Of a DNA stretch of 64,000 bases, positions 1-64,000 are shown piece after piece (position 1 is the first letter of the stretch; the number at the start of each line of letters is the position of its first letter). The translations under genes were made by a program, and so were the position numbers. The notes under the pieces were generated by a model that was not told the DNA's origin, searched no databases, and saw only the letters and a program-made list of their open reading frames with translations. The DNA comes from an uncultured Bacteroidota bacterium. Lineage in GTDB: Bacteria; Bacteroidota; Bacteroidia; Chitinophagales; Chitinophagaceae. The stretch lies in the NCBI GenBank assembly GCA_903906365.1, contig CAIVKC010000040.1:1-64000 (forward strand). Direction: 5' to 3'.

Positions 1-179
1 AATTGATTAATCAGGCGTCTGCCTGTTATATCCCCCCATTCAACCCGTTTTAGCCCGGAGTGACGCCATTGGACTGTGGATCAAAAAACTCAACCTATCC
101 CCTATTTTTCCTTGTTCCCGCCCTCTTTCCCCTGAACCTCCATGGACTAGTTTGTACCAGATACGGCGCCGGATGTACC

Positions 180-213
180 TAAAAATCAAAACCCGGAAAG
201 ATCCGGGTTTTGA
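180..213 (-). terminator. Rho-independent terminator behind the gyrA-TPR unit
   Basis: Perfect 12-bp inverted repeat with a 4-nt loop (186-197 pairs with 202-213; core AAAACCCGGA/TCCGGGTTTT). Read on the minus strand it is followed by five T residues (181-185). It lies about 50 bases past the stop codon of the TPR gene, so it probably ends the gyrA-TPR transcript. Confidence 0.8.
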
Positions 214-261
214 AGTGCAGGACATGCTTATTTATTATCAATAATCAATGTGATAAGGATA

Positions 262-1551
262 TTAATGTTCCTTATCCACATTATTGAACTTGGTGGTATA
301 GAAATCCACTTTATCCTTCAGGTTTTTCTGTTCATAGATGGTAATCAACAGATCGTAGGCGTCCTTTAGGGTGGTCCTATTATCCATTTTCAGTTTACCC
401 TGGCTGCCAAGAATCTTTTCCACTTTCTCGAAATACGGGATGGCTTCGTCAAATTTCTTTCCCGCGGCAATCCGCAGGTCAGCCCTTTTTTTGATGTCCT
501 CAGGCTTGGTTCCCTTGATATCCTTGGTACCGGCCTTTATGTCAACCGCCTGGTTATAGGTGATTTGTCCCAACAGCAGGGCGGCCTGGGCATAATCAGG
601 TGCCAGTTCCAGGGACTTATTCAGCTTTTCTTTGGCCTTGGCGATGATTTCATCAGAATTTGCCGGGCGCTTTCCGCTGCTGGTATCGATGGCGTAATTG
701 TACAATTCCACACCGTAATTGTACATGAATATATGGTTGTTGGGAATTTCTTTGGTGGTAATCTCTTCATACTTGGCAAACAGGGAATCCTTATTGCCCT
801 TTTTGCGGGCCATTTCCAGTTCGGTATCCGGCCACAACAGGTCATTGGGGTAAATCTGCTTACCCAGGGCGAGGTATTTTTCGGTCATGACCTCATCCTT
901 TTTGGTATTGTAGTAAAAATCAACCAACCATTTGTAAATATCCCCAATGTCAGATCCACTGATTTTGGTGATCCTGTTTTCGGCGATCCTACCATAATAA
1001 AGGGCAGCGGTATCCTTGTTATTGGCCTTTTCTGAGGCCACCCCGGCATAGAGTACAGAAGTCGTATCAAAACTCATGGTGGTATCCCTCCCCCATTTAT
1101 TCTTAAAGATCAGGTCGCTGTATTTGACCGAGTACTTGAAAAAATAAGCGGCAGAATCCCAGTTCTTTGAATTATAGGTGCGTACCCCCTGGGAAAACGA
1201 CGTACCGTACATGTCACCGGCATAGCTCTGCAGTCCGTTTTCTTTGAGAATCTTATAGGTGGGATCGGACTGCACATAACGCTCAAAAGCAGCGTTGGCA
1301 ATAGTTTCAGCACCCGGATATTTGGCCCTTAGTTTATCATTGGCATAAATGGCAGAATACACTTTTGCCTTCCATAACCAGCCTTCGGCCTTGGCCTGCG
1401 CTTTGGGCTGCTCCATCAATTTATCAATTTCAGTTTTAGCCTGTTCCAGCGTTCCTGGTACCAGGACATAGCCTTTGACCTTTGAAAAATCCTGCCCCTG
1501 GCCTATCTGTGCAAAGGCTGCCAGCATTACAAAAAATAAAAGCTTCTTCAT
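262..1551 (-). CDS. Secreted tetratricopeptide-repeat protein
   Basis: A 429-residue protein starting with a classical signal peptide (MKKLLFFVMLAAFAQIGQGQ), so it is exported to the periplasm or outer membrane face. The remainder is helical. The stretch near residues 265-335 (NHIFMYNYGVELYNYA..., then LNKSLELAPDYAQAALLLGQ) fits TPR units, and a later pair surrounds FDEAIPYFEKVEKIL. TPR proteins are scaffolds for protein contacts; no catalytic motif is visible. The start is 15 bases from the gyrA stop on the same strand and no terminator lies between, so it is likely co-transcribed with gyrA. The link to gyrase may only be positional. Specific role unknown. Confidence 0.85.
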   Translation of the reverse strand: MKKLLFFVMLAAFAQIGQGQDFSKVKGYVLVPGTLEQAKTEIDKLMEQPKAQAKAEGWLWKAKVYSAIYANDKLRAKYPGAETIANAAFERYVQSDPTYKILKENGLQSYAGDMYGTSFSQGVRTYNSKNWDSAAYFFKYSVKYSDLIFKNKWGRDTTMSFDTTSVLYAGVASEKANNKDTAALYYGRIAENRITKISGSDIGDIYKWLVDFYYNTKKDEVMTEKYLALGKQIYPNDLLWPDTELEMARKKGNKDSLFAKYEEITTKEIPNNHIFMYNYGVELYNYAIDTSSGKRPANSDEIIAKAKEKLNKSLELAPDYAQAALLLGQITYNQAVDIKAGTKDIKGTKPEDIKKRADLRIAAGKKFDEAIPYFEKVEKILGSQGKLKMDNRTTLKDAYDLLITIYEQKNLKDKVDFYTTKFNNVDKEH

Positions 1552-1566
1552 ACTTGGAGTATTTAA

Positions 1567-4155
1567 TTATTGGTTTTCTATATTTCCAGCAGGCGGATCC
1601 TGTATCCCGCCTTCAGGTTGTTCTTGCTGTGGTGCTGCGTCCGCATTTACGGCAACCGGTGCAATGATGTTTTCCTCGTTGTCATCCAGTTTGGTTATAG
1701 CTGCAATCTCATCGCCGTCATCAAGACGCATCAGTTTTACCCCCTGGGTGGCCCGGCCCTGCGCACTAATGCCTGACACCGGCATCCGGATGGTTACGCC
1801 ACTTTTGCAGGTGATCATGAGATCTTCCTTTTCGGTAACGTCCAATATCCCTACTAATTTACCGGTTTTCTCGGTAACATTGATCGTCTTTACCCCCTTG
1901 CCACCACGGTTGGTGATGCGGTATTCGTCCATTTCAGTGCGCTTCCCATAGCCTTTTTCACTGACCACCATGATGGTACGGGTTTTGTCCTCCCTGTTAA
2001 CACAGACCATGCCAATCACTTCATCGGTGGCGTCATCGACTTCAATTCCTCCCACCCCAATGGCACCGCGTCCGGTTGGACGCACCTTTTGCTCTTCAAA
2101 ACGGATCGCCCGTCCGCTTTTGACGGCCAGCATGATCTCACTGTTTCCATCGGTGAGTTTGGCTTCCAGCAACTGGTCACTTTCCACGATGGTAATGGCA
2201 TTGACCCCGCTGAGCCTTGGACGGCTGAAATCCTGCAGGGAGGTTTTTTTAATAGTACCCTGCCGGGTGCAAAGCACTATATAATGTTCATTTACAAAGG
2301 CTTCATCTTTGAGATCCTTTACATCAATGATGGCACGGACCTTATCATCGGGCGGAATCTGGATTAAATTCTGGATCGCCCGGCCCTTGCTTGTTTTGTC
2401 TCCTTCGGGAATCTCATAGACATTGAGCCAGTAGCATCTGCCGGCCTCGGTAAAAAATAGCATGGTGTGGTGGGTGGAGGCTACAAAGAGATGTTCAATG
2501 TAATCTTCATCCCGGGTCTTGCCCCCGATGGCACCCCGGCCCCCGCGACGCTGCTGACGGTATTCGGTGGCAGAAGTGCGTTTGATATAGCCAAGGTGGG
2601 AAATGGTTATAACCACGTCCTCCTCCTTGATAAGGTCCTTAATGTGGACTTCATCATCGAGGTAGGTGATCTCGGTTTTGCGTGCATCCCCGAATTTATC
2701 CTTGATTTCCAACAGTTCCTTTCTGATAACCTCAAACCGCTTGCCTTCATCACCGAGCAGATCCTTGAGAAAGGTGATGAGTTTCATGAGTTCATCGTAT
2801 TCCTCTTTGATCTTGTTCCTTTCCATACCCGTGAGGCGCTGTAACCTCAGTTCCAGTATGGCCTTTGCCTGCACTTCATCGAGGCCCCAGCCGGCATTAA
2901 TGAGGCCTTCCCGCGCCAGATCCGGTGTTGCCGAAGCGCGGATCAGGGAAATCACTTCATCGAGGTGATCCAGGGCGATCAGGTATCCCTGCAGGATATG
3001 GGCTTTCTTCTCTGCTTCCCTGAGTTCAAACTGGGTTCTCCGGATGATCACCTCATGGCGGAATTCCACAAATTCACTGATCATCTCCCGTATGTTGAGC
3101 GTACGGGGTCTGCCCTTTACCAGGGCAACGTTATTGATGCCATAGGAAGTCTGCAGTTCGGTGTGCTTATAAAGCTGGTTGATCAATAAGTTGGCCACAC
3201 CATCCCTTTTGAGGTCTATGACTATACGCGTGCCTTCTTTCTGGTTAGATTCATTGTTAATGTGTGCGATGCCGTCAATGATCTTTTCATTGACCAGCTG
3301 GCCGATGCGGTCGCAAAGGGCATCCCGGTTAACCTGATAGGGTACTTCGGTGATGATGATCTGCTCCCGTCCGCTGGGTTTGGCATCGATGTGCAGTTTG
3401 CCGCGCAATACGACGCGGCCGCGGCCAAAATGCATGGCGGCTTTGACACCTTCCATACCATAGATGATGCCTCCGGTTGGAAAATCCGGTGCCTTGATAT
3501 GCTGCATGAGTTCATCCACCGTGATGTCACGCTTGTCGATATAGGCTATACAGCCGTCAATGACTTCCGAGAGGTTATGGGGCAGGATATTGGTAGCCAT
3601 TCCCACGGCAATCCCGCTGGAACCGTTGATGAGCAGCTGTGGAATGCGGCTCGGCAGCACGGAGGGTTCTTTGAGGGAGTCGTCAAAATTGAGCTGGAAA
3701 TCAACCGTATCCTTTTCAATATCTTCCAGCATACTTTCTGCCAGGCGGTGTAGCCTGGCTTCCGTATAACGCATCGCAGCCGGTCCGTCACCATCCTGGC
3801 TGCCGAAATTTCCCTGACCATCCACCATGACATAACGCATGCTCCATTCCTGGGCCATCCGGACCAGGGTATCATAAATGGATTTGTCTCCATGGGGGTG
3901 AAATTTTCCCATGACCTCCCCCACAATACGGGCGGATTTCTTATAGGGCTTGTTGCTGTTATTGCCCAGTTCGTTCATGCCATAAAGCACCCGGCGATGC
4001 ACCGGTTTAAGTCCGTCGCGTACATCGGGCAGTGCCCGGCCGACGATCACGGACATAGAATAATCAATATAGGCAGTCTTCATCTGCTCTTCTATATTGA
4101 TGGGAACTATGCGGTTATTGTCTTGTGTTTCGGGGGGCGTTGTATTATCGTCCAT
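1567..4155 (-). CDS. gyrA: DNA gyrase subunit A
   Basis: 862 residues, the usual length. GyrA is the breakage-reunion subunit of the type IIA topoisomerase that introduces negative supercoils using ATP hydrolysed by GyrB. Visible features: the winged-helix/tower core, the catalytic tyrosine Tyr130 in AAMRYTEARL, and the GyrA box QRRGGRG near residue 535, which separates gyrase from topoisomerase IV. Six-bladed C-terminal DNA-wrapping repeats follow, ending in an acidic, Pro/Gln-rich tail. The quinolone-resistance region reads HPHGDKSIYDTLVRMAQ; the position of E. coli Ser83 is Lys91 here, while Asp87 is kept (Asp95). The start ATG at 4155 gives the expected N-terminus. The gene precedes the TPR gene in the same unit; gyrB is not in the window. 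Confidence 0.98.
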   Translation of the reverse strand: MDDNTTPPETQDNNRIVPINIEEQMKTAYIDYSMSVIVGRALPDVRDGLKPVHRRVLYGMNELGNNSNKPYKKSARIVGEVMGKFHPHGDKSIYDTLVRMAQEWSMRYVMVDGQGNFGSQDGDGPAAMRYTEARLHRLAESMLEDIEKDTVDFQLNFDDSLKEPSVLPSRIPQLLINGSSGIAVGMATNILPHNLSEVIDGCIAYIDKRDITVDELMQHIKAPDFPTGGIIYGMEGVKAAMHFGRGRVVLRGKLHIDAKPSGREQIIITEVPYQVNRDALCDRIGQLVNEKIIDGIAHINNESNQKEGTRIVIDLKRDGVANLLINQLYKHTELQTSYGINNVALVKGRPRTLNIREMISEFVEFRHEVIIRRTQFELREAEKKAHILQGYLIALDHLDEVISLIRASATPDLAREGLINAGWGLDEVQAKAILELRLQRLTGMERNKIKEEYDELMKLITFLKDLLGDEGKRFEVIRKELLEIKDKFGDARKTEITYLDDEVHIKDLIKEEDVVITISHLGYIKRTSATEYRQQRRGGRGAIGGKTRDEDYIEHLFVASTHHTMLFFTEAGRCYWLNVYEIPEGDKTSKGRAIQNLIQIPPDDKVRAIIDVKDLKDEAFVNEHYIVLCTRQGTIKKTSLQDFSRPRLSGVNAITIVESDQLLEAKLTDGNSEIMLAVKSGRAIRFEEQKVRPTGRGAIGVGGIEVDDATDEVIGMVCVNREDKTRTIMVVSEKGYGKRTEMDEYRITNRGGKGVKTINVTEKTGKLVGILDVTEKEDLMITCKSGVTIRMPVSGISAQGRATQGVKLMRLDDGDEIAAITKLDDNEENIIAPVAVNADAAPQQEQPEGGIQDPPAGNIENQ

Positions 4156-4220
4156 AAGCTATATTGCCCTTGCAGGCTCCGCTGATTTGATTTGAATGGA
4201 GAGCCCTTTTGCAAGGGAGG

Positions 4221-4228
4221 CAAATGTA
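4221..4228 (-). promoter_or_regulatory. Candidate gyrA promoter (-7 box TACATTTG)
   Basis: On the minus strand TACATTTG is an exact match to the Bacteroidota TAnnTTTG box, 65 bases upstream of the gyrA start. A TTTG that could serve as the -33 element lies 23 bases further upstream, slightly more than the usual 19-21. Confidence 0.5.
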
Positions 4229-4280
4229 TCTTATTTGGACCGTTTTTCCGCCAAAAAAATAGGTGAAATTTAGTCTTGTT

Positions 4281-4298
4281 TATCCACTAATGTGGATA
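4281..4298 (-). terminator. Possible weak terminator behind the histidine kinase
   Basis: Perfect 7-bp inverted repeat TATCCAC/GTGGATA with a TAAT loop, located between the kinase stop and the gyrA promoter. The T-tract is poor, so termination is only a suggestion. Confidence 0.3.
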
Positions 4299-4330
4299 CC
4301 ATCCGCTCTTCTCCTCTGAGGGGCTTCTGG

Positions 4331-5557
4331 TCAGCGCAGGGGAAGGGTAAAAGTGATGATGGAGCCTTTTGATTCCTGGCTTTCGGCCTGCAAGGATCCT
4401 TTGGCTTTTTCGATGAATTCCCTCACCAGGGACAGTCCCAGACCGGAACCCTGCTCACCCAGGGTACCTTTTCTGGCAATGCGTTTCTGCCCGTGAAACA
4501 ACATGTTCAGTATGGGGGGCGGCATGCCTATTCCGGTGTCCTCCACCCTGACCAGCAAATCGTACTGGGAAAGCACCGCATCCACGGTTATGCAGCCCTT
4601 TCGGGTAAATTTCAGGGAATTATCAACCAGGTTGCGCAGTATGAATATCAGGAGGTCTTTGTCAATGCGGAGTTCCAGGCTTGGGTCTACCCTGTTTTTG
4701 ACCACTAGGCCCTTCATTTCCATCACAGCCTGGAAATCTTTTAGCAGGTCCTGAACCAGTTCCCGCAGCGCATAGGGTCTTTCCGCGGACACCGGCGTCC
4801 GCATCTGGAGTCTTCCCCATTCCACCAGGTTATCCACCAGACCCAGGGCACCCTGCAGCTGCTGATGGGCCATTTCCCGGAAAAGGGCCGGATGCGGGCT
4901 GCTTTGCGGCTGATCGGGCATCAGCCTTAGCAGGCTCCGCAGGGAAAGCAGCGGGTTTCTAAAATCATGGGCAAGTATCGAAAGGACCCGCTGCTGCATT
5001 TCCCCCAGGCGGGTCATTTCTTTTTGCTGCAGGCGGTGGAGTGCCGCCATTTCATCATTACAAAGCCTGGTTTTATGAAGTTCCATGAGTTTGACCACCT
5101 GCCTGCCCAGGACTGCCAGCGTTTCCTGCTGGGATGGGGTGATATTGCGCGGTACCCGGTCGATGATGCAAAGGGTACCCAGTTTATGGCCGTGGGGGGA
5201 CACCAAAGGTACGCCGGCGTAGAATCGGACTCCGGATTCCCCATGAATCATCGGATTGTCTGAAAAACGTTGGTCGACCAGGGTATCCTTTACAACGAAG
5301 ATATCATCATGCCCGATGGCATACTGGCAAAAGGAAACATTCCGGATGCCTTCCCGCTCCGCAAGGCCACAGGCGGATTTATACCACAGCCGGTGAGCAT
5401 CCACCAGAGAAATCAGGGAAATGGGCGCATTACACAATCTGGAAGCAAGCCGTACAATTTCATCAAAATCCTCTTCCGGCGGGGTGTCCAAAATCTGGTA
5501 TTCGTACAGATCCCTGAGGCGCTCGGATTCGTTTTGTGCAACGGGATTGGTCAGCAT
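4331..5557 (-). CDS. Soluble GAF-domain sensor histidine kinase
   Basis: 408 residues, no membrane segment or signal peptide, so cytoplasmic. An N-terminal GAF domain (about residues 25-165, with SLVDAHRLWYKS and AGVPLVSPHGHKLGTLCI) would bind a small ligand or chromophore. It is followed by a HisKA dimerisation domain with the phospho-acceptor His197 in ILAHDFRNPL. The C-terminal HATPase domain shows the N box (NLVDNSLKFT), G1 box (DTGIGMPP) and G2 box (GSGLGLSLVREF). All residues needed for autophosphorylation are present. There is no receiver domain and no response-regulator gene nearby, so its partner is encoded elsewhere. The gene stands alone, between the gyrA promoter and a 198-base gap. 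Signal sensed unknown. Confidence 0.92.
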   Translation of the reverse strand: MLTNPVAQNESERLRDLYEYQILDTPPEEDFDEIVRLASRLCNAPISLISLVDAHRLWYKSACGLAEREGIRNVSFCQYAIGHDDIFVVKDTLVDQRFSDNPMIHGESGVRFYAGVPLVSPHGHKLGTLCIIDRVPRNITPSQQETLAVLGRQVVKLMELHKTRLCNDEMAALHRLQQKEMTRLGEMQQRVLSILAHDFRNPLLSLRSLLRLMPDQPQSSPHPALFREMAHQQLQGALGLVDNLVEWGRLQMRTPVSAERPYALRELVQDLLKDFQAVMEMKGLVVKNRVDPSLELRIDKDLLIFILRNLVDNSLKFTRKGCITVDAVLSQYDLLVRVEDTGIGMPPPILNMLFHGQKRIARKGTLGEQGSGLGLSLVREFIEKAKGSLQAESQESKGSIITFTLPLR

Positions 5558-5755
5558 GGATAGGAAATGGACTTTAAATTATCAATACGATCTGTTCGCC
5601 TGCATAACGACGGTGCCCGGCCCCTTATTTTAGCAGGGGAAATTCATAAGAATTAACACTTATTTTAAATTAATAGTAATTTGAGTTTAGGGGGAAGTTT
5701 ATGGTTCAGGCAGGATGGGCGTGAATTAGGTAGTGCAAATCAGCTGCGGCCCGGC

Positions 5756-6250
5756 TTATTTGAGGTAGGCCCCGGTAACCTGGTCACCTTCCACTTCAAC
5801 AAAGATATGCTCCTGGAGGGTAGTGGCCACGGAAAGCCCGACATAATCGGGTTTGACCGGGAAGGTCTTATGGGTTCTTTCCACCAGCACCAGTACCTGT
5901 ATTTTTTTGGGGTGAAATTCCAAAAAAGGCTTCATGGCATATAAGAGGGTTTTGCCGCTGTTGGCCACGTCATCGATGACGATAATTACTTTTCCGTCCA
6001 GGGGCAGTGTACGGCTCATGGTCACCTCCATGGGCAATTTTTTGTCCAGGTTCAGGGTAATGAGTTCGGTGCTGATGCCCCCAATTTCACGCAGGAGGGA
6101 TTCCATATTGCGGGCAATGACGCTGCCACTCTCCCGGATGCCGGCCAGTACCAGGCCACTTTCCCCTGCATTGTTCTCCAGTATTTCATAGGCCATGCGG
6201 CGCAATTTCTTGGAAGCGACTTCCCGGGTAAGGATATAATTTTTTTCCAT
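5756..6250 (-). CDS. Phosphoribosyltransferase (PyrR-like)
   Basis: 164 residues of the type I phosphoribosyltransferase fold. The PRPP-binding loop is clear: VIIVIDDVANSGKT near residues 88-101, with the two acidic residues and the SGKT phosphate loop. The N-terminus (YILTREVASKKLRRMAYEILE) and length resemble PyrR, the bifunctional pyrimidine regulator and uracil phosphoribosyltransferase, but related purine-salvage enzymes look alike. No pyr gene is adjacent and I see no PyrR binding leader, so substrate and regulatory role are not settled. It is transcribed divergently from the Fe-S reductase gene, with 111 bases between the starts. Confidence 0.85.
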   Translation of the reverse strand: MEKNYILTREVASKKLRRMAYEILENNAGESGLVLAGIRESGSVIARNMESLLREIGGISTELITLNLDKKLPMEVTMSRTLPLDGKVIIVIDDVANSGKTLLYAMKPFLEFHPKKIQVLVLVERTHKTFPVKPDYVGLSVATTLQEHIFVEVEGDQVTGAYLK

Positions 6251-6361
6251 CTCACAAATTAAACACGAAAAATCGAATGGAAAAATTTCAATTGATCCCC
6301 GTTGGCACCGGCATTTCCGATGGCAATTATCGCTTAACTTAGCTTCCTAATGCATTGAATC

Positions 6362-7672
6362 ATGGCTATCCTTCAGCAGGCGGTTTTTATACTTACAGCC
6401 ATCGCGGCGATCTGGTTATTTTCGGCTAGAATGGCTGCCATACGACGAAATATATTGCTGGGGCTGCCGGAAGACTACTCCGACCAACCGGCCCGGAGGT
6501 GGAAGAACCTGCTCCTGCTGGCCCTTGGCCAGAAAAAAATGTTCAAAAACCCGCTGGTAGCCCTGATGCACCTGGTGATCTATGCCGGCTTCATTATTAT
6601 CAATCTGGAAGTGCTGGAAATTTTACTCGACGGTATTTTGGGAACACACCGGTTATTCTCCGCTGCCCTTGGCCATTCCTACAGCCTTTTGATAAACGGT
6701 TTTGAATGTCTTGCCGCAGGCGTCATTGGCGTTTGCCTGGTTTTTTTGAGCCGCAGGAATATTATCCGCCTGAAGCGTTTTACCAGCGGCGATCTGGCAG
6801 GATGGCCCCGTTCGGACGCTAATTATATCCTATGCATTGAAATTGTGCTGATGACCCTGTTTCTGACCATGAATGCGGCAGATACCCTGTTGCAGTCCAG
6901 GGGGTATGGCCATTACGGCCAGCACCTGACAGGGGACTTCCTGCTATCCCATCATTTACACCCTTTGCTGGGGTCCCTTTCCAGCCCGGAGCTGGTTTTG
7001 CTGGAGCGGACCTGCTGGTGGCTTCATATCCTGGGGATTTTCGCTTTCCTCAATTACCTGCCCTTTTCCAAGCACCTCCACATCCTGCTGGCATTTCCCA
7101 ATGCCTACTATGCCCGTCTGTGGCCTGAAGGAAGGATGCGTAACATGCCGGCCATCCAACAGGAGGTACGCTATGCCATGCAACCTGAACTTGCTCCCAC
7201 GGAAGCGGCCCCCACCCCTTCTTTTGGAGCCAAGGATGTATTTGGGCTTAGCTGGAGAAACCTGCTGGATGCCTATTCCTGCACCGAATGCGGACGGTGC
7301 AGCAGCGCCTGTCCCGCTAACCAGACCGGTAAGATCCTGTCTCCCCGCAAAATTATGATGGATACCCGCGACCGGCTGGAGGAAGTGGGCAGCAATATCC
7401 GGGCCAACGGGGTGTTCAAAGATGATGGCCGCAATCTCCTTTCCTATATCGGCACCGAAGCCTTGAGGGCTTGTACCACCTGCAATGCCTGTGTGGAAGA
7501 ATGCCCGGTATCCATCAGCCCCCTTGAAATCATCCTGGAAATGCGCCGGTCCCTGGTCATGGAAGACAGCAATGCCCCTCAGGAATGGAATGCGATGTTT
7601 TCCAATGTGGAAAATAATTTTGCTCCCTGGAAATTCTCACCCCAGGACAGGGATCAATGGAAAAACCAGTAA
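6362..7672 (+). CDS. Membrane (4Fe-4S) reductase subunit, HdrC/DsrM-like
   Basis: 436 residues. The N-terminal two thirds hold about six membrane helices (for example residues 3-22, 60-85, 115-135, 160-178 and a His-bearing helix near WWLHILGIFAFL), resembling a NarI/DsrM-type haem b domain. A cytoplasmic domain follows with two CxxCxxCxxxCP 4Fe-4S motifs starting at Cys307 (CTECGRCSSACP) and Cys371 (CTTCNACVEECP). Such proteins pass electrons between the quinone pool and a CCG-domain partner. From memory, in related bacteria the partner gene sits directly downstream; here the likely partner begins at 13048, beyond eight minus-strand genes. Electron donor and acceptor are unknown. Confidence 0.88.
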   Translation: MAILQQAVFILTAIAAIWLFSARMAAIRRNILLGLPEDYSDQPARRWKNLLLLALGQKKMFKNPLVALMHLVIYAGFIIINLEVLEILLDGILGTHRLFSAALGHSYSLLINGFECLAAGVIGVCLVFLSRRNIIRLKRFTSGDLAGWPRSDANYILCIEIVLMTLFLTMNAADTLLQSRGYGHYGQHLTGDFLLSHHLHPLLGSLSSPELVLLERTCWWLHILGIFAFLNYLPFSKHLHILLAFPNAYYARLWPEGRMRNMPAIQQEVRYAMQPELAPTEAAPTPSFGAKDVFGLSWRNLLDAYSCTECGRCSSACPANQTGKILSPRKIMMDTRDRLEEVGSNIRANGVFKDDGRNLLSYIGTEALRACTTCNACVEECPVSISPLEIILEMRRSLVMEDSNAPQEWNAMFSNVENNFAPWKFSPQDRDQWKNQ

Positions 7673-7687
7673 GTTCATCCGGGATGA

Positions 7688-8323
7688 TTACAGCAGGTTC
7701 TTGTACAGCATACGGTAAAGCTGCGCAAGTGCCGCCACGATAAAAATGATCCCCATGACCTTATTGAGTGTCTTATTGGAGGTCTTCATCTTGGTAATGA
7801 GCCAGTTTCCCCCGTACATGTACACAAATAGCCCGCAAAGGGTGCCCAGTCCTGCCCCGATGGTAAATACATTGAACTCCATGGCATCCGAGCCAATCAG
7901 TTTGATGTCCAGGAAATAACTGCTCCATATAAACCAGAAGGGGATCTGCGCCGGGTTCAACAGACTCATGCTCAGGCCCAGCCAGAACCGGTTGATGTTG
8001 TTATCCAGCAGGAGGGCCTTTTTGTTTTCTGCCTGTGTGCGGGCGGCTAGGAAACTTAATATGCCCAGCACCAGGAATACCACCACCGTAAGCCAGCCCA
8101 GCACGGCAAAAAATATACGGTGTTTCATGATCCAATCCACCCCCGAAAGCACCACCCGAAGATAGACCATTTCAACTACCGTGACCCCCGCCGCATACAG
8201 CCAGGCACGCCGGAAATTTTCCTGCACGGCAATCTGAGTGGCCGTAATGCTCATGGTTCCCAGGGGGAGCTGACCCAGGAAACTGAGTAACCATCCAATA
8301 AACAGTACAAATACAGGGTGCAT
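7688..8323 (-). CDS. LysE-family amino-acid exporter
   Basis: 211 residues with five to six membrane helices and the family N-terminus (GWLLSFLGQLPLGTMSITATQIA, here with the short PLG motif). LysE/RhtB proteins export amino acids or small derivatives in exchange for protons. The ATG at 8323 is chosen because it is preceded by GGAGG at a good distance, one of the few Shine-Dalgarno-like sites here; a TTG three codons upstream is the alternative. It is the last gene of a minus-strand row, 41 bases after the ATP-grasp gene. It converges on the Fe-S reductase gene with 15 bases between stops. The position suggests that it exports the product of the genes above it, which is inference. Confidence 0.88.
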   Translation of the reverse strand: MHPVFVLFIGWLLSFLGQLPLGTMSITATQIAVQENFRRAWLYAAGVTVVEMVYLRVVLSGVDWIMKHRIFFAVLGWLTVVVFLVLGILSFLAARTQAENKKALLLDNNINRFWLGLSMSLLNPAQIPFWFIWSSYFLDIKLIGSDAMEFNVFTIGAGLGTLCGLFVYMYGGNWLITKMKTSNKTLNKVMGIIFIVAALAQLYRMLYKNLL

Positions 8324-8364
8324 ATCCTCCAATTATGGTCAGTTTCTGTTAGCGGTGTCATTGG

Positions 8365-9429
8365 TCAGGGCGTCATTTCTGCCAATTTAGCCGATATGAT
8401 CTTGTCTTCCCGGAACATGTGGATCCCTTCCTTAAAGGAAAGGTAGGGTATTCCCAGCCGATGGTTTTGCCTGCTGATCCGGAACAATATGACCCAATGC
8501 CGGATGATCTCCTTCCAGGCAAAAAACAGGGAATGGCCCGGATCGTAGATATGGGTTGGTTCCGATCCCGCCCCGTTCACTTCGATGATGCAAAAATGAC
8601 GCCCCGCCCGCAGGTCTTCCCAGCTTTTAAAGCGGATGTCCAGTCGGCCGAAGTAAAAACCGGGTATCTGACGGCAGACGGCATCCATCTGGTCGGTGAG
8701 GGCTTCATCGATGCGTCCGGATTCATCGGTAAACATTGCGCCCCGCGCATGGTTGCCATAGGGTACCAGGATCCGCCGGGTTCCCTCTGCCAGAACCTCT
8801 CCCAAAGCTTCCCCGTATTCCTTTTGGAGGGCAGCTTTCTGCAGGATGGCCCTTGGAGATGTACTGATCAGTTCCCGGATGCATCGCTTTCCGTCACCGG
8901 TTACCTGCAGGAAATCCTTGCCGACAATCCCGGAGATCCTCCCTGTTTCCTGATGAGGGTACCGGTAATAAAAGATGCCTGCTTCCATCTCATAGGGTAC
9001 AAACTCCTGGATGTGGAAGTCCAGGGTGGCTTGCCTGACATAAGTAACCAGATCCTGGCTGTTCCTTAAAATCTTAACCCCCCTTCCCCTGCCGCCTACA
9101 TCGGGTTTCCCGATCAGGGGATAGCTCATTGCCAGACGGCCTATCGTTTCACATACCTGATCGGGGCAGGCCGGTATGGAAAAAAAGACCGTTGCAGGAT
9201 GAAGTGAGGAGGGAATCAGGGGAAATATCTCTTTTTTTGATTCATTGAGAAAACCGCCGTTTTTGATGCCCGGGTTGGAGGCAGCAAAAAAGAACAGGGA
9301 CCTGGCCCGCAGGCAAAGCCCAAGCCAGACCAGATAAATGGGAATATAGACGGTATTAAAGCTCCAGTATTCCCAATGAAGCAGGCGTATGAAGAAGGGC
9401 CGGTGAAGCAATCGCTGGAACCAGGTCAT
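8365..9429 (-). CDS. ATP-grasp ligase, D-Ala-D-Ala-ligase-like
   Basis: 354 residues. Residues 1-90 carry one or two hydrophobic segments (YIPIYLVWLGLCL) and the stretch FFFAASNPGIKNGGFLNESK. The ATP-grasp fold follows: ATP-binding loop PLIGKPDVGGRGRGVKIL near residue 110, then FYFGRLDIRF and IIEVNGAGSEPTHIYDP near residues 280-310 with the Glu and Asn that bind Mg-ATP. Members join a carboxylate to an amine through an acyl phosphate. The substrate cannot be read from the sequence, and annotation as D-Ala-D-Ala ligase would be overreach: the ddl substrate loops are not apparent and true ddl is shorter. Its ATG shares one base with the stop of the NRDE gene (TGATG), implying translational coupling. 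Confidence 0.85.
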   Translation of the reverse strand: MTWFQRLLHRPFFIRLLHWEYWSFNTVYIPIYLVWLGLCLRARSLFFFAASNPGIKNGGFLNESKKEIFPLIPSSLHPATVFFSIPACPDQVCETIGRLAMSYPLIGKPDVGGRGRGVKILRNSQDLVTYVRQATLDFHIQEFVPYEMEAGIFYYRYPHQETGRISGIVGKDFLQVTGDGKRCIRELISTSPRAILQKAALQKEYGEALGEVLAEGTRRILVPYGNHARGAMFTDESGRIDEALTDQMDAVCRQIPGFYFGRLDIRFKSWEDLRAGRHFCIIEVNGAGSEPTHIYDPGHSLFFAWKEIIRHWVILFRISRQNHRLGIPYLSFKEGIHMFREDKIISAKLAEMTP

Positions 9430-10157
9430 CAATGGGGCATGAGTGATTTGGAGTAAATAATTTCCCGGTCGTGGACAAGCTGGTCCCTGAAATCCAGGTA
9501 TTGCAACCGTCCCCCGGTATGTGTGGAGGCCAGGCTGGTGATGCTGACGGTAAAAACCAAGCCGTCCCTGTTCATCATCAGGTCATTGTGCCGGTCGCCG
9601 TCGCCGGTGAACTGATGAAACCACAGGATATCCTCCTGTTCCGGACTCGGGTTTTCCCGGATCCACGCTTCAAACCAGGCCTCCCTGCGGGTGATCACCT
9701 CCGGCTCGTAGAGGGTGACCGAAGACCAGATATGGGGTAGCCCGGCAGCCAGGCTGCGAATTTTCCTATCCTGTCCATCCCAGCGGCCTTCTGATAACCC
9801 CGATTGACAATGCATAATAAGGGTAAAAGGTTCTATGCCGGTCAGGTCGTATTTTTCGAAATTCTCTACGGGGTCGTCATGATCCACCAAATCAAGCAAT
9901 ACCAGTCCCCTGCTTTTTCGGTAGGGCGGTTGGGGTATATGCCGGCAGAGTCCGCCGTTGAGCAGAACCAGGCTGTTTCCGTTTTCATGCACCGCAAACC
10001 AGGTGCCACCGGCGTCCCTGTCCCGGGGAAACAAAACACGACCCGTCTTCAAGGTATGAAATTCAGGGGCTTCCGCCTGGCTCCGCCAGCGCTTCTCATC
10101 CCGGTTGGAGGTAAGAAAGGTCCTGCCCGGGGAGGGAATGTAGGTTACTGTGCACAT
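9429..10157 (-). CDS. NRDE-family (TANGO2-like) protein
   Basis: 242 residues. It starts MCTVTYIP and continues TSNRDEKRWR, the signature of the NRDE family (DUF833, relatives of eukaryotic TANGO2). These proteins share the layout of Ntn-type hydrolases: the second-position cysteine would become an N-terminal nucleophile after removal of Met. Further conserved parts are AGGTWFAV near residue 50 and LLNGG. The biochemical role is not established for the family; amidohydrolase and haem-related functions have been proposed. The start overlaps the end of the DinB gene by 13 bases and the stop overlaps the ATP-grasp start by one, so the three genes form one translationally coupled unit. Confidence 0.88.
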   Translation of the reverse strand: MCTVTYIPSPGRTFLTSNRDEKRWRSQAEAPEFHTLKTGRVLFPRDRDAGGTWFAVHENGNSLVLLNGGLCRHIPQPPYRKSRGLVLLDLVDHDDPVENFEKYDLTGIEPFTLIMHCQSGLSEGRWDGQDRKIRSLAAGLPHIWSSVTLYEPEVITRREAWFEAWIRENPSPEQEDILWFHQFTGDGDRHNDLMMNRDGLVFTVSITSLASTHTGGRLQYLDFRDQLVHDREIIYSKSLMPH

Positions 10158-10645
10158 TGCCGGCGGTGCTTTAGGGTTGAAGAGGCCACGCCGAATTCTT
10201 CCGGCACCCTCACCCTGCTGGCTTCTTCCAGGCCTACCCTGATCAATGCCATATGGTGAATGGTATGTTCCAGATTATAGGCAACCTCCCGGTCATAATT
10301 GGTGGAGATGGTCACCGTATCTGCCGATAACGGGTCATAGGTCGCCTCCAGGACCAGGGACTTGTTGTCCCTGACCAAGCGGTCATGGATGCTGCGGAGC
10401 AGGCGGGCAGCCAGGACGGCATCTGCTTCTATGAGTGGATCCCTGCGGCGCTTTTCATAATTGACCACGCCGATGTCATAGCCTTTTTCCAGACACTCAA
10501 ACAATTCTATAATATGACGCACATGCTGGCCAATGGTGTTCCCATGCAGGGTTTTGCAAGGCATGCTGTATTCCATGGGGGTCAATTGCTCCAGGGAGGA
10601 ACACAACTGCTCAAAAGCGTTATAAACAGCCTTTTGTAAGTGCAT
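10145..10645 (-). CDS. DinB/YfiT-like four-helix protein
   Basis: 166 residues from the ATG at 10645. The DinB superfamily is a four-helix bundle holding a divalent metal with three histidines, often acting as a thiol transferase. Candidates here are His44 in GQHVRHIIELFE and His127/His131 in NLEHTIHHMALI, which match the expected spacing. The chain between them is helical and has no signal peptide. It heads the coupled DinB-NRDE-ATP-grasp set and starts 28 bases after the YceI stop, so it may also share that transcript. Function in this pathway is unknown; thiol adduct removal or metal-dependent hydrolysis are both possible. Confidence 0.85.
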   Translation of the reverse strand: MHLQKAVYNAFEQLCSSLEQLTPMEYSMPCKTLHGNTIGQHVRHIIELFECLEKGYDIGVVNYEKRRRDPLIEADAVLAARLLRSIHDRLVRDNKSLVLEATYDPLSADTVTISTNYDREVAYNLEHTIHHMALIRVGLEEASRVRVPEEFGVASSTLKHRRQCAQ

Positions 10646-10673
10646 ATACAAATATTAGTGCTTTAAATTAAAA

Positions 10674-11210
10674 TTATTTTTTGGCAAAAACCCGCAAAGT
10701 TACCACCACATTATCCGAGAGGGTACTGGAACCGCCTACCTTGAAATCCCGCCGGTTGATCTTGAATTCACCGTCAAACTGGTAACCTTCGGCCATGGAA
10801 CTGGCACTAAATGGAAAGGAAAGTTCCTGGGTATGGTCCTTGATGGTCAGTTTGCCAAACATTAAGAATATACCTTTTTTATTGGATGCACTAACCCGGG
10901 TAGATACGAACCGTATGAGCGGATGGTTTTTGACATCAAAATAGGATTCCTCGCGTAAGTGGTTATCCCGCATGGTATTATCAGTATTTATCGAAGCCGC
11001 ATCTATAGTCACCTCAAAGGAAGCTTTGGCCAGGTCATCCGGAGCAAACTCAATGGCCCCCTTGATACCGGAAAAGGAACCATCCACGGTAAAGCCAAAG
11101 TTCTTGATCTTAAAGGAAATGGTGGTACCTGTGTTCACGGGCGTATATTGCTGCGCGGGAACGACGCTATAAAACAGGGTGCAAATCAGTGCAAATAAGC
11201 AATATTTCAT
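10674..11210 (-). CDS. YceI-family periplasmic lipid-binding protein
   Basis: 178 residues with a signal peptide (cleavage probably after VVPAQ). The rest fits the YceI beta-barrel, lipocalin-like and able to bind polyisoprenoids: TISFKIKNFGFTVDGSFSGIKGAIEF near the start, the conserved MRDNHLREESYFDVKNHPLIRF in the middle and INRRDFKVGG near the end. Family members are periplasmic and often respond to acid, osmotic or envelope stress. The gene lies between DoxX (87 bases upstream) and DinB (28 bases downstream) on the same strand under the likely control of the Crp/Fnr-type gene at the head of the row. Confidence 0.92.
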   Translation of the reverse strand: MKYCLFALICTLFYSVVPAQQYTPVNTGTTISFKIKNFGFTVDGSFSGIKGAIEFAPDDLAKASFEVTIDAASINTDNTMRDNHLREESYFDVKNHPLIRFVSTRVSASNKKGIFLMFGKLTIKDHTQELSFPFSASSMAEGYQFDGEFKINRRDFKVGGSSTLSDNVVVTLRVFAKK

Positions 11211-11297
11211 GGGATTAATCTATGGTGACTTTGGTTTCAAAATTAGCGCTGTAGCAGGAAAAAAAATGCCCTGTTTTTCCCCACACGCCGATTTGCT

Positions 11298-11693
11298 TTA
11301 TCGGGCCTTTAATAAACCCAATTTTCCCAGCAAATCCTTTCTGTAATAGAGTGCCAACAGTGCGCAGGCAATAAAAACTATGACCGCATAGATAAACAGT
11401 ACCGCATCCCCGTCAAAGACGATGCCCAGCTTGGTCAGGTGGAAAAAGATGGCTCCCCCCATCAGTCCCATGCCCAGGACCGAACCATAACCGGTGGTTC
11501 GGGGATAGAGGATAAGCAGGGAGGCAATGAGTTCCATTACTCCGGTTCCAATCCGACCCCAGGGCTCCATGCCCAGGATAGTAAAGAGTTTAACCGACTG
11601 GGGATTTGCGGTGAACTTATAAAAAAGGGTCATACACATGATGGCCGCGGCTACCAGGCGGAGCGTCCATAACAAGACATTGTTGGGTTTCAT
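11298..11693 (-). CDS. DoxX-family membrane protein
   Basis: 131 residues forming four membrane helices (about 8-26, 47-65, 72-92, 98-118), the usual layout of the DoxX/DoxD-like family. The motif GRIGTGVMELIASLLILYP matches the conserved second helix. Family members are small integral membrane proteins linked to redox balance or to quinone-dependent oxidases; the precise activity is usually unknown. It follows the YHS gene by 20 bases and is probably in the same transcript. Confidence 0.88.
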   Translation of the reverse strand: MKPNNVLLWTLRLVAAAIMCMTLFYKFTANPQSVKLFTILGMEPWGRIGTGVMELIASLLILYPRTTGYGSVLGMGLMGGAIFFHLTKLGIVFDGDAVLFIYAVIVFIACALLALYYRKDLLGKLGLLKAR

Positions 11694-11713
11694 GATGGGT
11701 TGTTGTTTTGGGG

Positions 11714-12175
11714 TTAGTGAATTAATTTTTGCCAGTTTGCGTCAGCGCTGCGGTGTAGGTTTTCCTCATCTTTATTCCAGCTTTTCAGGGTATTGTTGAA
11801 GAACTGGTTATAAAACAGGAACAATTTGCCGTTTACAATCTTAAAGGTTCCCGGATCCACGTCCACCTTGGAGCCCTCTTTTCCCATGGCATAGGCGCAC
11901 CATCCGCCGTACTGGGGCTCATAGCGGGCTGGGTTCTTTCTGAATTCTTCCCGGTTGGCGGCACTGGAAAAATAATAGGTAACCCCCTGATCGGACAGGG
12001 CCCATTGTTTGTCCCCTTTTACTGCCTTATTTGTGCTAAAATAGGCCACCGGATCATATCCTTTGATGGCGAGGCCTCCGTCGAGGTTGAAGAGTTTTTG
12101 CCGCTGACCGGCGTCCTGAGAAAAGGACCACAGAAACATACAGCTGGCCAGGCAGGTAATTAAAGCTTTTTTCAT
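11714..12175 (-). CDS. Secreted YHS-domain protein
   Basis: 153 residues from the ATG at 12175, which gives a proper signal peptide (MKKALITCLASCMFLWSFSQ); a frame start 18 codons earlier would put extra residues before it. The YHS domain spans about residues 35-85 (IKGYDPVAYFSTNKAVKGD, then YYFSSAANREEFRKNPARYEPQYGGWCAYAM). YHS domains are short metal-binding modules seen in copper ATPases and monooxygenases. As a free-standing exported domain its ligand is unknown; a role with copper or other metal is plausible. It lies 54 bases behind the Crp/Fnr regulator and 20 bases before DoxX. Confidence 0.88.
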   Translation of the reverse strand: MKKALITCLASCMFLWSFSQDAGQRQKLFNLDGGLAIKGYDPVAYFSTNKAVKGDKQWALSDQGVTYYFSSAANREEFRKNPARYEPQYGGWCAYAMGKEGSKVDVDPGTFKIVNGKLFLFYNQFFNNTLKSWNKDEENLHRSADANWQKLIH

Positions 12176-12229
12176 ATTTAAAATTTTTACTACCCAAAAA
12201 TAGATGGCCCTGGACCAAAGCAATGTCAT

Positions 12230-12931
12230 TTAAGCGACACTTGCCTGCTTTTGTAATTTTTTAACATCTAAGAAACAGATCTGGTTGCGGTCATAGGAAA
12301 GGACCTGCTCGGCGGCCAGTTCATTGATCATGGTGGTTACCGTTTGGCGGCTGGATCCAATCAGGCTGGCAATATCTTCATGGGTGAGATAATTGGGAAT
12401 GCAAAAACCCTGGGTGGTGCTGAGGCCGATCTCCTGTTCCACCAGGTGCCAGAAAAAATGGAGCAGCCTGGTCTTTACGCTTTTGTTCAGCAGATTAACC
12501 AGCCGGTTTTCAATATGCCGCAGTTTGGCTCCCACCTGTTTGCTGAATTTAAGGGCCAGGTCCGGTTTTTTTTTGAGCAGCTTTTCAAAATCTTCTATGG
12601 TAAAAGCGCAAAGGCTTACATCATTTTTATAGGCTTTGGCGAATTCCCCGTTCAGGTTGTTGCGCTCCAGGGTAAACTGGCCGAAAATCTCCCCCTTGCT
12701 GATGATTTCCTTGACCTTTTCATTTCCTTCATCATCTATATACCCAATTTTAATATATCCTTCCTTGATAAAATAAAGCCTGTTGTGGTTAAAAGCCTCA
12801 AAGTAAATGTATTCCCCCCGGGGCGCTTCAATAAATTGGTGTTCGATGTGCAATTCTTCGTATTCCTCATCTGATAAATGACACCACAGGTCATAATTCC
12901 TGATCAATAGCAACTTTTCATCCACAGACAT
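12230..12931 (-). CDS. Crp/Fnr-family transcriptional regulator
   Basis: 233 residues. The N-terminal cyclic-nucleotide-binding beta-roll (about 15-125) includes LYFIKEGYIKIGYIDDEGNEK and GEIFGQFTLE. The dimerisation helix follows, then a Crp-type winged helix-turn-helix (about 165-225, LTHEDIASLIGSSRQTVTTMINEL). There is no N-terminal cysteine cluster of the FNR kind, so iron-sulfur oxygen sensing is unlikely; the effector is unknown. It is the first gene of the minus-strand row YHS-DoxX-YceI-DinB-NRDE-ATP-grasp-LysE and is the natural candidate to control it. It is divergent from the CCG-domain gene at 13048, 116 bases away. Confidence 0.93.
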   Translation of the reverse strand: MSVDEKLLLIRNYDLWCHLSDEEYEELHIEHQFIEAPRGEYIYFEAFNHNRLYFIKEGYIKIGYIDDEGNEKVKEIISKGEIFGQFTLERNNLNGEFAKAYKNDVSLCAFTIEDFEKLLKKKPDLALKFSKQVGAKLRHIENRLVNLLNKSVKTRLLHFFWHLVEQEIGLSTTQGFCIPNYLTHEDIASLIGSSRQTVTTMINELAAEQVLSYDRNQICFLDVKKLQKQASVA

Positions 12932-13047
12932 TGGCCGGTATTTAATGGCTATAAAGTTACAATTTAGTCAATGAAATGATCAAAGGCTTTCCGTCCATAT
13001 CATTATTTGTGCCATTTGATTTAGATTTACGCAAAAAAGGAGCCCAT

Positions 13048-13827
13048 ATGGAAGTACCAACGATGGCCGAGCTGCAGGCCAGGGGGGAAAGCCCCGAAAT
13101 GCTGTTCTGGGTGGGTTGCGCCGGCAGCTTTGACCAGCGGGCCCAAAAGATCACCCGGGCCTTTGCCTCCATACTTCAGCATATCGGCATTTCCTTCGCC
13201 ATCCTGGGAAATGAAGAGATGTGCACCGGCGATCCGGTGCGCCGGGCGGGCAATGAATTCATGTTCCAGATGATGGCCTATCAGAATATCCTGCTCTTAC
13301 AGCAATACGGGGTCAAAAAAATTGTGACTACCTGTCCCCATTGTTTCAATACGCTGGCCAATGAATACCCTGAACTGGGCGGACATTTTGAAGTCATTCA
13401 CCACGCCGTATTGCTCCAGCAGCTCATCGAGGAGGGTAAAATCGTCTTAAAGGGAGGCGGCTCCTTTCAGGGGAAAAAGATTACCTACCATGACAGCTGT
13501 TATCTGGGCCGCGCCAATCATATTTATGAAGCCCCCCGTAAAGTGCTGGAGGTCCTGGATGCAGAACTGGTGGAAATGAAGCGTTGCCGCAGCAAGGGCA
13601 TGTGTTGCGGGGCAGGCGGCGCCCAAATGTTCAAAGAGGAAGAGAAAGGATCTTCCAGGGTCAACTGGGAAAGGGCTGCCCAAGCCCTTGAAACCGGGGC
13701 TTCCATAGTAGCCGCGGCCTGCCCATTTTGCAATACCATGATGACCGATGGCGTGAAAAACAAGGAAATGGAACAATCCGTCCAGGTGATGGATATCGCT
13801 GAACTCGTGGCCCTGTCGCTGGCCTGA
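13048..13827 (+). CDS. (Fe-S)-binding CCG-domain protein, HdrB-like
   Basis: 259 residues from the ATG at 13048, preceded by AAAAAAGGAG, a recognisable ribosome site; an in-frame ATG 24 codons upstream has none. Two CCG-type cysteine clusters are visible: CTGDPVRR with TTCPHCFNTLA, and the typical MCCGAGGAQMF with AACPFCNTMM. The motif YHDSCYLGRAN lies between them. In HdrB and succinate/lactate-type reductases such clusters form unusual 4Fe-4S centres that act on disulfides or link to quinone. The natural partner is the membrane Fe-S protein at 6362-7672, on the same strand but 5.4 kb upstream. Substrate unknown. Confidence 0.9.
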   Translation: MEVPTMAELQARGESPEMLFWVGCAGSFDQRAQKITRAFASILQHIGISFAILGNEEMCTGDPVRRAGNEFMFQMMAYQNILLLQQYGVKKIVTTCPHCFNTLANEYPELGGHFEVIHHAVLLQQLIEEGKIVLKGGGSFQGKKITYHDSCYLGRANHIYEAPRKVLEVLDAELVEMKRCRSKGMCCGAGGAQMFKEEEKGSSRVNWERAAQALETGASIVAAACPFCNTMMTDGVKNKEMEQSVQVMDIAELVALSLA

Positions 13828-13925
13828 CATACCCCTGAGCTGCCCGCAGGAAGGTCCCGCTCCGATTTGAGGGCGATGGGAAAAATGGGTTTAAACTGTA
13901 TTTTCGCAATCAGCCATGCATGCCC

Positions 13926-13933
13926 TAAATTTG
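13926..13933 (+). promoter_or_regulatory. Candidate -7 box TAAATTTG
   Basis: Exact match to TAnnTTTG only five bases before the ATG at 13938. If used, transcription would begin at or just after that ATG, giving a leaderless or nearly leaderless message, possibly starting at the ATG at 13944. No good -33 TTTG is seen. Confidence 0.3.
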
Positions 13934-13937
13934 CCGT

Positions 13938-14459
13938 ATGAATATGGATTACGCCTCACTTGTGCCAGCCGATTTTTCCGACCATTCCAGGGTCTGGATC
14001 TATCAAAGCAACCGCCTGTTCACCCTGGGGGAGGCTCTGCAGCTGGAAGACAGATTAGTGACCTTTTTGCAGTCCTGGAATACGCATGGAACCCCGGTCA
14101 AGGGTTTTGGCAACCTGTTTTTCGGTCAGTTTATTGTCCTGATGGCAGATGAGACTGCTGCCGGCGTCAGCGGCTGCAGTACGGATTCGTCCGTCCGTCT
14201 GATCAAGGAGATCGAAAAGGATTTTGGTGTCACCCTTTTTGACAGGCAGTTGCTGGCTTTTCTGGTTAAGGGGAAAGTGCAGCTGATACCGCTCGCCCAG
14301 CTGAACTATGCCATCGAGCACCGGTTTATCGAGCCCGACAGCCTTTATTTTGATAATACGGTTCAACATAAAAAGGAATTTGTGGGTCGCTGGATCACCC
14401 CGCTGAATAGCAGCTGGCTGGCTGCCCGCATCAGGCCGGCCACCCAGCGCGTTCAATAA
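13938..14459 (+). CDS. Conserved Bacteroidota protein (often labelled ABC transporter ATPase)
   Basis: 173 residues, or 171 if the second ATG at 13944 is used. The sequence (VWIYQSNRLFT, then FLQSWNTHGTPVKGFGNLFFGQFIVLMADET, then GCSTDSSVRLIKEIEKDFGVTLFDR) matches a small family conserved in Bacteroidota that databases often call ABC transporter ATPase. I see no Walker A, signature or Walker B motif, so that name has no support. No signal peptide or membrane helix; probably cytoplasmic. The GCSTDSSVR stretch with its single cysteine is the most distinctive part and may be functional. Real role unknown. Confidence 0.8.
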   Translation: MNMDYASLVPADFSDHSRVWIYQSNRLFTLGEALQLEDRLVTFLQSWNTHGTPVKGFGNLFFGQFIVLMADETAAGVSGCSTDSSVRLIKEIEKDFGVTLFDRQLLAFLVKGKVQLIPLAQLNYAIEHRFIEPDSLYFDNTVQHKKEFVGRWITPLNSSWLAARIRPATQRVQ

Positions 14460-14529
14460 ATATTTAATATTTTTTGAATTCAAAAGGATTACTGAAATTG
14501 CCTAACATTAACGATCAAAAAATCAATTT

Positions 14530-14973
14530 ATGAAGAAGCTATTTTCATCATTGCTAGCCATCACCATTTTATTGGGAAGTATCAACAGCTATTCCCAGAC
14601 TCCTGCCGAAAAAGCAGCTAAAGAAAAAGCGGACAAGGCTGCCGCCAAAGAAAAGGAAAAGGCAGACAAAGCCGCTGCCAAAGAAAAGGAAAAAGCGGAC
14701 AAAGCTGCCGCCAAGGAAAAGGAAAAAGCCGATAAAGCCGCCGCCAAAGCCGCTGAAAAGGCAAAGACAGTGACCACCACCGCCCCTGCTGTCAAACCGG
14801 CTCCTGCACCCGCTCCCAGCACCGCCAAAACAAAGACCGTTACCCAGGGCGTGAACAAATCCGCCGACAAAGCCGTTGGAACGGATGCCAAGGGTAGAAC
14901 CATTTATGAGGGGCCCCGCGGCGGACGCTATACACTGACTGCTGCCGGCAACAAGGAATACATCAAAAAATAG
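14530..14973 (+). CDS. Secreted Lys/Ala-repeat protein with a C-terminal PBCV basic adaptor motif
   Basis: 147 residues. A signal peptide (MKKLFSSLLAITILLGSINSYSQ) is followed by 11-residue repeats of KEKEKADKAAA (three full copies and one shortened copy, residues 31-72), strongly charged and likely a long helix. A Pro/Ala/Thr-rich linker comes next, then a short basic C-terminus, GRTIYEGPRGGRYTLTAAGN near residues 119-138. That end resembles the PBCV-specific basic adaptor motif described in chlorella viruses and found scattered in bacteria. The extended helix-linker-adaptor layout suggests a protein that reaches across the periplasm or binds an anionic polymer. It is followed by its own terminator. 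Function unknown. Confidence 0.78.
   Translation: MKKLFSSLLAITILLGSINSYSQTPAEKAAKEKADKAAAKEKEKADKAAAKEKEKADKAAAKEKEKADKAAAKAAEKAKTVTTTAPAVKPAPAPAPSTAKTKTVTQGVNKSADKAVGTDAKGRTIYEGPRGGRYTLTAAGNKEYIKK
14620..14745 (+). repeat. Tandem 33-bp coding repeats
   Basis: Three 33-bp units plus one 27-bp partial unit encoding KEKEKADKAAA inside the preceding gene. Units differ mainly at third codon positions (gct/gcc/gca, aaa/aag), which suggests that the repeats are old or kept at protein level. The array could change copy number by slippage or recombination. Confidence 0.9.
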
Positions 14974-14987
14974 TTAACCACTGTACC

Positions 14988-15025
14988 GGGACGGAGCCCA
15001 TGGTCAAAAGCTTCGTCCCTTTTTT
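14988..15025 (+). terminator. Rho-independent terminator before tRNA-Gly
   Basis: Ten-bp stem GGGACGGAGC/GCTTCGTCCC (one G-T pair), a 12-nt loop and six T residues (15020-15025). It ends the 147-residue protein gene. Only nine bases separate its T-tract from the first base of the tRNA. Confidence 0.85.
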
Positions 15026-15034
15026 GCTTCATAA

Positions 15035-15107
15035 GCGGCAGTAGCTCAGTTGGTAGAGCATCAGCTTCCCAAGCTGAGGGTCGAGAGTTCGAACCTCTTT
15101 TGCCGCT
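15035..15107 (+). tRNA. tRNA-Gly (anticodon CCC)
   Basis: Complete 73-nt cloverleaf without encoded CCA. Acceptor stem GCGGCAG pairs with TTGCCGC (last pair G-T). The D arm contains GCTCAGTTGGTAGAGC. The anticodon stem TCAGC/GCTGA closes the loop TTCCCAA, placing CCC at positions 34-36. The T arm is GAGAG-TTCGAAC-CTCTT. The discriminator base is T. It decodes GGG. Confidence 0.97.
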
Positions 15108-15110
15108 CCC

Positions 15111-15137
15111 AAACGCCCGGAAATCCCGGGCGTTTTT
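15111..15137 (+). terminator. Terminator of tRNA-Gly
   Basis: Perfect 8-bp stem ACGCCCGG/CCGGGCGT with a 5-nt loop followed by five T residues, starting four bases behind the tRNA. Confidence 0.88.
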
Positions 15138-15433
15138 ACGTTGTATGCCTCCCCTACCCCCCCTGGCCGGAATAAGGATTTTGCCTGCAGGTTTTACCTG
15201 ATGCTGCAAACCGGCCCATACCTTAAAGAGCCCCCCACCCCATTGCAATGACAGCCCTCCCCGCGGGAGGTAAACAGGCCGGTTGGAGTTCGGTCCGGCC
15301 ATCGCGCGTCAAACAACGGTTCTACCGGTAAGCCATAGGGGGTAGATTGTGTTTTAGCATTTGTTTGTCAATATTTTGAATTAATTTGGCGTCCTCAAAT
15401 CAATTTTGTAATCCCTTTTAAAAAAATCAAATT
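15138..15433. other. Intergenic region upstream of the peroxiredoxin gene
   Basis: About 300 bases without a supported gene. The last 80 bases are AT-rich and hold several TTTG tetramers (near 15361, 15377, 15388), which suggests the peroxiredoxin promoter lies there. None is an exact TAnnTTTG box at a suitable spacing. The minus-strand reading frame crossing this stretch runs antisense through the tRNA and is not credible. Confidence 0.5.
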
Positions 15434-15910
15434 ATGGCCATAGCAGTAGGACAAGCCGCCCCGGACTTTAGGTTATTTAGTTCAGACGCCAAGGAAGTTT
15501 CACTGGGCGATTTCAAAGGCAAGATACTGGTGATCCAGTTCTTCCCCGCCGCGTTTACCGGCGTTTGCACGGAGCAGTTGTGCAGCAGCCGTGATGAGCT
15601 CTCCTTTTATAATGACCTGGGGGCTGACGTGATAGGCATCTCGGTGGACATGCCATTCTCACTCAAAGTATTTAAGGAAAAGAATAATATCAACTTCCCA
15701 CTGCTCTCTGATTTCAATAAACTGGCCATCCATAATTATGAAATGTACCATTGCAATTTTGCATTCGGTATGAAGGGAGTAGCCAAAAGAGGGGTCGTGG
15801 TTGTGGATGCGGCCGGCAAGGTTGCCTATTCGGAAGAAACGGCAAATCCTGGAACACAGGTCAATTTTGGTGCACTCAAGGAAGCGCTGGGGAAACTCAA
15901 AGCAGCCTGA
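15434..15910 (+). CDS. Peroxiredoxin (PrxQ/AhpE type)
   Basis: 158 residues, thioredoxin fold, cytoplasmic. It reduces hydrogen peroxide and organic hydroperoxides. The active-site motif P-x3-T-x2-C is seen as PAAFTGVC with peroxidatic Cys45; Cys50 five residues on (TEQLC) is in the place of the resolving cysteine of E. coli Bcp/PrxQ, so an intramolecular atypical two-cysteine cycle is likely. Arg and Trp/Phe positions around VIGISVDMPFSLKVFKEKNNINFPLLSDFN also fit the family. The gene stands alone and converges on the amylase gene, with a long hairpin between them. Confidence 0.93.
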   Translation: MAIAVGQAAPDFRLFSSDAKEVSLGDFKGKILVIQFFPAAFTGVCTEQLCSSRDELSFYNDLGADVIGISVDMPFSLKVFKEKNNINFPLLSDFNKLAIHNYEMYHCNFAFGMKGVAKRGVVVVDAAGKVAYSEETANPGTQVNFGALKEALGKLKAA

Positions 15911-15930
15911 ACACACACCCGAAAATAGTC

Positions 15931-15982
15931 AACCGGTCTGTTCGGAGGATTTCATGGAAATACCTTACTGAACAGACCGGTT
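15931..15982. terminator. Long hairpin between convergent genes
   Basis: Perfect 13-bp outer stem AACCGGTCTGTTC/GAACAGACCGGTT enclosing a second stem (AGGATTTC against GAAATACCT with one bulge). It lies between the peroxiredoxin and amylase stops, and probably terminates transcription from both sides, although T-tracts are weak. Confidence 0.65.
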
Positions 15983-15995
15983 TATTAGGTGGAAC

Positions 15996-17837
15996 CTATT
16001 TCAATTCAAGCACCCACATGGTTTTGGCAGGTATGATTACCCGGTCGGACAATGCCACCGCATCGCCATTAATCACACTGACAGCCTTGGTAAATCCCTT
16101 GGTCCTTTCCTCAAAATCTTCGAAATGGATGCGGACGTCCTTTTCCCCGGTATTCATGATACACATGATGGTTTGTTTTGCATCGTACCGAAAATAGACA
16201 TAATATCCATCCTCCGGAACATATTGCATCATTTTGCCTGTCTTCAGGGCTGAGGATGTTTTCCTGAAATTGGCCAATACTTTTATCAGCCCCTGCTGGT
16301 TCATTTCCTCCCTGGTGAGCCCCTCTCCGGTAAAGGCATTTTTCTTATCCCCTGGCCAGCCTCCCGGGAAATCCAGCCTGACCCAGCCATCCGGATTGGA
16401 TATTCCCTGCATGAGTACCTCGGTGCCGTAATACATTTGGGGAATGCCCCGTTCGGTCAGCAGCCACTCTATTCCCATTTTGGCCTTGGCAACATCCTGG
16501 TTTACCTGGGAAAAAAAACGGGTCATATCATGGTTGTCCAGGAATATGACATTATTAAGGGGCTCCTGGTAAAGGATGTCATTGCTGAGGGTCTGGTATA
16601 ACTGATCAACTCCCGAGGGACTGGACATAGCAGGCTGAATGCCGTTGAACAGGCATTGGAAATCCGTAATTCCCGTCAGGTTGCTCTTAAACGGGGTGTT
16701 AATGGTATTACGTGTAAAATAAGCTTCATTGACCGTTCCATGTACCCATGCTTCCCCGAACATCGTAATATGGGGATATTCCTCCAGGAGGGCCTGGTTA
16801 CACCTGTTCATAAAAGGCAGGTCCAGGTAAATATAGGTATCGATCCTCCATCCGTCCACACCGAATTCCTCGACCGACCAGATGGCATGCTGTATCAGGA
16901 AATTGGCTACATAGGGATTGGCCTGGTCCAGGTCGGGCATTTCGGTGGTAAACCATCCGTTAACCATTTTTTTGCGGTCGCGATCCGATCCATAGGGATC
17001 GAAAAGGGTCTGGTCCTTATAATTGGGTTTGGTGAAAATGGGCCACTGATGGAACCAGTCTTTGGCCGGGGCATCCTGGAACAGAAAATGATAGAGCCCG
17101 ATATGATTGTAGACGGCATCCTGGATGAGTTTCATTCCACGCCGGTGTAATTCGTCGCTGAGTTTTTTGTAGGCTTCCGGGCCGCCCAGCCTGGGATCAA
17201 TCACATAATGGTTGGTAAAAGCGTATCCGTGTTCGGTCCGGTTGGGCATGTCGTTTTCCAGTACCGGTGTCATCCACAGCGTAGTAACACCCAGGTTCTG
17301 GAGGTAATCCAGGTGGTTGATGATACCCTGCATATCCCCGCCATGACGGGTGAAGATGGAATCCCGGCTCAGCGACTGGTCCTTCATACCGGCCACATGG
17401 TCATTGCTGGTATCTCCATTGCTGAACCGGTCGGGCATGAGCAGGTAAATGAAATCTGCTGAGGTTACTCCCTGGGCAAAGGAAGTGCCATTTCCTTTGC
17501 GCCGCTCCTTCAAGGCCCATTTCACGGATTTTCTGGAGGTATCCTGGATAAAATTGATATCCACGGTGCCCGCTTTGGCTTCCGGGGTGATGGTAATGTC
17601 CACGGCCAGGTATTTCCCGTTTTCGAAGGTATGGGTTCCGTTCACGCGTATGCCTGGATAGCTGATCTTTACCTGACGCTTGGAAAATGTGGCCGTGTCT
17701 CCCCGGACCAGCAGCTGGATATTGTTGTGTTTCATGCCGATCCACCAGTTGGTGGGATAGACATGAATATTGTTTTGGCTAAAGGCACTGCAGGAAATCA
17801 GGATACAAAGCAGGCAGGAAGTGAATCGATTTATCAT
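15996..17837 (-). CDS. Secreted GH13 alpha-amylase / cyclomaltodextrinase (SusA/neopullulanase-like)
   Basis: 613 residues with a signal peptide ending near SCSAFSQ. Residues 22-115 form the cyclomaltodextrinase-type N-terminal beta domain, and then the GH13 barrel begins at FIYLLMPDRFSNGD. Conserved regions are complete: DAVYNH (Asp240, His245), GVDGWRIDTY with nucleophile Asp333, MFGEAWV with acid/base Glu362, and FLDNHDMTR with Asp437. A C-terminal beta domain follows. It cleaves alpha-1,4 bonds of maltodextrins, pullulan or cyclodextrins, probably in the periplasm. The SLC45-like transporter gene lies 21 bases upstream on the same strand, which fits digestion followed by uptake. Confidence 0.93.
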   Translation of the reverse strand: MINRFTSCLLCILISCSAFSQNNIHVYPTNWWIGMKHNNIQLLVRGDTATFSKRQVKISYPGIRVNGTHTFENGKYLAVDITITPEAKAGTVDINFIQDTSRKSVKWALKERRKGNGTSFAQGVTSADFIYLLMPDRFSNGDTSNDHVAGMKDQSLSRDSIFTRHGGDMQGIINHLDYLQNLGVTTLWMTPVLENDMPNRTEHGYAFTNHYVIDPRLGGPEAYKKLSDELHRRGMKLIQDAVYNHIGLYHFLFQDAPAKDWFHQWPIFTKPNYKDQTLFDPYGSDRDRKKMVNGWFTTEMPDLDQANPYVANFLIQHAIWSVEEFGVDGWRIDTYIYLDLPFMNRCNQALLEEYPHITMFGEAWVHGTVNEAYFTRNTINTPFKSNLTGITDFQCLFNGIQPAMSSPSGVDQLYQTLSNDILYQEPLNNVIFLDNHDMTRFFSQVNQDVAKAKMGIEWLLTERGIPQMYYGTEVLMQGISNPDGWVRLDFPGGWPGDKKNAFTGEGLTREEMNQQGLIKVLANFRKTSSALKTGKMMQYVPEDGYYVYFRYDAKQTIMCIMNTGEKDVRIHFEDFEERTKGFTKAVSVINGDAVALSDRVIIPAKTMWVLELK

Positions 17838-17858
17838 ACAATTATTTTTTCAGGTACC

Positions 17859-19214
17859 TTAATGGACGGCCGCCGCTGCAGGCACTTCTGCCGGATCAGA
17901 CTCTTCATGTACGATCAGGTAACAGATGGCTGCAGCCAGTAACATCAGCATGCCGCCTATTTCAACGGCCAAAAGCCTGTTATTATGCAATAAATGGGAC
18001 ATTATCCAGCCAAAAAACAGGGAGGCGATGATTTCCGGAAGCACGATGAAGAAATTGAAGATACCCATGTATATTCCCACCTTGTTTTCCGGAAGGCAAC
18101 CCGAAAGCATGGCATAGGGCATCGACAGGATACTGGCCCAGGCTATTCCAACACAACTCATGGACAAAAACAACAGGTATTTATTGGCTATGAATGAGAT
18201 GGAAATCAGCCCAATGCCACCAATGATCAGGCAAACCGAATGGGTCAGTTTCCGTCCAAGACGGCCGGCAATCAGGGGAATGAACAGGGCAAAAGCAAAT
18301 GTGACCACATTGTAAAAAGACAGGGTGAGATTGGCAAACTCCACCCCCTGGGTATAGACGGCATCCTTTTCACTTAAGGCGCCGAATATATTGCGGGCTA
18401 CTGCCGGAGAATAATAAAACCACATTAAAAAAAGCCCTGGCCAGGTAAAGAATTGCACCACTGCCAGTCTTTTCATGCGGGTGGGCATGTGGAGGATCGA
18501 ATAAAAAATCTCCCTTGCTCCGCCTCCGAACCCCTTGTTGGACTCTTTTACCTTTTCCCTGAACTCAATATCGGAAGGAGGATATTCCTTTGTGGTAAGT
18601 ACGGTGTACAGAACGGCTCCCAAAAATACCGCAGCTCCTATATAAAAGGAATATTCTATGGTCGGTGGTATGGAAGACCCGGCGTTACCCGCCACATGAA
18701 ACCAGTTGCGCATCATCCAGGGCAGCGCGGAGGCAATGCTTGCGCCTACGCCAATCATCAGGCTTTGCATGGCAAATCCGGAAGTTCGCTGTTTGTCATT
18801 GAGTTTGTCGGTTACAAAGGCCCGGAAGGGTTCCATCGAAATATTAATGGACGTATCCATGATCCATAATAATCCCGCGGCCATCCACAAACTGCTGGAG
18901 TTGGGCATGAAAACCAGGGTAATGGTACTGAGGACCGCCCCGATAAAAAAATAGGGCCTCCTTCTGCCGAATACCGGATGCCAGGTGCGGTCGCTCAGGT
19001 AACCAATGATCGGCTGGACAATCAGACCGGTCAGGGGTGCCGCCAGAAACAATAGGGGAATCTGGTCTGGAGAAGCGTGCAGGTATTCGTAGATGGCACT
19101 CATATTGCCCATCTGGAGCGACCAGCCAAACTGGATGCCAAAAAATCCAAAGCTCATATTGAAAATCTGCAAAAAAGACAACCTGGGTTTGGTCTGTTGG
19201 AGGGTGGAAGGCAT
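17859..19214 (-). CDS. MFS sugar transporter, SLC45/sucrose-maltose type
   Basis: 451 residues, about twelve membrane helices. The loop between helices 2 and 3 reads GYLSDRTWHPVFGRRRPYFFIGA, where the RRRP signature marks the SLC45/plant sucrose-transporter branch of the major facilitator superfamily, proton-coupled disaccharide carriers. It forms a two-gene unit with the downstream GH13 amylase (21 bases) and is separated from glgC by a strong terminator. Maltose or short maltodextrin is the likely substrate, inferred from this pairing. Confidence 0.9.
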   Translation of the reverse strand: MPSTLQQTKPRLSFLQIFNMSFGFFGIQFGWSLQMGNMSAIYEYLHASPDQIPLLFLAAPLTGLIVQPIIGYLSDRTWHPVFGRRRPYFFIGAVLSTITLVFMPNSSSLWMAAGLLWIMDTSINISMEPFRAFVTDKLNDKQRTSGFAMQSLMIGVGASIASALPWMMRNWFHVAGNAGSSIPPTIEYSFYIGAAVFLGAVLYTVLTTKEYPPSDIEFREKVKESNKGFGGGAREIFYSILHMPTRMKRLAVVQFFTWPGLFLMWFYYSPAVARNIFGALSEKDAVYTQGVEFANLTLSFYNVVTFAFALFIPLIAGRLGRKLTHSVCLIIGGIGLISISFIANKYLLFLSMSCVGIAWASILSMPYAMLSGCLPENKVGIYMGIFNFFIVLPEIIASLFFGWIMSHLLHNNRLLAVEIGGMLMLLAAAICYLIVHEESDPAEVPAAAAVH

Positions 19215-19262
19215 AGCAATCGGTTAATATATCATGTAAAAATTACACACTTGTAAATGTAC

Positions 19263-19295
19263 ATAAAAAAAATCCCGCATGACACCATGCGGGAT
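19263..19295 (-). terminator. Terminator behind glgC
   Basis: Perfect 10-bp stem ATCCCGCATG/CATGCGGGAT with a 4-nt loop; on the minus strand it is followed by eight T residues. It closes the glgA-glgC unit and separates it from the transporter-amylase unit. Confidence 0.92.
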
Positions 19296-19312
19296 CAGTA
19301 TCGAATAAAAAA

Positions 19313-20587
19313 TTATATAACAAAGCCATTGGGCAGCACGGCCCCTTTTTTGACCACCACAATTCCATCCTTGATGGTATAGAGTGAATGGTCTGCATTT
19401 TCCAGGTGGTTCCCCCCGTTGATGCGCACATCATCGCCAATCCGGCAATTCTTGTCGATGATGGCATTGCGGATATAGCAGCGGTGCCCGATACCGACCG
19501 TAGGCAGTCCGTGGGCATTGGCATGATTGATTTCATCCAGGGTTTCATAGTAATCATTACCCATAAGATAACTGCTTACAATGGTGGTACCGCTGCCGAT
19601 CCTTGTACGAATGCCGATGATGCTGTTTTCGATGCGAGAGGCATTGATGATACAACCTTCGGCAATCAGGGTTTTTTCCAGGGTGGTCCCGCTGATTTTA
19701 GCGGGGGGAAGCATACGGGCCCTGGTATAGATGGCATTCTCGTTGTCAAAGAGGTTGAAATCCGGGATGTCATTGGTCAGCCCGAGGTTGGCTTCAAAGA
19801 AAGAATAGGTATTTCCAATATCCGTCCAGTAACCGTCATACTGGTAACTTACCACCTTGTATTTGTTGATGGACTGCGGGATGATTTCCTTACCAAAATC
19901 TGTAGCTTCCACAAATTCATTCTGGAGCAGGTCTGCCAGAAGCTGGCGGTTGAAAATGTAAATACCCATGGAAGCCAGGTAGTTGCGTCTCAGGGACTGC
20001 ATTTTGGGGCCTGTATCACTGGTCCATTCTGAGAGGACCTCCTTTTTGGGTTTTTCGATGAAGGAGGTTATATAGCCGTCCTTGTCATTTTTCATGATCC
20101 CGAATTCGGGGGCTTCCCGGTCGCCGACCGGAATGGTGGCGATGGAAATATCCGCTCCTTTTGCTTTATGATTTTCCAGCATCTTCATAAAATCCATCTG
20201 GTAAAGCTGGTCACCGGAAAGTATCAGCACATATTTACTCTCAAAAGGACCCAGGTGCCGGAAGCACTGGCGCACGGCATCTGCAGTTCCCTGATACCAG
20301 GTGGGGTTATCGGGTGTCTGCTCCGCGGCAAGGATATCCACGAAGGCGGAACTAAATGCGCTGAAATGGTAGGTGTTCTTAATATGCCTGTTCAGGGAGG
20401 CCGAATTGAATTGTGTCAGCACAAACATCCGGTTAATACCCGAGTTCAGGCAATTGGAAATGGGAATATCCACCAGCCGGTATTTTCCGGCAATCGGCAC
20501 TGCGGGTTTGGAGCGGCTTGCTGTGAGCGGATACAACCTTGATCCTGCGCCGCCTCCCAATATGACTGATAAAATTTCTTTAGACAT
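19313..20587 (-). CDS. glgC: Glucose-1-phosphate adenylyltransferase
   Basis: 424 residues from the ATG at 20587. It makes ADP-glucose from glucose-1-phosphate and ATP, the committed step of bacterial glycogen synthesis. The nucleotidyltransferase core shows ILGGGAGSRLYPLT, then SKPAVPIAGKYRLVDIPISN, GTADAVRQ and FIEKPK. The left-handed beta-helix C-terminal domain follows, with repeated hexapeptides from about residue 300 (GCIINASRIENSIIGIRTRIG). It lies 144 bases behind glgA. The allosteric site cannot be judged from sequence alone. Confidence 0.97.
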   Translation of the reverse strand: MSKEILSVILGGGAGSRLYPLTASRSKPAVPIAGKYRLVDIPISNCLNSGINRMFVLTQFNSASLNRHIKNTYHFSAFSSAFVDILAAEQTPDNPTWYQGTADAVRQCFRHLGPFESKYVLILSGDQLYQMDFMKMLENHKAKGADISIATIPVGDREAPEFGIMKNDKDGYITSFIEKPKKEVLSEWTSDTGPKMQSLRRNYLASMGIYIFNRQLLADLLQNEFVEATDFGKEIIPQSINKYKVVSYQYDGYWTDIGNTYSFFEANLGLTNDIPDFNLFDNENAIYTRARMLPPAKISGTTLEKTLIAEGCIINASRIENSIIGIRTRIGSGTTIVSSYLMGNDYYETLDEINHANAHGLPTVGIGHRCYIRNAIIDKNCRIGDDVRINGGNHLENADHSLYTIKDGIVVVKKGAVLPNGFVI

Positions 20588-20731
20588 ATGCAAGTTTTAT
20601 TTGAGAAGGTTAAGAATTGACTGCTTTGATAAAAACGCCTGCTGAAATTACCTGTTTTTCCTTTGCCATTCTCCGGGTTTTACCCAAAAAAACACAATAA
20701 ATGATTGGCAAACCAGGCCATTCAAATCAGG

Positions 20732-22147
20732 CTACTTTAACTGCTGGTAAAGATCAAGGTAGTGCTGGACACTGGTCTCCCAGCTGAAATCCAGCTCCAT
20801 CATGGTCTGCCTGATCCGTTGGAATGTACTTTCCTGTCCATAAAGCTGCACTGCCCTCCATATCCCCTGGGTGATATCCCCTACGGCCGCATGGTTAAAC
20901 CGTATGCCATATCCATCCGGGTCTCCGTAATCAACCACCGTATCACGCAGGCCACCGGTATTGCGTACCATGGGTACGGTACCGTAGCGCATGGCATACA
21001 TCTGGTTCAGCCCGCAGGGTTCCACCCGGGAAGGCATGAGAATAAAATCCGCCCCTGCATACATGAGATGGCTGAGGCTTTCATTATAACCGATGTATAC
21101 ACTGTAGTCCCGGTTACTGATTCCTTTCATATTATCCAGCTGGGATTCCACTTCGGGAAAACCACTTCCCAGGATCAGGAAATTCATGGTCCGCCCGATA
21201 TGGGTAAATGAATCCACAATGACCTGGGGCAACAGGTCAGCCCCTTTCTCACCTACCAGCCTGCCAATGAAAACAATCAGGGGCTTGTCAATATCCAGGT
21301 CAAAGCGCTCACACAGTATTTGTTTGCTTTTTAGTTTCCCATCCGCAGCATCTGATGGGCCATAGTGGTTTTCAATATATGTATCAGTGGCCGGGTTCCA
21401 TACGGCAGTGTCAATGCCGTTGAGGATTCCGACGCATTTCCCCTTTTCGTATTCAAAGAGCGCTTCCAGCCCGTTGGCGGCCGTCCTCAATTCATCCAGG
21501 TAACTCCAGGAAACGGTAGTAACCTTCCAGGCACATTTGATGGCACTGGCCAGCGGATTGATCGAGTTTTGCCATTCGAGCATACCCCATCCCCAGCTGT
21601 CCCATTCGGGCAGCAGGTGACTTTTGTCCCAGCCCATCCACCCCTGGTACTGCGCATTATGAATGGTCAGCACAGTAGGGATATTTTGAAGGAACCGGTA
21701 TTTATGGCAGTATTTGAGCATGAAGGGGATCAGCCCTGCATGATAATCGTGCACGTGAATGACATCGGGTTGGTGCGACCAGGCAGCGATCCAGTCGACC
21801 ACGGCAATCTGAAAACCCAGAAATCGCTCGGGATCATCGCTGTAACCATATATTTTTTCCCGGTCCAGCAACCCGTAAATATCTACCAGGTAGAGGTCAA
21901 AACCCAGTTTATTGGTCCTTTCCTTTATGACGGTGTAATTAAACCACCAGGAACCCATATGGGTATATCCCTTGTGGACCACATCCCAATCATGCTGCAC
22001 CAGGAAACGGGTCCGGTACATCGGCATGACCACCTTGGCTACATGTCCCAGATCATTCTGATATTTAGGCAAGGCGCCCACTACATCCCCCAACCCTCCT
22101 GCCTTGGCTACCGGATAACATTCAGCAGATACGTGTACTATTTCCAT
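20732..22147 (-). CDS. glgA: Glycogen synthase (GT5)
   Basis: 471 residues, the family's usual length. It transfers glucose from ADP-glucose to the growing alpha-1,4-glucan. The N-terminal KxGGL donor-binding motif is AKAGGLGDVVGALP (near residue 16). The second Rossmann half carries VFIGRLVGEKGADLLPQVI and the C-terminal donor site SRVEPCGLNQMYAMRYGTVPMVRNTGGL. An alpha-glucan branching enzyme and phosphorylase are not in the window. A promoter with good spacing lies just upstream. Confidence 0.96.
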   Translation of the reverse strand: MEIVHVSAECYPVAKAGGLGDVVGALPKYQNDLGHVAKVVMPMYRTRFLVQHDWDVVHKGYTHMGSWWFNYTVIKERTNKLGFDLYLVDIYGLLDREKIYGYSDDPERFLGFQIAVVDWIAAWSHQPDVIHVHDYHAGLIPFMLKYCHKYRFLQNIPTVLTIHNAQYQGWMGWDKSHLLPEWDSWGWGMLEWQNSINPLASAIKCAWKVTTVSWSYLDELRTAANGLEALFEYEKGKCVGILNGIDTAVWNPATDTYIENHYGPSDAADGKLKSKQILCERFDLDIDKPLIVFIGRLVGEKGADLLPQVIVDSFTHIGRTMNFLILGSGFPEVESQLDNMKGISNRDYSVYIGYNESLSHLMYAGADFILMPSRVEPCGLNQMYAMRYGTVPMVRNTGGLRDTVVDYGDPDGYGIRFNHAAVGDITQGIWRAVQLYGQESTFQRIRQTMMELDFSWETSVQHYLDLYQQLK

Positions 22148-22172
22148 GGAAAAATAAATCAGTTTGCCTTAT

Positions 22173-22203
22173 CAAATTAAGCCACTAAACCATATTAAAC
22201 AAA
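22173..22203 (-). promoter_or_regulatory. Candidate glgA promoter
   Basis: On the minus strand a TTTG (22200-22203) is followed after exactly 19 bases by TTAATTTG (22173-22180), which matches TAnnTTTG except at position two. The spacing is that of Bacteroidota primary promoters. The predicted start is about 20 bases before the glgA ATG. Confidence 0.5.
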
Positions 22204-22258
22204 TAAAAATAGGCCTCCCGGGTTATTGTATTGTCAATTTGCCGGACACCCGCTTTGG

Positions 22259-23548
22259 TCATGCTTTACTGGGCAAACCTTTGCGGTGCCCCAGGATGGC
22301 ATAGTATAAAATATAGGCATAACAGGGTAGCAGCAGCACATAGGCCAGCTGGCTGGAGCTGATGCCGGAAAGCCACCCGTAGAGCAGGGGCAGGATGGCT
22401 CCACCGGCAATCCCCATGATCATCAGGGCGGACCCTGTTTTGGTGAAACGGCCCAGCCCCTTGATGGCCAGCGGAAAAATGGCGGGCCACATCAGGGAAT
22501 TGGCCAGTCCGAGGGATGCTATGAACCCGACAGAAATATATTTTGTGGTGAAAATAGCCAGGACCGAAAATACCAGGCCCATAACGGCGCAGATACGCAA
22601 GGCCTTTTGCTGGGAGATATACTTTGGAATGGCCACGATCCCTATTACATATCCGAGCAGCATGCATACAAGGGTAGCCGAAGTAAAGAATTTGGCTTTA
22701 GACATTTCAATCCCCAGGGAATGACCATAGGAGATGATCGTATCGCCAGCCAGCACCTCCACTCCCACGTATAGGAAAATGGCCAAGACACCCAGCATCA
22801 GATGGGGAAACTGGAAAATACTGTTTTTACCCGCTGAAAAATCTACATTTCCGCTGTCCTCCTTGCCCTGGTCTTCAATATCAGGAAGGGCAGAAAAGTA
22901 AACAGCCACTGCCAGTACTACCAGTACCAGGGCGATGATGGTGTAGGGCCCTACCACCCGGGCGGCCAACTCCTGCAGGGTGGCGTCCTTTTGGGAGGGA
23001 TCCATCGTTTTAAGCCTTTCGGTGAGCTGGTCAGCGTCCTTGAGTGCAATATATCCGAATATGAGACTGGCCAGGATGCCAGCAACCTTATTACAAATAC
23101 CCATAATGCTGATTCGGGTAGCAGCGCTTTCAATGGGACCAATGATGGAGATATAGGGGTTAGAGGCCGTTTGCAGCAGGGCCAGACCGGTACCGATAAT
23201 AAAGAGTCCGGTTAAAAACAGGGGATAACTCCTGCTATGGGCAGCGGGGATAAATACCAGGGCTCCTGCTGCCATGATGACCAGACCCAGTGACATTCCC
23301 TTCTTATATCCGGTCCGGTTCAATACCAGGGAGGAAGGGATGGCCATAACCGTATAGGCTATAAAAAAGGCCGTAGCCACAAAATAGGACTCGACGCTGG
23401 TTTTCAGCTCACAGGCCACCCTAAGATAGGGAATCAGCGTCCCGTTGATCCAGGTAATGAACCCGAATATAAAGAAAAGGGCCCCGATGATCAGCATGGG
23501 CATAAACTGTTTTTTTTTCTCTGCGGCAATTGTTTGGGTCATGTTCAT
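22259..23548 (-). CDS. FucP/GluP-family sugar MFS transporter
   Basis: 429 residues, twelve membrane helices. The opening stretch LIIGALFFIFGFITWINGTLIPYLRVACEL is the family hallmark (fucose permease and Brucella GluP glucose/galactose transporter). Proton symport of a hexose is expected. It is divergent from the second transporter of the same family at 23700, with 151 bases between starts, and is followed by glgA on the same strand. Confidence 0.9.
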   Translation of the reverse strand: MNMTQTIAAEKKKQFMPMLIIGALFFIFGFITWINGTLIPYLRVACELKTSVESYFVATAFFIAYTVMAIPSSLVLNRTGYKKGMSLGLVIMAAGALVFIPAAHSRSYPLFLTGLFIIGTGLALLQTASNPYISIIGPIESAATRISIMGICNKVAGILASLIFGYIALKDADQLTERLKTMDPSQKDATLQELAARVVGPYTIIALVLVVLAVAVYFSALPDIEDQGKEDSGNVDFSAGKNSIFQFPHLMLGVLAIFLYVGVEVLAGDTIISYGHSLGIEMSKAKFFTSATLVCMLLGYVIGIVAIPKYISQQKALRICAVMGLVFSVLAIFTTKYISVGFIASLGLANSLMWPAIFPLAIKGLGRFTKTGSALMIMGIAGGAILPLLYGWLSGISSSQLAYVLLLPCYAYILYYAILGHRKGLPSKA

Positions 23549-23699
23549 GAAAGGGAATTAAACTTTTAAAATGATTGCTTTGGTTAAACTGGCGAGGAAA
23601 TAATGGATAAGATATGACTTCCAACCAAAAATGCGTATTCTTTTTTTAATCAAAAAAAAAAGTTACTTTGACGGCTCATTTTAAGACTAACGATTCTTT

Positions 23700-25148
23700 A
23701 TGAACCAACAAACCAAATGGTCGCAATTCGGCACACTGATTACGGTGTTTTTTTTCTGGGGATTTGTGGCAGCCAGCAATGATATCCTCATACCCGTTTT
23801 TAAAAAAGCCTTCAATTTATCGCAGGTACAAAGCCAACTGGTCTCCTTTGCATTCTATGTGGCTTACACGGTTGGTTCAATCATTTATTTTGTTATTTCA
23901 AAATTGGCAGGTGGTGACGTGCTCAATAAGATCGGGTATAAAAACGGGATCGCCGTTGGGCTTCTCATTTCAGCCATCGGCACCCTTCTTTTTTACCCGG
24001 CTGCCAACAGCGGCTCTTTTACCCTGATGATTACAGGACTTTTCGTGGTGGGCCTTGGATTTTCCCTACAGCAGATTGCAGCCAATCCGCTGGCCATTGT
24101 GATTGGCGATCCAAAGACAGGTTCCCAGCGCCTAAGTATGGCGGGTGGTGTCAATAATTTCGGAACCACCATCGGCCCGCTGCTGGTCAGTTTCGCCATT
24201 TTTGGCAGTGTCTCCACAGCTAACACTACTGCCAGCATCGAAAGCGTCAAAATCCCCTACCTTATTTTGGGCGCCTTGTTTTTGCTGGTTGCCGTTTTTT
24301 TCAAGTTTTCATCCATTCCCAATAAAATTGACCTGGAAGGAGTTGCGGCTTCCGAGGCAGAGAGCGACAGCAAGGTACTGCATAAACCTTCCGTTTTCCA
24401 GTATCCCCAGCTTTGGCTGGGCATGATCGGCATCTTCCTGTATGTGGGGGTGGAAGTAGCGACGGCCTCCAACCTTCCTGAATACATGCGCCAGCACCTA
24501 AATACCCCTACCGATAAGGTGGCGCCCTTTGTTTCCCTCTATTGGGCAAGCCTCATGATGGGCCGGTGGACGGCTTCGGTGGGCGCCTTTGACGTAAGTG
24601 CAGGCGCCAAGAAGGTACTCAGTTTCCTGATGCCCTACCTCGCATTCATTGTATTTCTGCTGGCCAATCTCATCGCCAAAAAAGACATAAGCAGTTTCTA
24701 TGTGTACGCCTTTGTGATCGTAGCCATGATCATTGGGGATATATTGAGTAAAGGCAGCCCGGCCAGGATGTTACTCATCTTCTCTTCCATGGGGATTGCT
24801 GCCCTGATAATAGGAATGATGACCAGCGGTATGGTCAGCGTATTTGCCTTTATCAGCGTAGGCCTTTTTTGCAGTACCCTTTGGCCCTGTATCTTCACCC
24901 TGGCAGTGGCTGGTCTTGGCAAACATACCAACCAGGGAAGCAGCCTGCTGATCATGATGATCATGGGCGGCGGTTTTATCAGCATATTACAGGGAGCTGT
25001 AGCCTCGGACCACCTGCTGGGTATACAGCAGAGCTACTGGGTCGGTGTGGCCTGTTTTTTATACCTGGCATTCTATGCCGTTCGTTCAAAGGCCATCTTA
25101 AAATCCCAGGGTATTGATTACGATGTCAAAGTAAGCGGGGGCCATTAA
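23700..25148 (+). CDS. FucP-like sugar MFS transporter
   Basis: 482 residues. The start FFFWGFVAASNDILIPVFKKAFNLSQVQSQLV is a FucP-type first helix and loop. Two halves of six helices are visible, with an acidic linker near residues 215-230. The C-terminal part (GSPARMLLIFSSMGIAALIIG) is longer than in the neighbour at 22259. It lies 62 bases before the ROK kinase, which suggests uptake of a hexose followed by its phosphorylation. Just upstream, GTTACTTTGAC at 23660 resembles the -7 box with one mismatch. Confidence 0.88.
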   Translation: MNQQTKWSQFGTLITVFFFWGFVAASNDILIPVFKKAFNLSQVQSQLVSFAFYVAYTVGSIIYFVISKLAGGDVLNKIGYKNGIAVGLLISAIGTLLFYPAANSGSFTLMITGLFVVGLGFSLQQIAANPLAIVIGDPKTGSQRLSMAGGVNNFGTTIGPLLVSFAIFGSVSTANTTASIESVKIPYLILGALFLLVAVFFKFSSIPNKIDLEGVAASEAESDSKVLHKPSVFQYPQLWLGMIGIFLYVGVEVATASNLPEYMRQHLNTPTDKVAPFVSLYWASLMMGRWTASVGAFDVSAGAKKVLSFLMPYLAFIVFLLANLIAKKDISSFYVYAFVIVAMIIGDILSKGSPARMLLIFSSMGIAALIIGMMTSGMVSVFAFISVGLFCSTLWPCIFTLAVAGLGKHTNQGSSLLIMMIMGGGFISILQGAVASDHLLGIQQSYWVGVACFLYLAFYAVRSKAILKSQGIDYDVKVSGGH

Positions 25149-25210
25149 GCCTCCCTGAGTCACCTGCAGGACAGTCCCTGCGGAAAAAACAAAACCATAA
25201 TTAACCTTTC

Positions 25211-26206
25211 ATGGCAAAGAAAATAGCTACCCAGTCTTCTGTTGCACTTGATACCCTTGCTATAGGCATTGATATCGGCGGAACCGGCACTAAATTCGGG
25301 ATCGTTGACCGCAATGGCAATGTTTTATTCTCCAGTGAAATTTCGACCAGGGGACATGAAGAAGTGGAAAGTTTTATCGAAGAACTCTATAACTCCCTTT
25401 ACCCCATGATTGAACGCGCTGGAGGCCCAGGCAGGATGCGGGGAATAGGCGTAGGTGCCCCGAATGGTAATTATTATACAGGGACGGTGGAATATGCTCC
25501 CAACCTTCCCTGGAAGGGCATCATTCCTTTGGCCAAACTGATCCAAAATAAGTTTCAACTGGCTACTGTCCTGACCAATGATGCCAATGCGGCTGCCATT
25601 GGGGAGATGATGTATGGCGCTGCCAAGGGCATGAAGGATTTCATCATGATTACCCTGGGTACCGGGGTGGGCAGCGGTATAGTAGCCAACGGACAGCTGA
25701 TACTGGGGCATGACGGATTTGCCGGGGAACTGGGACATACCATCACCATTCCCAACGGCCGTTTCCACCCGGGTACCGGCAAATACGGCTCCTTGGAAAG
25801 CTACGCATCCGCAACGGGCGTAACCAAGACTGCTATTGAAATGCTAGAAAAAAGCACAGAACCCAGTTTGCTCAGAGATATTCCAAAAGAACAACTGGAT
25901 TCCAAAAAAGTATATGAGGCTGCCATAGCGGGTGACGAGCTTGCTAAGGAAATCTTTGATTATACGGGGAAAATCCTGGGCATGGCACTGGCCAATTTCG
26001 TCATGTTTTCCAGCCCGGAAAGCATCATATTATTTGGTGGGCTGACAAAGGCGGGTGATCTGATACTTAAACCGACCAGGGAGGCGATGGAACAAAACTT
26101 AATCCAGATATTCCAGAACAAGGTCAAAATACTCATCAGTCATCTCAAAGAATCGGATGCAGCCATCCTGGGTGCCAGCGCACTGGTCTGGGAGATCAAG
26201 GATTAG
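25211..26206 (+). CDS. ROK-family sugar kinase lacking the zinc motif
   Basis: 331 residues. The ROK fold is clear: phosphate-1 motif IGIDIGGTGTKFGIVD (residues 18-33), the catalytic region VLTNDANAAAIGEMMYG, phosphate-2 motif ITLGTGVGSGIVANGQLI, and GELGHTITIP with the metal-site histidine His176. The CxCGxxGCxE zinc loop of most ROK kinases is replaced at residues 186-196 by HPGTGKYGSLE, with all three cysteines lost but the SLESYAS end kept. It is probably a glucokinase for the sugar brought in by the upstream transporter. A ROK repressor is excluded because there is no N-terminal helix-turn-helix. Confidence 0.88.
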   Translation: MAKKIATQSSVALDTLAIGIDIGGTGTKFGIVDRNGNVLFSSEISTRGHEEVESFIEELYNSLYPMIERAGGPGRMRGIGVGAPNGNYYTGTVEYAPNLPWKGIIPLAKLIQNKFQLATVLTNDANAAAIGEMMYGAAKGMKDFIMITLGTGVGSGIVANGQLILGHDGFAGELGHTITIPNGRFHPGTGKYGSLESYASATGVTKTAIEMLEKSTEPSLLRDIPKEQLDSKKVYEAAIAGDELAKEIFDYTGKILGMALANFVMFSSPESIILFGGLTKAGDLILKPTREAMEQNLIQIFQNKVKILISHLKESDAAILGASALVWEIKD

Positions 26207-26276
26207 TCCTGGCCAACCCTTCCCTGCTTGGGCAGACATAGGTCAGTCTAGGAATTAACTGCTTAAATAATATACC

Positions 26277-26319
26277 AATGCTTAGAGGCCCTGCATCGAA
26301 TGCGGGGCCTCTAAGCATT
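26277..26319. terminator. Strong bidirectional terminator hairpin
   Basis: A 14-bp perfect stem AATGCTTAGAGGCC/GGCCTCTAAGCATT extends inward to 19 bp with one G-T pair and a 5-nt loop TCGAA. It lies between the convergent ROK kinase and M16 peptidase genes. Confidence 0.8.
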
Positions 26320-26347
26320 ATGTCAGCTATTTTATATTGCACTCCCT

Positions 26348-29083
26348 TTAGGGTTTGGCGTTAAAATCGCCGGCATAGATCAGCGTTAGCTTCGCCTGGT
26401 CCACATATTTTCTGAGTACGGCATTTACATCCCCCAGTTTTAGATTTTTAACCTTATTTTCCAGTTCCGTGTAGTAATTCAGATCAAGGCCTTTTTCAAG
26501 GTAATCCGAAAGCCTGATTGCCAGGAAATTATCAATTCCCAGGTAAGTCTTCCGCTGCTGCAGCCAGCTGGCCACCGACTTGCGGAATTCATCCTCTGTG
26601 AAGCCTCCCTTCAGGGCCTTATTGATTTCCTCGTGCAAGGCGCTGTCCAGGCGGTTTTTGAAAACAGGATTAAAAATGGCATATACGCCCCATGAGGAAG
26701 CAGGGTATCTGAAATTGGCATTCAGGAAAGATCCGGCTCCATAGCTCATTCCTTCTGTTTCACGCAGCCGCTGGGGAATTCGCGAGGACAGAAAGGCACC
26801 ACCGCCCAATAACTCATTGGCGATCTCCAGGGCCGGATAATCGGGATCGGTTTGTTTCAGGGCGAGGTTGATACTTCCCATACAAACAGCATTCTTTTTG
26901 TCGGCGATATTGATGACTTCGGTACTGCCCTTGACATCAAAAAACTTTTCTTCGATATCCCCATAAGGCTGCTTTGCATTGAAGCCACCCAGGCTCTTTT
27001 CAATAAAGGCCGTGATCAGCTTTTGGTCAATATTTCCGACAAAACCGGCATAACCATGTCCCATGCCGTAGAATTCTTCATAAAAATGCCGCAGGTCATC
27101 CACCGTTACTTTTTTAAGGTCCTCCAGGCTTTCGGCTATGCTTTCCGGATACAGGGGATGCCCCTGGGGATAGAGGGAAACCTTTTTACTGAGGCTGATG
27201 GAGGCTATGTATTGCGGGTCACTCTGGTTGGATTCATATTCGCCCTTCAGGTCCAGCACCATCTTATCAAATTCGTTTTTATCGAAGGAGGGATGCAACA
27301 GCATATCTGCCAGCAGGTCCAGGGCTGCCTCCAGGTTGTCTTTGTCGGTATTTAAAGAAATGCTGAGATTAGGGCCGTCCCCACTGATATCAATGGAACT
27401 TTTGATCTTGTCAAGCAGGTCGTTAATCTGTTTTTTTGTCCGGGTAGCCGTACCGTATTTTAGCATGCGTGCAGTCAGCTGGGGTATGAGGTTCTTGCCG
27501 GACAGGCTGTTTTCGTTCCCTAGTTTAATGACAAAACTGCCATAAACCTTATCCCCTTTCACCGGCTTTTTGAGGAGTGCATAACCAAATCCGTTAGCGG
27601 CCTTGCCATATTGGGTGTTTTTCCGGATGTTTTCAATGCTGGTTTCAAATGACTCCGTCTGCAGGCGGGTGGCTTTTCCCTGGTAATTTTTTACCAGAGC
27701 ACCCACATCAGGTCTTTCTCCGACCACTACCCGCTGGGCCGTCTTATCAGAAAGGAACACACCCCAGGTGCGGTTGCTGGGCAGGTAATATTTCTTCATT
27801 GCAGCCTGGACCTCGCTCAGGGTAAGCTTTTCCAGCCTGTCACGGTAAATATAGAAAAGACGCCAATCCCCCGCCCCGATTACCTCGGCAAGACCTATAC
27901 AGAAATTCAAGGTATTGTCCTGCATATCTGAAACCTGCTTACTCAACGTGTTTTTAGCGCGGTCCAGGTCTTCCTGGCTGATCTCTAGGGATGAGATTTT
28001 ATCGGCGGCGCTCAGGAAGGCGTTCCGGGCGCTGTCCAGGTTTTTATCCATCGGTACGCTGCAGCTGAAATAGGAAAATCCCGGGTCAAACAGGGTCTGA
28101 CTGTATCCGGAGACATTAGTGGCCAGTTTGGTTTCCACGAGTGCTTTGTAAAAAACACCAGATGGATCGTTGGTCAGAATGGCGATGACGGCGTCATTGG
28201 CTACATAGTCCTTATCAGAATAAGCCGGTGTGTGATATGCCATTCCGATATACTGGATATCCCCGTTTCGCCTGAGTTCTACGTATCTTTCCCCGTCCTG
28301 AGGAGGCTCCACGGTATACGGTGGCTGGATGACTCGAGTTGGCTTGGATATGCTCCCGAAATATTTAGAGATCAGGGAAAGTGTCGCTTTTTCATCAAAA
28401 TGACCGCCCACAATCAGCGTGGCATTGTCGGGTTGATAATATTTTCGGTAAAAAGCCCGGAGATTATCAATGGGGACACGTTCTATGTCTTCCTTGCTGC
28501 CGATGGTGGATTTGCCATAATTGTGCCAAAGGTACATGGTGGACAAAATCCTTTCCTGCAAGATATTACCCGGGTAATTTTCCCCCGATTCAAACTCGTT
28601 CCTGACCACCGAGAATTCCTTCTTGAGGTCCTCCTGTTTCATCAGGCTGTTGACCATGCGGTCCGCTTCCATTTCCAGGGCCCAGCTAAGGTTGCTGTCC
28701 TTTGCAGGCAATATTTCATAATAATCCGTCCTGTCATACCAGGTGGTGCCGTTTGCGAATGCCCCCTTATCAGCAATGGTTTGTTTGATGCTGGAAAATT
28801 TACGGGAACCCTTGAACATCATGTGTTCCAGCAAATGAGCCATCCCGGTTTCTCCGTACCCTTCCTGGCGGGAACCCACATGATAAACCACGTTAACCAC
28901 CACATTGGTCAAAGCCGGATCGGGCACTAGCAGTATCTGCAAGCCGTTATCAAGCCTGTATTCCTTCACATTTTCCACAGCCGTAACAGCCACCGGCATT
29001 TTGAAAACAGGCCCTGTTTTGGGCTGGGCCAACAAGCCCGAAAAAAATGCCAACCAACAAATACTTAAAATTATTCTTTTCAT
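26348..29083 (-). CDS. M16-family zinc peptidase (pitrilysin-like), two-domain
   Basis: 911 residues from the ATG at 29083, which gives a signal peptide (MKRIILSICWLAFFSGLLAQ). It contains the inverted zinc motif HxxEH as His83-Leu-Leu-Glu86-His87 in MAHLLEHMMFKGS, and the distal zinc ligand glutamate in VVRNEFESGEN about 80 residues on. The second half (from about residue 500) repeats the fold without the motif, as in other fused M16 proteins. Periplasmic degradation of peptides is the expected role. It is a single-gene unit with a -7 box upstream and converges on the ROK kinase. Confidence 0.94.
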   Translation of the reverse strand: MKRIILSICWLAFFSGLLAQPKTGPVFKMPVAVTAVENVKEYRLDNGLQILLVPDPALTNVVVNVVYHVGSRQEGYGETGMAHLLEHMMFKGSRKFSSIKQTIADKGAFANGTTWYDRTDYYEILPAKDSNLSWALEMEADRMVNSLMKQEDLKKEFSVVRNEFESGENYPGNILQERILSTMYLWHNYGKSTIGSKEDIERVPIDNLRAFYRKYYQPDNATLIVGGHFDEKATLSLISKYFGSISKPTRVIQPPYTVEPPQDGERYVELRRNGDIQYIGMAYHTPAYSDKDYVANDAVIAILTNDPSGVFYKALVETKLATNVSGYSQTLFDPGFSYFSCSVPMDKNLDSARNAFLSAADKISSLEISQEDLDRAKNTLSKQVSDMQDNTLNFCIGLAEVIGAGDWRLFYIYRDRLEKLTLSEVQAAMKKYYLPSNRTWGVFLSDKTAQRVVVGERPDVGALVKNYQGKATRLQTESFETSIENIRKNTQYGKAANGFGYALLKKPVKGDKVYGSFVIKLGNENSLSGKNLIPQLTARMLKYGTATRTKKQINDLLDKIKSSIDISGDGPNLSISLNTDKDNLEAALDLLADMLLHPSFDKNEFDKMVLDLKGEYESNQSDPQYIASISLSKKVSLYPQGHPLYPESIAESLEDLKKVTVDDLRHFYEEFYGMGHGYAGFVGNIDQKLITAFIEKSLGGFNAKQPYGDIEEKFFDVKGSTEVINIADKKNAVCMGSINLALKQTDPDYPALEIANELLGGGAFLSSRIPQRLRETEGMSYGAGSFLNANFRYPASSWGVYAIFNPVFKNRLDSALHEEINKALKGGFTEDEFRKSVASWLQQRKTYLGIDNFLAIRLSDYLEKGLDLNYYTELENKVKNLKLGDVNAVLRKYVDQAKLTLIYAGDFNAKP

Positions 29084-29200
29084 AAAACAGGTTTTACTCA
29101 TTAATAGGGTTTGCTTTTCAAGGTTTTATCCACTGCACTTTTATTTATCTGCTTGATCTGGGTTTTTGGCAATGAAGGCCAATGGCGAAATCCCGCCCTA

Positions 29201-29208
29201 CAAATGTA
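29201..29208 (-). promoter_or_regulatory. Candidate M16 peptidase promoter (-7 box TACATTTG)
   Basis: Exact TAnnTTTG match on the minus strand, 117 bases before the ATG at 29083. A TTTC 17 bases upstream is the best -33 candidate. Confidence 0.45.
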
Positions 29209-29254
29209 AAATCTATCCAGTAATTGAAATGCTTAAATCCTCAGCCACCATGAC

Positions 29255-32200
29255 CTATCGGACCAGCACCACCGTTCCCTTGAATAACTGGCTCCCCCCG
29301 CCGGCCAGTTCAACAATCACATAGTATACGTAGGTTCCCGCCGCCGCCTGCTGACCTTTAAACATGCCATTCCAGCCATAGCGGGGATCATTGGCAGGCA
29401 CATGGCCAACATGGAATACAGGCTGCCCCAGCCGGGTATATATAGAAAATTCTTTTAAACCGACGATATCCCGGCTACCCAATATGTAGAAAATGTCATT
29501 GCGGCCATCCCCGTTGGGTGTAAAGGCATTGGGGATATCCACATAGCCCCCCGCAAAGGTTTTAACCTGGGCGTAGGCTGTATCCAGGCACTGGTTTTCA
29601 TTTTGCGCAATGAAAGAATATTCCATGGAATAGGGAGGGGTAACCACAGGGGTCAGGCAATTACTGCAGGAAAGGTATTCGGTGGGTTGCCAGGTAAATT
29701 GCTGGAGTTGGCCGCCTGTCACCGAACCGACCAGTCCTACAGTGGTTTCCCGGAAAACGGTGGTATCCGAGGGACTGATAAGTGCCCTAAAGGGAACTAT
29801 GATTTTGTGATCGGAATTATTGCTGTAATCAGTTTCTGTAAAAACCTTATCGGGCACCTGGGCCGGGTTATCGCCCCGGTCATTGACTACCGCATAGAGA
29901 TCTTTGGTCTGAAGGGGCGAATTGACTATAAAGCTGAACGTATCACAGGTAGCAGGGTAAATATGCGGGGTATGAAAAACTGGTTCCAGCAGCTGGGCCC
30001 GGCCCCCGGATGGATTGCCATCATAAAAAGAAACCGGCAGATCGGTCATTAGGCTGTCATAGTTGTTTTTAATGCATAGCAGGAATTTTACCAGGGTAGT
30101 ACTGTTGCTGTAACAACTGGTCTGCAGAATCTGAAGGGTAAGATCCGGAGGGAAAACATGGACGGTGGCTGTACCCTTTATCAGGCAACCGTATTGGTTG
30201 GAGGTCTCCATGTGAACCACAGCGGAATCCATCACAGTAATGACGGGTGCCTGGCATTGCAGACATCTGAGTGTATAACCATTGCCAGGATACCAGGCAG
30301 TGGAAGCCGGGTCATAAATGGTTGTATTGATGGAAAATGGGAAGGATTGCTTTCTCAATATGGTGGTATCTGCAGGCTGGAGGGAAACGGTGGCAGGCTG
30401 GTAGGCAAATACCGCTGAATTATTGGTATAATCCTTTTCCAGAAATAGGGTGTCGAAAGGAAAAATAAGGGGGATAGTCGCTCCATTTGCGTTTACCACG
30501 CCATACACCGAGCCTGAACCTCCCCCCAGGCCCTTAAAAGTAAAGTTAAAGGATGCACACTTTGCAAGTTCGTCCGAGCCAACAGTGAAGACGGGACCCA
30601 GCTGGTGGGCCCCGGGCCCTGAGGGATCCGCATCAAAAAAGGAAACCGCTAACCCTTTTGGTATTATACCTCTCTTGAAAAGGTTACAAATGGTAAATCC
30701 TGCCGCCAGGCTGTCATTGGCCGAACAGTTGATTGAATCTATGACAAGGGTGTAATCATCAGCCGGGGGGATATGAATTACGGAAAAGCCGGTATCGGCA
30801 CATCCGTAATTATTTATAGCGACCACCTCTTTGGTGATGTCCTTTTTACCGGCTATAAATATTGTACTGTCACATAATGTGCAGCTGATACCCTGAGGGG
30901 TACTCCACTGGTAAAAGGAGGCCGTACCAGGCCCGGAAACAGCCCTTAAGGCAATGGTGTCCCCGGGAAGCAGGGTGGTATCCGCCGGTAAGGCACTGAC
31001 CTGGAAATGTTTATAATCAATGGAGGACACATTGTTGGCATAATTCTTTTCAGGAAAATTCTGATTGTTGGGAAGTTGCAGGGGTATGGTCGTACCATTA
31101 TCATTGACAGCCGCAAAGACTTTGCCGGTGGTGGTTCTTTTAATGATTGCCGTATAAGCGGCACAGAGTCCCGGACTGGCGGAAGGAGTCCTGAAAACGG
31201 GACCAAGGATTTGGGAATTGGGGGAAGCCGGATCTCCATCATAGAGGCTCACTGAAAGGCCGGACGGAATATTACCCTTATTGAACAGGTTGCAAAGGGT
31301 GAACCCTACCTGCAGGCTGTCGGAACCGGCGCAATCTGCGCTGTCCAACCGTATGGTAAAATCATCATAGGGGGGAATACTGATCACAACAAAGGAACTG
31401 TCCACACAGCCATAGCTGGTTGTACCAATGAGCTTTTTGGTTATGGTATAAATCTTTTTTTCGGCGATAAAAAAAGGTGTAAGACATACCGTGCAGTTCA
31501 GATCCTGCGGGGTACTCCATACAAAAGAGGAGGAATAGCCAAAACCGAATGCATGATTAAGGCTCACACCCAGCTGCAGCGTATCAAAAGGCAGCAAGGA
31601 AACTGCCGACGGAATTACGTTTACCTTGAACTGAAAATTATTAGTAAAGGAACTATTGTTGGTATAATTTGTTTCCGGCAAAGGAGTATTGGGCAGCACC
31701 AGCGGACTGGTCGTTCCGCTGTCGTTTACCACCCCGTAAAGCTGGTTCAGGCCGGGTGTGGTAATATTGAGGATGGTCGAATAGGAAAAACAGCATTTCC
31801 CCGCCACAGCGGTAGGCAGGAAAAAGGTTGGGGACAATTTCCTGGCTCCGGCCACCTTGGGATCTGCATCATAAAAGGAAACCGGTGTCCCGGCAGGGAT
31901 GGGCACATACCCGTTGTTACAAACGGTCATTGTCACTAGCAGCTTGTTTTCATGGTAACATTCCACGTCATTGAAATACAAAGTGGCATCCACGGTTGGA
32001 TCGTAGACAGGAAAATAGAACTTTTCTGTGGTATCGACACAGGATCCATTAGAAGCTACCAGCCAGACCTGGTAATTACCAGGCGTGGAAAAGGTGTAGT
32101 TGAGGTTGACGGCAGTGCTTACGATGTGTGGTGCCATGCCCGCATCATTGGCCATCCACCACTGAAAGGAAGTCGCCTGATCGGAACGGTTGGTGAAAAA

Positions 32201-33412
32201 TATGCTGTCCAATAAAATAGGTGCTTTGGCAGCAATCTGCCGAATATCCGGGTAAAACCTGGCTGTCACCCCGCAGTTCACCAAAATGAAGTCCGAATAG
32301 GTAGCATAGCAGGCGCCATCCGTGTTGTAGACCTTCAAAGTGACTTTGAATTTACCAGCCATGGGAAAAACCTGAGCATACGAGGGGCTATTGCTGCCCA
32401 CTACTTTCCCATCCACACTCCACTGGTAATTAGTTCCGCCGGTGGAAGAGCTGGTAAAATGAATGATATCACCTGCCTTGGGGGTCCAGTTGTCCCTTTG
32501 AAAATTGGCCACAATATTTTCACTGCAGGGGGGATTACACTTACTGGTAGCAATCAGCCCGCTTCGGAAGGTTGTGAGGTTGGTAATCATTTTTTGGGCC
32601 TGGCCCTTGGTAAAAGAATTACCACAGGCACTCTGGCTCATGAAATTGGAGGTAAGGTCCGGAACATCGGTTGGAAAAAAACCGTTGGAATGGTTGGATA
32701 AGGTATCGGTCACGCAGCTATTCTGCAAGCTTGCGCAGGAACCCCCTGGCTGGCTGGCTGGTGGCGTATCACACACGCCGTCACCGTCGACGGCACAATT
32801 GTTATTGGTACAATCATTCAGCACATAAGTGGTATGCAGCCCGAGATAGCCGGCAACCAGGAAGGCAAGCGGGGCACCGAAACCTGCTGTAACCACCCCA
32901 TCGGTAAATTTCCCATCACTTTCAAAGGTGGAATATTCCAGGTTATGGGTTCGGGTCCAAATACCACAGCTGAAATTGGTATAGTCCTCACTTTTGACTC
33001 CGTCCACGTACCATATATTGCAATATTGTCTTGTATCCCAGGAGACCAGGTTTTTCAGTCTGTCATCTTCGGTATTCTTGTCAAAATTGGTCAAATCCGA
33101 CTTGGTGCGAGTGATTCCTGTTGTAATGCCCCCATCAGGGTCGGTCCTGGCCAGGCAGAACGTAATTCCGGTATTGGCTCCCGGTCCGCCTGCGGCATAG
33201 GGTCCCGTGTGAGCGAAGGCATCATTGAGGTCTTTGAGCCCGTTGATCATAACAGAATCAGGTATGGCATCCGGATTGAGGCTTACGATATGAAAGACTA
33301 CCGGTATAACATATACCGGAGGCGGATTGGTCTGTCCAAAACAGCAAGACGCAGGAAGGCCTAGCATAAAAAAAAGAAGGGCCCTGGATAACAGATGGTG
33401 TTGCATTTTCAT
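29255..33412 (-). CDS. Large T9SS-exported protein with a degenerate M43-like domain
   Basis: 1385 residues from the ATG at 33412 with a signal peptide ending near CCFGQ. The first 290 residues match M43 (pappalysin/cytophagalysin) proteases: VYVIPVVFHIV at the start, NNNCAVDGDGVCDTPP after the active-site region and the Met-turn NFMSQSACGNSFTKGQAQKM. However, the HExxHxxGxxH site reads FLVAGYLGLHT (residues 184-194), so no zinc ligand set remains. A PKD domain (about 295-375) is followed by four modules of about 200-230 residues, each with LYFxxVxC-type, FCxYS and TDYxNNS elements and a CxxC such as NCTVC or SCTLC. The last 95 residues, from IPNAFTPNGDGRNDIF, are a T9SS type-B (gliding motility) sorting domain. 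It is probably a surface adhesin-like or binding protein. Confidence 0.92.
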   Translation of the reverse strand: MKMQHHLLSRALLFFMLGLPASCCFGQTNPPPVYVIPVVFHIVSLNPDAIPDSVMINGLKDLNDAFAHTGPYAAGGPGANTGITFCLARTDPDGGITTGITRTKSDLTNFDKNTEDDRLKNLVSWDTRQYCNIWYVDGVKSEDYTNFSCGIWTRTHNLEYSTFESDGKFTDGVVTAGFGAPLAFLVAGYLGLHTTYVLNDCTNNNCAVDGDGVCDTPPASQPGGSCASLQNSCVTDTLSNHSNGFFPTDVPDLTSNFMSQSACGNSFTKGQAQKMITNLTTFRSGLIATSKCNPPCSENIVANFQRDNWTPKAGDIIHFTSSSTGGTNYQWSVDGKVVGSNSPSYAQVFPMAGKFKVTLKVYNTDGACYATYSDFILVNCGVTARFYPDIRQIAAKAPILLDSIFFTNRSDQATSFQWWMANDAGMAPHIVSTAVNLNYTFSTPGNYQVWLVASNGSCVDTTEKFYFPVYDPTVDATLYFNDVECYHENKLLVTMTVCNNGYVPIPAGTPVSFYDADPKVAGARKLSPTFFLPTAVAGKCCFSYSTILNITTPGLNQLYGVVNDSGTTSPLVLPNTPLPETNYTNNSSFTNNFQFKVNVIPSAVSLLPFDTLQLGVSLNHAFGFGYSSSFVWSTPQDLNCTVCLTPFFIAEKKIYTITKKLIGTTSYGCVDSSFVVISIPPYDDFTIRLDSADCAGSDSLQVGFTLCNLFNKGNIPSGLSVSLYDGDPASPNSQILGPVFRTPSASPGLCAAYTAIIKRTTTGKVFAAVNDNGTTIPLQLPNNQNFPEKNYANNVSSIDYKHFQVSALPADTTLLPGDTIALRAVSGPGTASFYQWSTPQGISCTLCDSTIFIAGKKDITKEVVAINNYGCADTGFSVIHIPPADDYTLVIDSINCSANDSLAAGFTICNLFKRGIIPKGLAVSFFDADPSGPGAHQLGPVFTVGSDELAKCASFNFTFKGLGGGSGSVYGVVNANGATIPLIFPFDTLFLEKDYTNNSAVFAYQPATVSLQPADTTILRKQSFPFSINTTIYDPASTAWYPGNGYTLRCLQCQAPVITVMDSAVVHMETSNQYGCLIKGTATVHVFPPDLTLQILQTSCYSNSTTLVKFLLCIKNNYDSLMTDLPVSFYDGNPSGGRAQLLEPVFHTPHIYPATCDTFSFIVNSPLQTKDLYAVVNDRGDNPAQVPDKVFTETDYSNNSDHKIIVPFRALISPSDTTVFRETTVGLVGSVTGGQLQQFTWQPTEYLSCSNCLTPVVTPPYSMEYSFIAQNENQCLDTAYAQVKTFAGGYVDIPNAFTPNGDGRNDIFYILGSRDIVGLKEFSIYTRLGQPVFHVGHVPANDPRYGWNGMFKGQQAAAGTYVYYVIVELAGGGSQLFKGTVVLVR

Positions 33413-33558
33413 GGAACTCAACTAATTTTTTTCCAGCCGGTGCGGATATTCCAAATCAGTACACACGGCCTTTAAAGCAAAATATAGATCTGGCAAGTGA
33501 TTGATTCACTCCGGTTACAGGTATCCTGTTTTCCAGACATACTCCCCCAGGGGCCACC

Positions 33559-34128
33559 CTATTTTTCTACCATCATTTTCTGCATATTCTGCAGGCCATA
33601 GCGCATGCGTCCAAGCGCAGTATTGATGCTGCAGCCAGTCATCTCGGCAATGGTCCGGAATGGAATATTCCCATAATGACGAAGCAGGATTACCTCCAAC
33701 TGTTCCCTGGGTAATTTATCCAGCGCCTTTCTGACCTGCTCGCTGATTTCCCTGCGTATAATTCCCATATCAGAAGGCTGGGACATAAAAAGACTGGGGC
33801 AATCCTGTTCCTGCAGGTATTTATCCTGCCATTTCTGTCCTCTTTTTGTCTTCCTGAAATAATCCATGCACAGCCGGTAGGCAAGCTGCATGAGCCAGGG
33901 TTGAAAACGACCGGCTTCCTTGTACTTGCCCTGCCTGAGGGATTCGAAAAGTTTGATAAATAGGTCCTGGAAGATATCTTCGGCAGTATGCCTTTCTTTG
34001 ACCAGGGAAAGAATGAAAGTATAGGTGCCATCCTTGTAGCGGTGAACCAGTTTTTCCAGGGCATTGGTCTCTCCTGACTGGAAACGACGGATGAGTTCAC
34101 GGTCGGTTAAGGTTTGGGAGTATATCAT
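33559..34128 (-). CDS. ECF-type RNA polymerase sigma factor
   Basis: 189 residues. Sigma region 2 (about 20-95) shows HTAEDIFQDLFIKLFESL and WLMQLAYRLCMDYFRK. Region 4 (about 130-185) reads LPREQLEVILLRHYGNIPFRTIAEMTGCSINTALGRMRYGLQNM with its helix-turn-helix. No anti-sigma gene is adjacent, which is common in Bacteroidota. The stop lies 146 bases upstream of the start of the large T9SS protein on the same strand, so control of that gene is possible but not shown. Confidence 0.92.
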   Translation of the reverse strand: MIYSQTLTDRELIRRFQSGETNALEKLVHRYKDGTYTFILSLVKERHTAEDIFQDLFIKLFESLRQGKYKEAGRFQPWLMQLAYRLCMDYFRKTKRGQKWQDKYLQEQDCPSLFMSQPSDMGIIRREISEQVRKALDKLPREQLEVILLRHYGNIPFRTIAEMTGCSINTALGRMRYGLQNMQKMMVEK

Positions 34129-34843
34129 AGTAAGGTTTAATTGCTGTTTTCCACCACCTTCCTATCAGACCACTACCTGACTTTGTCATGAAACCGGCCC
34201 TTTGGAGGCACAAACCTGCCGGCGGCCATTGTTCCCCTCATATTGAAGGGACACGCCGGTTAGAGGTCAGCTGACGATCAGGGCGGACATTTGTTCGGAA
34301 AATGATTCTTTTGTTGGAATGAGGATAAGCAGTAACAAAACATGTAAGGGACGGGATCAATGGATTTAGGTGACCCGGGAGCATTCGATCATTGCTCTTT
34401 TGAAACCAGACGATGGGCAGATACAGCGAAAATAAACCTAAACCCCTCTTTCCCATTTCTGGGAGGACCGTCTAACTCAAATCTATATCCCCGGAATCCG
34501 ATTACAATATAAGGCATTCCGATTATGCTTCCACCCGGCTGTCGCAAAAATTTTACTTCCGGCTTCTTAGGCCTCAAAATTCGCCCAAATTCCCCGGCCG
34601 GCCAACGGGGTTTACACGGTATTTTCAATGATTTGTCAGGATTTTACCGGTGTCGATTCCCATGCATGAATCCCCGGTTTGCAGGATGGGCTTATAATGA
34701 AGGCCATTGGATGGGAAGGCAAGCTTGGTGAGGTGGATATCCCCGGCCGGCAGGAGCCTGCAGCCTGCTCACCCTGCGGTGAGAGTACCAATTTACCGCC
34801 GGCATGAAAGTTTGACTGTAATACAGGCAAGGGTAAATAGTAC
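34129..34843. other. Gene-free 715-bp region
   Basis: No reading frame here has a recognisable protein or codon pattern. Visible structure: an 11-bp direct repeat CCCCGGCCGGC at 34592-34602 and 34741-34751; a hairpin CTCACC-CTGC-GGTGAG near 34768-34783; and a GC-rich stretch 34736-34800 rich in short inverted repeats. It may hold the sigma-factor promoter and an unrecognised structured RNA, or a decayed gene. Confidence 0.5.
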
Positions 34844-35800
34844 TCAATGATTGGCTGGGTGGATATGTATCATAAAGACAGCAGGTACCCTGCGCTCTCC
34901 TTCCCTATCGGAGGGGCGTATGGTCTCCTTTCCATTAACCAGCATGCAGCTGCTGCCGCCGCCATCGAGGTTAAGGGCTTCATAACAGTCCAGCTGTTTG
35001 AGGATAGCGGCTTCCTGTTGAAGGGTAGCCCCATCTGCTTCTCCGGGAAAGCGGCCCTGTATAACCAATATGATCAGTCGGCCATTGGACGTATAACCCA
35101 TGGCAGTCCTGGGATGCTTTTCATCTTCCTTACCCACAAACATCTGCTCCTCCTTATTGGTGATGAGGATGGTCCCGTCATGGATCAGGGTAGGCCCGCC
35201 GCCTACGGCTGTTTCCATCCGCCACCATTTCCATTCCACATCCTCCAGGTCATTGATTGCGGGATTTGCCTCCAGGCCTTTGGATATTACCGGAGCGGAT
35301 TCAAAAGCATAGGCTTTCCGGTGAAAGGAATCGGTAAATATCCAGGCAACATCTGCCCTTCGTTTCCGGTCGATGCCGATGGCACTGCGGGTAGGATAAT
35401 AAAAGTAATCCGAATCCCTGCCGGCACCCCGGAGGGCCGCAATATTGTACGCCGCAAGTTTTCCGTTCTTCATAACCATGCTGAGGTTCTGGTTGGTTTC
35501 AAACGAAAAAAATGTACAATTGACCACCAGCAAGGGTGATTTTTCACGAACAAAATAATTTTGGGGCGTGTATCGCTGGCCATTGCCGGTCTGGGAAGTG
35601 AAAACCAGGTTTCTGTCCTTGAGCCTGGCAGAAAGATAATAGGCCACAAAGGGATGGCCGTCAAGTGAATCCCTGGTACGGTAAAGGTGAACCGAAGAAG
35701 GGAGTTCGCCATAGAGGGTATCCACATTTTGCCAGTGGATTTGAGCATGGCACAATAATGGGATAAAAAGTACCGTCAGGAGCTTTACGCACTTTACCAT
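34844..35800 (-). CDS. Phosphodiester glycosidase (NAGPA) domain protein, secreted
   Basis: 318 residues from the ATG at 35800, which starts the signal peptide MVKCVKLLTVLFIPLLCHAQ; the longer frame would run into lipA. The NAGPA/DUF2233 domain covers most of the protein, with VNCTFFSFETNQNLSMVMKNG, the central VGGGPTLIHDG and RTAMGYTSNGRLIILVIQGR. The conserved end is ALNLDGGGSSCMLVNGK. In animals the domain uncovers mannose-6-phosphate by removing N-acetylglucosamine from a phosphodiester; bacterial relatives are thought to act on cell-wall or polysaccharide phosphodiesters. It lies 50 bases behind lipA on the same strand. Confidence 0.9.
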   Translation of the reverse strand: MVKCVKLLTVLFIPLLCHAQIHWQNVDTLYGELPSSVHLYRTRDSLDGHPFVAYYLSARLKDRNLVFTSQTGNGQRYTPQNYFVREKSPLLVVNCTFFSFETNQNLSMVMKNGKLAAYNIAALRGAGRDSDYFYYPTRSAIGIDRKRRADVAWIFTDSFHRKAYAFESAPVISKGLEANPAINDLEDVEWKWWRMETAVGGGPTLIHDGTILITNKEEQMFVGKEDEKHPRTAMGYTSNGRLIILVIQGRFPGEADGATLQQEAAILKQLDCYEALNLDGGGSSCMLVNGKETIRPSDREGERRVPAVFMIHIHPANH

Positions 35801-35850
35801 ATGTATGCATTTTGTGAACTCAGGGCCGGTATGGAGTGTACGGTAGTTTG

Positions 35851-36789
35851 CTATAAGGCCAGGGCACGCTCCTGTTTCCATTTGTTTTTGCCGTAACCCG
35901 CAATCACATGCCGTTCACTATGGTAGGAGGAGCGCACCAGGGGGCCGCTTTCCACGTAATCAAAGCCCAATTCGTACCCAATATGCCTGAGTTCTTCAAA
36001 TTCATCGGGATGAACAAACCTATGGACGGGCAGATGTTTTTTGGAAGGCTGCAGGTATTGTCCGATGGTAATCACATCAACCCCGCTGTTATACAGGTCC
36101 TTCAGGGTCTGAACCACTTCTTCCTTATTTTCTCCGAGCCCCAGCATGATACCGCTCTTGGTTCGCATGCCCCCTTCCTTTAAAATTTTAAGGGTTTCCA
36201 TGCTACGCCAGTACTTTGCCTGGATGCGCACCTGGCGTGTCAGGCGCTCGACCGTTTCAATATTATGGGATACCACCTGGGGAGCAGCTTCGATGATACG
36301 TTCAATGTTTTCTTTTTCGGCCTTAAAATCCGGAATCAGGGTCTCCAGGGTAGTATTGGGGTTGAGCGCCTGCACAGCCCGAATGGTGTTTTGCCAGATG
36401 ACCGATCCACCGTCCTTTAATTCATCCCGGTCCACCGATGTGATGACTGCATGTTTGACCTTCATGAGGTAAATGGCCTCGGCTACGCGCTGGGGTTCAT
36501 CCCAGTCTACCGCATCGGGCTTTCCGGTAGCCACTGCACAAAAACCACAGGATCGAGTACAGATATTGCCCAAAATCATAAAAGTGGCAGTTCCTTCTCC
36601 CCAGCACTCTCCCATGTTGGGACAGTTACCACTTTCGCAGATGGTGTGCAGTTTATGGGTGTCCACCAGGCCACGCACGTGTTTATAGCTTTCCCCGATT
36701 GGCAGCTTCACACGCAGCCAATTAGGTTTTTTAATAACGGATTCCTTTTCCGGAATGGCCGGAACAACGGGTAATTCCTGCATACTCAT
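35851..36789 (-). CDS. lipA: Lipoyl synthase
   Basis: 312 residues, usual length. This radical-SAM enzyme inserts two sulfur atoms into octanoyl groups on lipoyl domains. Both clusters are present: the auxiliary cluster Cys51-x4-Cys56-x5-Cys62 ([12 protein letters not shown]) and the SAM cluster CxxxCxxC at Cys77/81/84 (CTRSCGFC). The C-terminal RSSYHS serine that ligates the auxiliary cluster is present near residue 290. The start ATG at 36789 (or 36783) is clean. LipB is not in the window. Confidence 0.98.
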
Positions 36790-36831
36790 TAATTCGGTTA
36801 AAAGACAACTGATACTTACTGCAAAAATAGG

Positions 36832-37644
36832 TTACTTTCTGCCACCAAAAAGGATCGCGACGTAGCCGTTGAAGAAAAACTGTTTCTGGTTAACCAGGTA
36901 TACCTGGGGTATTTTGCTAAAATAGAATTCTCCAGTAAGGCCTGCTTCTATGGCGCTGATGGTTTGATTAAAGCGGCCATAATCAAAACGCATGGCAATT
37001 TTCGCGTTAATGCCGGGTTTAAACTTAACCTGCCCCCAGCCGGAAGTGAACCCGGCTGAGCCTGATATGTCCTGTTCAAGTCCCTGCTGAAAAAGATCAG
37101 AATAAGTCATTTTCTGGATATTTCCCAAGGAGTCCGGCACGTTGAACAGGTATGGTTTTAAAATACCCAGGGACAATCCACCGGTGTAAAGAGCGGTGAC
37201 CGCTACCCCGTTTTTATTTCCCTTTCCACCCAGCAGATGCTGCTGTCCGATGGCCAGTTTGAACTGGTAAAAATTATTTAGTTTCCCGACAATGAAAGAA
37301 TTGATATCTATGCCGTTATAACTGGCTGCCGCCAGTTTATGTTCCTTCTGGCTCTTTTTTTCATTCAGTTCGAAAGAATAAATAAGGGTGCGGGTGTTGG
37401 TTTTATATTTCCCTTTTTCAAAAGAAATCCCATACCCGTCAGTGGCCAGTCTGATGCCAAAGATATTGTGCTTGTTAAATACCAGTTCACCCTCCTCCTC
37501 CATGCGCATCATCCGGTTAATCCGGTCTTTTTTTTGGGATTTCTTGTCCTTTTTCTGGTATAACGAAGCATTATTGGTCGAATCCTGTGCCCAGGCACCA
37601 ACCCATAAAGCACAGGCTAATACAAGTAAGAAAAGTTTGTTCAC
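36832..37644 (-). CDS. Secreted protein, probably outer-membrane beta-barrel
   Basis: 270 residues beginning with a signal peptide (NKLFLLVLACALWVGAWAQ); the initiation codon is GTG at 37644, and no ATG further in would preserve the signal. A Lys-rich stretch (residues 32-45) is followed by alternating hydrophobic strands (FGIRLATDGYGISFEKGKY, then SLGILKPYLFN) ending in an aromatic, terminal-strand-like segment FFFNGYVAILFGGRK. This fits an outer-membrane barrel. I recognise no characterised family. It lies 42 bases upstream of lipA on the same strand and 47 bases from the divergent OsmC gene. Confidence 0.75.
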   Translation of the reverse strand: MNKLFLLVLACALWVGAWAQDSTNNASLYQKKDKKSQKKDRINRMMRMEEEGELVFNKHNIFGIRLATDGYGISFEKGKYKTNTRTLIYSFELNEKKSQKEHKLAAASYNGIDINSFIVGKLNNFYQFKLAIGQQHLLGGKGNKNGVAVTALYTGGLSLGILKPYLFNVPDSLGNIQKMTYSDLFQQGLEQDISGSAGFTSGWGQVKFKPGINAKIAMRFDYGRFNQTISAIEAGLTGEFYFSKIPQVYLVNQKQFFFNGYVAILFGGRK

Positions 37645-37691
37645 CGGTAACGATTTAATATATCTGATGTAAATTTAGGCAAAAATATACA

Positions 37692-38120
37692 ATGACTTCT
37701 ACTGTTATTTACGAAGGCGAGCTCAGAACGGTTGCCACCCACCTGTACTCCGGCAATAAAATAGAAACGGATGCACCGCTCGATAACAAAGGAAGGGCCG
37801 AAAGGTTCTCCCCCACCGACCTGGTGGCTACTGCCCTGGGAAGCTGTATGATGACCATTATGGGTATAAAGGCCAGGGATATGGGTGTTGAGCTGAAAGG
37901 AACCCGTATAGAAATAGAAAAGATCATGAAATCGGATCCAAGGCGAATTGGTGGCATTAACCTGGCCGTTCATTTTCCATCCTCCACGCAACCGGACGAA
38001 AAACAGCGGATCATCCTGGAGCGCGCAGCCAAGACCTGCCCTGTGATGTACAGCATTCACCCTGATATTGAAGTTAAATTAGAATTTCACTGGAACCTGG
38101 CACAGGCTGCTCATTCTTAA
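37692..38120 (+). CDS. OsmC/Ohr-family peroxidase-like protein
   Basis: 142 residues, cytoplasmic. The OsmC fold reduces organic hydroperoxides with two cysteines. They are both in place: Cys52 in DLVATALGSCMM and Cys116 in AAKTCPVMYSIHPDIEV. The catalytic-arginine region (GRAERFSPTD) also fits. It is a lone gene, divergent from the GTG-started barrel gene. The order and spacing are closer to general OsmC/YhfA proteins than to Ohr. Confidence 0.92.
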   Translation: MTSTVIYEGELRTVATHLYSGNKIETDAPLDNKGRAERFSPTDLVATALGSCMMTIMGIKARDMGVELKGTRIEIEKIMKSDPRRIGGINLAVHFPSSTQPDEKQRIILERAAKTCPVMYSIHPDIEVKLEFHWNLAQAAHS

Positions 38121-38179
38121 ATGGGATATCCAAACCCCAAACATGGGTGGCTTGGTCAGTTGCAGCAGGTTGGCCGGGT

Positions 38180-38749
38180 CTATCCCAGGGCAGATAAGGC
38201 CTGAATGACGCGGCTTACCGGCAGTCCCATTACGTTGTAAAAGTCACCCCGGATGGACTTTATACCCGTTACACCGATCCATTCCTGGATGGCATAGGCT
38301 CCAGCCTTGTCATAAGGCCGGTATTTGTCGATATAAAACAGGATCTGTTCCCGGGTCAGGTCATGAAACCAGACCTCCGTCCTGTCGGCAAAATCAATTT
38401 CGCGGTCCAGTCCAAGAATGGAGACCCCTGTAATTACCTCATGTCTCTGGCCCGACAAGCGGGAAAGTATATCCAGGGCCTGTTCCCGGTTGGCCGGCTT
38501 GCCGATAACTTCACCCCCAAGCACAACAATGGTATCGGCCGCGAGGATGGTTCTTTGCTCCCCGGGATCAGCCTGTCTGCGGATGGCCAAAGCCTTGTTG
38601 CGGGCGATATGGATGGCAATCTCATCCATGGAAAGCCCTTCCGGATAGGTTTCATCGGTATTTGCCACCCTGACTTCAAATGGCACTTCGGCCCATTCCA
38701 ACAATTGTTTCCTGCGCGGCGACTGGGAAGCCAAAATAATTTCTTCCAT
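38180..38749 (-). CDS. Maf-family nucleoside triphosphate pyrophosphatase
   Basis: 189 residues. The start ILASQSPRRKQLLEWAEVPFEV is the Maf signature. The middle holds ILAADTIVVLGGEVIGKP and SGQRHEVITGVSI, and the end AGAYAIQEWIGVTGIKSIRGDFYNVMGLPVSRV. Maf proteins hydrolyse non-canonical or excess nucleotides such as dTTP and UTP to monophosphates and are also linked to septum control. It lies 13 bases after the UbiA gene, so the two are co-transcribed. Confidence 0.95.
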   Translation of the reverse strand: MEEIILASQSPRRKQLLEWAEVPFEVRVANTDETYPEGLSMDEIAIHIARNKALAIRRQADPGEQRTILAADTIVVLGGEVIGKPANREQALDILSRLSGQRHEVITGVSILGLDREIDFADRTEVWFHDLTREQILFYIDKYRPYDKAGAYAIQEWIGVTGIKSIRGDFYNVMGLPVSRVIQALSALG

Positions 38750-38762
38750 GGTGCAATCGTAT

Positions 38763-39701
38763 TTAAAAAAAAATGATGGATAATATTCCGGTAAACATGA
38801 CCGCCTTGATCAGAGAGCTGAGTCTGTGATAGTCCTGCGGGGTGGCGGAGTGATACAATTTCTGCAAAATAAAACCCAAAGGTAAAATGATCAGGGCCAT
38901 ACAGTACAGTACGGTCCACCACCATCCGCTCTGCAGCATATACACCTGCAAAATTAGCAGTGAGGCCGTCAGGACAATGATCCAGGTGGCTATAAATATC
39001 TTGGAAACCTGCACGCCCCAAACCACTGGCATGGTTCGGCACTGGTAACGGGCATCTCCTTCCATATCTTCAATATCCTTTACCACTTCCCGGACAAGAG
39101 ATATGATGAATGCAAAGCCGGCATACAAAATAGCAAATTTGAACAACCGGGATAAAATATGATGGTAGGCCGGGTTGTATACCACGCCCACCCGGAATTC
39201 GCATACATACAGAATCAGTATGACCCAGGCGGTTAGCAGGGAGATGATGATGTTACCAACCAGCAATTTCTTTTTAAAAGTAGTACTGTAAAACCAAAGT
39301 AAAACTATGCAGGAAATATGGGAGAAAACAATGAGGGCATTGCGTATTTTCCAGCTGACATACACTCCGATCAGTAGCCCGGTTAGGGATAATATCCAGT
39401 GCCAAAAGATAGTCCACCTGCGCCTGATGTGTTTTTCCACCACCAGCCTTCGGGGTTTGTTCACACGGTCAATGTCAAGATCAAAATAATCATTGATAAT
39501 ATAACCGGCTGCGGCAATCAGAACCGATGATAAACTAAGTAGAAAAAATTCATTCGGGTGGAGCCGGTTCTGGTAAGTTTCCAGGGCCGTTGGGTGAAAT
39601 GCGGGCAGGATGATGAGGAAATAGAATAGAACCTGGGTGAGGGCTATAAAAAACAGGTTTGGCCATCTGATAAGTCGAAGGAATGCTGCGGCCAGATTCA
39701 T
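38763..39701 (-). CDS. UbiA-family prenyltransferase (GGGP synthase-like)
   Basis: 312 residues from the ATG at 39701, where the family N-terminus FLRLIRWPNLFFIALTQ starts; the longer frame adds 30 unlikely residues. Eight to nine membrane helices. The two prenyl-pyrophosphate motifs are NDYFDLDIDRVNKP (Asn70, Asp71, Asp74, Asp78) and KDIEDMEGDARY near residue 200. Bacteroidota members resemble digeranylgeranylglyceryl phosphate synthases; the acceptor could also be a quinone precursor. Cotranscription with Maf is likely. Confidence 0.88.
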   Translation of the reverse strand: MNLAAAFLRLIRWPNLFFIALTQVLFYFLIILPAFHPTALETYQNRLHPNEFFLLSLSSVLIAAAGYIINDYFDLDIDRVNKPRRLVVEKHIRRRWTIFWHWILSLTGLLIGVYVSWKIRNALIVFSHISCIVLLWFYSTTFKKKLLVGNIIISLLTAWVILILYVCEFRVGVVYNPAYHHILSRLFKFAILYAGFAFIISLVREVVKDIEDMEGDARYQCRTMPVVWGVQVSKIFIATWIIVLTASLLILQVYMLQSGWWWTVLYCMALIILPLGFILQKLYHSATPQDYHRLSSLIKAVMFTGILSIIFF

Positions 39702-39769
39702 ATGTTCAAGGGGATTATATCCTGCAAGATAGAAGATAGAAATGGAACTATTCCTTAAAAAATGAGGTC

Positions 39770-40009
39770 CTACTTTTGGTTGTCCCTCCATTCGTAGACC
39801 CAGGCGCTCTGGATCATTTCAAGGTGCCCTTCGTTGCTTTGTTCCCTTGTCCCTGCGAAATGAGGGATGGACAGCACCCATTCCAGCAATTCGGTAAACC
39901 GGATTCGGTATATTTTTCCTTCATTAAAATCATCCCCGAATTTTTCATAAAGTTTGATTGCAATATCTTCATAATCATTCCAGTGGATAGGAGGTTCAAA
40001 ATGACTCAT
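39770..40009 (-). CDS. iscX: Fe-S assembly protein IscX
   Basis: 79 residues, acidic, similar in size and content to E. coli IscX/YfhJ (IHWNDYEDIAIKLYEKFGDDFNEGKI, then IRFTELLEWVLSIPHF, then HLEMIQSAWVYEWRD). IscX binds the cysteine desulfurase IscS and tunes sulfur transfer with iron as adaptor. The gene follows fdx on the same strand, 47 bases apart, as at the end of classic isc operons, but iscSUA and hscBA are absent here. Confidence 0.92.
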   Translation of the reverse strand: MSHFEPPIHWNDYEDIAIKLYEKFGDDFNEGKIYRIRFTELLEWVLSIPHFAGTREQSNEGHLEMIQSAWVYEWRDNQK

Positions 40010-40056
40010 AATAGTGTTTGAAAGGCGGTTTCAATTATGTTAATAATAAAGCGAAA

Positions 40057-40392
40057 TCATTCCCCCAGGAACTGGGTCTGGTCGGGCAGGGTAACAATAA
40101 CCTGCCCTGTGCCCGGCTGCAGCACGCACTGGCATCCCAGCCTGGAGTTCAATCTGGGCCTGACGGCACGGTCGATAAAATCCTCTTCCTTATCGGAGAG
40201 TTCTTCCAGAAACTCTTCTCCTGACTCCACGTACAGGTGGCAGGTACTGCAGGCACAAACGCCCCCGCAATTGTGATGAAGGTCTATGTCATGGGTCAGG
40301 GCAAGTTCTAAAAGGCTCTGTAATGGTTCCACATTATGGAAGGTCATTGGATTCAACCCCTTCTGTTCAAAATTATAGGTAACGGTATACAT
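40057..40392 (-). CDS. fdx: 2Fe-2S ferredoxin, Isc/adrenodoxin type
   Basis: 111 residues from the ATG at 40392; the longer frame has a hydrophobic N-terminal extension that is unlikely. The cluster ligands fit the adrenodoxin spacing: Cys42-x5-Cys48-x2-Cys51 in NCGGVCACSTC and Cys87 in LGCQC, the same positions as E. coli Fdx. The acidic residues around SGEEFLEELSDKEEDFIDRA also match. It supplies electrons for Fe-S cluster assembly and is paired with iscX. Confidence 0.94.
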   Translation of the reverse strand: MYTVTYNFEQKGLNPMTFHNVEPLQSLLELALTHDIDLHHNCGGVCACSTCHLYVESGEEFLEELSDKEEDFIDRAVRPRLNSRLGCQCVLQPGTGQVIVTLPDQTQFLGE

Positions 40393-40532
40393 CTTCAATC
40401 CTGCATTTAAAGGGTGCAAAAGTATCAGGAAATTGCCTAATACCATACAAAATTCCGAAATACTGCCCACATTGAAGGAAAAGCCTCCCTGTAGCCGGCA
40501 AAATTTCCGTAATTCGAAATCGGCAGCCCCCT

Positions 40533-41297
40533 TTACAGCCCATAAAACTGGCGGATATTTTCAGTCATTTGGATATAAAGTTCCCGGGTATATCCATAGC
40601 CCTGCAGAAGGTTAATATGTTTTTCGATGGTAAGCTGGTCCCGGCGAACGGCAGGTCCGGTCTGCACGTCCATGGGCGAAAGGTGACTGATCCGCCCGGC
40701 GGTTTCCTTTATGAGCGGATACAGCAGGGCAAAATCGATGGATTCTCCCTGGCAGTATTGCGCAGCCAGGGTATAAAGATGGTTGGTGAAATTATTAGCC
40801 AGGGTGGCCGCCACATGCAATTTTTCGCGCACCAGGTCACTGGCGAAAATAACCTGGTCTGTGATGGTGAGTGCCAGGCCGAATAAGAGGTTTCGGATAT
40901 CCTCGCTGACCCCATCCACCAAAATGGGTATTTCGGGAATGGTATCCATTTCCTTTCGAAGGCTCTGGAGCGGATAAAATACGCCATAGCGTCCGCTGAC
41001 CGGACGGAGGACATGGCCTGGCACCGAACCGGCTGTATGCACAATCAATTTACCGGGAAGGCAAAGGGTTTCCCCCAGATGACCAAGGGCAGAATCCGTT
41101 ACAGCGGCCAGGTATACTTCCCCTTCTGGATTTATCTCTGCGGGATTACAGGTGTAGCTGCAACCCAATGTGGATGCCAGGACGGCTGCATGGGCCCCGG
41201 AGCGTCCCATGACCTGCAGTATTTCGTGGCCGGCCGCACTGAGTTTTCGTCCAAGGACCGTTGCGGTATTTCCGGCTCCTATTATCACTATCTTCAT
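40533..41297 (-). CDS. Rossmann-like / DUF2520 protein
   Basis: 254 residues from the ATG at 41297. The N-terminal NAD(P)-binding fold begins KIVIIGAGNTATVLGRKLSAAGHEI. The C-terminal half (HVAATLANNFTNHLYTLA, then FALLYPLIKETAGRISHLSPMDVQTGPAVRRD) is DUF2520, a helical domain like that of 6-phosphogluconate-dehydrogenase-type enzymes, so an oxidoreductase is likely. Substrate unknown. Its start lies only 19 bases from the start of the divergent hydrolase gene. Confidence 0.9.
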   Translation of the reverse strand: MKIVIIGAGNTATVLGRKLSAAGHEILQVMGRSGAHAAVLASTLGCSYTCNPAEINPEGEVYLAAVTDSALGHLGETLCLPGKLIVHTAGSVPGHVLRPVSGRYGVFYPLQSLRKEMDTIPEIPILVDGVSEDIRNLLFGLALTITDQVIFASDLVREKLHVAATLANNFTNHLYTLAAQYCQGESIDFALLYPLIKETAGRISHLSPMDVQTGPAVRRDQLTIEKHINLLQGYGYTRELYIQMTENIRQFYGL

Positions 41298-41316
41298 ATC
41301 CAATTATTGTAAAGAC

Positions 41317-42171
41317 ATGAAATTAGGACAAAAACTGGCAATCATCTATATCAAGGCCAAGCTTCATATCCTCGCCCTGGCTTCCCCGCGAAAGGCGGCC
41401 AGGGAAGCATTTCGTATATTCTGTACTCCACGAAAGCAGGGTGTCAAAAAATACCCGCCTGTTTTTGAAGCAGGCCAAAGACTTTCCTTTCGGCTGGATG
41501 GACATACCATACGCGGGTATAAGTGGGCTCCTGAAGGTGGGGGTATCCCGGTTAAACGGATCCTGATTCTGCATGGGTTTGATTCCAGTATTAGAAAATT
41601 TGATCATTTCATTGAAGCTTTTCGGTCAAAAGGTTATGAAGTATTTGGATTCGATGCTCCTGCCCACGGATTCTCTTCGGGAAACCAGATCAACCTGCCG
41701 CTGTATTCGGCTATGATTGATAAAATCGCAGCTACGTTCGGCCCCTTTCAGGGCTTTCTTGCACATTCTTTCGGGGGGGCAGCCCTGGCCCTCAGCCTGG
41801 AGCATATACCCCATAGCCCGGAAACCAGGGTTGCCCTGGTAGCCCCGGCTACCGAAACCACTACCAGCATTGACAAGTTTTGTCAATTTCTGGAACTATC
41901 GCAGGAAGTAAGACTGGAGTTTTACCGTTTCATCGAAAAAAAGGCAGGGCATCCAGCAGCCTATTATTCCATTCGGCGTTCACTATTGGCTATCCATGCT
42001 GCGATCCTGTGGGTTCATGACCAAGATGACGACATTACTCCCCTGAAGGATGTATTGCTGGTGAAGGAGGACCATCCCCCATCGGTCAGGTTCCTTTTTA
42101 CCAGGGGGCTGGGTCACCGGAAAATATACAGGGATCCGGAAATCGTGAAGGAATTGGTTGACTATCTATAG
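41317..42171 (+). CDS. Alpha/beta hydrolase
   Basis: 284 residues from the ATG at 41317. Earlier in-frame starts run back through the divergent gene and are unlikely. The fold shows the oxyanion strand RILILHGFDSSIRKF, the nucleophile elbow FLAHSFGGAALAL with Ser near residue 152 (GxSxG with Ala for the first Gly), an acid in VHDQDDDITPLKD and the catalytic histidine in RGLGHRKIY. The substrate is unknown; carboxylester hydrolysis is generic for the fold. The gene ends in a CTATAG hexamer that also holds the stop codon of the opposing gene. Confidence 0.88.
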   Translation: MKLGQKLAIIYIKAKLHILALASPRKAAREAFRIFCTPRKQGVKKYPPVFEAGQRLSFRLDGHTIRGYKWAPEGGGIPVKRILILHGFDSSIRKFDHFIEAFRSKGYEVFGFDAPAHGFSSGNQINLPLYSAMIDKIAATFGPFQGFLAHSFGGAALALSLEHIPHSPETRVALVAPATETTTSIDKFCQFLELSQEVRLEFYRFIEKKAGHPAAYYSIRRSLLAIHAAILWVHDQDDDITPLKDVLLVKEDHPPSVRFLFTRGLGHRKIYRDPEIVKELVDYL

Positions 42172-43344
42172 GCCCTTATTTTTCAGGGTGGTATCTCGGT
42201 GGAAGGCAGCCATGGAAGGTGCGATTTTTTCCAGGATGGCAGAGGCGATCCGTTTATTCATGCGTGGGGAATAATGATAATTATCCACAAAAGGAAGGCC
42301 TTTTTCCTGTTCCAGCATATTTCCCAGAAATTGGATATCGTCCGATCCCTGGCTTGCCTTATCCAACAGCGGATAAATATAGTTGAACTGGGGTCTTTCA
42401 TCCTGGATGCATATGGGATCATGACTGCGGTTCGGGTAATGGTAATAAGGAACCGGCTGAATGAAAAAGAAGGGCTTGATTCCATGGCTGGCAGCCAGAT
42501 CTCTGGTGAGTCTGAGATTTTCCAGCAGGTTTCTGTATATCCTTTCCCCGTAAACCTCCGTTTTCATATCCGGCGGTGGCAGGTACATTAGGTAATTGGA
42601 ATCCACCAGGCTCCCTCCGGCTGCCCCCCTGATGAAGACCTGCTGAATGAGGTTGGTTAGCATGGGAATCCGTTCCAGTGAGGATCGTATTTGCAAGCAG
42701 TCATTTAGGCCGTCTAGTTCAACTACCATATCTGGTTTACTCCCCCTGTACAGCAACTGGGTAAACTGCATCAGTTCTTGGTAGGAATAATAATAGGGAT
42801 TTCCAAAATTGAGCACTCTGACCGGCCTGCCTGTTGGATATTGCTGCTGGTAGAGTGTCGCAAACTGAGCGGGTATAGTCTCCTGGTCAGATACGTTATA
42901 ACCAAACATGGTGGATCCACCCAGGAAAAAAATAGTCAGTGTATCCTTATTTTCTGCACCAGACCCGGCCTGCCAGGGAATACTCAGGCGGTTGTACCCC
43001 TTTACATGGACATATTTTCCTGTATAATCTGCGATCCTGAATTGCAACCAGGGATCATAAACCGTCTTATTGCAGGCACTCGTCTCGGCTTTAATCTGTT
43101 CACTGACCGCCAGGGTGGAATCCGGTCTTACCAGTTGCTGGTTACGGGATCCTTTTTGCGTGTTGAAAAGACCATGGAGATTGCGCATGGCATTATGATA
43201 AAGACCGACCAGGGCAAAACGGGAGCCACCGTTACGCTGGTAATATGCGATGGAAGCCACCGATTCCAGAAAAAAAAGCAGTATCAGCAGCGCTGTAAAG
43301 CCCAGTAAACATTTGCGAAGGACTGAATATTTTTTTTCGGCCAT
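42166..43344 (-). CDS. SGNH/GDSL-hydrolase-like membrane-anchored protein
   Basis: 392 residues from the ATG at 43344; upstream codons would overlap the pcm gene. An N-terminal membrane anchor (KCLLGFTALLILLFFLESVAS) is followed by an external domain. SGNH blocks are visible: FLGGSTMFGYNVSD with the serine, VLNFGNPYYYSYQ with the glycine, ELDGLND with the asparagine, and a final DNYHYSPRMNKRIA with the Asp-x-x-His. Such enzymes remove acyl groups from polysaccharides or lipids. Target unknown. Confidence 0.8.
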   Translation of the reverse strand: MAEKKYSVLRKCLLGFTALLILLFFLESVASIAYYQRNGGSRFALVGLYHNAMRNLHGLFNTQKGSRNQQLVRPDSTLAVSEQIKAETSACNKTVYDPWLQFRIADYTGKYVHVKGYNRLSIPWQAGSGAENKDTLTIFFLGGSTMFGYNVSDQETIPAQFATLYQQQYPTGRPVRVLNFGNPYYYSYQELMQFTQLLYRGSKPDMVVELDGLNDCLQIRSSLERIPMLTNLIQQVFIRGAAGGSLVDSNYLMYLPPPDMKTEVYGERIYRNLLENLRLTRDLAASHGIKPFFFIQPVPYYHYPNRSHDPICIQDERPQFNYIYPLLDKASQGSDDIQFLGNMLEQEKGLPFVDNYHYSPRMNKRIASAILEKIAPSMAAFHRDTTLKNKGL

Positions 43345-43462
43345 AAGAAATGACGGGTCTGAAAAACGGTATAAGTGCCTGAAAATACAATAATATTGGA
43401 ATCCGGCAAGGGAAGCGAGTATGTGAACAAAGGGTCCGCTGAACCAAAGTAAACCCAGGCTA

Positions 43463-44119
43463 TCAGTTATTTTTTCCCTCCAGCATGGGAACAAAGGAAA
43501 AATCGTCGAAGACTTCCTGAGAAATAGCCCCTTCTGCTGTCTTTGTCAACCTGAGCATCCGTTGCACCTGTCCCTCTCCAACCGGGATGATCATTTTGCC
43601 TCCTGTTTTGAGCTGCTGAAGCAGTTTAGGAGGTATAAAGGGGGCTGCGGCGGTAATTATTACCTTGTCGAAGGGTCCATAGGTGGGAAGGCCTTCAAAT
43701 CCATCCCCGTAAAAGAATTTCAGATTGGGATATTTTTTGAGGAATCCAAATTCCTTGTTCAGCTCAAAAAGGGTCCGCTGCCTTTCAATGGTAAATACCT
43801 GTGCTTCCATTTCCGCCAGTACAGAAGCCTGGTAGGCGCTTCCAGTACCGATTTCCAGCACCTTTTCGTAAGGTTTTAGTTCCAGCAACTGCGTCTGGTA
43901 GGCCACCGTATAAGGCTGGGAAATGGTTTGACCTTCTGCTATGGGGAAAGCGCGGTCCTCATAGGCAATCTTATCGAAAGCGGAATCCATAAAGTAATGC
44001 CTGGGTATGTTCATCATCGCATCCAGAACCCGCTCGTCAGAAATCCCTTTGCCCCGGATGGCATCCACCAGTTGTTTGCGCATTCCCTTGTGCCGGTACG
44101 TATCTTCATATATTCTCAT
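43463..44119 (-). CDS. pcm: Protein-L-isoaspartate O-methyltransferase
   Basis: 218 residues from the ATG at 44119. It methylates isoaspartyl residues in damaged proteins with S-adenosylmethionine. Motif I is VLEIGTGSAYQASVLAEM, motif II PTYGPFDKVIITAAAPFIPP and motif III LKTGGKMIIPVG, preceded by the typical QTISQPYTVAYQTQLLEL. Length and order are those of the family. It lies 118 bases upstream of the SGNH gene on the same strand. Confidence 0.95.
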   Translation of the reverse strand: MRIYEDTYRHKGMRKQLVDAIRGKGISDERVLDAMMNIPRHYFMDSAFDKIAYEDRAFPIAEGQTISQPYTVAYQTQLLELKPYEKVLEIGTGSAYQASVLAEMEAQVFTIERQRTLFELNKEFGFLKKYPNLKFFYGDGFEGLPTYGPFDKVIITAAAPFIPPKLLQQLKTGGKMIIPVGEGQVQRMLRLTKTAEGAISQEVFDDFSFVPMLEGKNN

Positions 44120-44210
44120 AAGCAGATGCAAGTTAATGGCTTTAAGAAATATTTAGCCAGTACATTTTTCTTTTGTAAATTTTCATTTTCAAACCCATCA
44201 ATCAGTTTTT

Positions 44211-45068
44211 ATGGCTTCCTGTCTTACCGAAAAAGACCTGACCGATTTTCATCGCGATGGCTACATCATCCGGCGGCGTTTTTTCAGCAAACCTGAAATT
44301 GACAAAATGTATGCGGTTGCCACAGAGGACAACGTCATCCGCGATCATGCCGTTGACCTCAATGACCAGACGGGAAAAAAGACCAGGCTGACCCTTTGGT
44401 TCAACCCAGGTGAGGACCTATACAGTATGATGATCCGCAGCGAAAGGATGATTCATTCTGTGGCCGGATTGCTGGACAGCACAAGCCCGGTCTGCCATTT
44501 CCATACAAAACTCATGCAAAAGGAACCCAGGGTTGGCGGGGCCTGGGAATGGCACCAGGATTACGGGTATTGGTACAAAAACCAATTCCTGTTTCCCGAC
44601 CAGCTTATCAGTGTTATGGTGGCCCTGACGGAAGCCAATGTAGAAAATGGTTGCCTGCAGGTGATCCGGGGATCACACAAGATGGGCAGACTCAATCATG
44701 GTTTTGCCGGGGAACAGGTCGGAGCCGACATGGTTATGGTCAATCACGCCCTGCAAACCATGGAACATATCTATGTAGAACTCCAGCCAGGAGATGCGCT
44801 TTTTTTCCATCCCAACCTCCTGCACCGCTCTGAAGCAAATACTTCCGACAGGCCCAGGTGGTCCATCATATCCTGTTACAATTCCCTAAGCAACCCGGCC
44901 TATAATGATGAATCCACTTCCTGGAAAACACCCGTGCAGACGGTGGCTGACGATTGCCTGCTGAAAACAGACCGTTTGGGTGCGTCGGAGTCCGGTGATT
45001 TTCTAAAAAAGGAAAAAGATCCCGCACTCATGGAAACGGGGTGGGAAAAGGAAGTTCCTACCCGTTGA
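44211..45068 (+). CDS. Phytanoyl-CoA dioxygenase (PhyH)-family protein
   Basis: 285 residues of the 2-oxoglutarate/Fe(II) dioxygenase double-stranded beta-helix. The metal triad is His115 and Asp117 (WEWHQDYGYW) plus His205 (PNLLHRSEAN). The 2-oxoglutarate-binding arginine is likely Arg214 or Arg216 (SDRPRW). Substrate unknown; relatives hydroxylate lipids, compatible solutes and natural products. It heads a three-gene + strand run with a NupG-like transporter and a Gfo/Idh oxidoreductase, which suggests work on the same small molecule. Confidence 0.9.
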   Translation: MASCLTEKDLTDFHRDGYIIRRRFFSKPEIDKMYAVATEDNVIRDHAVDLNDQTGKKTRLTLWFNPGEDLYSMMIRSERMIHSVAGLLDSTSPVCHFHTKLMQKEPRVGGAWEWHQDYGYWYKNQFLFPDQLISVMVALTEANVENGCLQVIRGSHKMGRLNHGFAGEQVGADMVMVNHALQTMEHIYVELQPGDALFFHPNLLHRSEANTSDRPRWSIISCYNSLSNPAYNDESTSWKTPVQTVADDCLLKTDRLGASESGDFLKKEKDPALMETGWEKEVPTR

Positions 45069-45151
45069 TTTACAGACCTCCGGAAACAATCCGCAAAAGG
45101 GATATCTTGCAACCGGGGTTTCCCGGCCCCTTCATCAAAACCAGATAATGC

Positions 45152-46351
45152 ATGAAACAGACCACCGGCGTCAAATTGTCCTTCATGATGTTCCTTGAAT
45201 ATTTTATTTGGGGTGCCTGGTATGTGACCATGGGAACCTATATGGTCAATCACCTGCATGCCAGCGGCCGGGATATTGGCATGGCTTATAGTGCACTGGC
45301 CATTGCAACGATCATCTCCCCCTTTTTTATAGGCCTGTTTGCCGACCGTTTTTTTGCCGCCCAGCATCTCATGGGTATCCTGCACCTGCTGGGCGCCTTG
45401 CTTTTGGTAGCGGCCACCAAGGTAACGGATAGCAACCTTTTTTTCTGGGTCATACTGGCCTATTCCCTGTTGTATATGCCAACCATTGCCCTATCCAACA
45501 GTGTGGCCTTTAACCAGATGAGCAACCCAGGCAGGCAGTTTCCATGGATCCGGGTTTTCGGGACCCTGGGTTGGATTGCTGCCGGTTTGGTGATTGGGAA
45601 TCTGGACATTGAAAGAACCCCTTCAACCTTTTATATTGCGGCAGAGGTTTCAGCCGGGCTGGGTTTGTATTGTTTTCTTTTACCCAGTACCCCACCCAAG
45701 GCCGCCGAAAAAGGGGTATCGGCAGGAAAATCGATGGGCAAAGAGGCCTTTATCCTGTTCAGCCATGTCCCTTATATCATCTTTCTGATAGCAGCGATCC
45801 TGGTATGCATACCCCTATCCTTCTACTATGGTTTTGCCAATCCGTTCTTAAATGAACTGGGTTTACACAATGCAGCGGGTAAAATGATTCTGGGTCAGGT
45901 ATCAGAAGCCGTCTTCATCCTGGCTATCCCCTTCCTGTTTTCCAATATCGGAGTAAAAAAAATGCTGCTGCTTGGCATGGCAGCCTGGATAATCAGGTAT
46001 GTTCTTTTTGCCTATGGTGACACCGGAGCACATACATGGATGCTATACGCCGGTATAGTTATGCACGGTATATGTTATGACTTCTTTTTTGTGACGGGAT
46101 ACATGTATACCGAACAACTGGCAGGCAAAAAGATCAAAAATGCCGCCCAGGGGCTTTTCACCTTTGCGACCTACGGTGTCGGCATGTTAATAGGGACCCG
46201 TTTTTCAGGTTATATTGTGGACAATTATAGGACTGCAAATGGCCATAACTGGAACAGTATATGGTTTGTTCCAGCCTATATTGCACTGGGCGTGCTGATC
46301 TATTTTATAATTTTTTTCAGGGAAAAAAAGCAGTTGCAACCGGCAGCTTGA
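45152..46351 (+). CDS. Nucleoside/sugar MFS transporter, NupG-like
   Basis: 399 residues, twelve membrane helices. The start LSFMMFLEYFIWGAWYVTMGTYM is the hallmark of the nucleoside-proton symporter (NupG/XapB) branch. The transported compound may be a nucleoside, but in Bacteroidota this branch is often placed beside oxidoreductases of the Gfo/Idh type, so a sugar or sugar acid is just as likely. The gene lies 83 bases after PhyH and 86 before the oxidoreductase. Confidence 0.87.
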   Translation: MKQTTGVKLSFMMFLEYFIWGAWYVTMGTYMVNHLHASGRDIGMAYSALAIATIISPFFIGLFADRFFAAQHLMGILHLLGALLLVAATKVTDSNLFFWVILAYSLLYMPTIALSNSVAFNQMSNPGRQFPWIRVFGTLGWIAAGLVIGNLDIERTPSTFYIAAEVSAGLGLYCFLLPSTPPKAAEKGVSAGKSMGKEAFILFSHVPYIIFLIAAILVCIPLSFYYGFANPFLNELGLHNAAGKMILGQVSEAVFILAIPFLFSNIGVKKMLLLGMAAWIIRYVLFAYGDTGAHTWMLYAGIVMHGICYDFFFVTGYMYTEQLAGKKIKNAAQGLFTFATYGVGMLIGTRFSGYIVDNYRTANGHNWNSIWFVPAYIALGVLIYFIIFFREKKQLQPAA

Positions 46352-46437
46352 CTGCCTGGTGCCTAATGGTCTTCATCCATCAGGCATGTTACCCAATAGC
46401 TGAACCAAAGAATTATTTTAACTTCAAATAAACTACA

Positions 46438-47631
46438 ATGCAGAGAATTGCCATGCTTGGTTCTGGATTTATCGGACGGTTTTATGCCGACTCTCTCCAG
46501 GGACAAAGAAGCCAGGACAAAATTATTAGTATTTATTCCCGAAGGGAAGAGAGTGCGCGAAAATTTGCAGCCGATTATCAGTGCATACACTGGACCACCG
46601 ATATGGAGGAGGCCATTTCCAGGCCCGATGTGGATATCGTATGCATTTCATTGCCTAATCATATCCATGAAGCGGCAGTCATGCTGTGTTGTAAACATAA
46701 AAAAGCAGTTATAACAACCAAGCCGCTGGGCCGCAATGCCCAGGAAGCCAAACGGATGCTGGAAGCGGTTGAATCCGCGGGTATTTTCAACGGCTACCTC
46801 GAGGACCTGGTCTATACTCCCAAATTCCTGAAAGCCTATGAGAGTGTAAAAAATGGGGCCCTCGGAAGGATTCTTTGGGCAAAATCCAGGGAAACCCATC
46901 CAGGTCCGCACAGTGACTGGTTTTGGGACATTGAACAGGCCGGAGGCGGTTGTATCCTGGACCTCGGCTGTCATTGCGTGGAAATATCCCGGAGTTTTAT
47001 TGGCAAAGATATCAAACCGGTGGAAGTGATGTGCTGGGCCGATACCCAGGTAAAACCCATCGATGCCGAAGACCATGCCATAGCGCTGGTTAAATATGAG
47101 AACGGGGCCATCGGACAATTCGAAGTCAGCTGGACATTCAGGGGAGGCCTGGACCTGCGGGATGAGGTGATGGGAACGGAAGGAACCATATGGATTAATA
47201 ATTTCCTGAGGACCGGGCTGGAGATGTTCACTACGGGAAAAGGGGCCGACTATGTGGCCGAAAAAGCAGAAAGCAATACGGGATGGTTATTTCCGGTGGG
47301 TGATGAATTAAATGACCTGGGTTATAACCATATGTTTACCGATATGTTCAACGCTCTTGAAAAGGGCACCGAACCCCGTGAAACCTTCTATGATGGTTAT
47401 GTAGTCAATGCCGTTCTGGATGCAGCCTACCGGTCTGCCAGGACAAAATTATGGGAACCGGTTATTTTGGACCTCTGGCGCGGGAAGGTAGGTGTAAGCA
47501 AGGACAGTCACCTCGTGGAATACGATAAGGACCACTACCTGGTTAAGGAGGAAATGACCCATTACGGGGCAAAAAAACTAATCATCAAAAACAAGCTTAC
47601 CGGAAAGATTACCGAAAAGATACTGGACTAG
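46438..47631 (+). CDS. Gfo/Idh/MocA-family NAD(P)-dependent oxidoreductase
   Basis: 397 residues. The Rossmann start is IAMLGSGFIGRFYADSLQG, followed by VDIVCISLPNHIHEAAV and TTKPLGRNAQEAKRML, where Lys-Pro-Leu corresponds to the family's EKP lysine motif. The catalytic half includes GGGCILDLGCHCVEISRSFIG (the DxGxH element). It likely oxidises or reduces a sugar or inositol. It is the last gene of the PhyH-transporter set and is followed by a terminator. Confidence 0.93.
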   Translation: MQRIAMLGSGFIGRFYADSLQGQRSQDKIISIYSRREESARKFAADYQCIHWTTDMEEAISRPDVDIVCISLPNHIHEAAVMLCCKHKKAVITTKPLGRNAQEAKRMLEAVESAGIFNGYLEDLVYTPKFLKAYESVKNGALGRILWAKSRETHPGPHSDWFWDIEQAGGGCILDLGCHCVEISRSFIGKDIKPVEVMCWADTQVKPIDAEDHAIALVKYENGAIGQFEVSWTFRGGLDLRDEVMGTEGTIWINNFLRTGLEMFTTGKGADYVAEKAESNTGWLFPVGDELNDLGYNHMFTDMFNALEKGTEPRETFYDGYVVNAVLDAAYRSARTKLWEPVILDLWRGKVGVSKDSHLVEYDKDHYLVKEEMTHYGAKKLIIKNKLTGKITEKILD

Positions 47632-47643
47632 TTACACCATCAA

Positions 47644-47674
47644 AAAGGCAGCGGCAATAATGCCTGCTGCCTTT
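47644..47674 (+). terminator. Terminator behind the Gfo/Idh gene
   Basis: Stem AAAGGCAGC/GCTGCCTTT with an inner GGCA-ATAA-TGCC stem and one bulged T. The T-tract is short (TTT), so efficiency is unsure. Confidence 0.65.
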
Positions 47675-47750
47675 AAATATTGAAATTGTTGTGTTATTTT
47701 AAAGCGTTTCTCCTGTCATAGCAATCCCCCCGCCATCAGACCAAGCAGGT

Positions 47751-48332
47751 TTATTTGGTTTCATAGGTATGTAATACTTTGAACTTGTACCCTCCACCCT
47801 CTGAATTGACCATGCGGTATTGAACAATTCGGTTACCCCCGGTGGGCTTGTTTTTAGGGTCTCCTGGCTTGTATATGGGAAACTTTTGGACAAGGGTTCC
47901 TTCCAGCAGGGTGAATTCATCATGGCCCTGGTATCCGTCCCGCAGTTTACCATCCAGCATGACATCCGGCAGTGAAAAAGGAGCGCAGGATTTGTTTTCC
48001 ACTGAAACAAAAACATATACGGTGCCATATACGGAGCTGTCGCCGCTGTAGATATATAGAAGTAACTCGGGATATCCGTCATTGTTGAGATCATCGATTT
48101 CCTCGCGGGTAACTTTGCCCTTTATATAAAAGTCCATGTCCCTGGCCGTGTTCTCAAAGCCAATGAGTTTGACCCTCAGTTCGTTTTTTTCCGGATTTCT
48201 GTTATTACAGATAACATGGTACCCCGCCTTTCCCATTTTCAGGGTGCTGTCCACCATCCTGATTTGTGCTCCCGCCTGCATAGCCACAAACAAAAACACA
48301 CCGCCTAAAAAACCCAAATACAGGTATTTCAT
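47751..48332 (-). CDS. PliI-like periplasmic lysozyme inhibitor
   Basis: 193 residues from the ATG at 48332, giving a signal peptide (LGFLGGVFLFVAMQAGAQ); longer starts overlap the next gene. The C-terminal half matches the PliI family, periplasmic inhibitors of invertebrate-type lysozyme: KGKVTREEIDDLNNDGYPELLLY, then GYQGHDEFTLLEGTLVQKFPIYKPGD and KPTGGNRIVQY. I rely on memory of the family for the conserved GHDEF...FPIY...KPTGG pattern. Such inhibitors protect peptidoglycan from host or predator lysozyme. No peptidoglycan gene is near. Confidence 0.75.
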   Translation of the reverse strand: MKYLYLGFLGGVFLFVAMQAGAQIRMVDSTLKMGKAGYHVICNNRNPEKNELRVKLIGFENTARDMDFYIKGKVTREEIDDLNNDGYPELLLYIYSGDSSVYGTVYVFVSVENKSCAPFSLPDVMLDGKLRDGYQGHDEFTLLEGTLVQKFPIYKPGDPKNKPTGGNRIVQYRMVNSEGGGYKFKVLHTYETK

Positions 48333-48438
48333 GTTTATCAAATTAAAGTGAATAATTTCCGGAAGATGCCGGACTTTCCGGTGTGCCTGCAAAAATACGG
48401 TTTTACCGCTATTAATGCCTGCAGGATGGTTTACCCAT

Positions 48439-49998
48439 TCAGCTGGTATAATGTCTTTTCTTACTATGGAGGTATTTTTCCCGGATGATTTCACTGACAG
48501 GTTTACCATATACCTTGCTTTCCACCCAGGAAATGATATCCAGGTATGCAAAAGCCCTGGTCTCAAATCGGCTCTTCTCGAATTGTTTTATCTTTTGCAG
48601 GAATTTTTCAAACTGTGGCTTAAGCCGGTTATGGGAAACATGGAAGGAGGTTCTCAGGAATTTGAACATTTCCTCCTCGATGACAGTCAGGTTTTCCATC
48701 CTGGACATAAACCTGTAGACCGATCTGGTCAGTGACTCAATGATTTCAAAATTACCAAGTTCGAAATGGGACATCAGGTGAAGGAGCCTGGCATAACACT
48801 GGAGGTCATTGCGAAGTTCCACATTGTCATTGATGATACGCTGCAGATAATCAATACAGATTTCGTAATCCTCGCTTCCAAAATATAAAGTAGCGATTTT
48901 ATAATTGAAAACCAGGACCCGGTGGGTATCGATAAAAAGGGCATACTCATTCAGCTTTTCTTCGATCCCGGGCACCAGTTTTAGACCTTCTTTGAAGGTT
49001 CCAAGGATAAAATGCTGGTTGATTTTGGCGCTGCTGATATAAATAAATGCCTGAATGCGAAAGTTGTCGTGATCCCTGACCCGGTCGGTTTGCGCGAATT
49101 GTTCAAACTGCCGGAGGGTGATTTCAAATCCTGTATAATTGCGCAGGTCGAAATGAGCGTTCAGCAGGTTATGCAGCCCTTTTATATAATGGCCCGTTTC
49201 CACCCGGATCATGAGGGGCTGCTGGTCGAATAAATCCACCCATTTTTGAGAATATCTGTAATACATCAGGAAATCCTGCCGTATGAAGGCGTACCAGGAA
49301 TAACTCTGGTACAGGTAGAGTTGCTCATAGAAGCCGGACTGTTCAAAGGCGCCCGAAGGCAGGTTGTCCTTCATGAACTGTTTAATTCCGGTTTCGTCCT
49401 TTTCATTGCGGGCATGACCATTCTTGATATACCAGCTGTATAATTGCAGGGACAGGTTTGAAAGCCTGGTCAGCATGTCTATTTTCATACTGATTTCCAC
49501 CGCTTCTGTACTCAGCAGTTCTGCCCGGCTTTGCATGCCTCGGGTGATATGCAGGCTTTCAATGCGTTTTTCCAGTGCCAGGACCTGAATCAGGAAATTA
49601 AATTTCTGGTTGGCCTTGGCCATTTCCTTGGCGCGGTCCAACAGCCGGAGACTCTGTACAAAAAGGCCTTTTTTGTATAAAATATGGGCGTAATCAAACA
49701 ATTCATTGAGCTGGAGGTCAATGCTGTCAGCACTTTTGAGCAGTCTGAGACTGGCCAGAATTTGCTTATACAGGTGTGTCTTCAGGTTGTAAAGCTGGGG
49801 CTTTTCGGTACCTGGAAGTTTTTTGAGGAGCATCTTCTCATCGTATTCCGTCAACTTATCCAGGGCATCGAATAATTGTACAATCTTGAGGTTTTCCTTA
49901 GCCGAACTTCTTTTAATATATAGTTTAAAATGACGTTTTTCCGATTTTTCAAGGGAATGAATCAATTGGAATAAGGTATCAGTGTAACGGTTGGACAT
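48439..49998 (-). CDS. Conserved alpha-helical repeat protein, function unknown
   Basis: 519 residues with no signal peptide or membrane segment, hence cytoplasmic. Nearly all alpha-helical, with TPR-like elements such as KKGLFVQSLRLLDRAKEMAK, FGSEDYEICIDYLQRIIND and an opening TLFQLIHSLEKSEKRHFKLYIKR. No catalytic signature. It may be a scaffold or sensor; I recognise it only as a type often seen in Chitinophagia. Upstream, on the opposite strand, lies the candidate small RNA. Confidence 0.75.
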   Translation of the reverse strand: MSNRYTDTLFQLIHSLEKSEKRHFKLYIKRSSAKENLKIVQLFDALDKLTEYDEKMLLKKLPGTEKPQLYNLKTHLYKQILASLRLLKSADSIDLQLNELFDYAHILYKKGLFVQSLRLLDRAKEMAKANQKFNFLIQVLALEKRIESLHITRGMQSRAELLSTEAVEISMKIDMLTRLSNLSLQLYSWYIKNGHARNEKDETGIKQFMKDNLPSGAFEQSGFYEQLYLYQSYSWYAFIRQDFLMYYRYSQKWVDLFDQQPLMIRVETGHYIKGLHNLLNAHFDLRNYTGFEITLRQFEQFAQTDRVRDHDNFRIQAFIYISSAKINQHFILGTFKEGLKLVPGIEEKLNEYALFIDTHRVLVFNYKIATLYFGSEDYEICIDYLQRIINDNVELRNDLQCYARLLHLMSHFELGNFEIIESLTRSVYRFMSRMENLTVIEEEMFKFLRTSFHVSHNRLKPQFEKFLQKIKQFEKSRFETRAFAYLDIISWVESKVYGKPVSEIIREKYLHSKKRHYTS

Positions 49999-50111
49999 AA
50001 TGAGATAATTATCCTGAAATTCAATACAGCAAAGGATTTTATCATATAAAATCCAGCTTTGACATAATTAAATCACTGGTAAGTTGATTAAAACAGTATT
50101 CAGCAGGGTCT

Positions 50112-50119
50112 TACCTTTG
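50112..50119 (+). promoter_or_regulatory. -7 box TACCTTTG of a candidate small RNA
   Basis: Exact TAnnTTTG match. A TTG lies 25 bases upstream, longer than usual for -33. There is no + strand protein gene downstream before 54566, so the transcript would be non-coding. Confidence 0.45.
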
Positions 50120-50124
50120 TGTAA

Positions 50125-50290
50125 GCAAAATGAGTTAATCATACGGCAGCAATCGTTAAAGCAGGAAATCGTTAGAGGCTCATTTGGAAGATGAAGCTGT
50201 GAATCAGCCTAAAAATAAATAGTAACTTTTTTCATATGGCAAGCAATCGTTAGAGGTCAGTCCGTTTCTACGGAAGGACCCTTTTTTTTT
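50125..50290 (+). ncRNA. Candidate small RNA with three AATCGTTA boxes
   Basis: An intergenic transcript can be inferred from a -7 box just upstream and a good intrinsic terminator at 50255-50290 (GGTC/GACC with an inner TCCGT/ACGGA stem and nine T residues). Between them AATCGTTA occurs three times (50151, 50167, 50245), the last two as AATCGTTAGAGG. AGGCT/AGCCT (50176-50180 and 50206-50210) can pair to enclose the middle part. I know no described family with this arrangement. The region lies between the divergent 519-residue gene and the acetylesterase, both on the minus strand, so it is not their leader. The start at 50125 is an estimate. Confidence 0.5.
50151..50256 (+). repeat. Three direct repeats AATCGTTA(G/A)(A)
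   Basis: Copies at 50151-50160, 50167-50178 and 50245-50256; the last two share 12 identical bases. They could be binding sites for a protein or for a second RNA. They lie inside the candidate small RNA. Confidence 0.75.
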
Positions 50291-50426
50291 GCGCTGCAAT
50301 CTACATTCTTTATAGAATATATAGTACAATCTTATCCTATTATTTTCTTCCATTTCCACAATCGCATAACAATCATATTTTTATAAAACCGCCTGGCCGT
50401 TCTGATCAACAAAGAATGCAGGTCAC

Positions 50427-52403
50427 TTATTGTGCAATATGATAGCCCTCCTGTTCGGTGATTCCAGGGAATGTGTCGGTGCGAAAAGGGGATGCCGGAA
50501 AACCATCCAGGTTGAATAGGTTGGCTTCCGTGGGATTATCGGCCCATCCGTACCTTACAGCAACTGGAAAATCGATACCTTCCTGGTAAACAATGATTTG
50601 TGTTCCTTCCAACCGGGCTTTTGCGTAATGAAACTTATGATCTGTTCCGGCAATTTCAAAGCCCCGGATATACCCGTATTTGTCCTTTATCTCCCAGCCT
50701 TTTCCAATATGGCTGAATGTCAGCAGGACCTTATTTCCCTTTATTTCCATGGACTCATAAACCGGTCCGCTGTACTCACCCTCCTGCCGGTAGCAGGTAG
50801 AAAGGGCAATGGCTGCCAGCCGTTTACCCACATCCTGTTTGTTTTTAGGATGTATATCAAGGGGATCGCCTATATCGGTAGTTACAGCCATGCCCGTACC
50901 CGGAAGGGAAAGCGTCATCGACTGGGCTTCCCGCAATTCGGCCCATGTACTCCCCTGCTGACTGTCACCGCCAGCGGCGTTGAAACTGGCAAGCTGCACA
51001 AACAGGAAGGGAAAATCCCCCTGGGCCCATTGCTTCCTCCAGTCGGTTATCATCAGGGGAAATGCCTTCCTGTACTGGTAGGCACGGCCCGCATTGCTTT
51101 CACCCTGGTACCATATCGCCCCGCGAATAGCAAAGGGTATCAGGGGGTGGATCATGGCATTGAAGAGCAGGGTCGGGAAACCATTGGGGTCCATACCCTG
51201 GTCTCCTTTATCATAGACTGAATCGATCCTGAAACTCCACGCTCCGGCCAATGGTATTTGCTGGCTGCCGATAACCAGCTTCATATCCTCCTGATCGCCA
51301 AAAAAACCTCCTCCGCCGCCGGTATCTTCCACCCGGACCGCAATCAGGTTTTTGCCAGGCCTGAGTAATCCGGCTGCCAGTGGGTAATTCCGCTGTTCAC
51401 TGTATTTATTGCTTGTCCTTCCCACCAGGACTCCATTGAGGTAAGTGTCATCTGAATCATCGATTTTACCCAGAAATAGGCTGGCAGGCTTACCGGCGTT
51501 TTCCGCAGAAATGGTTATAGTCTTCCGAAACCAGACAACACCGTCCAACTCCTCTAGGCCGGTCCCCTGTTGTTCCCAAAGTCCGGGCAGGTTCATAATA
51601 GGCCAGTGACTGTCATCCAGGGAGGTTTCCTGAAAGGGCTGCATGCTTTCCCTGGGACCCTGCAGGGCATCTATGGCATGTTTCAAGGCTTCTTTCTTTT
51701 TGGTATGCAACTCTTTCAGCCCGGTGACCGGTAAGCCAGATATCATGGTTTGGAATTCCTTACTTTGTTCGAAGGCGCCCCGACTGATCCATGTTTCAAT
51801 CATGGTTCCCCCCCAGGAAGTATTAATTAACCCCACGGGGACATGAAGCCGGTTATAAATTTCACGGGCAAAAAAATAGGCTGCGGCACTGAATTCACCC
51901 GAAGTTTGAGGGCTACAAACCTCCCAGGAGGCGGTTTGTGAAATATCTTCACGGGGCACCGTGCTGGTAGCCCTGGGAATTTTGATATGTCGAATCTGGG
52001 GATAGGAGGCAGCTGCCATCTCCTGTTCAAACCGGTTAATCTTTCCCCATCCCGCAATGGGCATTTCCATATTGGACTGACCGGAGCATAGCCAGACTTC
52101 GCCCACCAGCACATTCCTGTAAATAATATTCCCACCCCCGCTAACTGCCAGTTCATAGGGACCACCTGCTTCCTCCCGGTCGAGATGAACCATCCATTTA
52201 CCATCCTTGCCGGCCCGGGTCATTTTCTGCTGCCTGTCGAAAGCCACCGTGATTTTTGCCCCGGGTTTTGACCAGCCCCACACAGCAATGGGCTGATTTC
52301 TCTGCAAGACCATATTATCTCCGAACAATCCAGGTAGCTTCAGCTGCGCTTGGAGGCTATAGCCACAAAGCAGCACAAGGGTCAACAGGCATATATTTCT
52401 CAT
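50427..52403 (-). CDS. Sialate O-acetylesterase (SGNH, CE20-like), secreted
   Basis: 658 residues with a signal peptide (LLTLVLLCGYSLQAQ). SGNH-type acetylesterase: GQSNMEMPIAGW with the serine (near residue 109), GGTMIETW, AIWYQGESNAG and a final DIHPKNKQDVGKRLA with the Asp-x-His pair. A beta-rich domain (about 275-380) of jelly-roll kind is inserted. It removes acetyl groups from sialic acid or acetylated plant polysaccharides (9-O-acetylesterase family) in the periplasm. It is separated from the upstream phosphoglucomutase by a terminator. Confidence 0.92.
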   Translation of the reverse strand: MRNICLLTLVLLCGYSLQAQLKLPGLFGDNMVLQRNQPIAVWGWSKPGAKITVAFDRQQKMTRAGKDGKWMVHLDREEAGGPYELAVSGGGNIIYRNVLVGEVWLCSGQSNMEMPIAGWGKINRFEQEMAAASYPQIRHIKIPRATSTVPREDISQTASWEVCSPQTSGEFSAAAYFFAREIYNRLHVPVGLINTSWGGTMIETWISRGAFEQSKEFQTMISGLPVTGLKELHTKKKEALKHAIDALQGPRESMQPFQETSLDDSHWPIMNLPGLWEQQGTGLEELDGVVWFRKTITISAENAGKPASLFLGKIDDSDDTYLNGVLVGRTSNKYSEQRNYPLAAGLLRPGKNLIAVRVEDTGGGGGFFGDQEDMKLVIGSQQIPLAGAWSFRIDSVYDKGDQGMDPNGFPTLLFNAMIHPLIPFAIRGAIWYQGESNAGRAYQYRKAFPLMITDWRKQWAQGDFPFLFVQLASFNAAGGDSQQGSTWAELREAQSMTLSLPGTGMAVTTDIGDPLDIHPKNKQDVGKRLAAIALSTCYRQEGEYSGPVYESMEIKGNKVLLTFSHIGKGWEIKDKYGYIRGFEIAGTDHKFHYAKARLEGTQIIVYQEGIDFPVAVRYGWADNPTEANLFNLDGFPASPFRTDTFPGITEQEGYHIAQ

Positions 52404-52423
52404 ACAGGCAAATTTTAAGCAAT

Positions 52424-52477
52424 AAAAAATCTGCCCTTATCCATCCCATCCCAGGGGATCCCATGATTAAAGGCAGA
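52424..52477 (-). terminator. Terminator behind the phosphosugar mutase
   Basis: On the minus strand TCTGCCTTTA pairs with TAAGGGCAGA (10 bp, one G-T) around a 28-nt loop and is followed by a T-run of six. It keeps the mutase transcript from the acetylesterase gene. Confidence 0.72.
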
Positions 52478-52496
52478 CTTGGACAGAATTGTGGGA

Positions 52497-54224
52497 CTAC
52501 TTCAAATGCATATCCTCTATGATGCCGGCAATCCTGGCATCGAGCAGGTCTTTCACTTTCTCAAAATCACTGGTACTCTCCAACCTGCTGTTTACGCTGA
52601 AATAGAATTTAATTTTCGGCTCCGTTCCGGAGGGTCTGGCAGAAATCTTGCTGCCGTCTTCCAGAATGAATTGCAGTACATTGGATTTGGGAAGTTTGAT
52701 TTCCCAGCTCTCATTGCGAATCAGGTTCTTTCCAATACCTATTTCGTAATCAAGCAGTTGTACAACCGGTGACCCGTTGATGGTCCTAGGCGGATTACTG
52801 CGGTATGACTCCATCATTTCTGCTATTTCTTTCTGCCCATTCATTCCTTTTTTGGTAATGGAAATCAGGTTTTCTTTAAAAAAACCGTATTGTTTATAGA
52901 GTTCAACCAGCTTTTCATAGAGCGTCCTCCCCTTATTTTTCTCGTAAGCTGCCATTTCGCAAAGCAGGGCAACGGCACTCACTGCATCTTTGTCCCGTAA
53001 TTTTGAACCGATCATTAACCCATAACTTTCCTCTCCGCCTATTACATAATTTTCAGTGGCTTCTTTTTCCTTTATTAGTTCTGCAATCCATTTGAATCCG
53101 GTAAGCACATTGTAGCACTTAATGTTGCTCTGCCGGGCGATTTCATCGATCATATCGGTGGTTACTATGGTCTTAACCACCATGTCATTTTGCTGCGCTA
53201 TACCTTTGGCCTTTCTGGCCTCTATCATGTAATTAAAGGCCAGGGCCGCCGTCTGGTTGCCATTCATCAATACCCAGTTTCCGGAGGTATCACGAACGCC
53301 AATACCCACCCTGTCTGCATCGGGATCCGTACCCAGGAGGATATCCGCTTCCAGTTCCTTGGCTTTTTTCAAACCAATGCTCATCGCTTCACTTTCTTCC
53401 GGATTTGGATAAACAACCGTAGGGAAATTACCATCGGGGGTTGCCTGCTCGTCCACCACATGGACATTACTGAACCCGAACCTGCGTAATACCTCGGGAA
53501 CCAGCTTAATGCCCGTGCCATGGATGGGGGTATATACGATCCTTAAATTATGTTGCTTTTCGATAATTTCCGGATAAACAGACAAACCCTTCACCATGCT
53601 CATGTAGGCCTCATCCACCTCCTTGCCGATCATGGAAATGTTCACTTCCCCTCCGCCCCATTTTACTTCATCCACGGAGGCGATTTTTTCAACCTCCGTA
53701 ATAACATTCTTATCATGAGGGGGTACCAGCTGGCCACCGTCATTCCAATAGGCTTTATAACCATTGTATTCCTTGGGATTATGGGAAGCCGTGCAAACGA
53801 CCCCTCCCTGGCAACCGAGGTGACGAATGGCAAAACTCAGTTCTGGTGTTGGCCTGAGAGACTGAAACAAAAAGACCCGGATTCCATTTGCAGCAAAAAC
53901 TTTCGCGGTGGTTTCGGCAAAAAAAGGACTGTTATTCCTGCTGTCATAGGCAATGGCAACCTTCACCTGTTGTCCGGGGAAGGATTTTTTGAGGTAGTTG
54001 GCATATCCCTGGGTCGCCATGCCAACGGTATATTTGTTGATTCGGTTGGTGCCAACCCCCATTATTCCACGGAGTCCGCCGGTCCCAAATTCCAGGTTCC
54101 GGTAAAAACTCTCAGTCAGTTCCTGGACATTGTCGCGCTGCATGCGCCTGATCTCTTCTTTGGTTTCCTGATCATAGTTACCTTCTAACCAACTATTCAC
54201 TTTGTCCTGAATGGCAGCATCCAT
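52497..54224 (-). CDS. Phospho-sugar mutase (phosphoglucomutase/phosphomannomutase)
   Basis: 575 residues, the length of the bacterial alpha-D-phosphohexomutase branch related to PGM2. Active-site serine Ser147 in TASHNPKEYNG, magnesium loop GTDPDADRVGIGV, sugar-binding GGEESYGLMIG and phosphate-binding RPSGTEPKIKFY are all present. It interconverts glucose-1-phosphate and glucose-6-phosphate (or the mannose or ribose forms), which would feed the GlgC/GlgA pathway at 19.3-22.1 kb. Substrate choice cannot be settled here. Confidence 0.96.
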   Translation of the reverse strand: MDAAIQDKVNSWLEGNYDQETKEEIRRMQRDNVQELTESFYRNLEFGTGGLRGIMGVGTNRINKYTVGMATQGYANYLKKSFPGQQVKVAIAYDSRNNSPFFAETTAKVFAANGIRVFLFQSLRPTPELSFAIRHLGCQGGVVCTASHNPKEYNGYKAYWNDGGQLVPPHDKNVITEVEKIASVDEVKWGGGEVNISMIGKEVDEAYMSMVKGLSVYPEIIEKQHNLRIVYTPIHGTGIKLVPEVLRRFGFSNVHVVDEQATPDGNFPTVVYPNPEESEAMSIGLKKAKELEADILLGTDPDADRVGIGVRDTSGNWVLMNGNQTAALAFNYMIEARKAKGIAQQNDMVVKTIVTTDMIDEIARQSNIKCYNVLTGFKWIAELIKEKEATENYVIGGEESYGLMIGSKLRDKDAVSAVALLCEMAAYEKNKGRTLYEKLVELYKQYGFFKENLISITKKGMNGQKEIAEMMESYRSNPPRTINGSPVVQLLDYEIGIGKNLIRNESWEIKLPKSNVLQFILEDGSKISARPSGTEPKIKFYFSVNSRLESTSDFEKVKDLLDARIAGIIEDMHLK

Positions 54225-54451
54225 ATTTTTTTAGATTTGATTTATGGGAGGGTTAATACGCTAATGACGGACTAATATCGGTAAGATTGGGAATATTATC
54301 AAATCTGCCCAAAAAGTTATATTTCTTCGGCCAGTTTACCCTTTACCGAACGCCCAGCCAACTTATCTAATGTGAAATTTCAAATAATTCTTAATAAGAC
54401 CTTGCTAATGTATATTTTGTATTAATATAATTTGTACATTTAACCTACCCA

Positions 54452-54483
54452 TTAGTTATACTTCCTGGTGAAACTATAACTAA
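54452..54483. promoter_or_regulatory. Operator-like inverted repeat
   Basis: Perfect 9-bp arms TTAGTTATA and TATAACTAA with a 14-base spacer, about 23 bp centre-to-centre, compatible with a dimeric regulator on one DNA face. It sits 83 bases upstream of the GYF-domain gene. Confidence 0.4.
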
Positions 54484-54503
54484 GTGTTCACAAAAACAGG
54501 TTG

Positions 54504-54511
54504 TACATTTG
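54504..54511 (+). promoter_or_regulatory. -7 box TACATTTG before the GYF-domain gene
   Basis: Exact match to TAnnTTTG, 54 bases upstream of the ATG at 54566. No clear -33 TTTG at normal spacing. Confidence 0.4.
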
Positions 54512-54565
54512 ATATAATCCTTCCTACCCTCCCGAAAGTCATTTTACACCTCTCAAACAGATCAG

Positions 54566-55912
54566 ATGTCCACGTATTTATTATTAAGGGATAATAAGCA
54601 GCATGGCCCCTTGAGCCTGGAAGAAATGAAAGCAAAAGGATTAAAGGCCTATGACCTCGTATGGGTGGAAGGAAAAAGTGCCGCTTGGCGTTATCCGGGA
54701 GAGGTGGAAGAACTCAAACCTTTTGCCCCTGCTGTAGTGGAGCAGCCTTTTGACAGATTCTTTAAAAAGCCTGCCCCGTCAGAAGACAGGATGCCGGATG
54801 CTGAAAAGCAACCTGCCCTTGCCCAAAAGCCCCGTGCCCAAAGCCAGGAAACCGGACAGGTTACCCTACCGCCCACCAAAAAGAATATTTATGTGACCCT
54901 ACCCGCCGCCTACACTTCCGCAGGTGTAAGGGAATCAGTCAAAGAGGTTGACTTTTCCCGGCAAAATACGAGTGCCCCTGCCGGTCAAATTCAACGGGAA
55001 GCCGACCCCGGACAAAGGCCGCCTGAGCAAAGCATCCTGGCCAACGGCTATACCGCGACAGCTGCAGCCCCTTACCAACATGTCTCTCATCCAGGCAACC
55101 CACCCGCGGTCCTGCGTTTTGGGGCCACCCGCATCGAACTGGACCGGGCCGGAAAAACGGTTCTCCTTGCTGCGGTCGTACTAATCCTGGTCGGGATGGG
55201 TATACTCATTGGCCTCCAGATCAACAACCGGCCGATTCCATCCGACAAGAGTAACGACGTTCCGGCAAGGGTCCAACCGCTCGGGTCCAACCTCACAACC
55301 AACTATTCCCCCGATAATACCCTTCCCCCTGCCTCCCAGCCTGGCGAAGGGGGAAATGGAACCGGTGAAGATCCGGCCTTGCCCGGCCTGAATCATTCAG
55401 GAGCTTTGGCTGCCGCTTCAGCCCGGAAAACACCCGTCGAAAAATTAAAAAACCAGGCCTCCAAACCCAAAGATGAAATGAAGGTGGCCCAGCCCTCCCC
55501 CCCGGTAAAGCTTGATTCTGCATCCAACCTGACAGAATCGGCCGCCCCCCGGCGCGAAGCCATTCATCGCTCGGACAACAATAATGATAAAGACATCAAG
55601 GGAATCAGCCTGTTTAGCCTGGTTGGGGTATCAACTGGTAAATACACGGTGGGAACTTTTGGTGGCATTTCTGACCTGCAGGTGACAGTCACCAACAGGT
55701 CGCCGCATCCACTGGACCTGGTGGTGGTAGAAATACAGTATATCCAGGCCAATAAGAAAATATTTAAGACCGAGAACCTCTATTTTCGAAATATCGGGCC
55801 CGGTTCGGCACTGATGCAGGAAGCCCCAAAATCTCCCCGGGGAATCAGAATAGAATACAAAGTCACCCTCATCAATACCAAGGATTCGGGATTATCCTAT
55901 TCCAGTTTCTAA
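54566..55912 (+). CDS. GYF_2-domain membrane protein
   Basis: 448 residues. The N-terminal GYF_2 (DUF4339) domain (about 3-55, YLLLRDNKQHGPLSLEEMKAKGL, VWVEGKSAAWRY) is a peptide-binding module, presumably cytoplasmic. A long Pro/Gln/Ala-rich linker follows, then one membrane helix (residues 199-220, VLLAAVVLILVGMGILIGL) and a second low-complexity stretch. The C-terminal 100 residues form a compact domain (GTFGGISDLQVTVTNRSPHPLDLVVVEIQYI). The layout suggests a scaffold with one domain inside and one outside the membrane. Function unknown. Confidence 0.85.
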   Translation: MSTYLLLRDNKQHGPLSLEEMKAKGLKAYDLVWVEGKSAAWRYPGEVEELKPFAPAVVEQPFDRFFKKPAPSEDRMPDAEKQPALAQKPRAQSQETGQVTLPPTKKNIYVTLPAAYTSAGVRESVKEVDFSRQNTSAPAGQIQREADPGQRPPEQSILANGYTATAAAPYQHVSHPGNPPAVLRFGATRIELDRAGKTVLLAAVVLILVGMGILIGLQINNRPIPSDKSNDVPARVQPLGSNLTTNYSPDNTLPPASQPGEGGNGTGEDPALPGLNHSGALAAASARKTPVEKLKNQASKPKDEMKVAQPSPPVKLDSASNLTESAAPRREAIHRSDNNNDKDIKGISLFSLVGVSTGKYTVGTFGGISDLQVTVTNRSPHPLDLVVVEIQYIQANKKIFKTENLYFRNIGPGSALMQEAPKSPRGIRIEYKVTLINTKDSGLSYSSF

Positions 55913-56047
55913 GTGGAATTTAGGCGGGCCTTTTGGGATGTTATGAAATTTTCATTTATCTTTGGCACGCCTATTGGAACATCGCTCTGATTACTTGCCA
56001 GTTCTCTATTATCCCTCATCGTACTGTTTAACTCTCAAAATTTTCTT

Positions 56048-56069
56048 ACATTATATTTTGATATAATGT
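56048..56069. promoter_or_regulatory. Perfect palindrome upstream of the 104-residue protein gene
   Basis: Arms ACATTATAT and ATATAATGT with a 4-base TTTG spacer, 53 bases before the ATG. It may be a repressor operator overlapping the promoter, or an RNA hairpin. Confidence 0.4.
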
Positions 56070-56121
56070 GTAGGTAAGTTTTGCCAGTATGATTCGTATA
56101 ATAATAATAAATTAACCAACT

Positions 56122-56436
56122 ATGAAAATGGGATTCGTGCAACTATGCATACTTATTTTAGTCATTTCAGGGTTACACGCTCTGAAAATCCAGCGAACGG
56201 CCACTATAAAAGGGGTTGTTTTACCCGAAAATAAAGTAAAGGATATTTGGGTGGTACAAGGCCGGGATTCCACGGAAGTTTCTACAGAAGAAGGCACATT
56301 TAACGTAAATGTCCGGCCAGGCACCTGGAAATTGATCATATATACTACCCAAGGATTGCGCCAGTACAAGGAACTGGACAATATCGAAACACTGGAAGGC
56401 AAAAAAATAGACCTTGGCACAATCTCCCTGGATTAA
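56122..56436 (+). CDS. Small exported protein with a carboxypeptidase-regulatory-like fold
   Basis: 104 residues with a hydrophobic N-terminus (MGFVQLCILILVISGLHA) fitting a signal peptide. The remainder (ATIKGVVLPENKVKDIWVVQGRDSTEVSTEEGTFNVNVRPGTWKLIIYTTQG) fits a single beta-sandwich of the CarboxypepD_reg/transthyretin-like kind common in Bacteroidota outer-membrane proteins. Here it stands alone. Function unknown. Confidence 0.65.
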   Translation: MKMGFVQLCILILVISGLHALKIQRTATIKGVVLPENKVKDIWVVQGRDSTEVSTEEGTFNVNVRPGTWKLIIYTTQGLRQYKELDNIETLEGKKIDLGTISLD

Positions 56437-56543
56437 ATAGGTCTCTGTTGGGAAATAACCACCCCCTGGCTGGCACTAAAATACCCGCTTGTTACGCCTC
56501 CGCTTCCTAGGATTGGCCCTGATTCTGTATCTTGTATTTTTAT

Positions 56544-57818
56544 ATGAAAAAGATACTGTTATTTGGTGCGGGTAAATCTGCCACCTGCCTGATTGATTAC
56601 CTGCTGGAGGAAACGGCCCTGCGTGGCTGGGAGTTCTTACTGGCGGATGGTAACCTGGAAACAGCACAATCTAAAATAGGCAATGCCCCCCACGCCAAGG
56701 CCTGTGGATTGGAAGTGGAAAATGATCAACAGCGAAATATACTTATCCGGCAGGCCGATATTGTCATATCCCTGCTACCTCCGGCCCTTCATTTCCTGGT
56801 AGCCGGCTCCTGTCTTGAATTTGGCAAAAACCTACTCACGGCATCCTATGTGGATGAAAAGATCCAAGCCCTCGGTCCGGAAATCCTAAAAAAACAACTG
56901 CTATTTCTTTGCGAAATGGGCCTGGATCCCGGCATCGACCACATGAGCGCGGTTGAACTCATTGAACGGATTAAAAACCAGGGTGGCCGGATTCATTCGT
57001 TCAAATCCCATACCGGTGGATTGGTGGCACCCGAAGACGACAATAACCCCTGGCACTATAAAATAAGCTGGAATCCCAGGAATGTGGTTCTTGCAGGCAG
57101 TGCCGGCGCGGTTTACCGGGAAAACCAGCAAACCAAAACCATACCTTATCAGGATATATTCAATACTTGCACAGAGGTGCATATACCGGGACTGGGCGCT
57201 CTGGCCTACTATCCCAACAGGGATTCACTGGGTTATATTCCCGTATATGCCCTACAGGAGGCTGATACCTTCATACGAACGACACTTAGGTATCCCGAGT
57301 TCTGTACCGCCTGGAACCAATTGGTCAAAGCAGGGCTGACTGATGAAAAGAAGGCCCCCGATCCCCATGCCCGCAATATAAAACAATGGTCGGCCCCGGT
57401 CCTTCCCTGGGTGAATGAAACCAATAGGGCACAGCTTGCGTTCCTGGGATTATTTGAAGACAGCCCCCTTCCCCAACAGGCAAAGTCCAATGCCGATATT
57501 CTGCAATACCTGCTGGAAACCAGACTTGCCATGCAGCCTGACGATAAGGACATGATCGTCATGTTACACGAAATCGATTACACACTGGAAAACGTAACCC
57601 GCTCCCTAAAAAGCGCCCTGATGGTAAAGGGTGAAAACAATATCCGGACAGCCATGGCAAAGACGGTGGGACTGCCCCTGGGTATTGCGGCCATCCAGAT
57701 TCTGCTGGGTGAGATTACTTTGAAGGGGCTTCATATACCCATTCTGCCTGAAATTTACGGACCCGTACTCAAGGAACTTGGACAAAGAGGCATCCGTTTT
57801 AGGGAAGTATTCAGCTGA
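56544..57818 (+). CDS. Saccharopine dehydrogenase-family protein
   Basis: 424 residues from the ATG at 56544. The N-terminus KKILLFGAGKSATCLIDYLL is a Rossmann dinucleotide-binding start. The middle has ADIVISLLPPALHFLVAGSCLEFGKN and CEMGLDPGIDHMSAVELIE, the saccharopine dehydrogenase C-terminal signature GxDPGxDHM. The enzyme either makes or cleaves saccharopine between lysine, 2-oxoglutarate and glutamate; direction (lysine breakdown is most common in bacteria) is not shown by the sequence. Its stop overlaps the end of the convergent gene by 8 bases. Confidence 0.9.
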   Translation: MKKILLFGAGKSATCLIDYLLEETALRGWEFLLADGNLETAQSKIGNAPHAKACGLEVENDQQRNILIRQADIVISLLPPALHFLVAGSCLEFGKNLLTASYVDEKIQALGPEILKKQLLFLCEMGLDPGIDHMSAVELIERIKNQGGRIHSFKSHTGGLVAPEDDNNPWHYKISWNPRNVVLAGSAGAVYRENQQTKTIPYQDIFNTCTEVHIPGLGALAYYPNRDSLGYIPVYALQEADTFIRTTLRYPEFCTAWNQLVKAGLTDEKKAPDPHARNIKQWSAPVLPWVNETNRAQLAFLGLFEDSPLPQQAKSNADILQYLLETRLAMQPDDKDMIVMLHEIDYTLENVTRSLKSALMVKGENNIRTAMAKTVGLPLGIAAIQILLGEITLKGLHIPILPEIYGPVLKELGQRGIRFREVFS

Positions 57819-59136
57819 CTTCAATGAGTTGTTTTCCCAGAAGCCGGTATCCAATGTCCCGGAATACGACTATATATTTTCCCTTCCGCAAAAAGAGCAG
57901 AAAATTCTCTTTATTGGTAGTAATATAAGTCTGATCTGCGGGAATGAGTTGCCCGGGTCCGGCAGCAGTCATTTCACTCTGATAATAGGCCTGTACCAGA
58001 AAGGCTCCCTTACCGGGTGGCTTTATATAGGTAGGTTTGCGCAGTCCATTCAGGGAAAGCCATTCCGGCCTGCCATCCCTATAGGTGGTTGGAGGATGAA
58101 TAATGGCCAGATCATAAGCCTGGTTATTGGCAATATTTACCGGGTCATTCCCCACAAAAGCAACACCGGGGTGGTCAAGCGGGTTTTTTTGCAGAAACTC
58201 CTGGTATAACTTTCTACCGTAAGCCAGATTGCTTTCCTCAGTCATGTCCGTCTGGTCAATGGAGAAAGCGGGGATTTTGGAAATGCGCTGGAAGGCCAAG
58301 GCCATGGGTATGTAGTCATCCCCTAAAGGAATTTTGGCAACATGGCCGTATCCGGCAAGGACCAGAATTTTTGCCGCCGTATCCTTGAGCAAAATACCCT
58401 GAATATGGGCTGCCTGTGCAGAATCACGCTGGGTAAGGGTATGGCGTTCTCCCAGCGTATCCTCATAGGGGACCAATGTAAATCCTGTTTCCAGTGCAAT
58501 GCGCACCAGTTCTCCGGCTACGGGCTCCCTGCAATAATATCCGGAAACTGCGGTTAGCCTGGCCGGAGAAGCAGAGGATGTATTGTTGAGCATTTCCATG
58601 GCCAGGTAGCGGAAACCCTTTTTGTAAAAATCTGCCAGAAGGGAAATGACAAAAGCCCTGTGCAGGGGTTTGTAATGGGCTTCATTAATCATTATTACCC
58701 GGTAATTATTGGCAGCAAATAAAATATATTTCCGGGCATCGGCATACTTGACGTTTTTCCAGGAGGCAACGGTGCGCTCAATTTGTTTTTCCCCAGCAGG
58801 GGTCAGGGTATCGTATCCCAGCAAGGCATATTGCAGTGAACTCTGGTAATCCTCCGTAAAACAAATGGCCTGACTGAGCTGGTCGTAATAACCGGACCTG
58901 CCAAGCTGCCGGCGGAAGGCAGACTCCCCCCGAAATAACTGGTAAAGCGGGTAAAGATAATTTAACTCCTTGCCCCTAAACAGGCTGAGATTTTCCAGGG
59001 TACTGTCAAATCCGGGTGGGGATGAGAGCTTGCAATATTGCTTCAGTTTTTGCAGCTGGGGCACGTTCTGGGCAGATACTGTAAGCAGGACCAGGGCTAG
59101 AATTATGCTGCAAACTGTGCTTCTTATCATCCCCAT
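57811..59136 (-). CDS. Secreted ChaN/EreA-superfamily-like protein
   Basis: 441 residues with a signal peptide (SIILALVLLTVSAQ). The centre shows an INEAHYKPLHRAFVISLLADFYKKG element, then YLAMEML and later ILVLAGYGHVAK. The Glu-Ala-His, Glu and Gly-His arrangement is that of the ChaN/erythromycin-esterase/TIKI superfamily of metal-dependent hydrolases or haem binders. The N-terminal 140 residues are not assigned. It may act on peptides or iron compounds in the periplasm. The assignment rests on motif pattern only. Confidence 0.65.
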   Translation of the reverse strand: MGMIRSTVCSIILALVLLTVSAQNVPQLQKLKQYCKLSSPPGFDSTLENLSLFRGKELNYLYPLYQLFRGESAFRRQLGRSGYYDQLSQAICFTEDYQSSLQYALLGYDTLTPAGEKQIERTVASWKNVKYADARKYILFAANNYRVIMINEAHYKPLHRAFVISLLADFYKKGFRYLAMEMLNNTSSASPARLTAVSGYYCREPVAGELVRIALETGFTLVPYEDTLGERHTLTQRDSAQAAHIQGILLKDTAAKILVLAGYGHVAKIPLGDDYIPMALAFQRISKIPAFSIDQTDMTEESNLAYGRKLYQEFLQKNPLDHPGVAFVGNDPVNIANNQAYDLAIIHPPTTYRDGRPEWLSLNGLRKPTYIKPPGKGAFLVQAYYQSEMTAAGPGQLIPADQTYITTNKENFLLFLRKGKYIVVFRDIGYRLLGKQLIEVS

Positions 59137-59174
59137 TTTATTGCAATGATAGAAAACTGTATGTTAGTGAAACC

Positions 59175-59873
59175 TTAAAGATGATCTTTGAAAAGCATCT
59201 CCCGGAGTGCCAAAAGGCCCAGACTGGCTGGCTGTTGGATTTTTACCAGCCGGGTGGCAGCAGAAGTTTCCGGGATTTTCTTGTCCACTATGAAGGTAGG
59301 AATGCCAGTTGGTACATAATGCAACAGACCGGCAGCCGGATAAACTGCCAGGGAAGTGCCCACGACCACAAAAATATCAGCGCTGCTGACCAAAGGTACC
59401 GCCAGTTCCATCATGGGGACGGGTTCCTCAAACCAGACTATGTGTGGCCTGAGTTGCAATCCGTCAGCGGCAAGATCTCCCAGCCTGATATCGCCCCTGA
59501 TTTCATAGAGCGTCCCGGTATCACCTTCACTGCGCATTTTGAATATTTCCCCATGCAGGTGAAGTACCTGGGTAGAACCAGCCCTCTCATGGAGGTCATC
59601 AATATTCTGGGTAATGATGCGGACATCAAAAAATTTCTCCAGGGCCGCCAGTTCAAAGTGTGCTTTATTGGGTTGGGCCTGCATGACATTTCTCCTGCGT
59701 TCGTTGTAAAACTCCAGCACCAATGCGGGGTTCCTTCGCCAGGCACCGGGTGTTGCCACTTCTCCAATATCGTATCCTTCCCAGAGACCATCACTATCGC
59801 GGAAGGTCTTTAACCCGCTTTCTGCACTGATACCTGCACCCGTGAGAACGACCAGCTTTTTTTTCTTATCCAT
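59175..59873 (-). CDS. Sir2-family NAD-dependent deacylase, zinc-less
   Basis: 232 residues from the ATG at 59873. NAD-binding motifs are GAGISAESGLKTFR (residues 12-25) and TQNIDDLHERAG, with catalytic His107 in LHLHGE. Tyr56 and Arg59 (EFYNERR) are the class III residues that prefer succinyl or malonyl lysine. The CxxC zinc ribbon is absent: the segment after LHGEIFKMRS has no cysteine, a pattern I associate with several Bacteroidota CobB proteins. The motif HIVWFEE differs from the common VWFGE. A protein desuccinylase or demalonylase is likely. Confidence 0.92.
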   Translation of the reverse strand: MDKKKKLVVLTGAGISAESGLKTFRDSDGLWEGYDIGEVATPGAWRRNPALVLEFYNERRRNVMQAQPNKAHFELAALEKFFDVRIITQNIDDLHERAGSTQVLHLHGEIFKMRSEGDTGTLYEIRGDIRLGDLAADGLQLRPHIVWFEEPVPMMELAVPLVSSADIFVVVGTSLAVYPAAGLLHYVPTGIPTFIVDKKIPETSAATRLVKIQQPASLGLLALREMLFKDHL

Positions 59874-60031
59874 AGGCAAAAAAATGCGCGGTGTTGAACT
59901 AGCCCATTACCGGCAAGCAGTTAATTGGACTACCCATTAGCGGGAAAAATCGGCAGCGTCCCTGCGGGTTCCAGACCAGTAACCTAATGCCGGCTAAAAT
60001 CCTGCAATAAACCGGTCAGCCTTCATGGAGG

Positions 60032-60586
60032 CTACCGGATGATGAACTTATAGCCAATGGAGGCATTTACCGCATGAAGTTTATGAGAATAGCTAATGGA
60101 CTGCCTTGTATTGAGGTCTTCGATGTAATTTTTAGCATCATCCGTTCGGATGGGAAGCAGAACGGTGGCTGTCAGATACCCAAATTTTGATTTAAGGGGC
60201 CTGAAATCCACCCCGGCTCCTACGGTAGGTCCGTAGAATAATTTATTGAAATAGGAATATCCTTTGGGTGCTGCCCAGGCATAGTAACCATACATGCCTA
60301 CCACGAAAGGGACAATAGGGGTTACGGATCTGTGAGAAAGGGCCCTGAGTTTAAAACCGACATTATATCCGACACCTGCTACCGCATAACCTACTCCGGC
60401 AAAAACACCCACACTGCGCTGCGGATAATAGATCAGGCTTCCGCCGTATCCACCGAAATCATAACCGGCTCCCACGCCGACTGAAATTTTATCCGGTGCC
60501 AGGGAATCAGTCAAAGTGGACTGGGCAAAAGTATGCAAGGACAAAAAAAAGAAAAAACCCACAAAAATGCACGACAATTTGTTCAT
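60032..60586 (-). CDS. Secreted protein, probably outer-membrane beta-barrel
   Basis: 184 residues with a signal peptide (CIFVGFFFFLSLHTFAQ). Alternating strands rich in Gly and Tyr (VGAGYDFGGYGGSLIYYPQ, then VGVFAGVGYAVAGVGYNVGFK) and a final SIGYKFIIR terminal strand fit a small barrel of eight strands. No known family recognised. Stand-alone gene on the minus strand. Confidence 0.72.
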   Translation of the reverse strand: MNKLSCIFVGFFFFLSLHTFAQSTLTDSLAPDKISVGVGAGYDFGGYGGSLIYYPQRSVGVFAGVGYAVAGVGYNVGFKLRALSHRSVTPIVPFVVGMYGYYAWAAPKGYSYFNKLFYGPTVGAGVDFRPLKSKFGYLTATVLLPIRTDDAKNYIEDLNTRQSISYSHKLHAVNASIGYKFIIR

Positions 60587-60816
60587 AATGTTAAATAATA
60601 TAGCTCAAAAATAACAAGGGCCGACCAGATTAGGGTCCGATGCCCCGTAAATATGTGGTCAAAGATACGGCTTGACTGTCTGATAAGTTGCTTTGGCATA
60701 CGATATTAAATCACCCAATTGGTATGACCAGCCAGGGAAAGGACTGCCAGGCTTGCAGCCGTAAGGAGCTAACCAATATGCTCAAGTCCATTCACGCAAA
60801 TGCCAACCTGCTATTA

Positions 60817-61221
60817 TTATCCGGCCAGTTCCATGATGACCTCCCATTCCTCCTCCGTGACAGGTTGTACAGAAAGCCTTCCCAGCCTTACCAGGGCCAT
60901 TTGGGAAAGTCTTTTATCTTCTTTGATCTGGGAAAGTGTTACCGGGCGCTTCAGTTTCCGAAGCGGCTTGATATCCACAACGACCCAGGCTTCTTCCTCG
61001 GTGGTTGGATCCTGGTAAAATTCCCTGGCCACTTTGGCTATGCCAACAATTTCCAGGCCTTCATTGCTGTGGTAAAACAACACCTCCTCCCCCTTTTTCA
61101 TTGCCTTTAAAAAATTGCGTGCCGCATAATTCCTGACCCCGTCCCAGGTAGCCTTTTTATCTTTTACGAACTGATCCCAACTATATTTAAAGGGTTCTGA
61201 TTTTACCAGCCAATAGGCCAT
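60817..61221 (-). CDS. EVE-domain protein
   Basis: 134 residues from the ATG at 61221. The start MAYWLVKSEPFKYSWDQF is the EVE-domain (PUA-like) signature, then WDGVRNYAARNFLKAMKKGEEVLFYHSN. EVE domains bind modified nucleotides such as methylcytosine, and are found in restriction systems and in stand-alone proteins like this one. No nuclease is nearby, so a free reader of modified nucleic acid is the best guess. The start upstream of this ATG in the longer frame is unlikely. Confidence 0.93.
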   Translation of the reverse strand: MAYWLVKSEPFKYSWDQFVKDKKATWDGVRNYAARNFLKAMKKGEEVLFYHSNEGLEIVGIAKVAREFYQDPTTEEEAWVVVDIKPLRKLKRPVTLSQIKEDKRLSQMALVRLGRLSVQPVTEEEWEVIMELAG

Positions 61222-61424
61222 ATTCGTTTCAATTAATGGATGAATTAATACTGTAAACCTAAACAAAAAACCGCCAACATCTATTGGCCCGGGGGGCAAA
61301 CAAAAAAAAATCGCTTTTAGAAATCCGGGGGGCTACTGTCTGTCGTATCTAGGTTGTTGATTACATGTAACGACCTGTTGTATTATCTAAACCAATTTAT
61401 ATTTTAAAAAAAACAAATAGAATT

Positions 61425-61985
61425 ATGAAATCTATCAGAAATCTCGGACTTATGCTGGTCGCGGCCTTCATGGTCAATGTATCCTTTGCGCAAATGGAAA
61501 AAACAGTCACCGTGGGCGGGGCTCCCATGTATCCATCCAAGAACATCGTTGAGAATGCCGTCAATTCTAAAGATCACACCACACTGGTAGCTGCAGTGAA
61601 AGCCGCTGGCCTGGTGGAAACCCTGGAAAGTGCAGGTCCTTTCACTGTCTTTGCGCCAACCAATGCGGCCTTCGGTAAACTGCCTAAAGGCACCGTAGAA
61701 ACACTGGTTAAACCGGAAAACAAGGCCAAACTTACAGCTATACTCACCTACCACGTGGTAGCAGGCAAGCTGGATTCCAGGGAACTGGCCCGTCTCATCA
61801 AGGAAGGTAACGGTATGGCGACACTGAATACCGTACAGGGTGGTAAATTAATGGTCATGATGAAAGGCAACAAGATCGTCCTCAAGGATGAAAACGGCGG
61901 CATGTCCACCATAACCATCAAGGATGTATATCAAAGCAATGGTGTAATACACGTAGTAGATACGGTTGTACTTCCCAAGAGTTAG
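61425..61985 (+). CDS. Secreted fasciclin (FAS1) domain protein
   Basis: 186 residues with a signal peptide (LGLMLVAAFMVNVSFAQ). A FAS1 domain covers residues 40-185: FTVFAPTNAAFGKLPKGTVETLV (H1-like element), ILTYHVVAGKLDSREL, and the closing SNGVIHVVDTVVLP (H2). FAS1 domains mediate adhesion or stabilise surface proteins. Stand-alone gene with its own terminator. Confidence 0.95.
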   Translation: MKSIRNLGLMLVAAFMVNVSFAQMEKTVTVGGAPMYPSKNIVENAVNSKDHTTLVAAVKAAGLVETLESAGPFTVFAPTNAAFGKLPKGTVETLVKPENKAKLTAILTYHVVAGKLDSRELARLIKEGNGMATLNTVQGGKLMVMMKGNKIVLKDENGGMSTITIKDVYQSNGVIHVVDTVVLPKS

Positions 61986-62022
61986 TCCCCTTATCAGGTA
62001 AATCCTCAACCATTTTGAATAC

Positions 62023-62052
62023 AAAACCGGCGCCTGAGTGCCGGTTTTTTTT
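62023..62052 (+). terminator. Terminator of the fasciclin gene
   Basis: Perfect 9-bp stem AAAACCGGC/GCCGGTTTT with an 8-nt loop and an eight-T tract. Confidence 0.92.
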
Positions 62053-62233
62053 GACCTGGCTACTGATCCGTCCTGCGGAAAATAGGGCATGGTTAAAGCC
62101 GGTATCCCTGTGGCCTGGCCTATAATCAAAATGGAATAATCCGGTGAAATCCGGAACCACTGTTACCACGTAGGTTAATGGGTCCATTCCAAATAGGTTG
62201 TTGAAGGATTGCGACAGGTTGTTTTAAGGGTTA

Positions 62234-62276
62234 GACCATCTGCTTACCTGTTGGTAAAGCGGGTGGTCTTTTTTTT
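62234..62276 (+). terminator. Second strong terminator, no gene in front
   Basis: 15-bp stem GACCATCTGCTTACC against GGTAAAGCGGGTGGTC with one bulge and a TGTT loop, followed by eight T residues. It lies about 180 bases beyond the first terminator. A small RNA in between is possible. Confidence 0.88.
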
Positions 62277-62391
62277 AGGGGAATGGCCAGGCGTTGATTA
62301 TTCAAATCTTCCATTAAAACCATCAGAGGCGTCCGGATCGCATTTCAACATCCTGCAAAGAGCAGGAAGGCCTTTTAGGCAGACTGATTTG

Positions 62392-63108
62392 TTAGGTATT
62401 GGCCAGTACATCAGCAATATGCCTGGTTTTAATGGGCAGATTGTTTTTTCTGATAAAGCCATCGAGATGCATCAGGCAGGAAAGGTCTGTGGATATGATA
62501 TAATCGGCCCCGGTTTCCAGGGCATTGGTTACTTTTTGATCAGCCATGCTGATGGAAATGGCTTCAAATTTTACCGCAAAAGTGCCGCCAAATCCGCAAC
62601 AGGTTTCCACATCTTTCATTTCCAGGAGTTCCAAACCCCTGACTTTTGACAGCAGCCTGCGTGGCTCCTCCTTGATTCGGCACTCCCGAAGGCCTGCGCA
62701 GGAGTCATGATAAGTGGCTTTTCCCTGTAACGCTGCTCCAAAATCATCAACCTGGAGTATATTGACAAGAAATTCGGAAAACTCAAAGGTTCTTTTCTGC
62801 AGATCCTTCACAGGGTTGTGTACAGATGAATTGTCGAAAATCTGGGGATAGTAATTCCTGATAAAACCCACACAGGATGCACTGGGAGCAACCACGTAGT
62901 CGGCGCCTGAAAAATCCCTGATGAATTTGGAACAAACCTCTTTGGCCTCATCCCTGAAACCGGCATTGAAAGCAGGCTGTCCACAGCAGGTCTGATTGGT
63001 ATTATAGTCAACGATACAGCCGGCCTTTTCCAGGACACTGACCATATTAAAAGCAGTCTGTGGAAAAAGCTGGTCTACAAAACAGGGAATAAATAACTGA
63101 ACTCTCAA
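62392..63108 (-). CDS. LutA/YkgE-like (Fe-S)-binding CCG protein
   Basis: 238 residues. Two CCG-domain cysteine sets: CFVDQLFPQTA with TCCGQPAFNAG, and HDSCAGLRE with ETCCGFGGTF. In LutABC systems the homologous subunit helps oxidise L-lactate to pyruvate. The start codon is TTG at 63108, since RVQLFIPCFVDQ directly follows as in relatives; no ATG is near. LutB and LutC are not next to it, so lactate use is uncertain. It lies 23 bases downstream of ribH on the same strand. Confidence 0.88.
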   Translation of the reverse strand: MRVQLFIPCFVDQLFPQTAFNMVSVLEKAGCIVDYNTNQTCCGQPAFNAGFRDEAKEVCSKFIRDFSGADYVVAPSASCVGFIRNYYPQIFDNSSVHNPVKDLQKRTFEFSEFLVNILQVDDFGAALQGKATYHDSCAGLRECRIKEEPRRLLSKVRGLELLEMKDVETCCGFGGTFAVKFEAISISMADQKVTNALETGADYIISTDLSCLMHLDGFIRKNNLPIKTRHIADVLANT

Positions 63109-63131
63109 TGGCAGGAAAGGGTTTAGAATGG

Positions 63132-63644
63132 TTATTGGGAGCCTGTCTTAAATGATTTAACCAGGGAGATCATTTTGAGTGCTGTAATGGCTGCCTCCTC
63201 CCCCTTATGGCCGTGACTGCCTCCCAGCCTTTGTTGGGCCTGCAACTGGTTATCCACCGTGAGTACCCCGAAGATGACCGGGAAGGGCAAACATAAATTT
63301 AGCTGTACCACCCCTTCGGTAACGGCTTTACAGACATACTCAAAATGAGGCGTGTCCCCGCGCAAAACACAGCCAAGGGCGATAAAGGCGTCCGGGCGAA
63401 AGTCTTTGTATTTATGGGCCTCCCAATAACTTTTGATTCCAAATGCAATCTCAAAGGCCCCGGGTACATCCAGCACTTGGATTTTGGCAATTCCGGCCTG
63501 GGTTAGCTCATTGATGCAGCCTTTTTCCAATTCATCTACGATGGCTGAATTCCATTCTGTCTTCACAATAACAACACAGGCATCCTGCAAATGCAGCATG
63601 CCTGTAGCGGGATTCAATAATTTACTATTGATTATATCAGCCAT
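63132..63644 (-). CDS. ribH: 6,7-dimethyl-8-ribityllumazine synthase
   Basis: 170 residues. The penultimate step of riboflavin synthesis joins a diaminouracil derivative with a dihydroxybutanone phosphate. Motifs: VLDVPGAFEIAFGIK, ALGCVLRGDTPHFEYV with the catalytic histidine, and FGVLTVDNQLQAQQRLGGSHGHKG near the end. It forms icosahedral or pentameric complexes. It is downstream of the partial TPR gene and upstream of LutA. Confidence 0.97.
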   Translation of the reverse strand: MADIINSKLLNPATGMLHLQDACVVIVKTEWNSAIVDELEKGCINELTQAGIAKIQVLDVPGAFEIAFGIKSYWEAHKYKDFRPDAFIALGCVLRGDTPHFEYVCKAVTEGVVQLNLCLPFPVIFGVLTVDNQLQAQQRLGGSHGHKGEEAAITALKMISLVKSFKTGSQ

Positions 63645-63771
63645 ATGTTTAAAGTTACAAGAATCCGGGATCAGCGTAAAATCTTACTTTCCCGTCCTGG
63701 ACATTCACTGCTTTTTGGGTTACCCCCTTAATAGTTCCCCCGGGAGGAAGAAAGAACAAGGCTATCAACAC

Positions 63772-64000
63772 CTATTTTGTAATACCCAGCCTGGCGAGGT
63801 ATTTGTCAATTTCAGCGCCGCGCTGGGAAGCCGGGTATTTGTCCTTTACAGCCTGGTACATTTCAATAGCCTGCTGGTTCTTTCCGATACTTTCATATAA
63901 ATACCCGGCCCTGAACAGGTATTCCGGGGAAATCAGGTCGTCTTTTTCGAAAACAGTACCTGCCTTTTTGTAGGCATCGATGGCTTCGTCATTTTTCTTC
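63772..64000 (-). CDS. TPR-repeat protein, partial (C-terminal part)
   Basis: 75 residues to the stop codon, continuing beyond the right edge; the N-terminus is outside the window. It reads KKNDEAIDAYKKAGTVF, then YLFRAGYLYESIGKNQQAIEMYQAVKDKYP with a C-terminal IDKYLARLGITK. The pattern A-x2-YKKA, then AI-x-MYQAVKDKYP is the TPR repeat of YbgF/CpoB-like proteins. It lies 127 bases upstream of ribH on the same strand. Confidence 0.85.
   Translation of the reverse strand, partial: KKNDEAIDAYKKAGTVFEKDDLISPEYLFRAGYLYESIGKNQQAIEMYQAVKDKYPASQRGAEIDKYLARLGITK

Follow-up and report, generated by a model that had tools for sequence, protein, structure and literature searches.

A T9SS type-B protein of a Chitinophagaceae bacterium with an N-terminal pappalysin (M43) domain that appears to have become a conserved pseudoprotease

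The gene at positions 29255–33412 (minus strand) of the window, the 64,000 nt stretch of contig CAIVKC010000040.1 analysed here, encodes a T9SS type-B protein of 1385 aa whose N-terminal domain has the M43/pappalysin fold and has lost its catalytic site. The domain is probably a pseudoprotease conserved in a clade and used as a non-catalytic binding head. In the proposed course of events, the latency propeptide (cysteine switch) would have been lost in an ancestor common to the window clade and its catalytically intact sisters. In the window clade, replacement of all three zinc-ligand histidines, of the catalytic Glu and of the tyrosine switch would have followed, with retention of the structural residues (those of the calcium loop, the cysteines and the Met-turn Met). 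The domain would bind through the old substrate cleft or an adjacent surface, and would be carried by the PKD domains and by a stalk built of beta-sandwich modules. The order of steps from protease to pseudoenzyme can seldom be observed; in this case, a single genus with both intact and dead kin indicates that the latency element went first. Pseudoenzymes are common and pseudoproteases are known; what appears to be new is the absence of the switch propeptide from a whole lineage, intact sisters included.

The minus-strand reading frame is open and clean over 1385 codons from an ATG; the ORF list gives a TTG at 33421 as the start. The encoded protein begins with a signal peptide (residues ~1–25, positions 33338–33412), recognized by visual inspection of this sequence and of the relatives' N-termini. 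It is followed by the M43/pappalysin-fold domain (residues ~33–290, positions 32543–33316), two PKD domains (residues 313–369, positions 32306–32476, and residues 392–463, positions 32024–32239), four tandem modules (positions 31367–31999, 30767–31366, 30152–30760 and 29555–30148) and the sorting domain (residues 1292–1385, positions 29258–29539), all on the minus strand. The four tandem modules named in the preliminary description are real and have mutual identities of 28–41%. Module 1 is predicted to form two beta-sandwiches (pLDDT 90), and four such modules would plausibly give a stalk of about eight beta-sandwich domains. Foldseek with the module 1 model finds generic immunoglobulin-like matches with TM-scores of ~0.2–0.4, and no specific family is named for the modules. 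By a module profile the window protein has four copies, the dead relatives L060–L062 have two each and the intact L063–L065 three each; the count for L066 is incomplete, as the contig end cuts the gene.

The C-terminal end, previously read as T9SS type-B, scores 49.2 bits with CHU_C and 39 bits with TIGR04131. The genome (4.66 Mb, 99.94% complete) encodes SprA (2406 bits) and has 12 type-B sorting domains above the cut-off, that of the window protein among them. Both features of a T9SS type-B cargo are found, the C-terminal domain by profiles and the signal peptide by eye. Export of the protein by the T9SS is plausible because SprA and type-B sorting domains are present in the genome.

The N-terminal domain is homologous to the M43/lower pappalysin catalytic domain, with a marginal match to the Pfam profile. 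PF05572 scores 20.6 bits with the whole protein, under the cut-off of 23, but 23.4 bits with the first 285 residues and 24.2 bits in the genome search. Profile homology is stronger to mirolysin (98.6 bits) and ulilysin (66–69 bits). An AlphaFold model of the domain made from ten sequences has a mean pLDDT of 51 and was used for a Foldseek match alone and not for the cleft; all 11 of 11 matches at E <= 0.001 are to mirolysin/ulilysin. The structural comparison with M43 proteases proposed earlier thus recovers the fold, though from a poor model.

The segment FLVAGYLGLHT (residues 184–194 from the ATG, positions 32831–32863) aligns with HExxHxxGxxH of the relatives, exactly as had been noted from the sequence. 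All four site residues are changed: the first His to Phe, the Glu to Leu, the second His to Gly and the third His to Thr. The Gly and YLGL are kept. HExxHxxGxxH is thus absent from the domain. The alignment also confirms that DGDGVCDTPP (residues 209–218, positions 32759–32788) and the Met of the Met-turn NFMSQS (residues 256–261, positions 32630–32647) are retained: the calcium-loop Asp and Thr (for their role, see PMC11674741), the cysteine positions and the Met-turn Met are all kept as residues. The tyrosine switch, at Met+2 of the Met-turn (role described in PMC6949598), is Gln in the window protein, a loss that the preliminary description had missed. It is lost in seven of 58 aligned rows, i.e., the window protein, L004, L005, L006, L008, L042 and L007, in the last although the zinc site is intact. 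The domain is most likely a homologue of the M43 fold that has lost peptidase activity. On this evidence the protein should not be annotated as an M43 peptidase, because the defining zinc site was tested for and is absent, and among secreted Bacteroidota proteins a match to M43 is not always the mark of a protease.

At the position of the S1' aspartate (Met+5 in mirolysin, see PMC6949598) the window protein has Cys, as judged by spacing. In this Met-turn region (positions 32620–32650) the aspartate is absent from nearly all of the subfamily members compared, intact ones included; it is present in L039 and L001. Because it is missing in nearly all of the members compared, the substrate preference of the active ones may differ from Arg/Lys.

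The subfamily (E <= 1e-20) is carried by seven of the 33 genomes sampled from the genus, 18 of which are at least 90% complete; these are the window genome and six relatives. Among weaker matches, those taken as loci were examined. The named records of the relatives are metagenome assemblies assigned to Chitinophagaceae, Bacteroidota/Bacteroidetes, Sphingobacteriales, Flavobacteriales or uncultured bacterium. The site is lost in four of the six same-genus relatives (L004, L005, L006 and L008, with SYMGSYLGLKY, ALMGSYLGLKY, SLMGSWLGLKY and SLMGSYLGLKY) and intact in two (L007 and L009, with HEMGHYLGLSH and HEAGHYLGLKH). The five dead copies are monophyletic, with support of 95/86 when the motif columns are removed, and of 95/84 when the tyrosine column is removed as well. 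Parsimony favors one loss of the site in this clade; two losses are possible because the replacement letters of the window protein differ from those of the quartet. A topology that makes L007 the sister of the dead clade, considered in view of the NFMSLSG common to L007 and the quartet, is not the best tree (p-AU 0.331, not rejected).

Within the dead quartet dN/dS is 0.10–0.19 at dS of 0.72–1.13, which indicates purifying selection. For the window branch the case for selection is less secure, because comparisons of the window copy with the relatives are at or near saturation at synonymous sites. In the quartet, ten of the 14 positions 184–197 are invariant, with Ser at the second-His position and Tyr at the third-His position in 4/4. 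The dead form appears to be a conserved trait of the clade and not a decaying domain. Thus the loss asked about in the preliminary description is conserved in the clade, though as the SLMGSYLGLKY type rather than in the letters FLVAG. That description had also named intact close orthologues together with a single recent mutation as the finding that would contradict it; the quartet is dead as well, though the two close relatives are intact.

That the window site is an assembly or sequencing error, or that the gene is in decay, is barely credible. The window letters F, L, G and T are unlike those of the dead relatives, as such an explanation would allow, but the frame is clean over its whole length and at least eight base changes separate the four site codons from His/Glu/His/His codons, in agreement with the earlier reading of codon substitutions without a frameshift. 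In addition, the loss is common to four other genomes and purifying selection is seen among these, and an error or frameshift at the site was rejected. Another metal site or chemistry, by which the domain would still be an enzyme, is very improbable: the window protein does have a His one residue ahead of the third-ligand position (HT for xH), but the same His is Lys in the quartet, and the Glu, every ligand and the tyrosine switch have been lost.

The domain would qualify as a pseudoprotease on two properties, catalytic residues lost in a recognizable protease fold and retention in a clade under purifying selection, the latter measured within the quartet. Of the overall reading in the preliminary description, the pseudoprotease and the T9SS type-B parts are supported; a use in binding and a place on the cell surface, like the absence of zinc and of proteolysis, are what we infer from the sequence.

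Purifying selection by itself fits a binding role or a folding requirement alike. The dead domain could be without a specific role of its own and be kept since its folding is needed for the export and stability of a long protein. This is unlikely on balance but is the alternative to be taken most seriously: the kept residues are scaffold residues, the number of stalk modules varies freely, and no partner gene is conserved in the stretches compared. However, the quartet conserves the replaced positions too, at the Ser, the Tyr and the invariant positions given above, and such conservation would be unneeded in a spacer. A non-catalytic binding head remains the preferred explanation.

In lower pappalysins, latency is described as due to a Cys of a short prosegment, in a Cys-Gly motif, that blocks the zinc (PMC6949598, PMC8259862). 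The signal peptide of the window protein reaches the M43 domain within ~10 residues and there is no cysteine-switch propeptide, a feature also missed in the preliminary description. The four dead relatives likewise have a signal peptide that almost abuts the domain, and no switch propeptide. The sisters L064 (intact) and L066 (Glu to Asn) are also without the prosegment, and the N-terminal stretch of L007 and L009, both intact, contains no Cys. L035, the next sister of this nine-row switch-less clade, has the switch. These features, scored by eye from printed N-termini, point to loss of the switch at the base of the nine-row clade and ahead of the zinc site, because intact sisters are without the switch while L035 has it. 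Automatic scoring of the switch cysteine was abandoned, as the rule misjudged many rows in which the Cys lay before its cut. A single clade of the 11 switch-less rows of the dead-clade area is not the best tree (p-AU 0.465, not rejected).

Changes of the site are also found in other lineages. L042, from another genus (genome G068), has SCMGTYLSLLP, with the whole site and the tyrosine lost and the switch Cys missing; its sister L037 has an intact site and a prosegment without the switch Cys. The loss in L042 lies on a separate branch and appears to be independent of that in the window clade. A search of three genomes of its genus, two of them incomplete, matched only L042 and found no second copy of this form. 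L102 (genome G722, contig 97) has HETGHYLGLKD, in which the third ligand is Asp for His. It pairs with the intact L098, and both are without the prosegment; L102 may still bind zinc through the Asp, or be active. L156 (genome G677) has HELGRYLGLYD, with the second and third ligands changed and no Cys at the switch position, and is on a long branch.

Three other proteins are changed at the Glu only. L066 has HNLGHYLGLKH (Asn) and no switch, L013 has HQVGHWLGLYH (Gln) with the switch Cys present, and L057 has HQMGH (Gln), also with the switch Cys. L057 is in tandem with the intact L041 (HEMGH), ~3 kb apart on contig 3 of genome G255, and no further domain detected in its genus, among those for which the motif was read, has the Gln form. 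The HQMGH of L057 might bind zinc without cutting. The two Glu to Gln changes, in L057 and L013, arose with the switch cysteine still there, which is counter to a switch-first reading.

A census of 143 distinct domains, from which 33 loci repeating an already sampled place had been dropped, and whose rows are drawn from searches with the window protein and related proteins, shows His, Glu, His and His at the site in 132; 11 differ. Removal of two contig-edge fragments (L020 and L026) gives 141 rows, and a quick tree of these has four changes for zinc-ligand His (eight rows) and five for the switch Cys (15 rows). Every one of the eight His-changed rows is switch-less. The seven switch-less rows that keep the histidines are L007, L009, L037, L050, L064, L066 and L098. 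In one set of 51 domains, 50 have both site and switch (the switch scored by eye) and L156 has neither.

The share of the tree length that falls to switch-less lineages is 7.5% when both branch ends are scored and 11% when the lower end is. At an assumed uniform rate, the chance that four of four His changes fall on them is ~3e-5 to 1.5e-4, a post hoc estimate from a quick tree in which 40 of 138 inner branches are starred, and one that counts both L156, where either loss may have come first, and L102, where Asp may bind zinc. It is to be taken as a guide and not as proof. An independent-pairs sign test gives a median p of 0.5, with no pair in the opposite direction. When Glu-only losses were included, in an earlier set of 58 rows, the result was weaker, at 0.008–0.17 for three of four catalytic losses, dependent on the denominator. 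A pattern in which the latency element goes first seems to recur in these lineages. It is quite possible, though somewhat less likely than not, that in T9SS pappalysins loss of the switch propeptide is a gateway, such that unlatched enzymes repeatedly lose the zinc site and some are kept as binding heads, the window protein being one of about four independent changes. A testable rule would follow: catalysis should be lost more readily in pappalysins without the switch.

In many families MEROPS includes homologues that are not peptidases. No report of a pappalysin pseudoprotease was found among the titles and opening lines of abstracts listed by full-text searches of the open-access literature. 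The lower pappalysins (M43B) mirolysin, ulilysin and cytophagalysin are the closest known systems: they have the same fold as the window domain by profile (mirolysin and ulilysin) and fold search, and the calcium-loop, cysteine and Met-turn residues are common to both. Cytophagalysin is described, like the window protein, as a multidomain secreted Bacteroidota protein with Ig-like domains (PMC11674741), and mirolysin as having a T9SS sorting domain (PMC8259862). However, the lower pappalysins are active, latent enzymes, whereas the window protein is without the zinc ligands, the catalytic Glu, the tyrosine switch and the cysteine-switch prosegment. L042 is alike in having lost the whole site, the tyrosine and the switch Cys, but is on a separate branch as sister of an intact protein.

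Among other metzincins, groups G9 and G10 of the Trypanosoma cruzi GP63 proteins (M8) have the catalytic Glu replaced by Leu or Phe, and the authors suggest that they are non-functional proteases (PMC11957388). These are surface metzincins and, like the window domain, have the catalytic Glu replaced; in contrast to it, loss of a zinc histidine is not reported for them (PMC11957388). The prosegment Cys of GP63 is given there as conserved where the motif is detectable, bar about half of G11 and one deletion in G2, whereas in the window lineage the switch would have been lost first. ADAM22 has been described as lacking catalytic activity and, in a title cited in the same article, as an adhesion receptor (PMC4848645). 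Inactive ADAMs of this kind resemble the window protein in that a dead metzincin domain is part of a multidomain protein, at the cell surface in their case (PMC4848645) and presumably in that of the window protein, but ADAM22 is an animal M12 metzincin with no T9SS, and its adhesion is credited mainly to other domains.

Pseudoproteases such as iRhoms are described as regulators of active relatives. The window domain could likewise bind the substrates or inhibitors of active proteases and so modulate them, e.g., the intact M43 protein L001 (HEIGHWLNLIH) of the same genome. This is improbable, as L001 is only ~29% identical and is unlinked, on another contig.

Within the sequence stretches compared, the neighbors of the window gene and those of its relatives have nothing in common, either as a conserved neighborhood or as a partner. 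Directly downstream of the window gene is a gene for a two-unit M16 peptidase (positions 26348–29101, minus strand); the relatives gave no sign of a link between it and the M43 protein. Directly upstream, in the same orientation, is a gene for a sigma-70-type (ECF-like) factor (positions 33559–34128, minus strand); no such gene adjoins those of the relatives in the stretches compared. The window gene has no histidine-utilization neighbors, unlike the intact M43 genes L063 and L065. The matching neighbors of these two (L063:4148–17539) are histidine-utilization genes, which encode formiminotransferase-cyclodeaminase, an amidohydrolase, urocanase and an enzyme of the histidine ammonia-lyase type.
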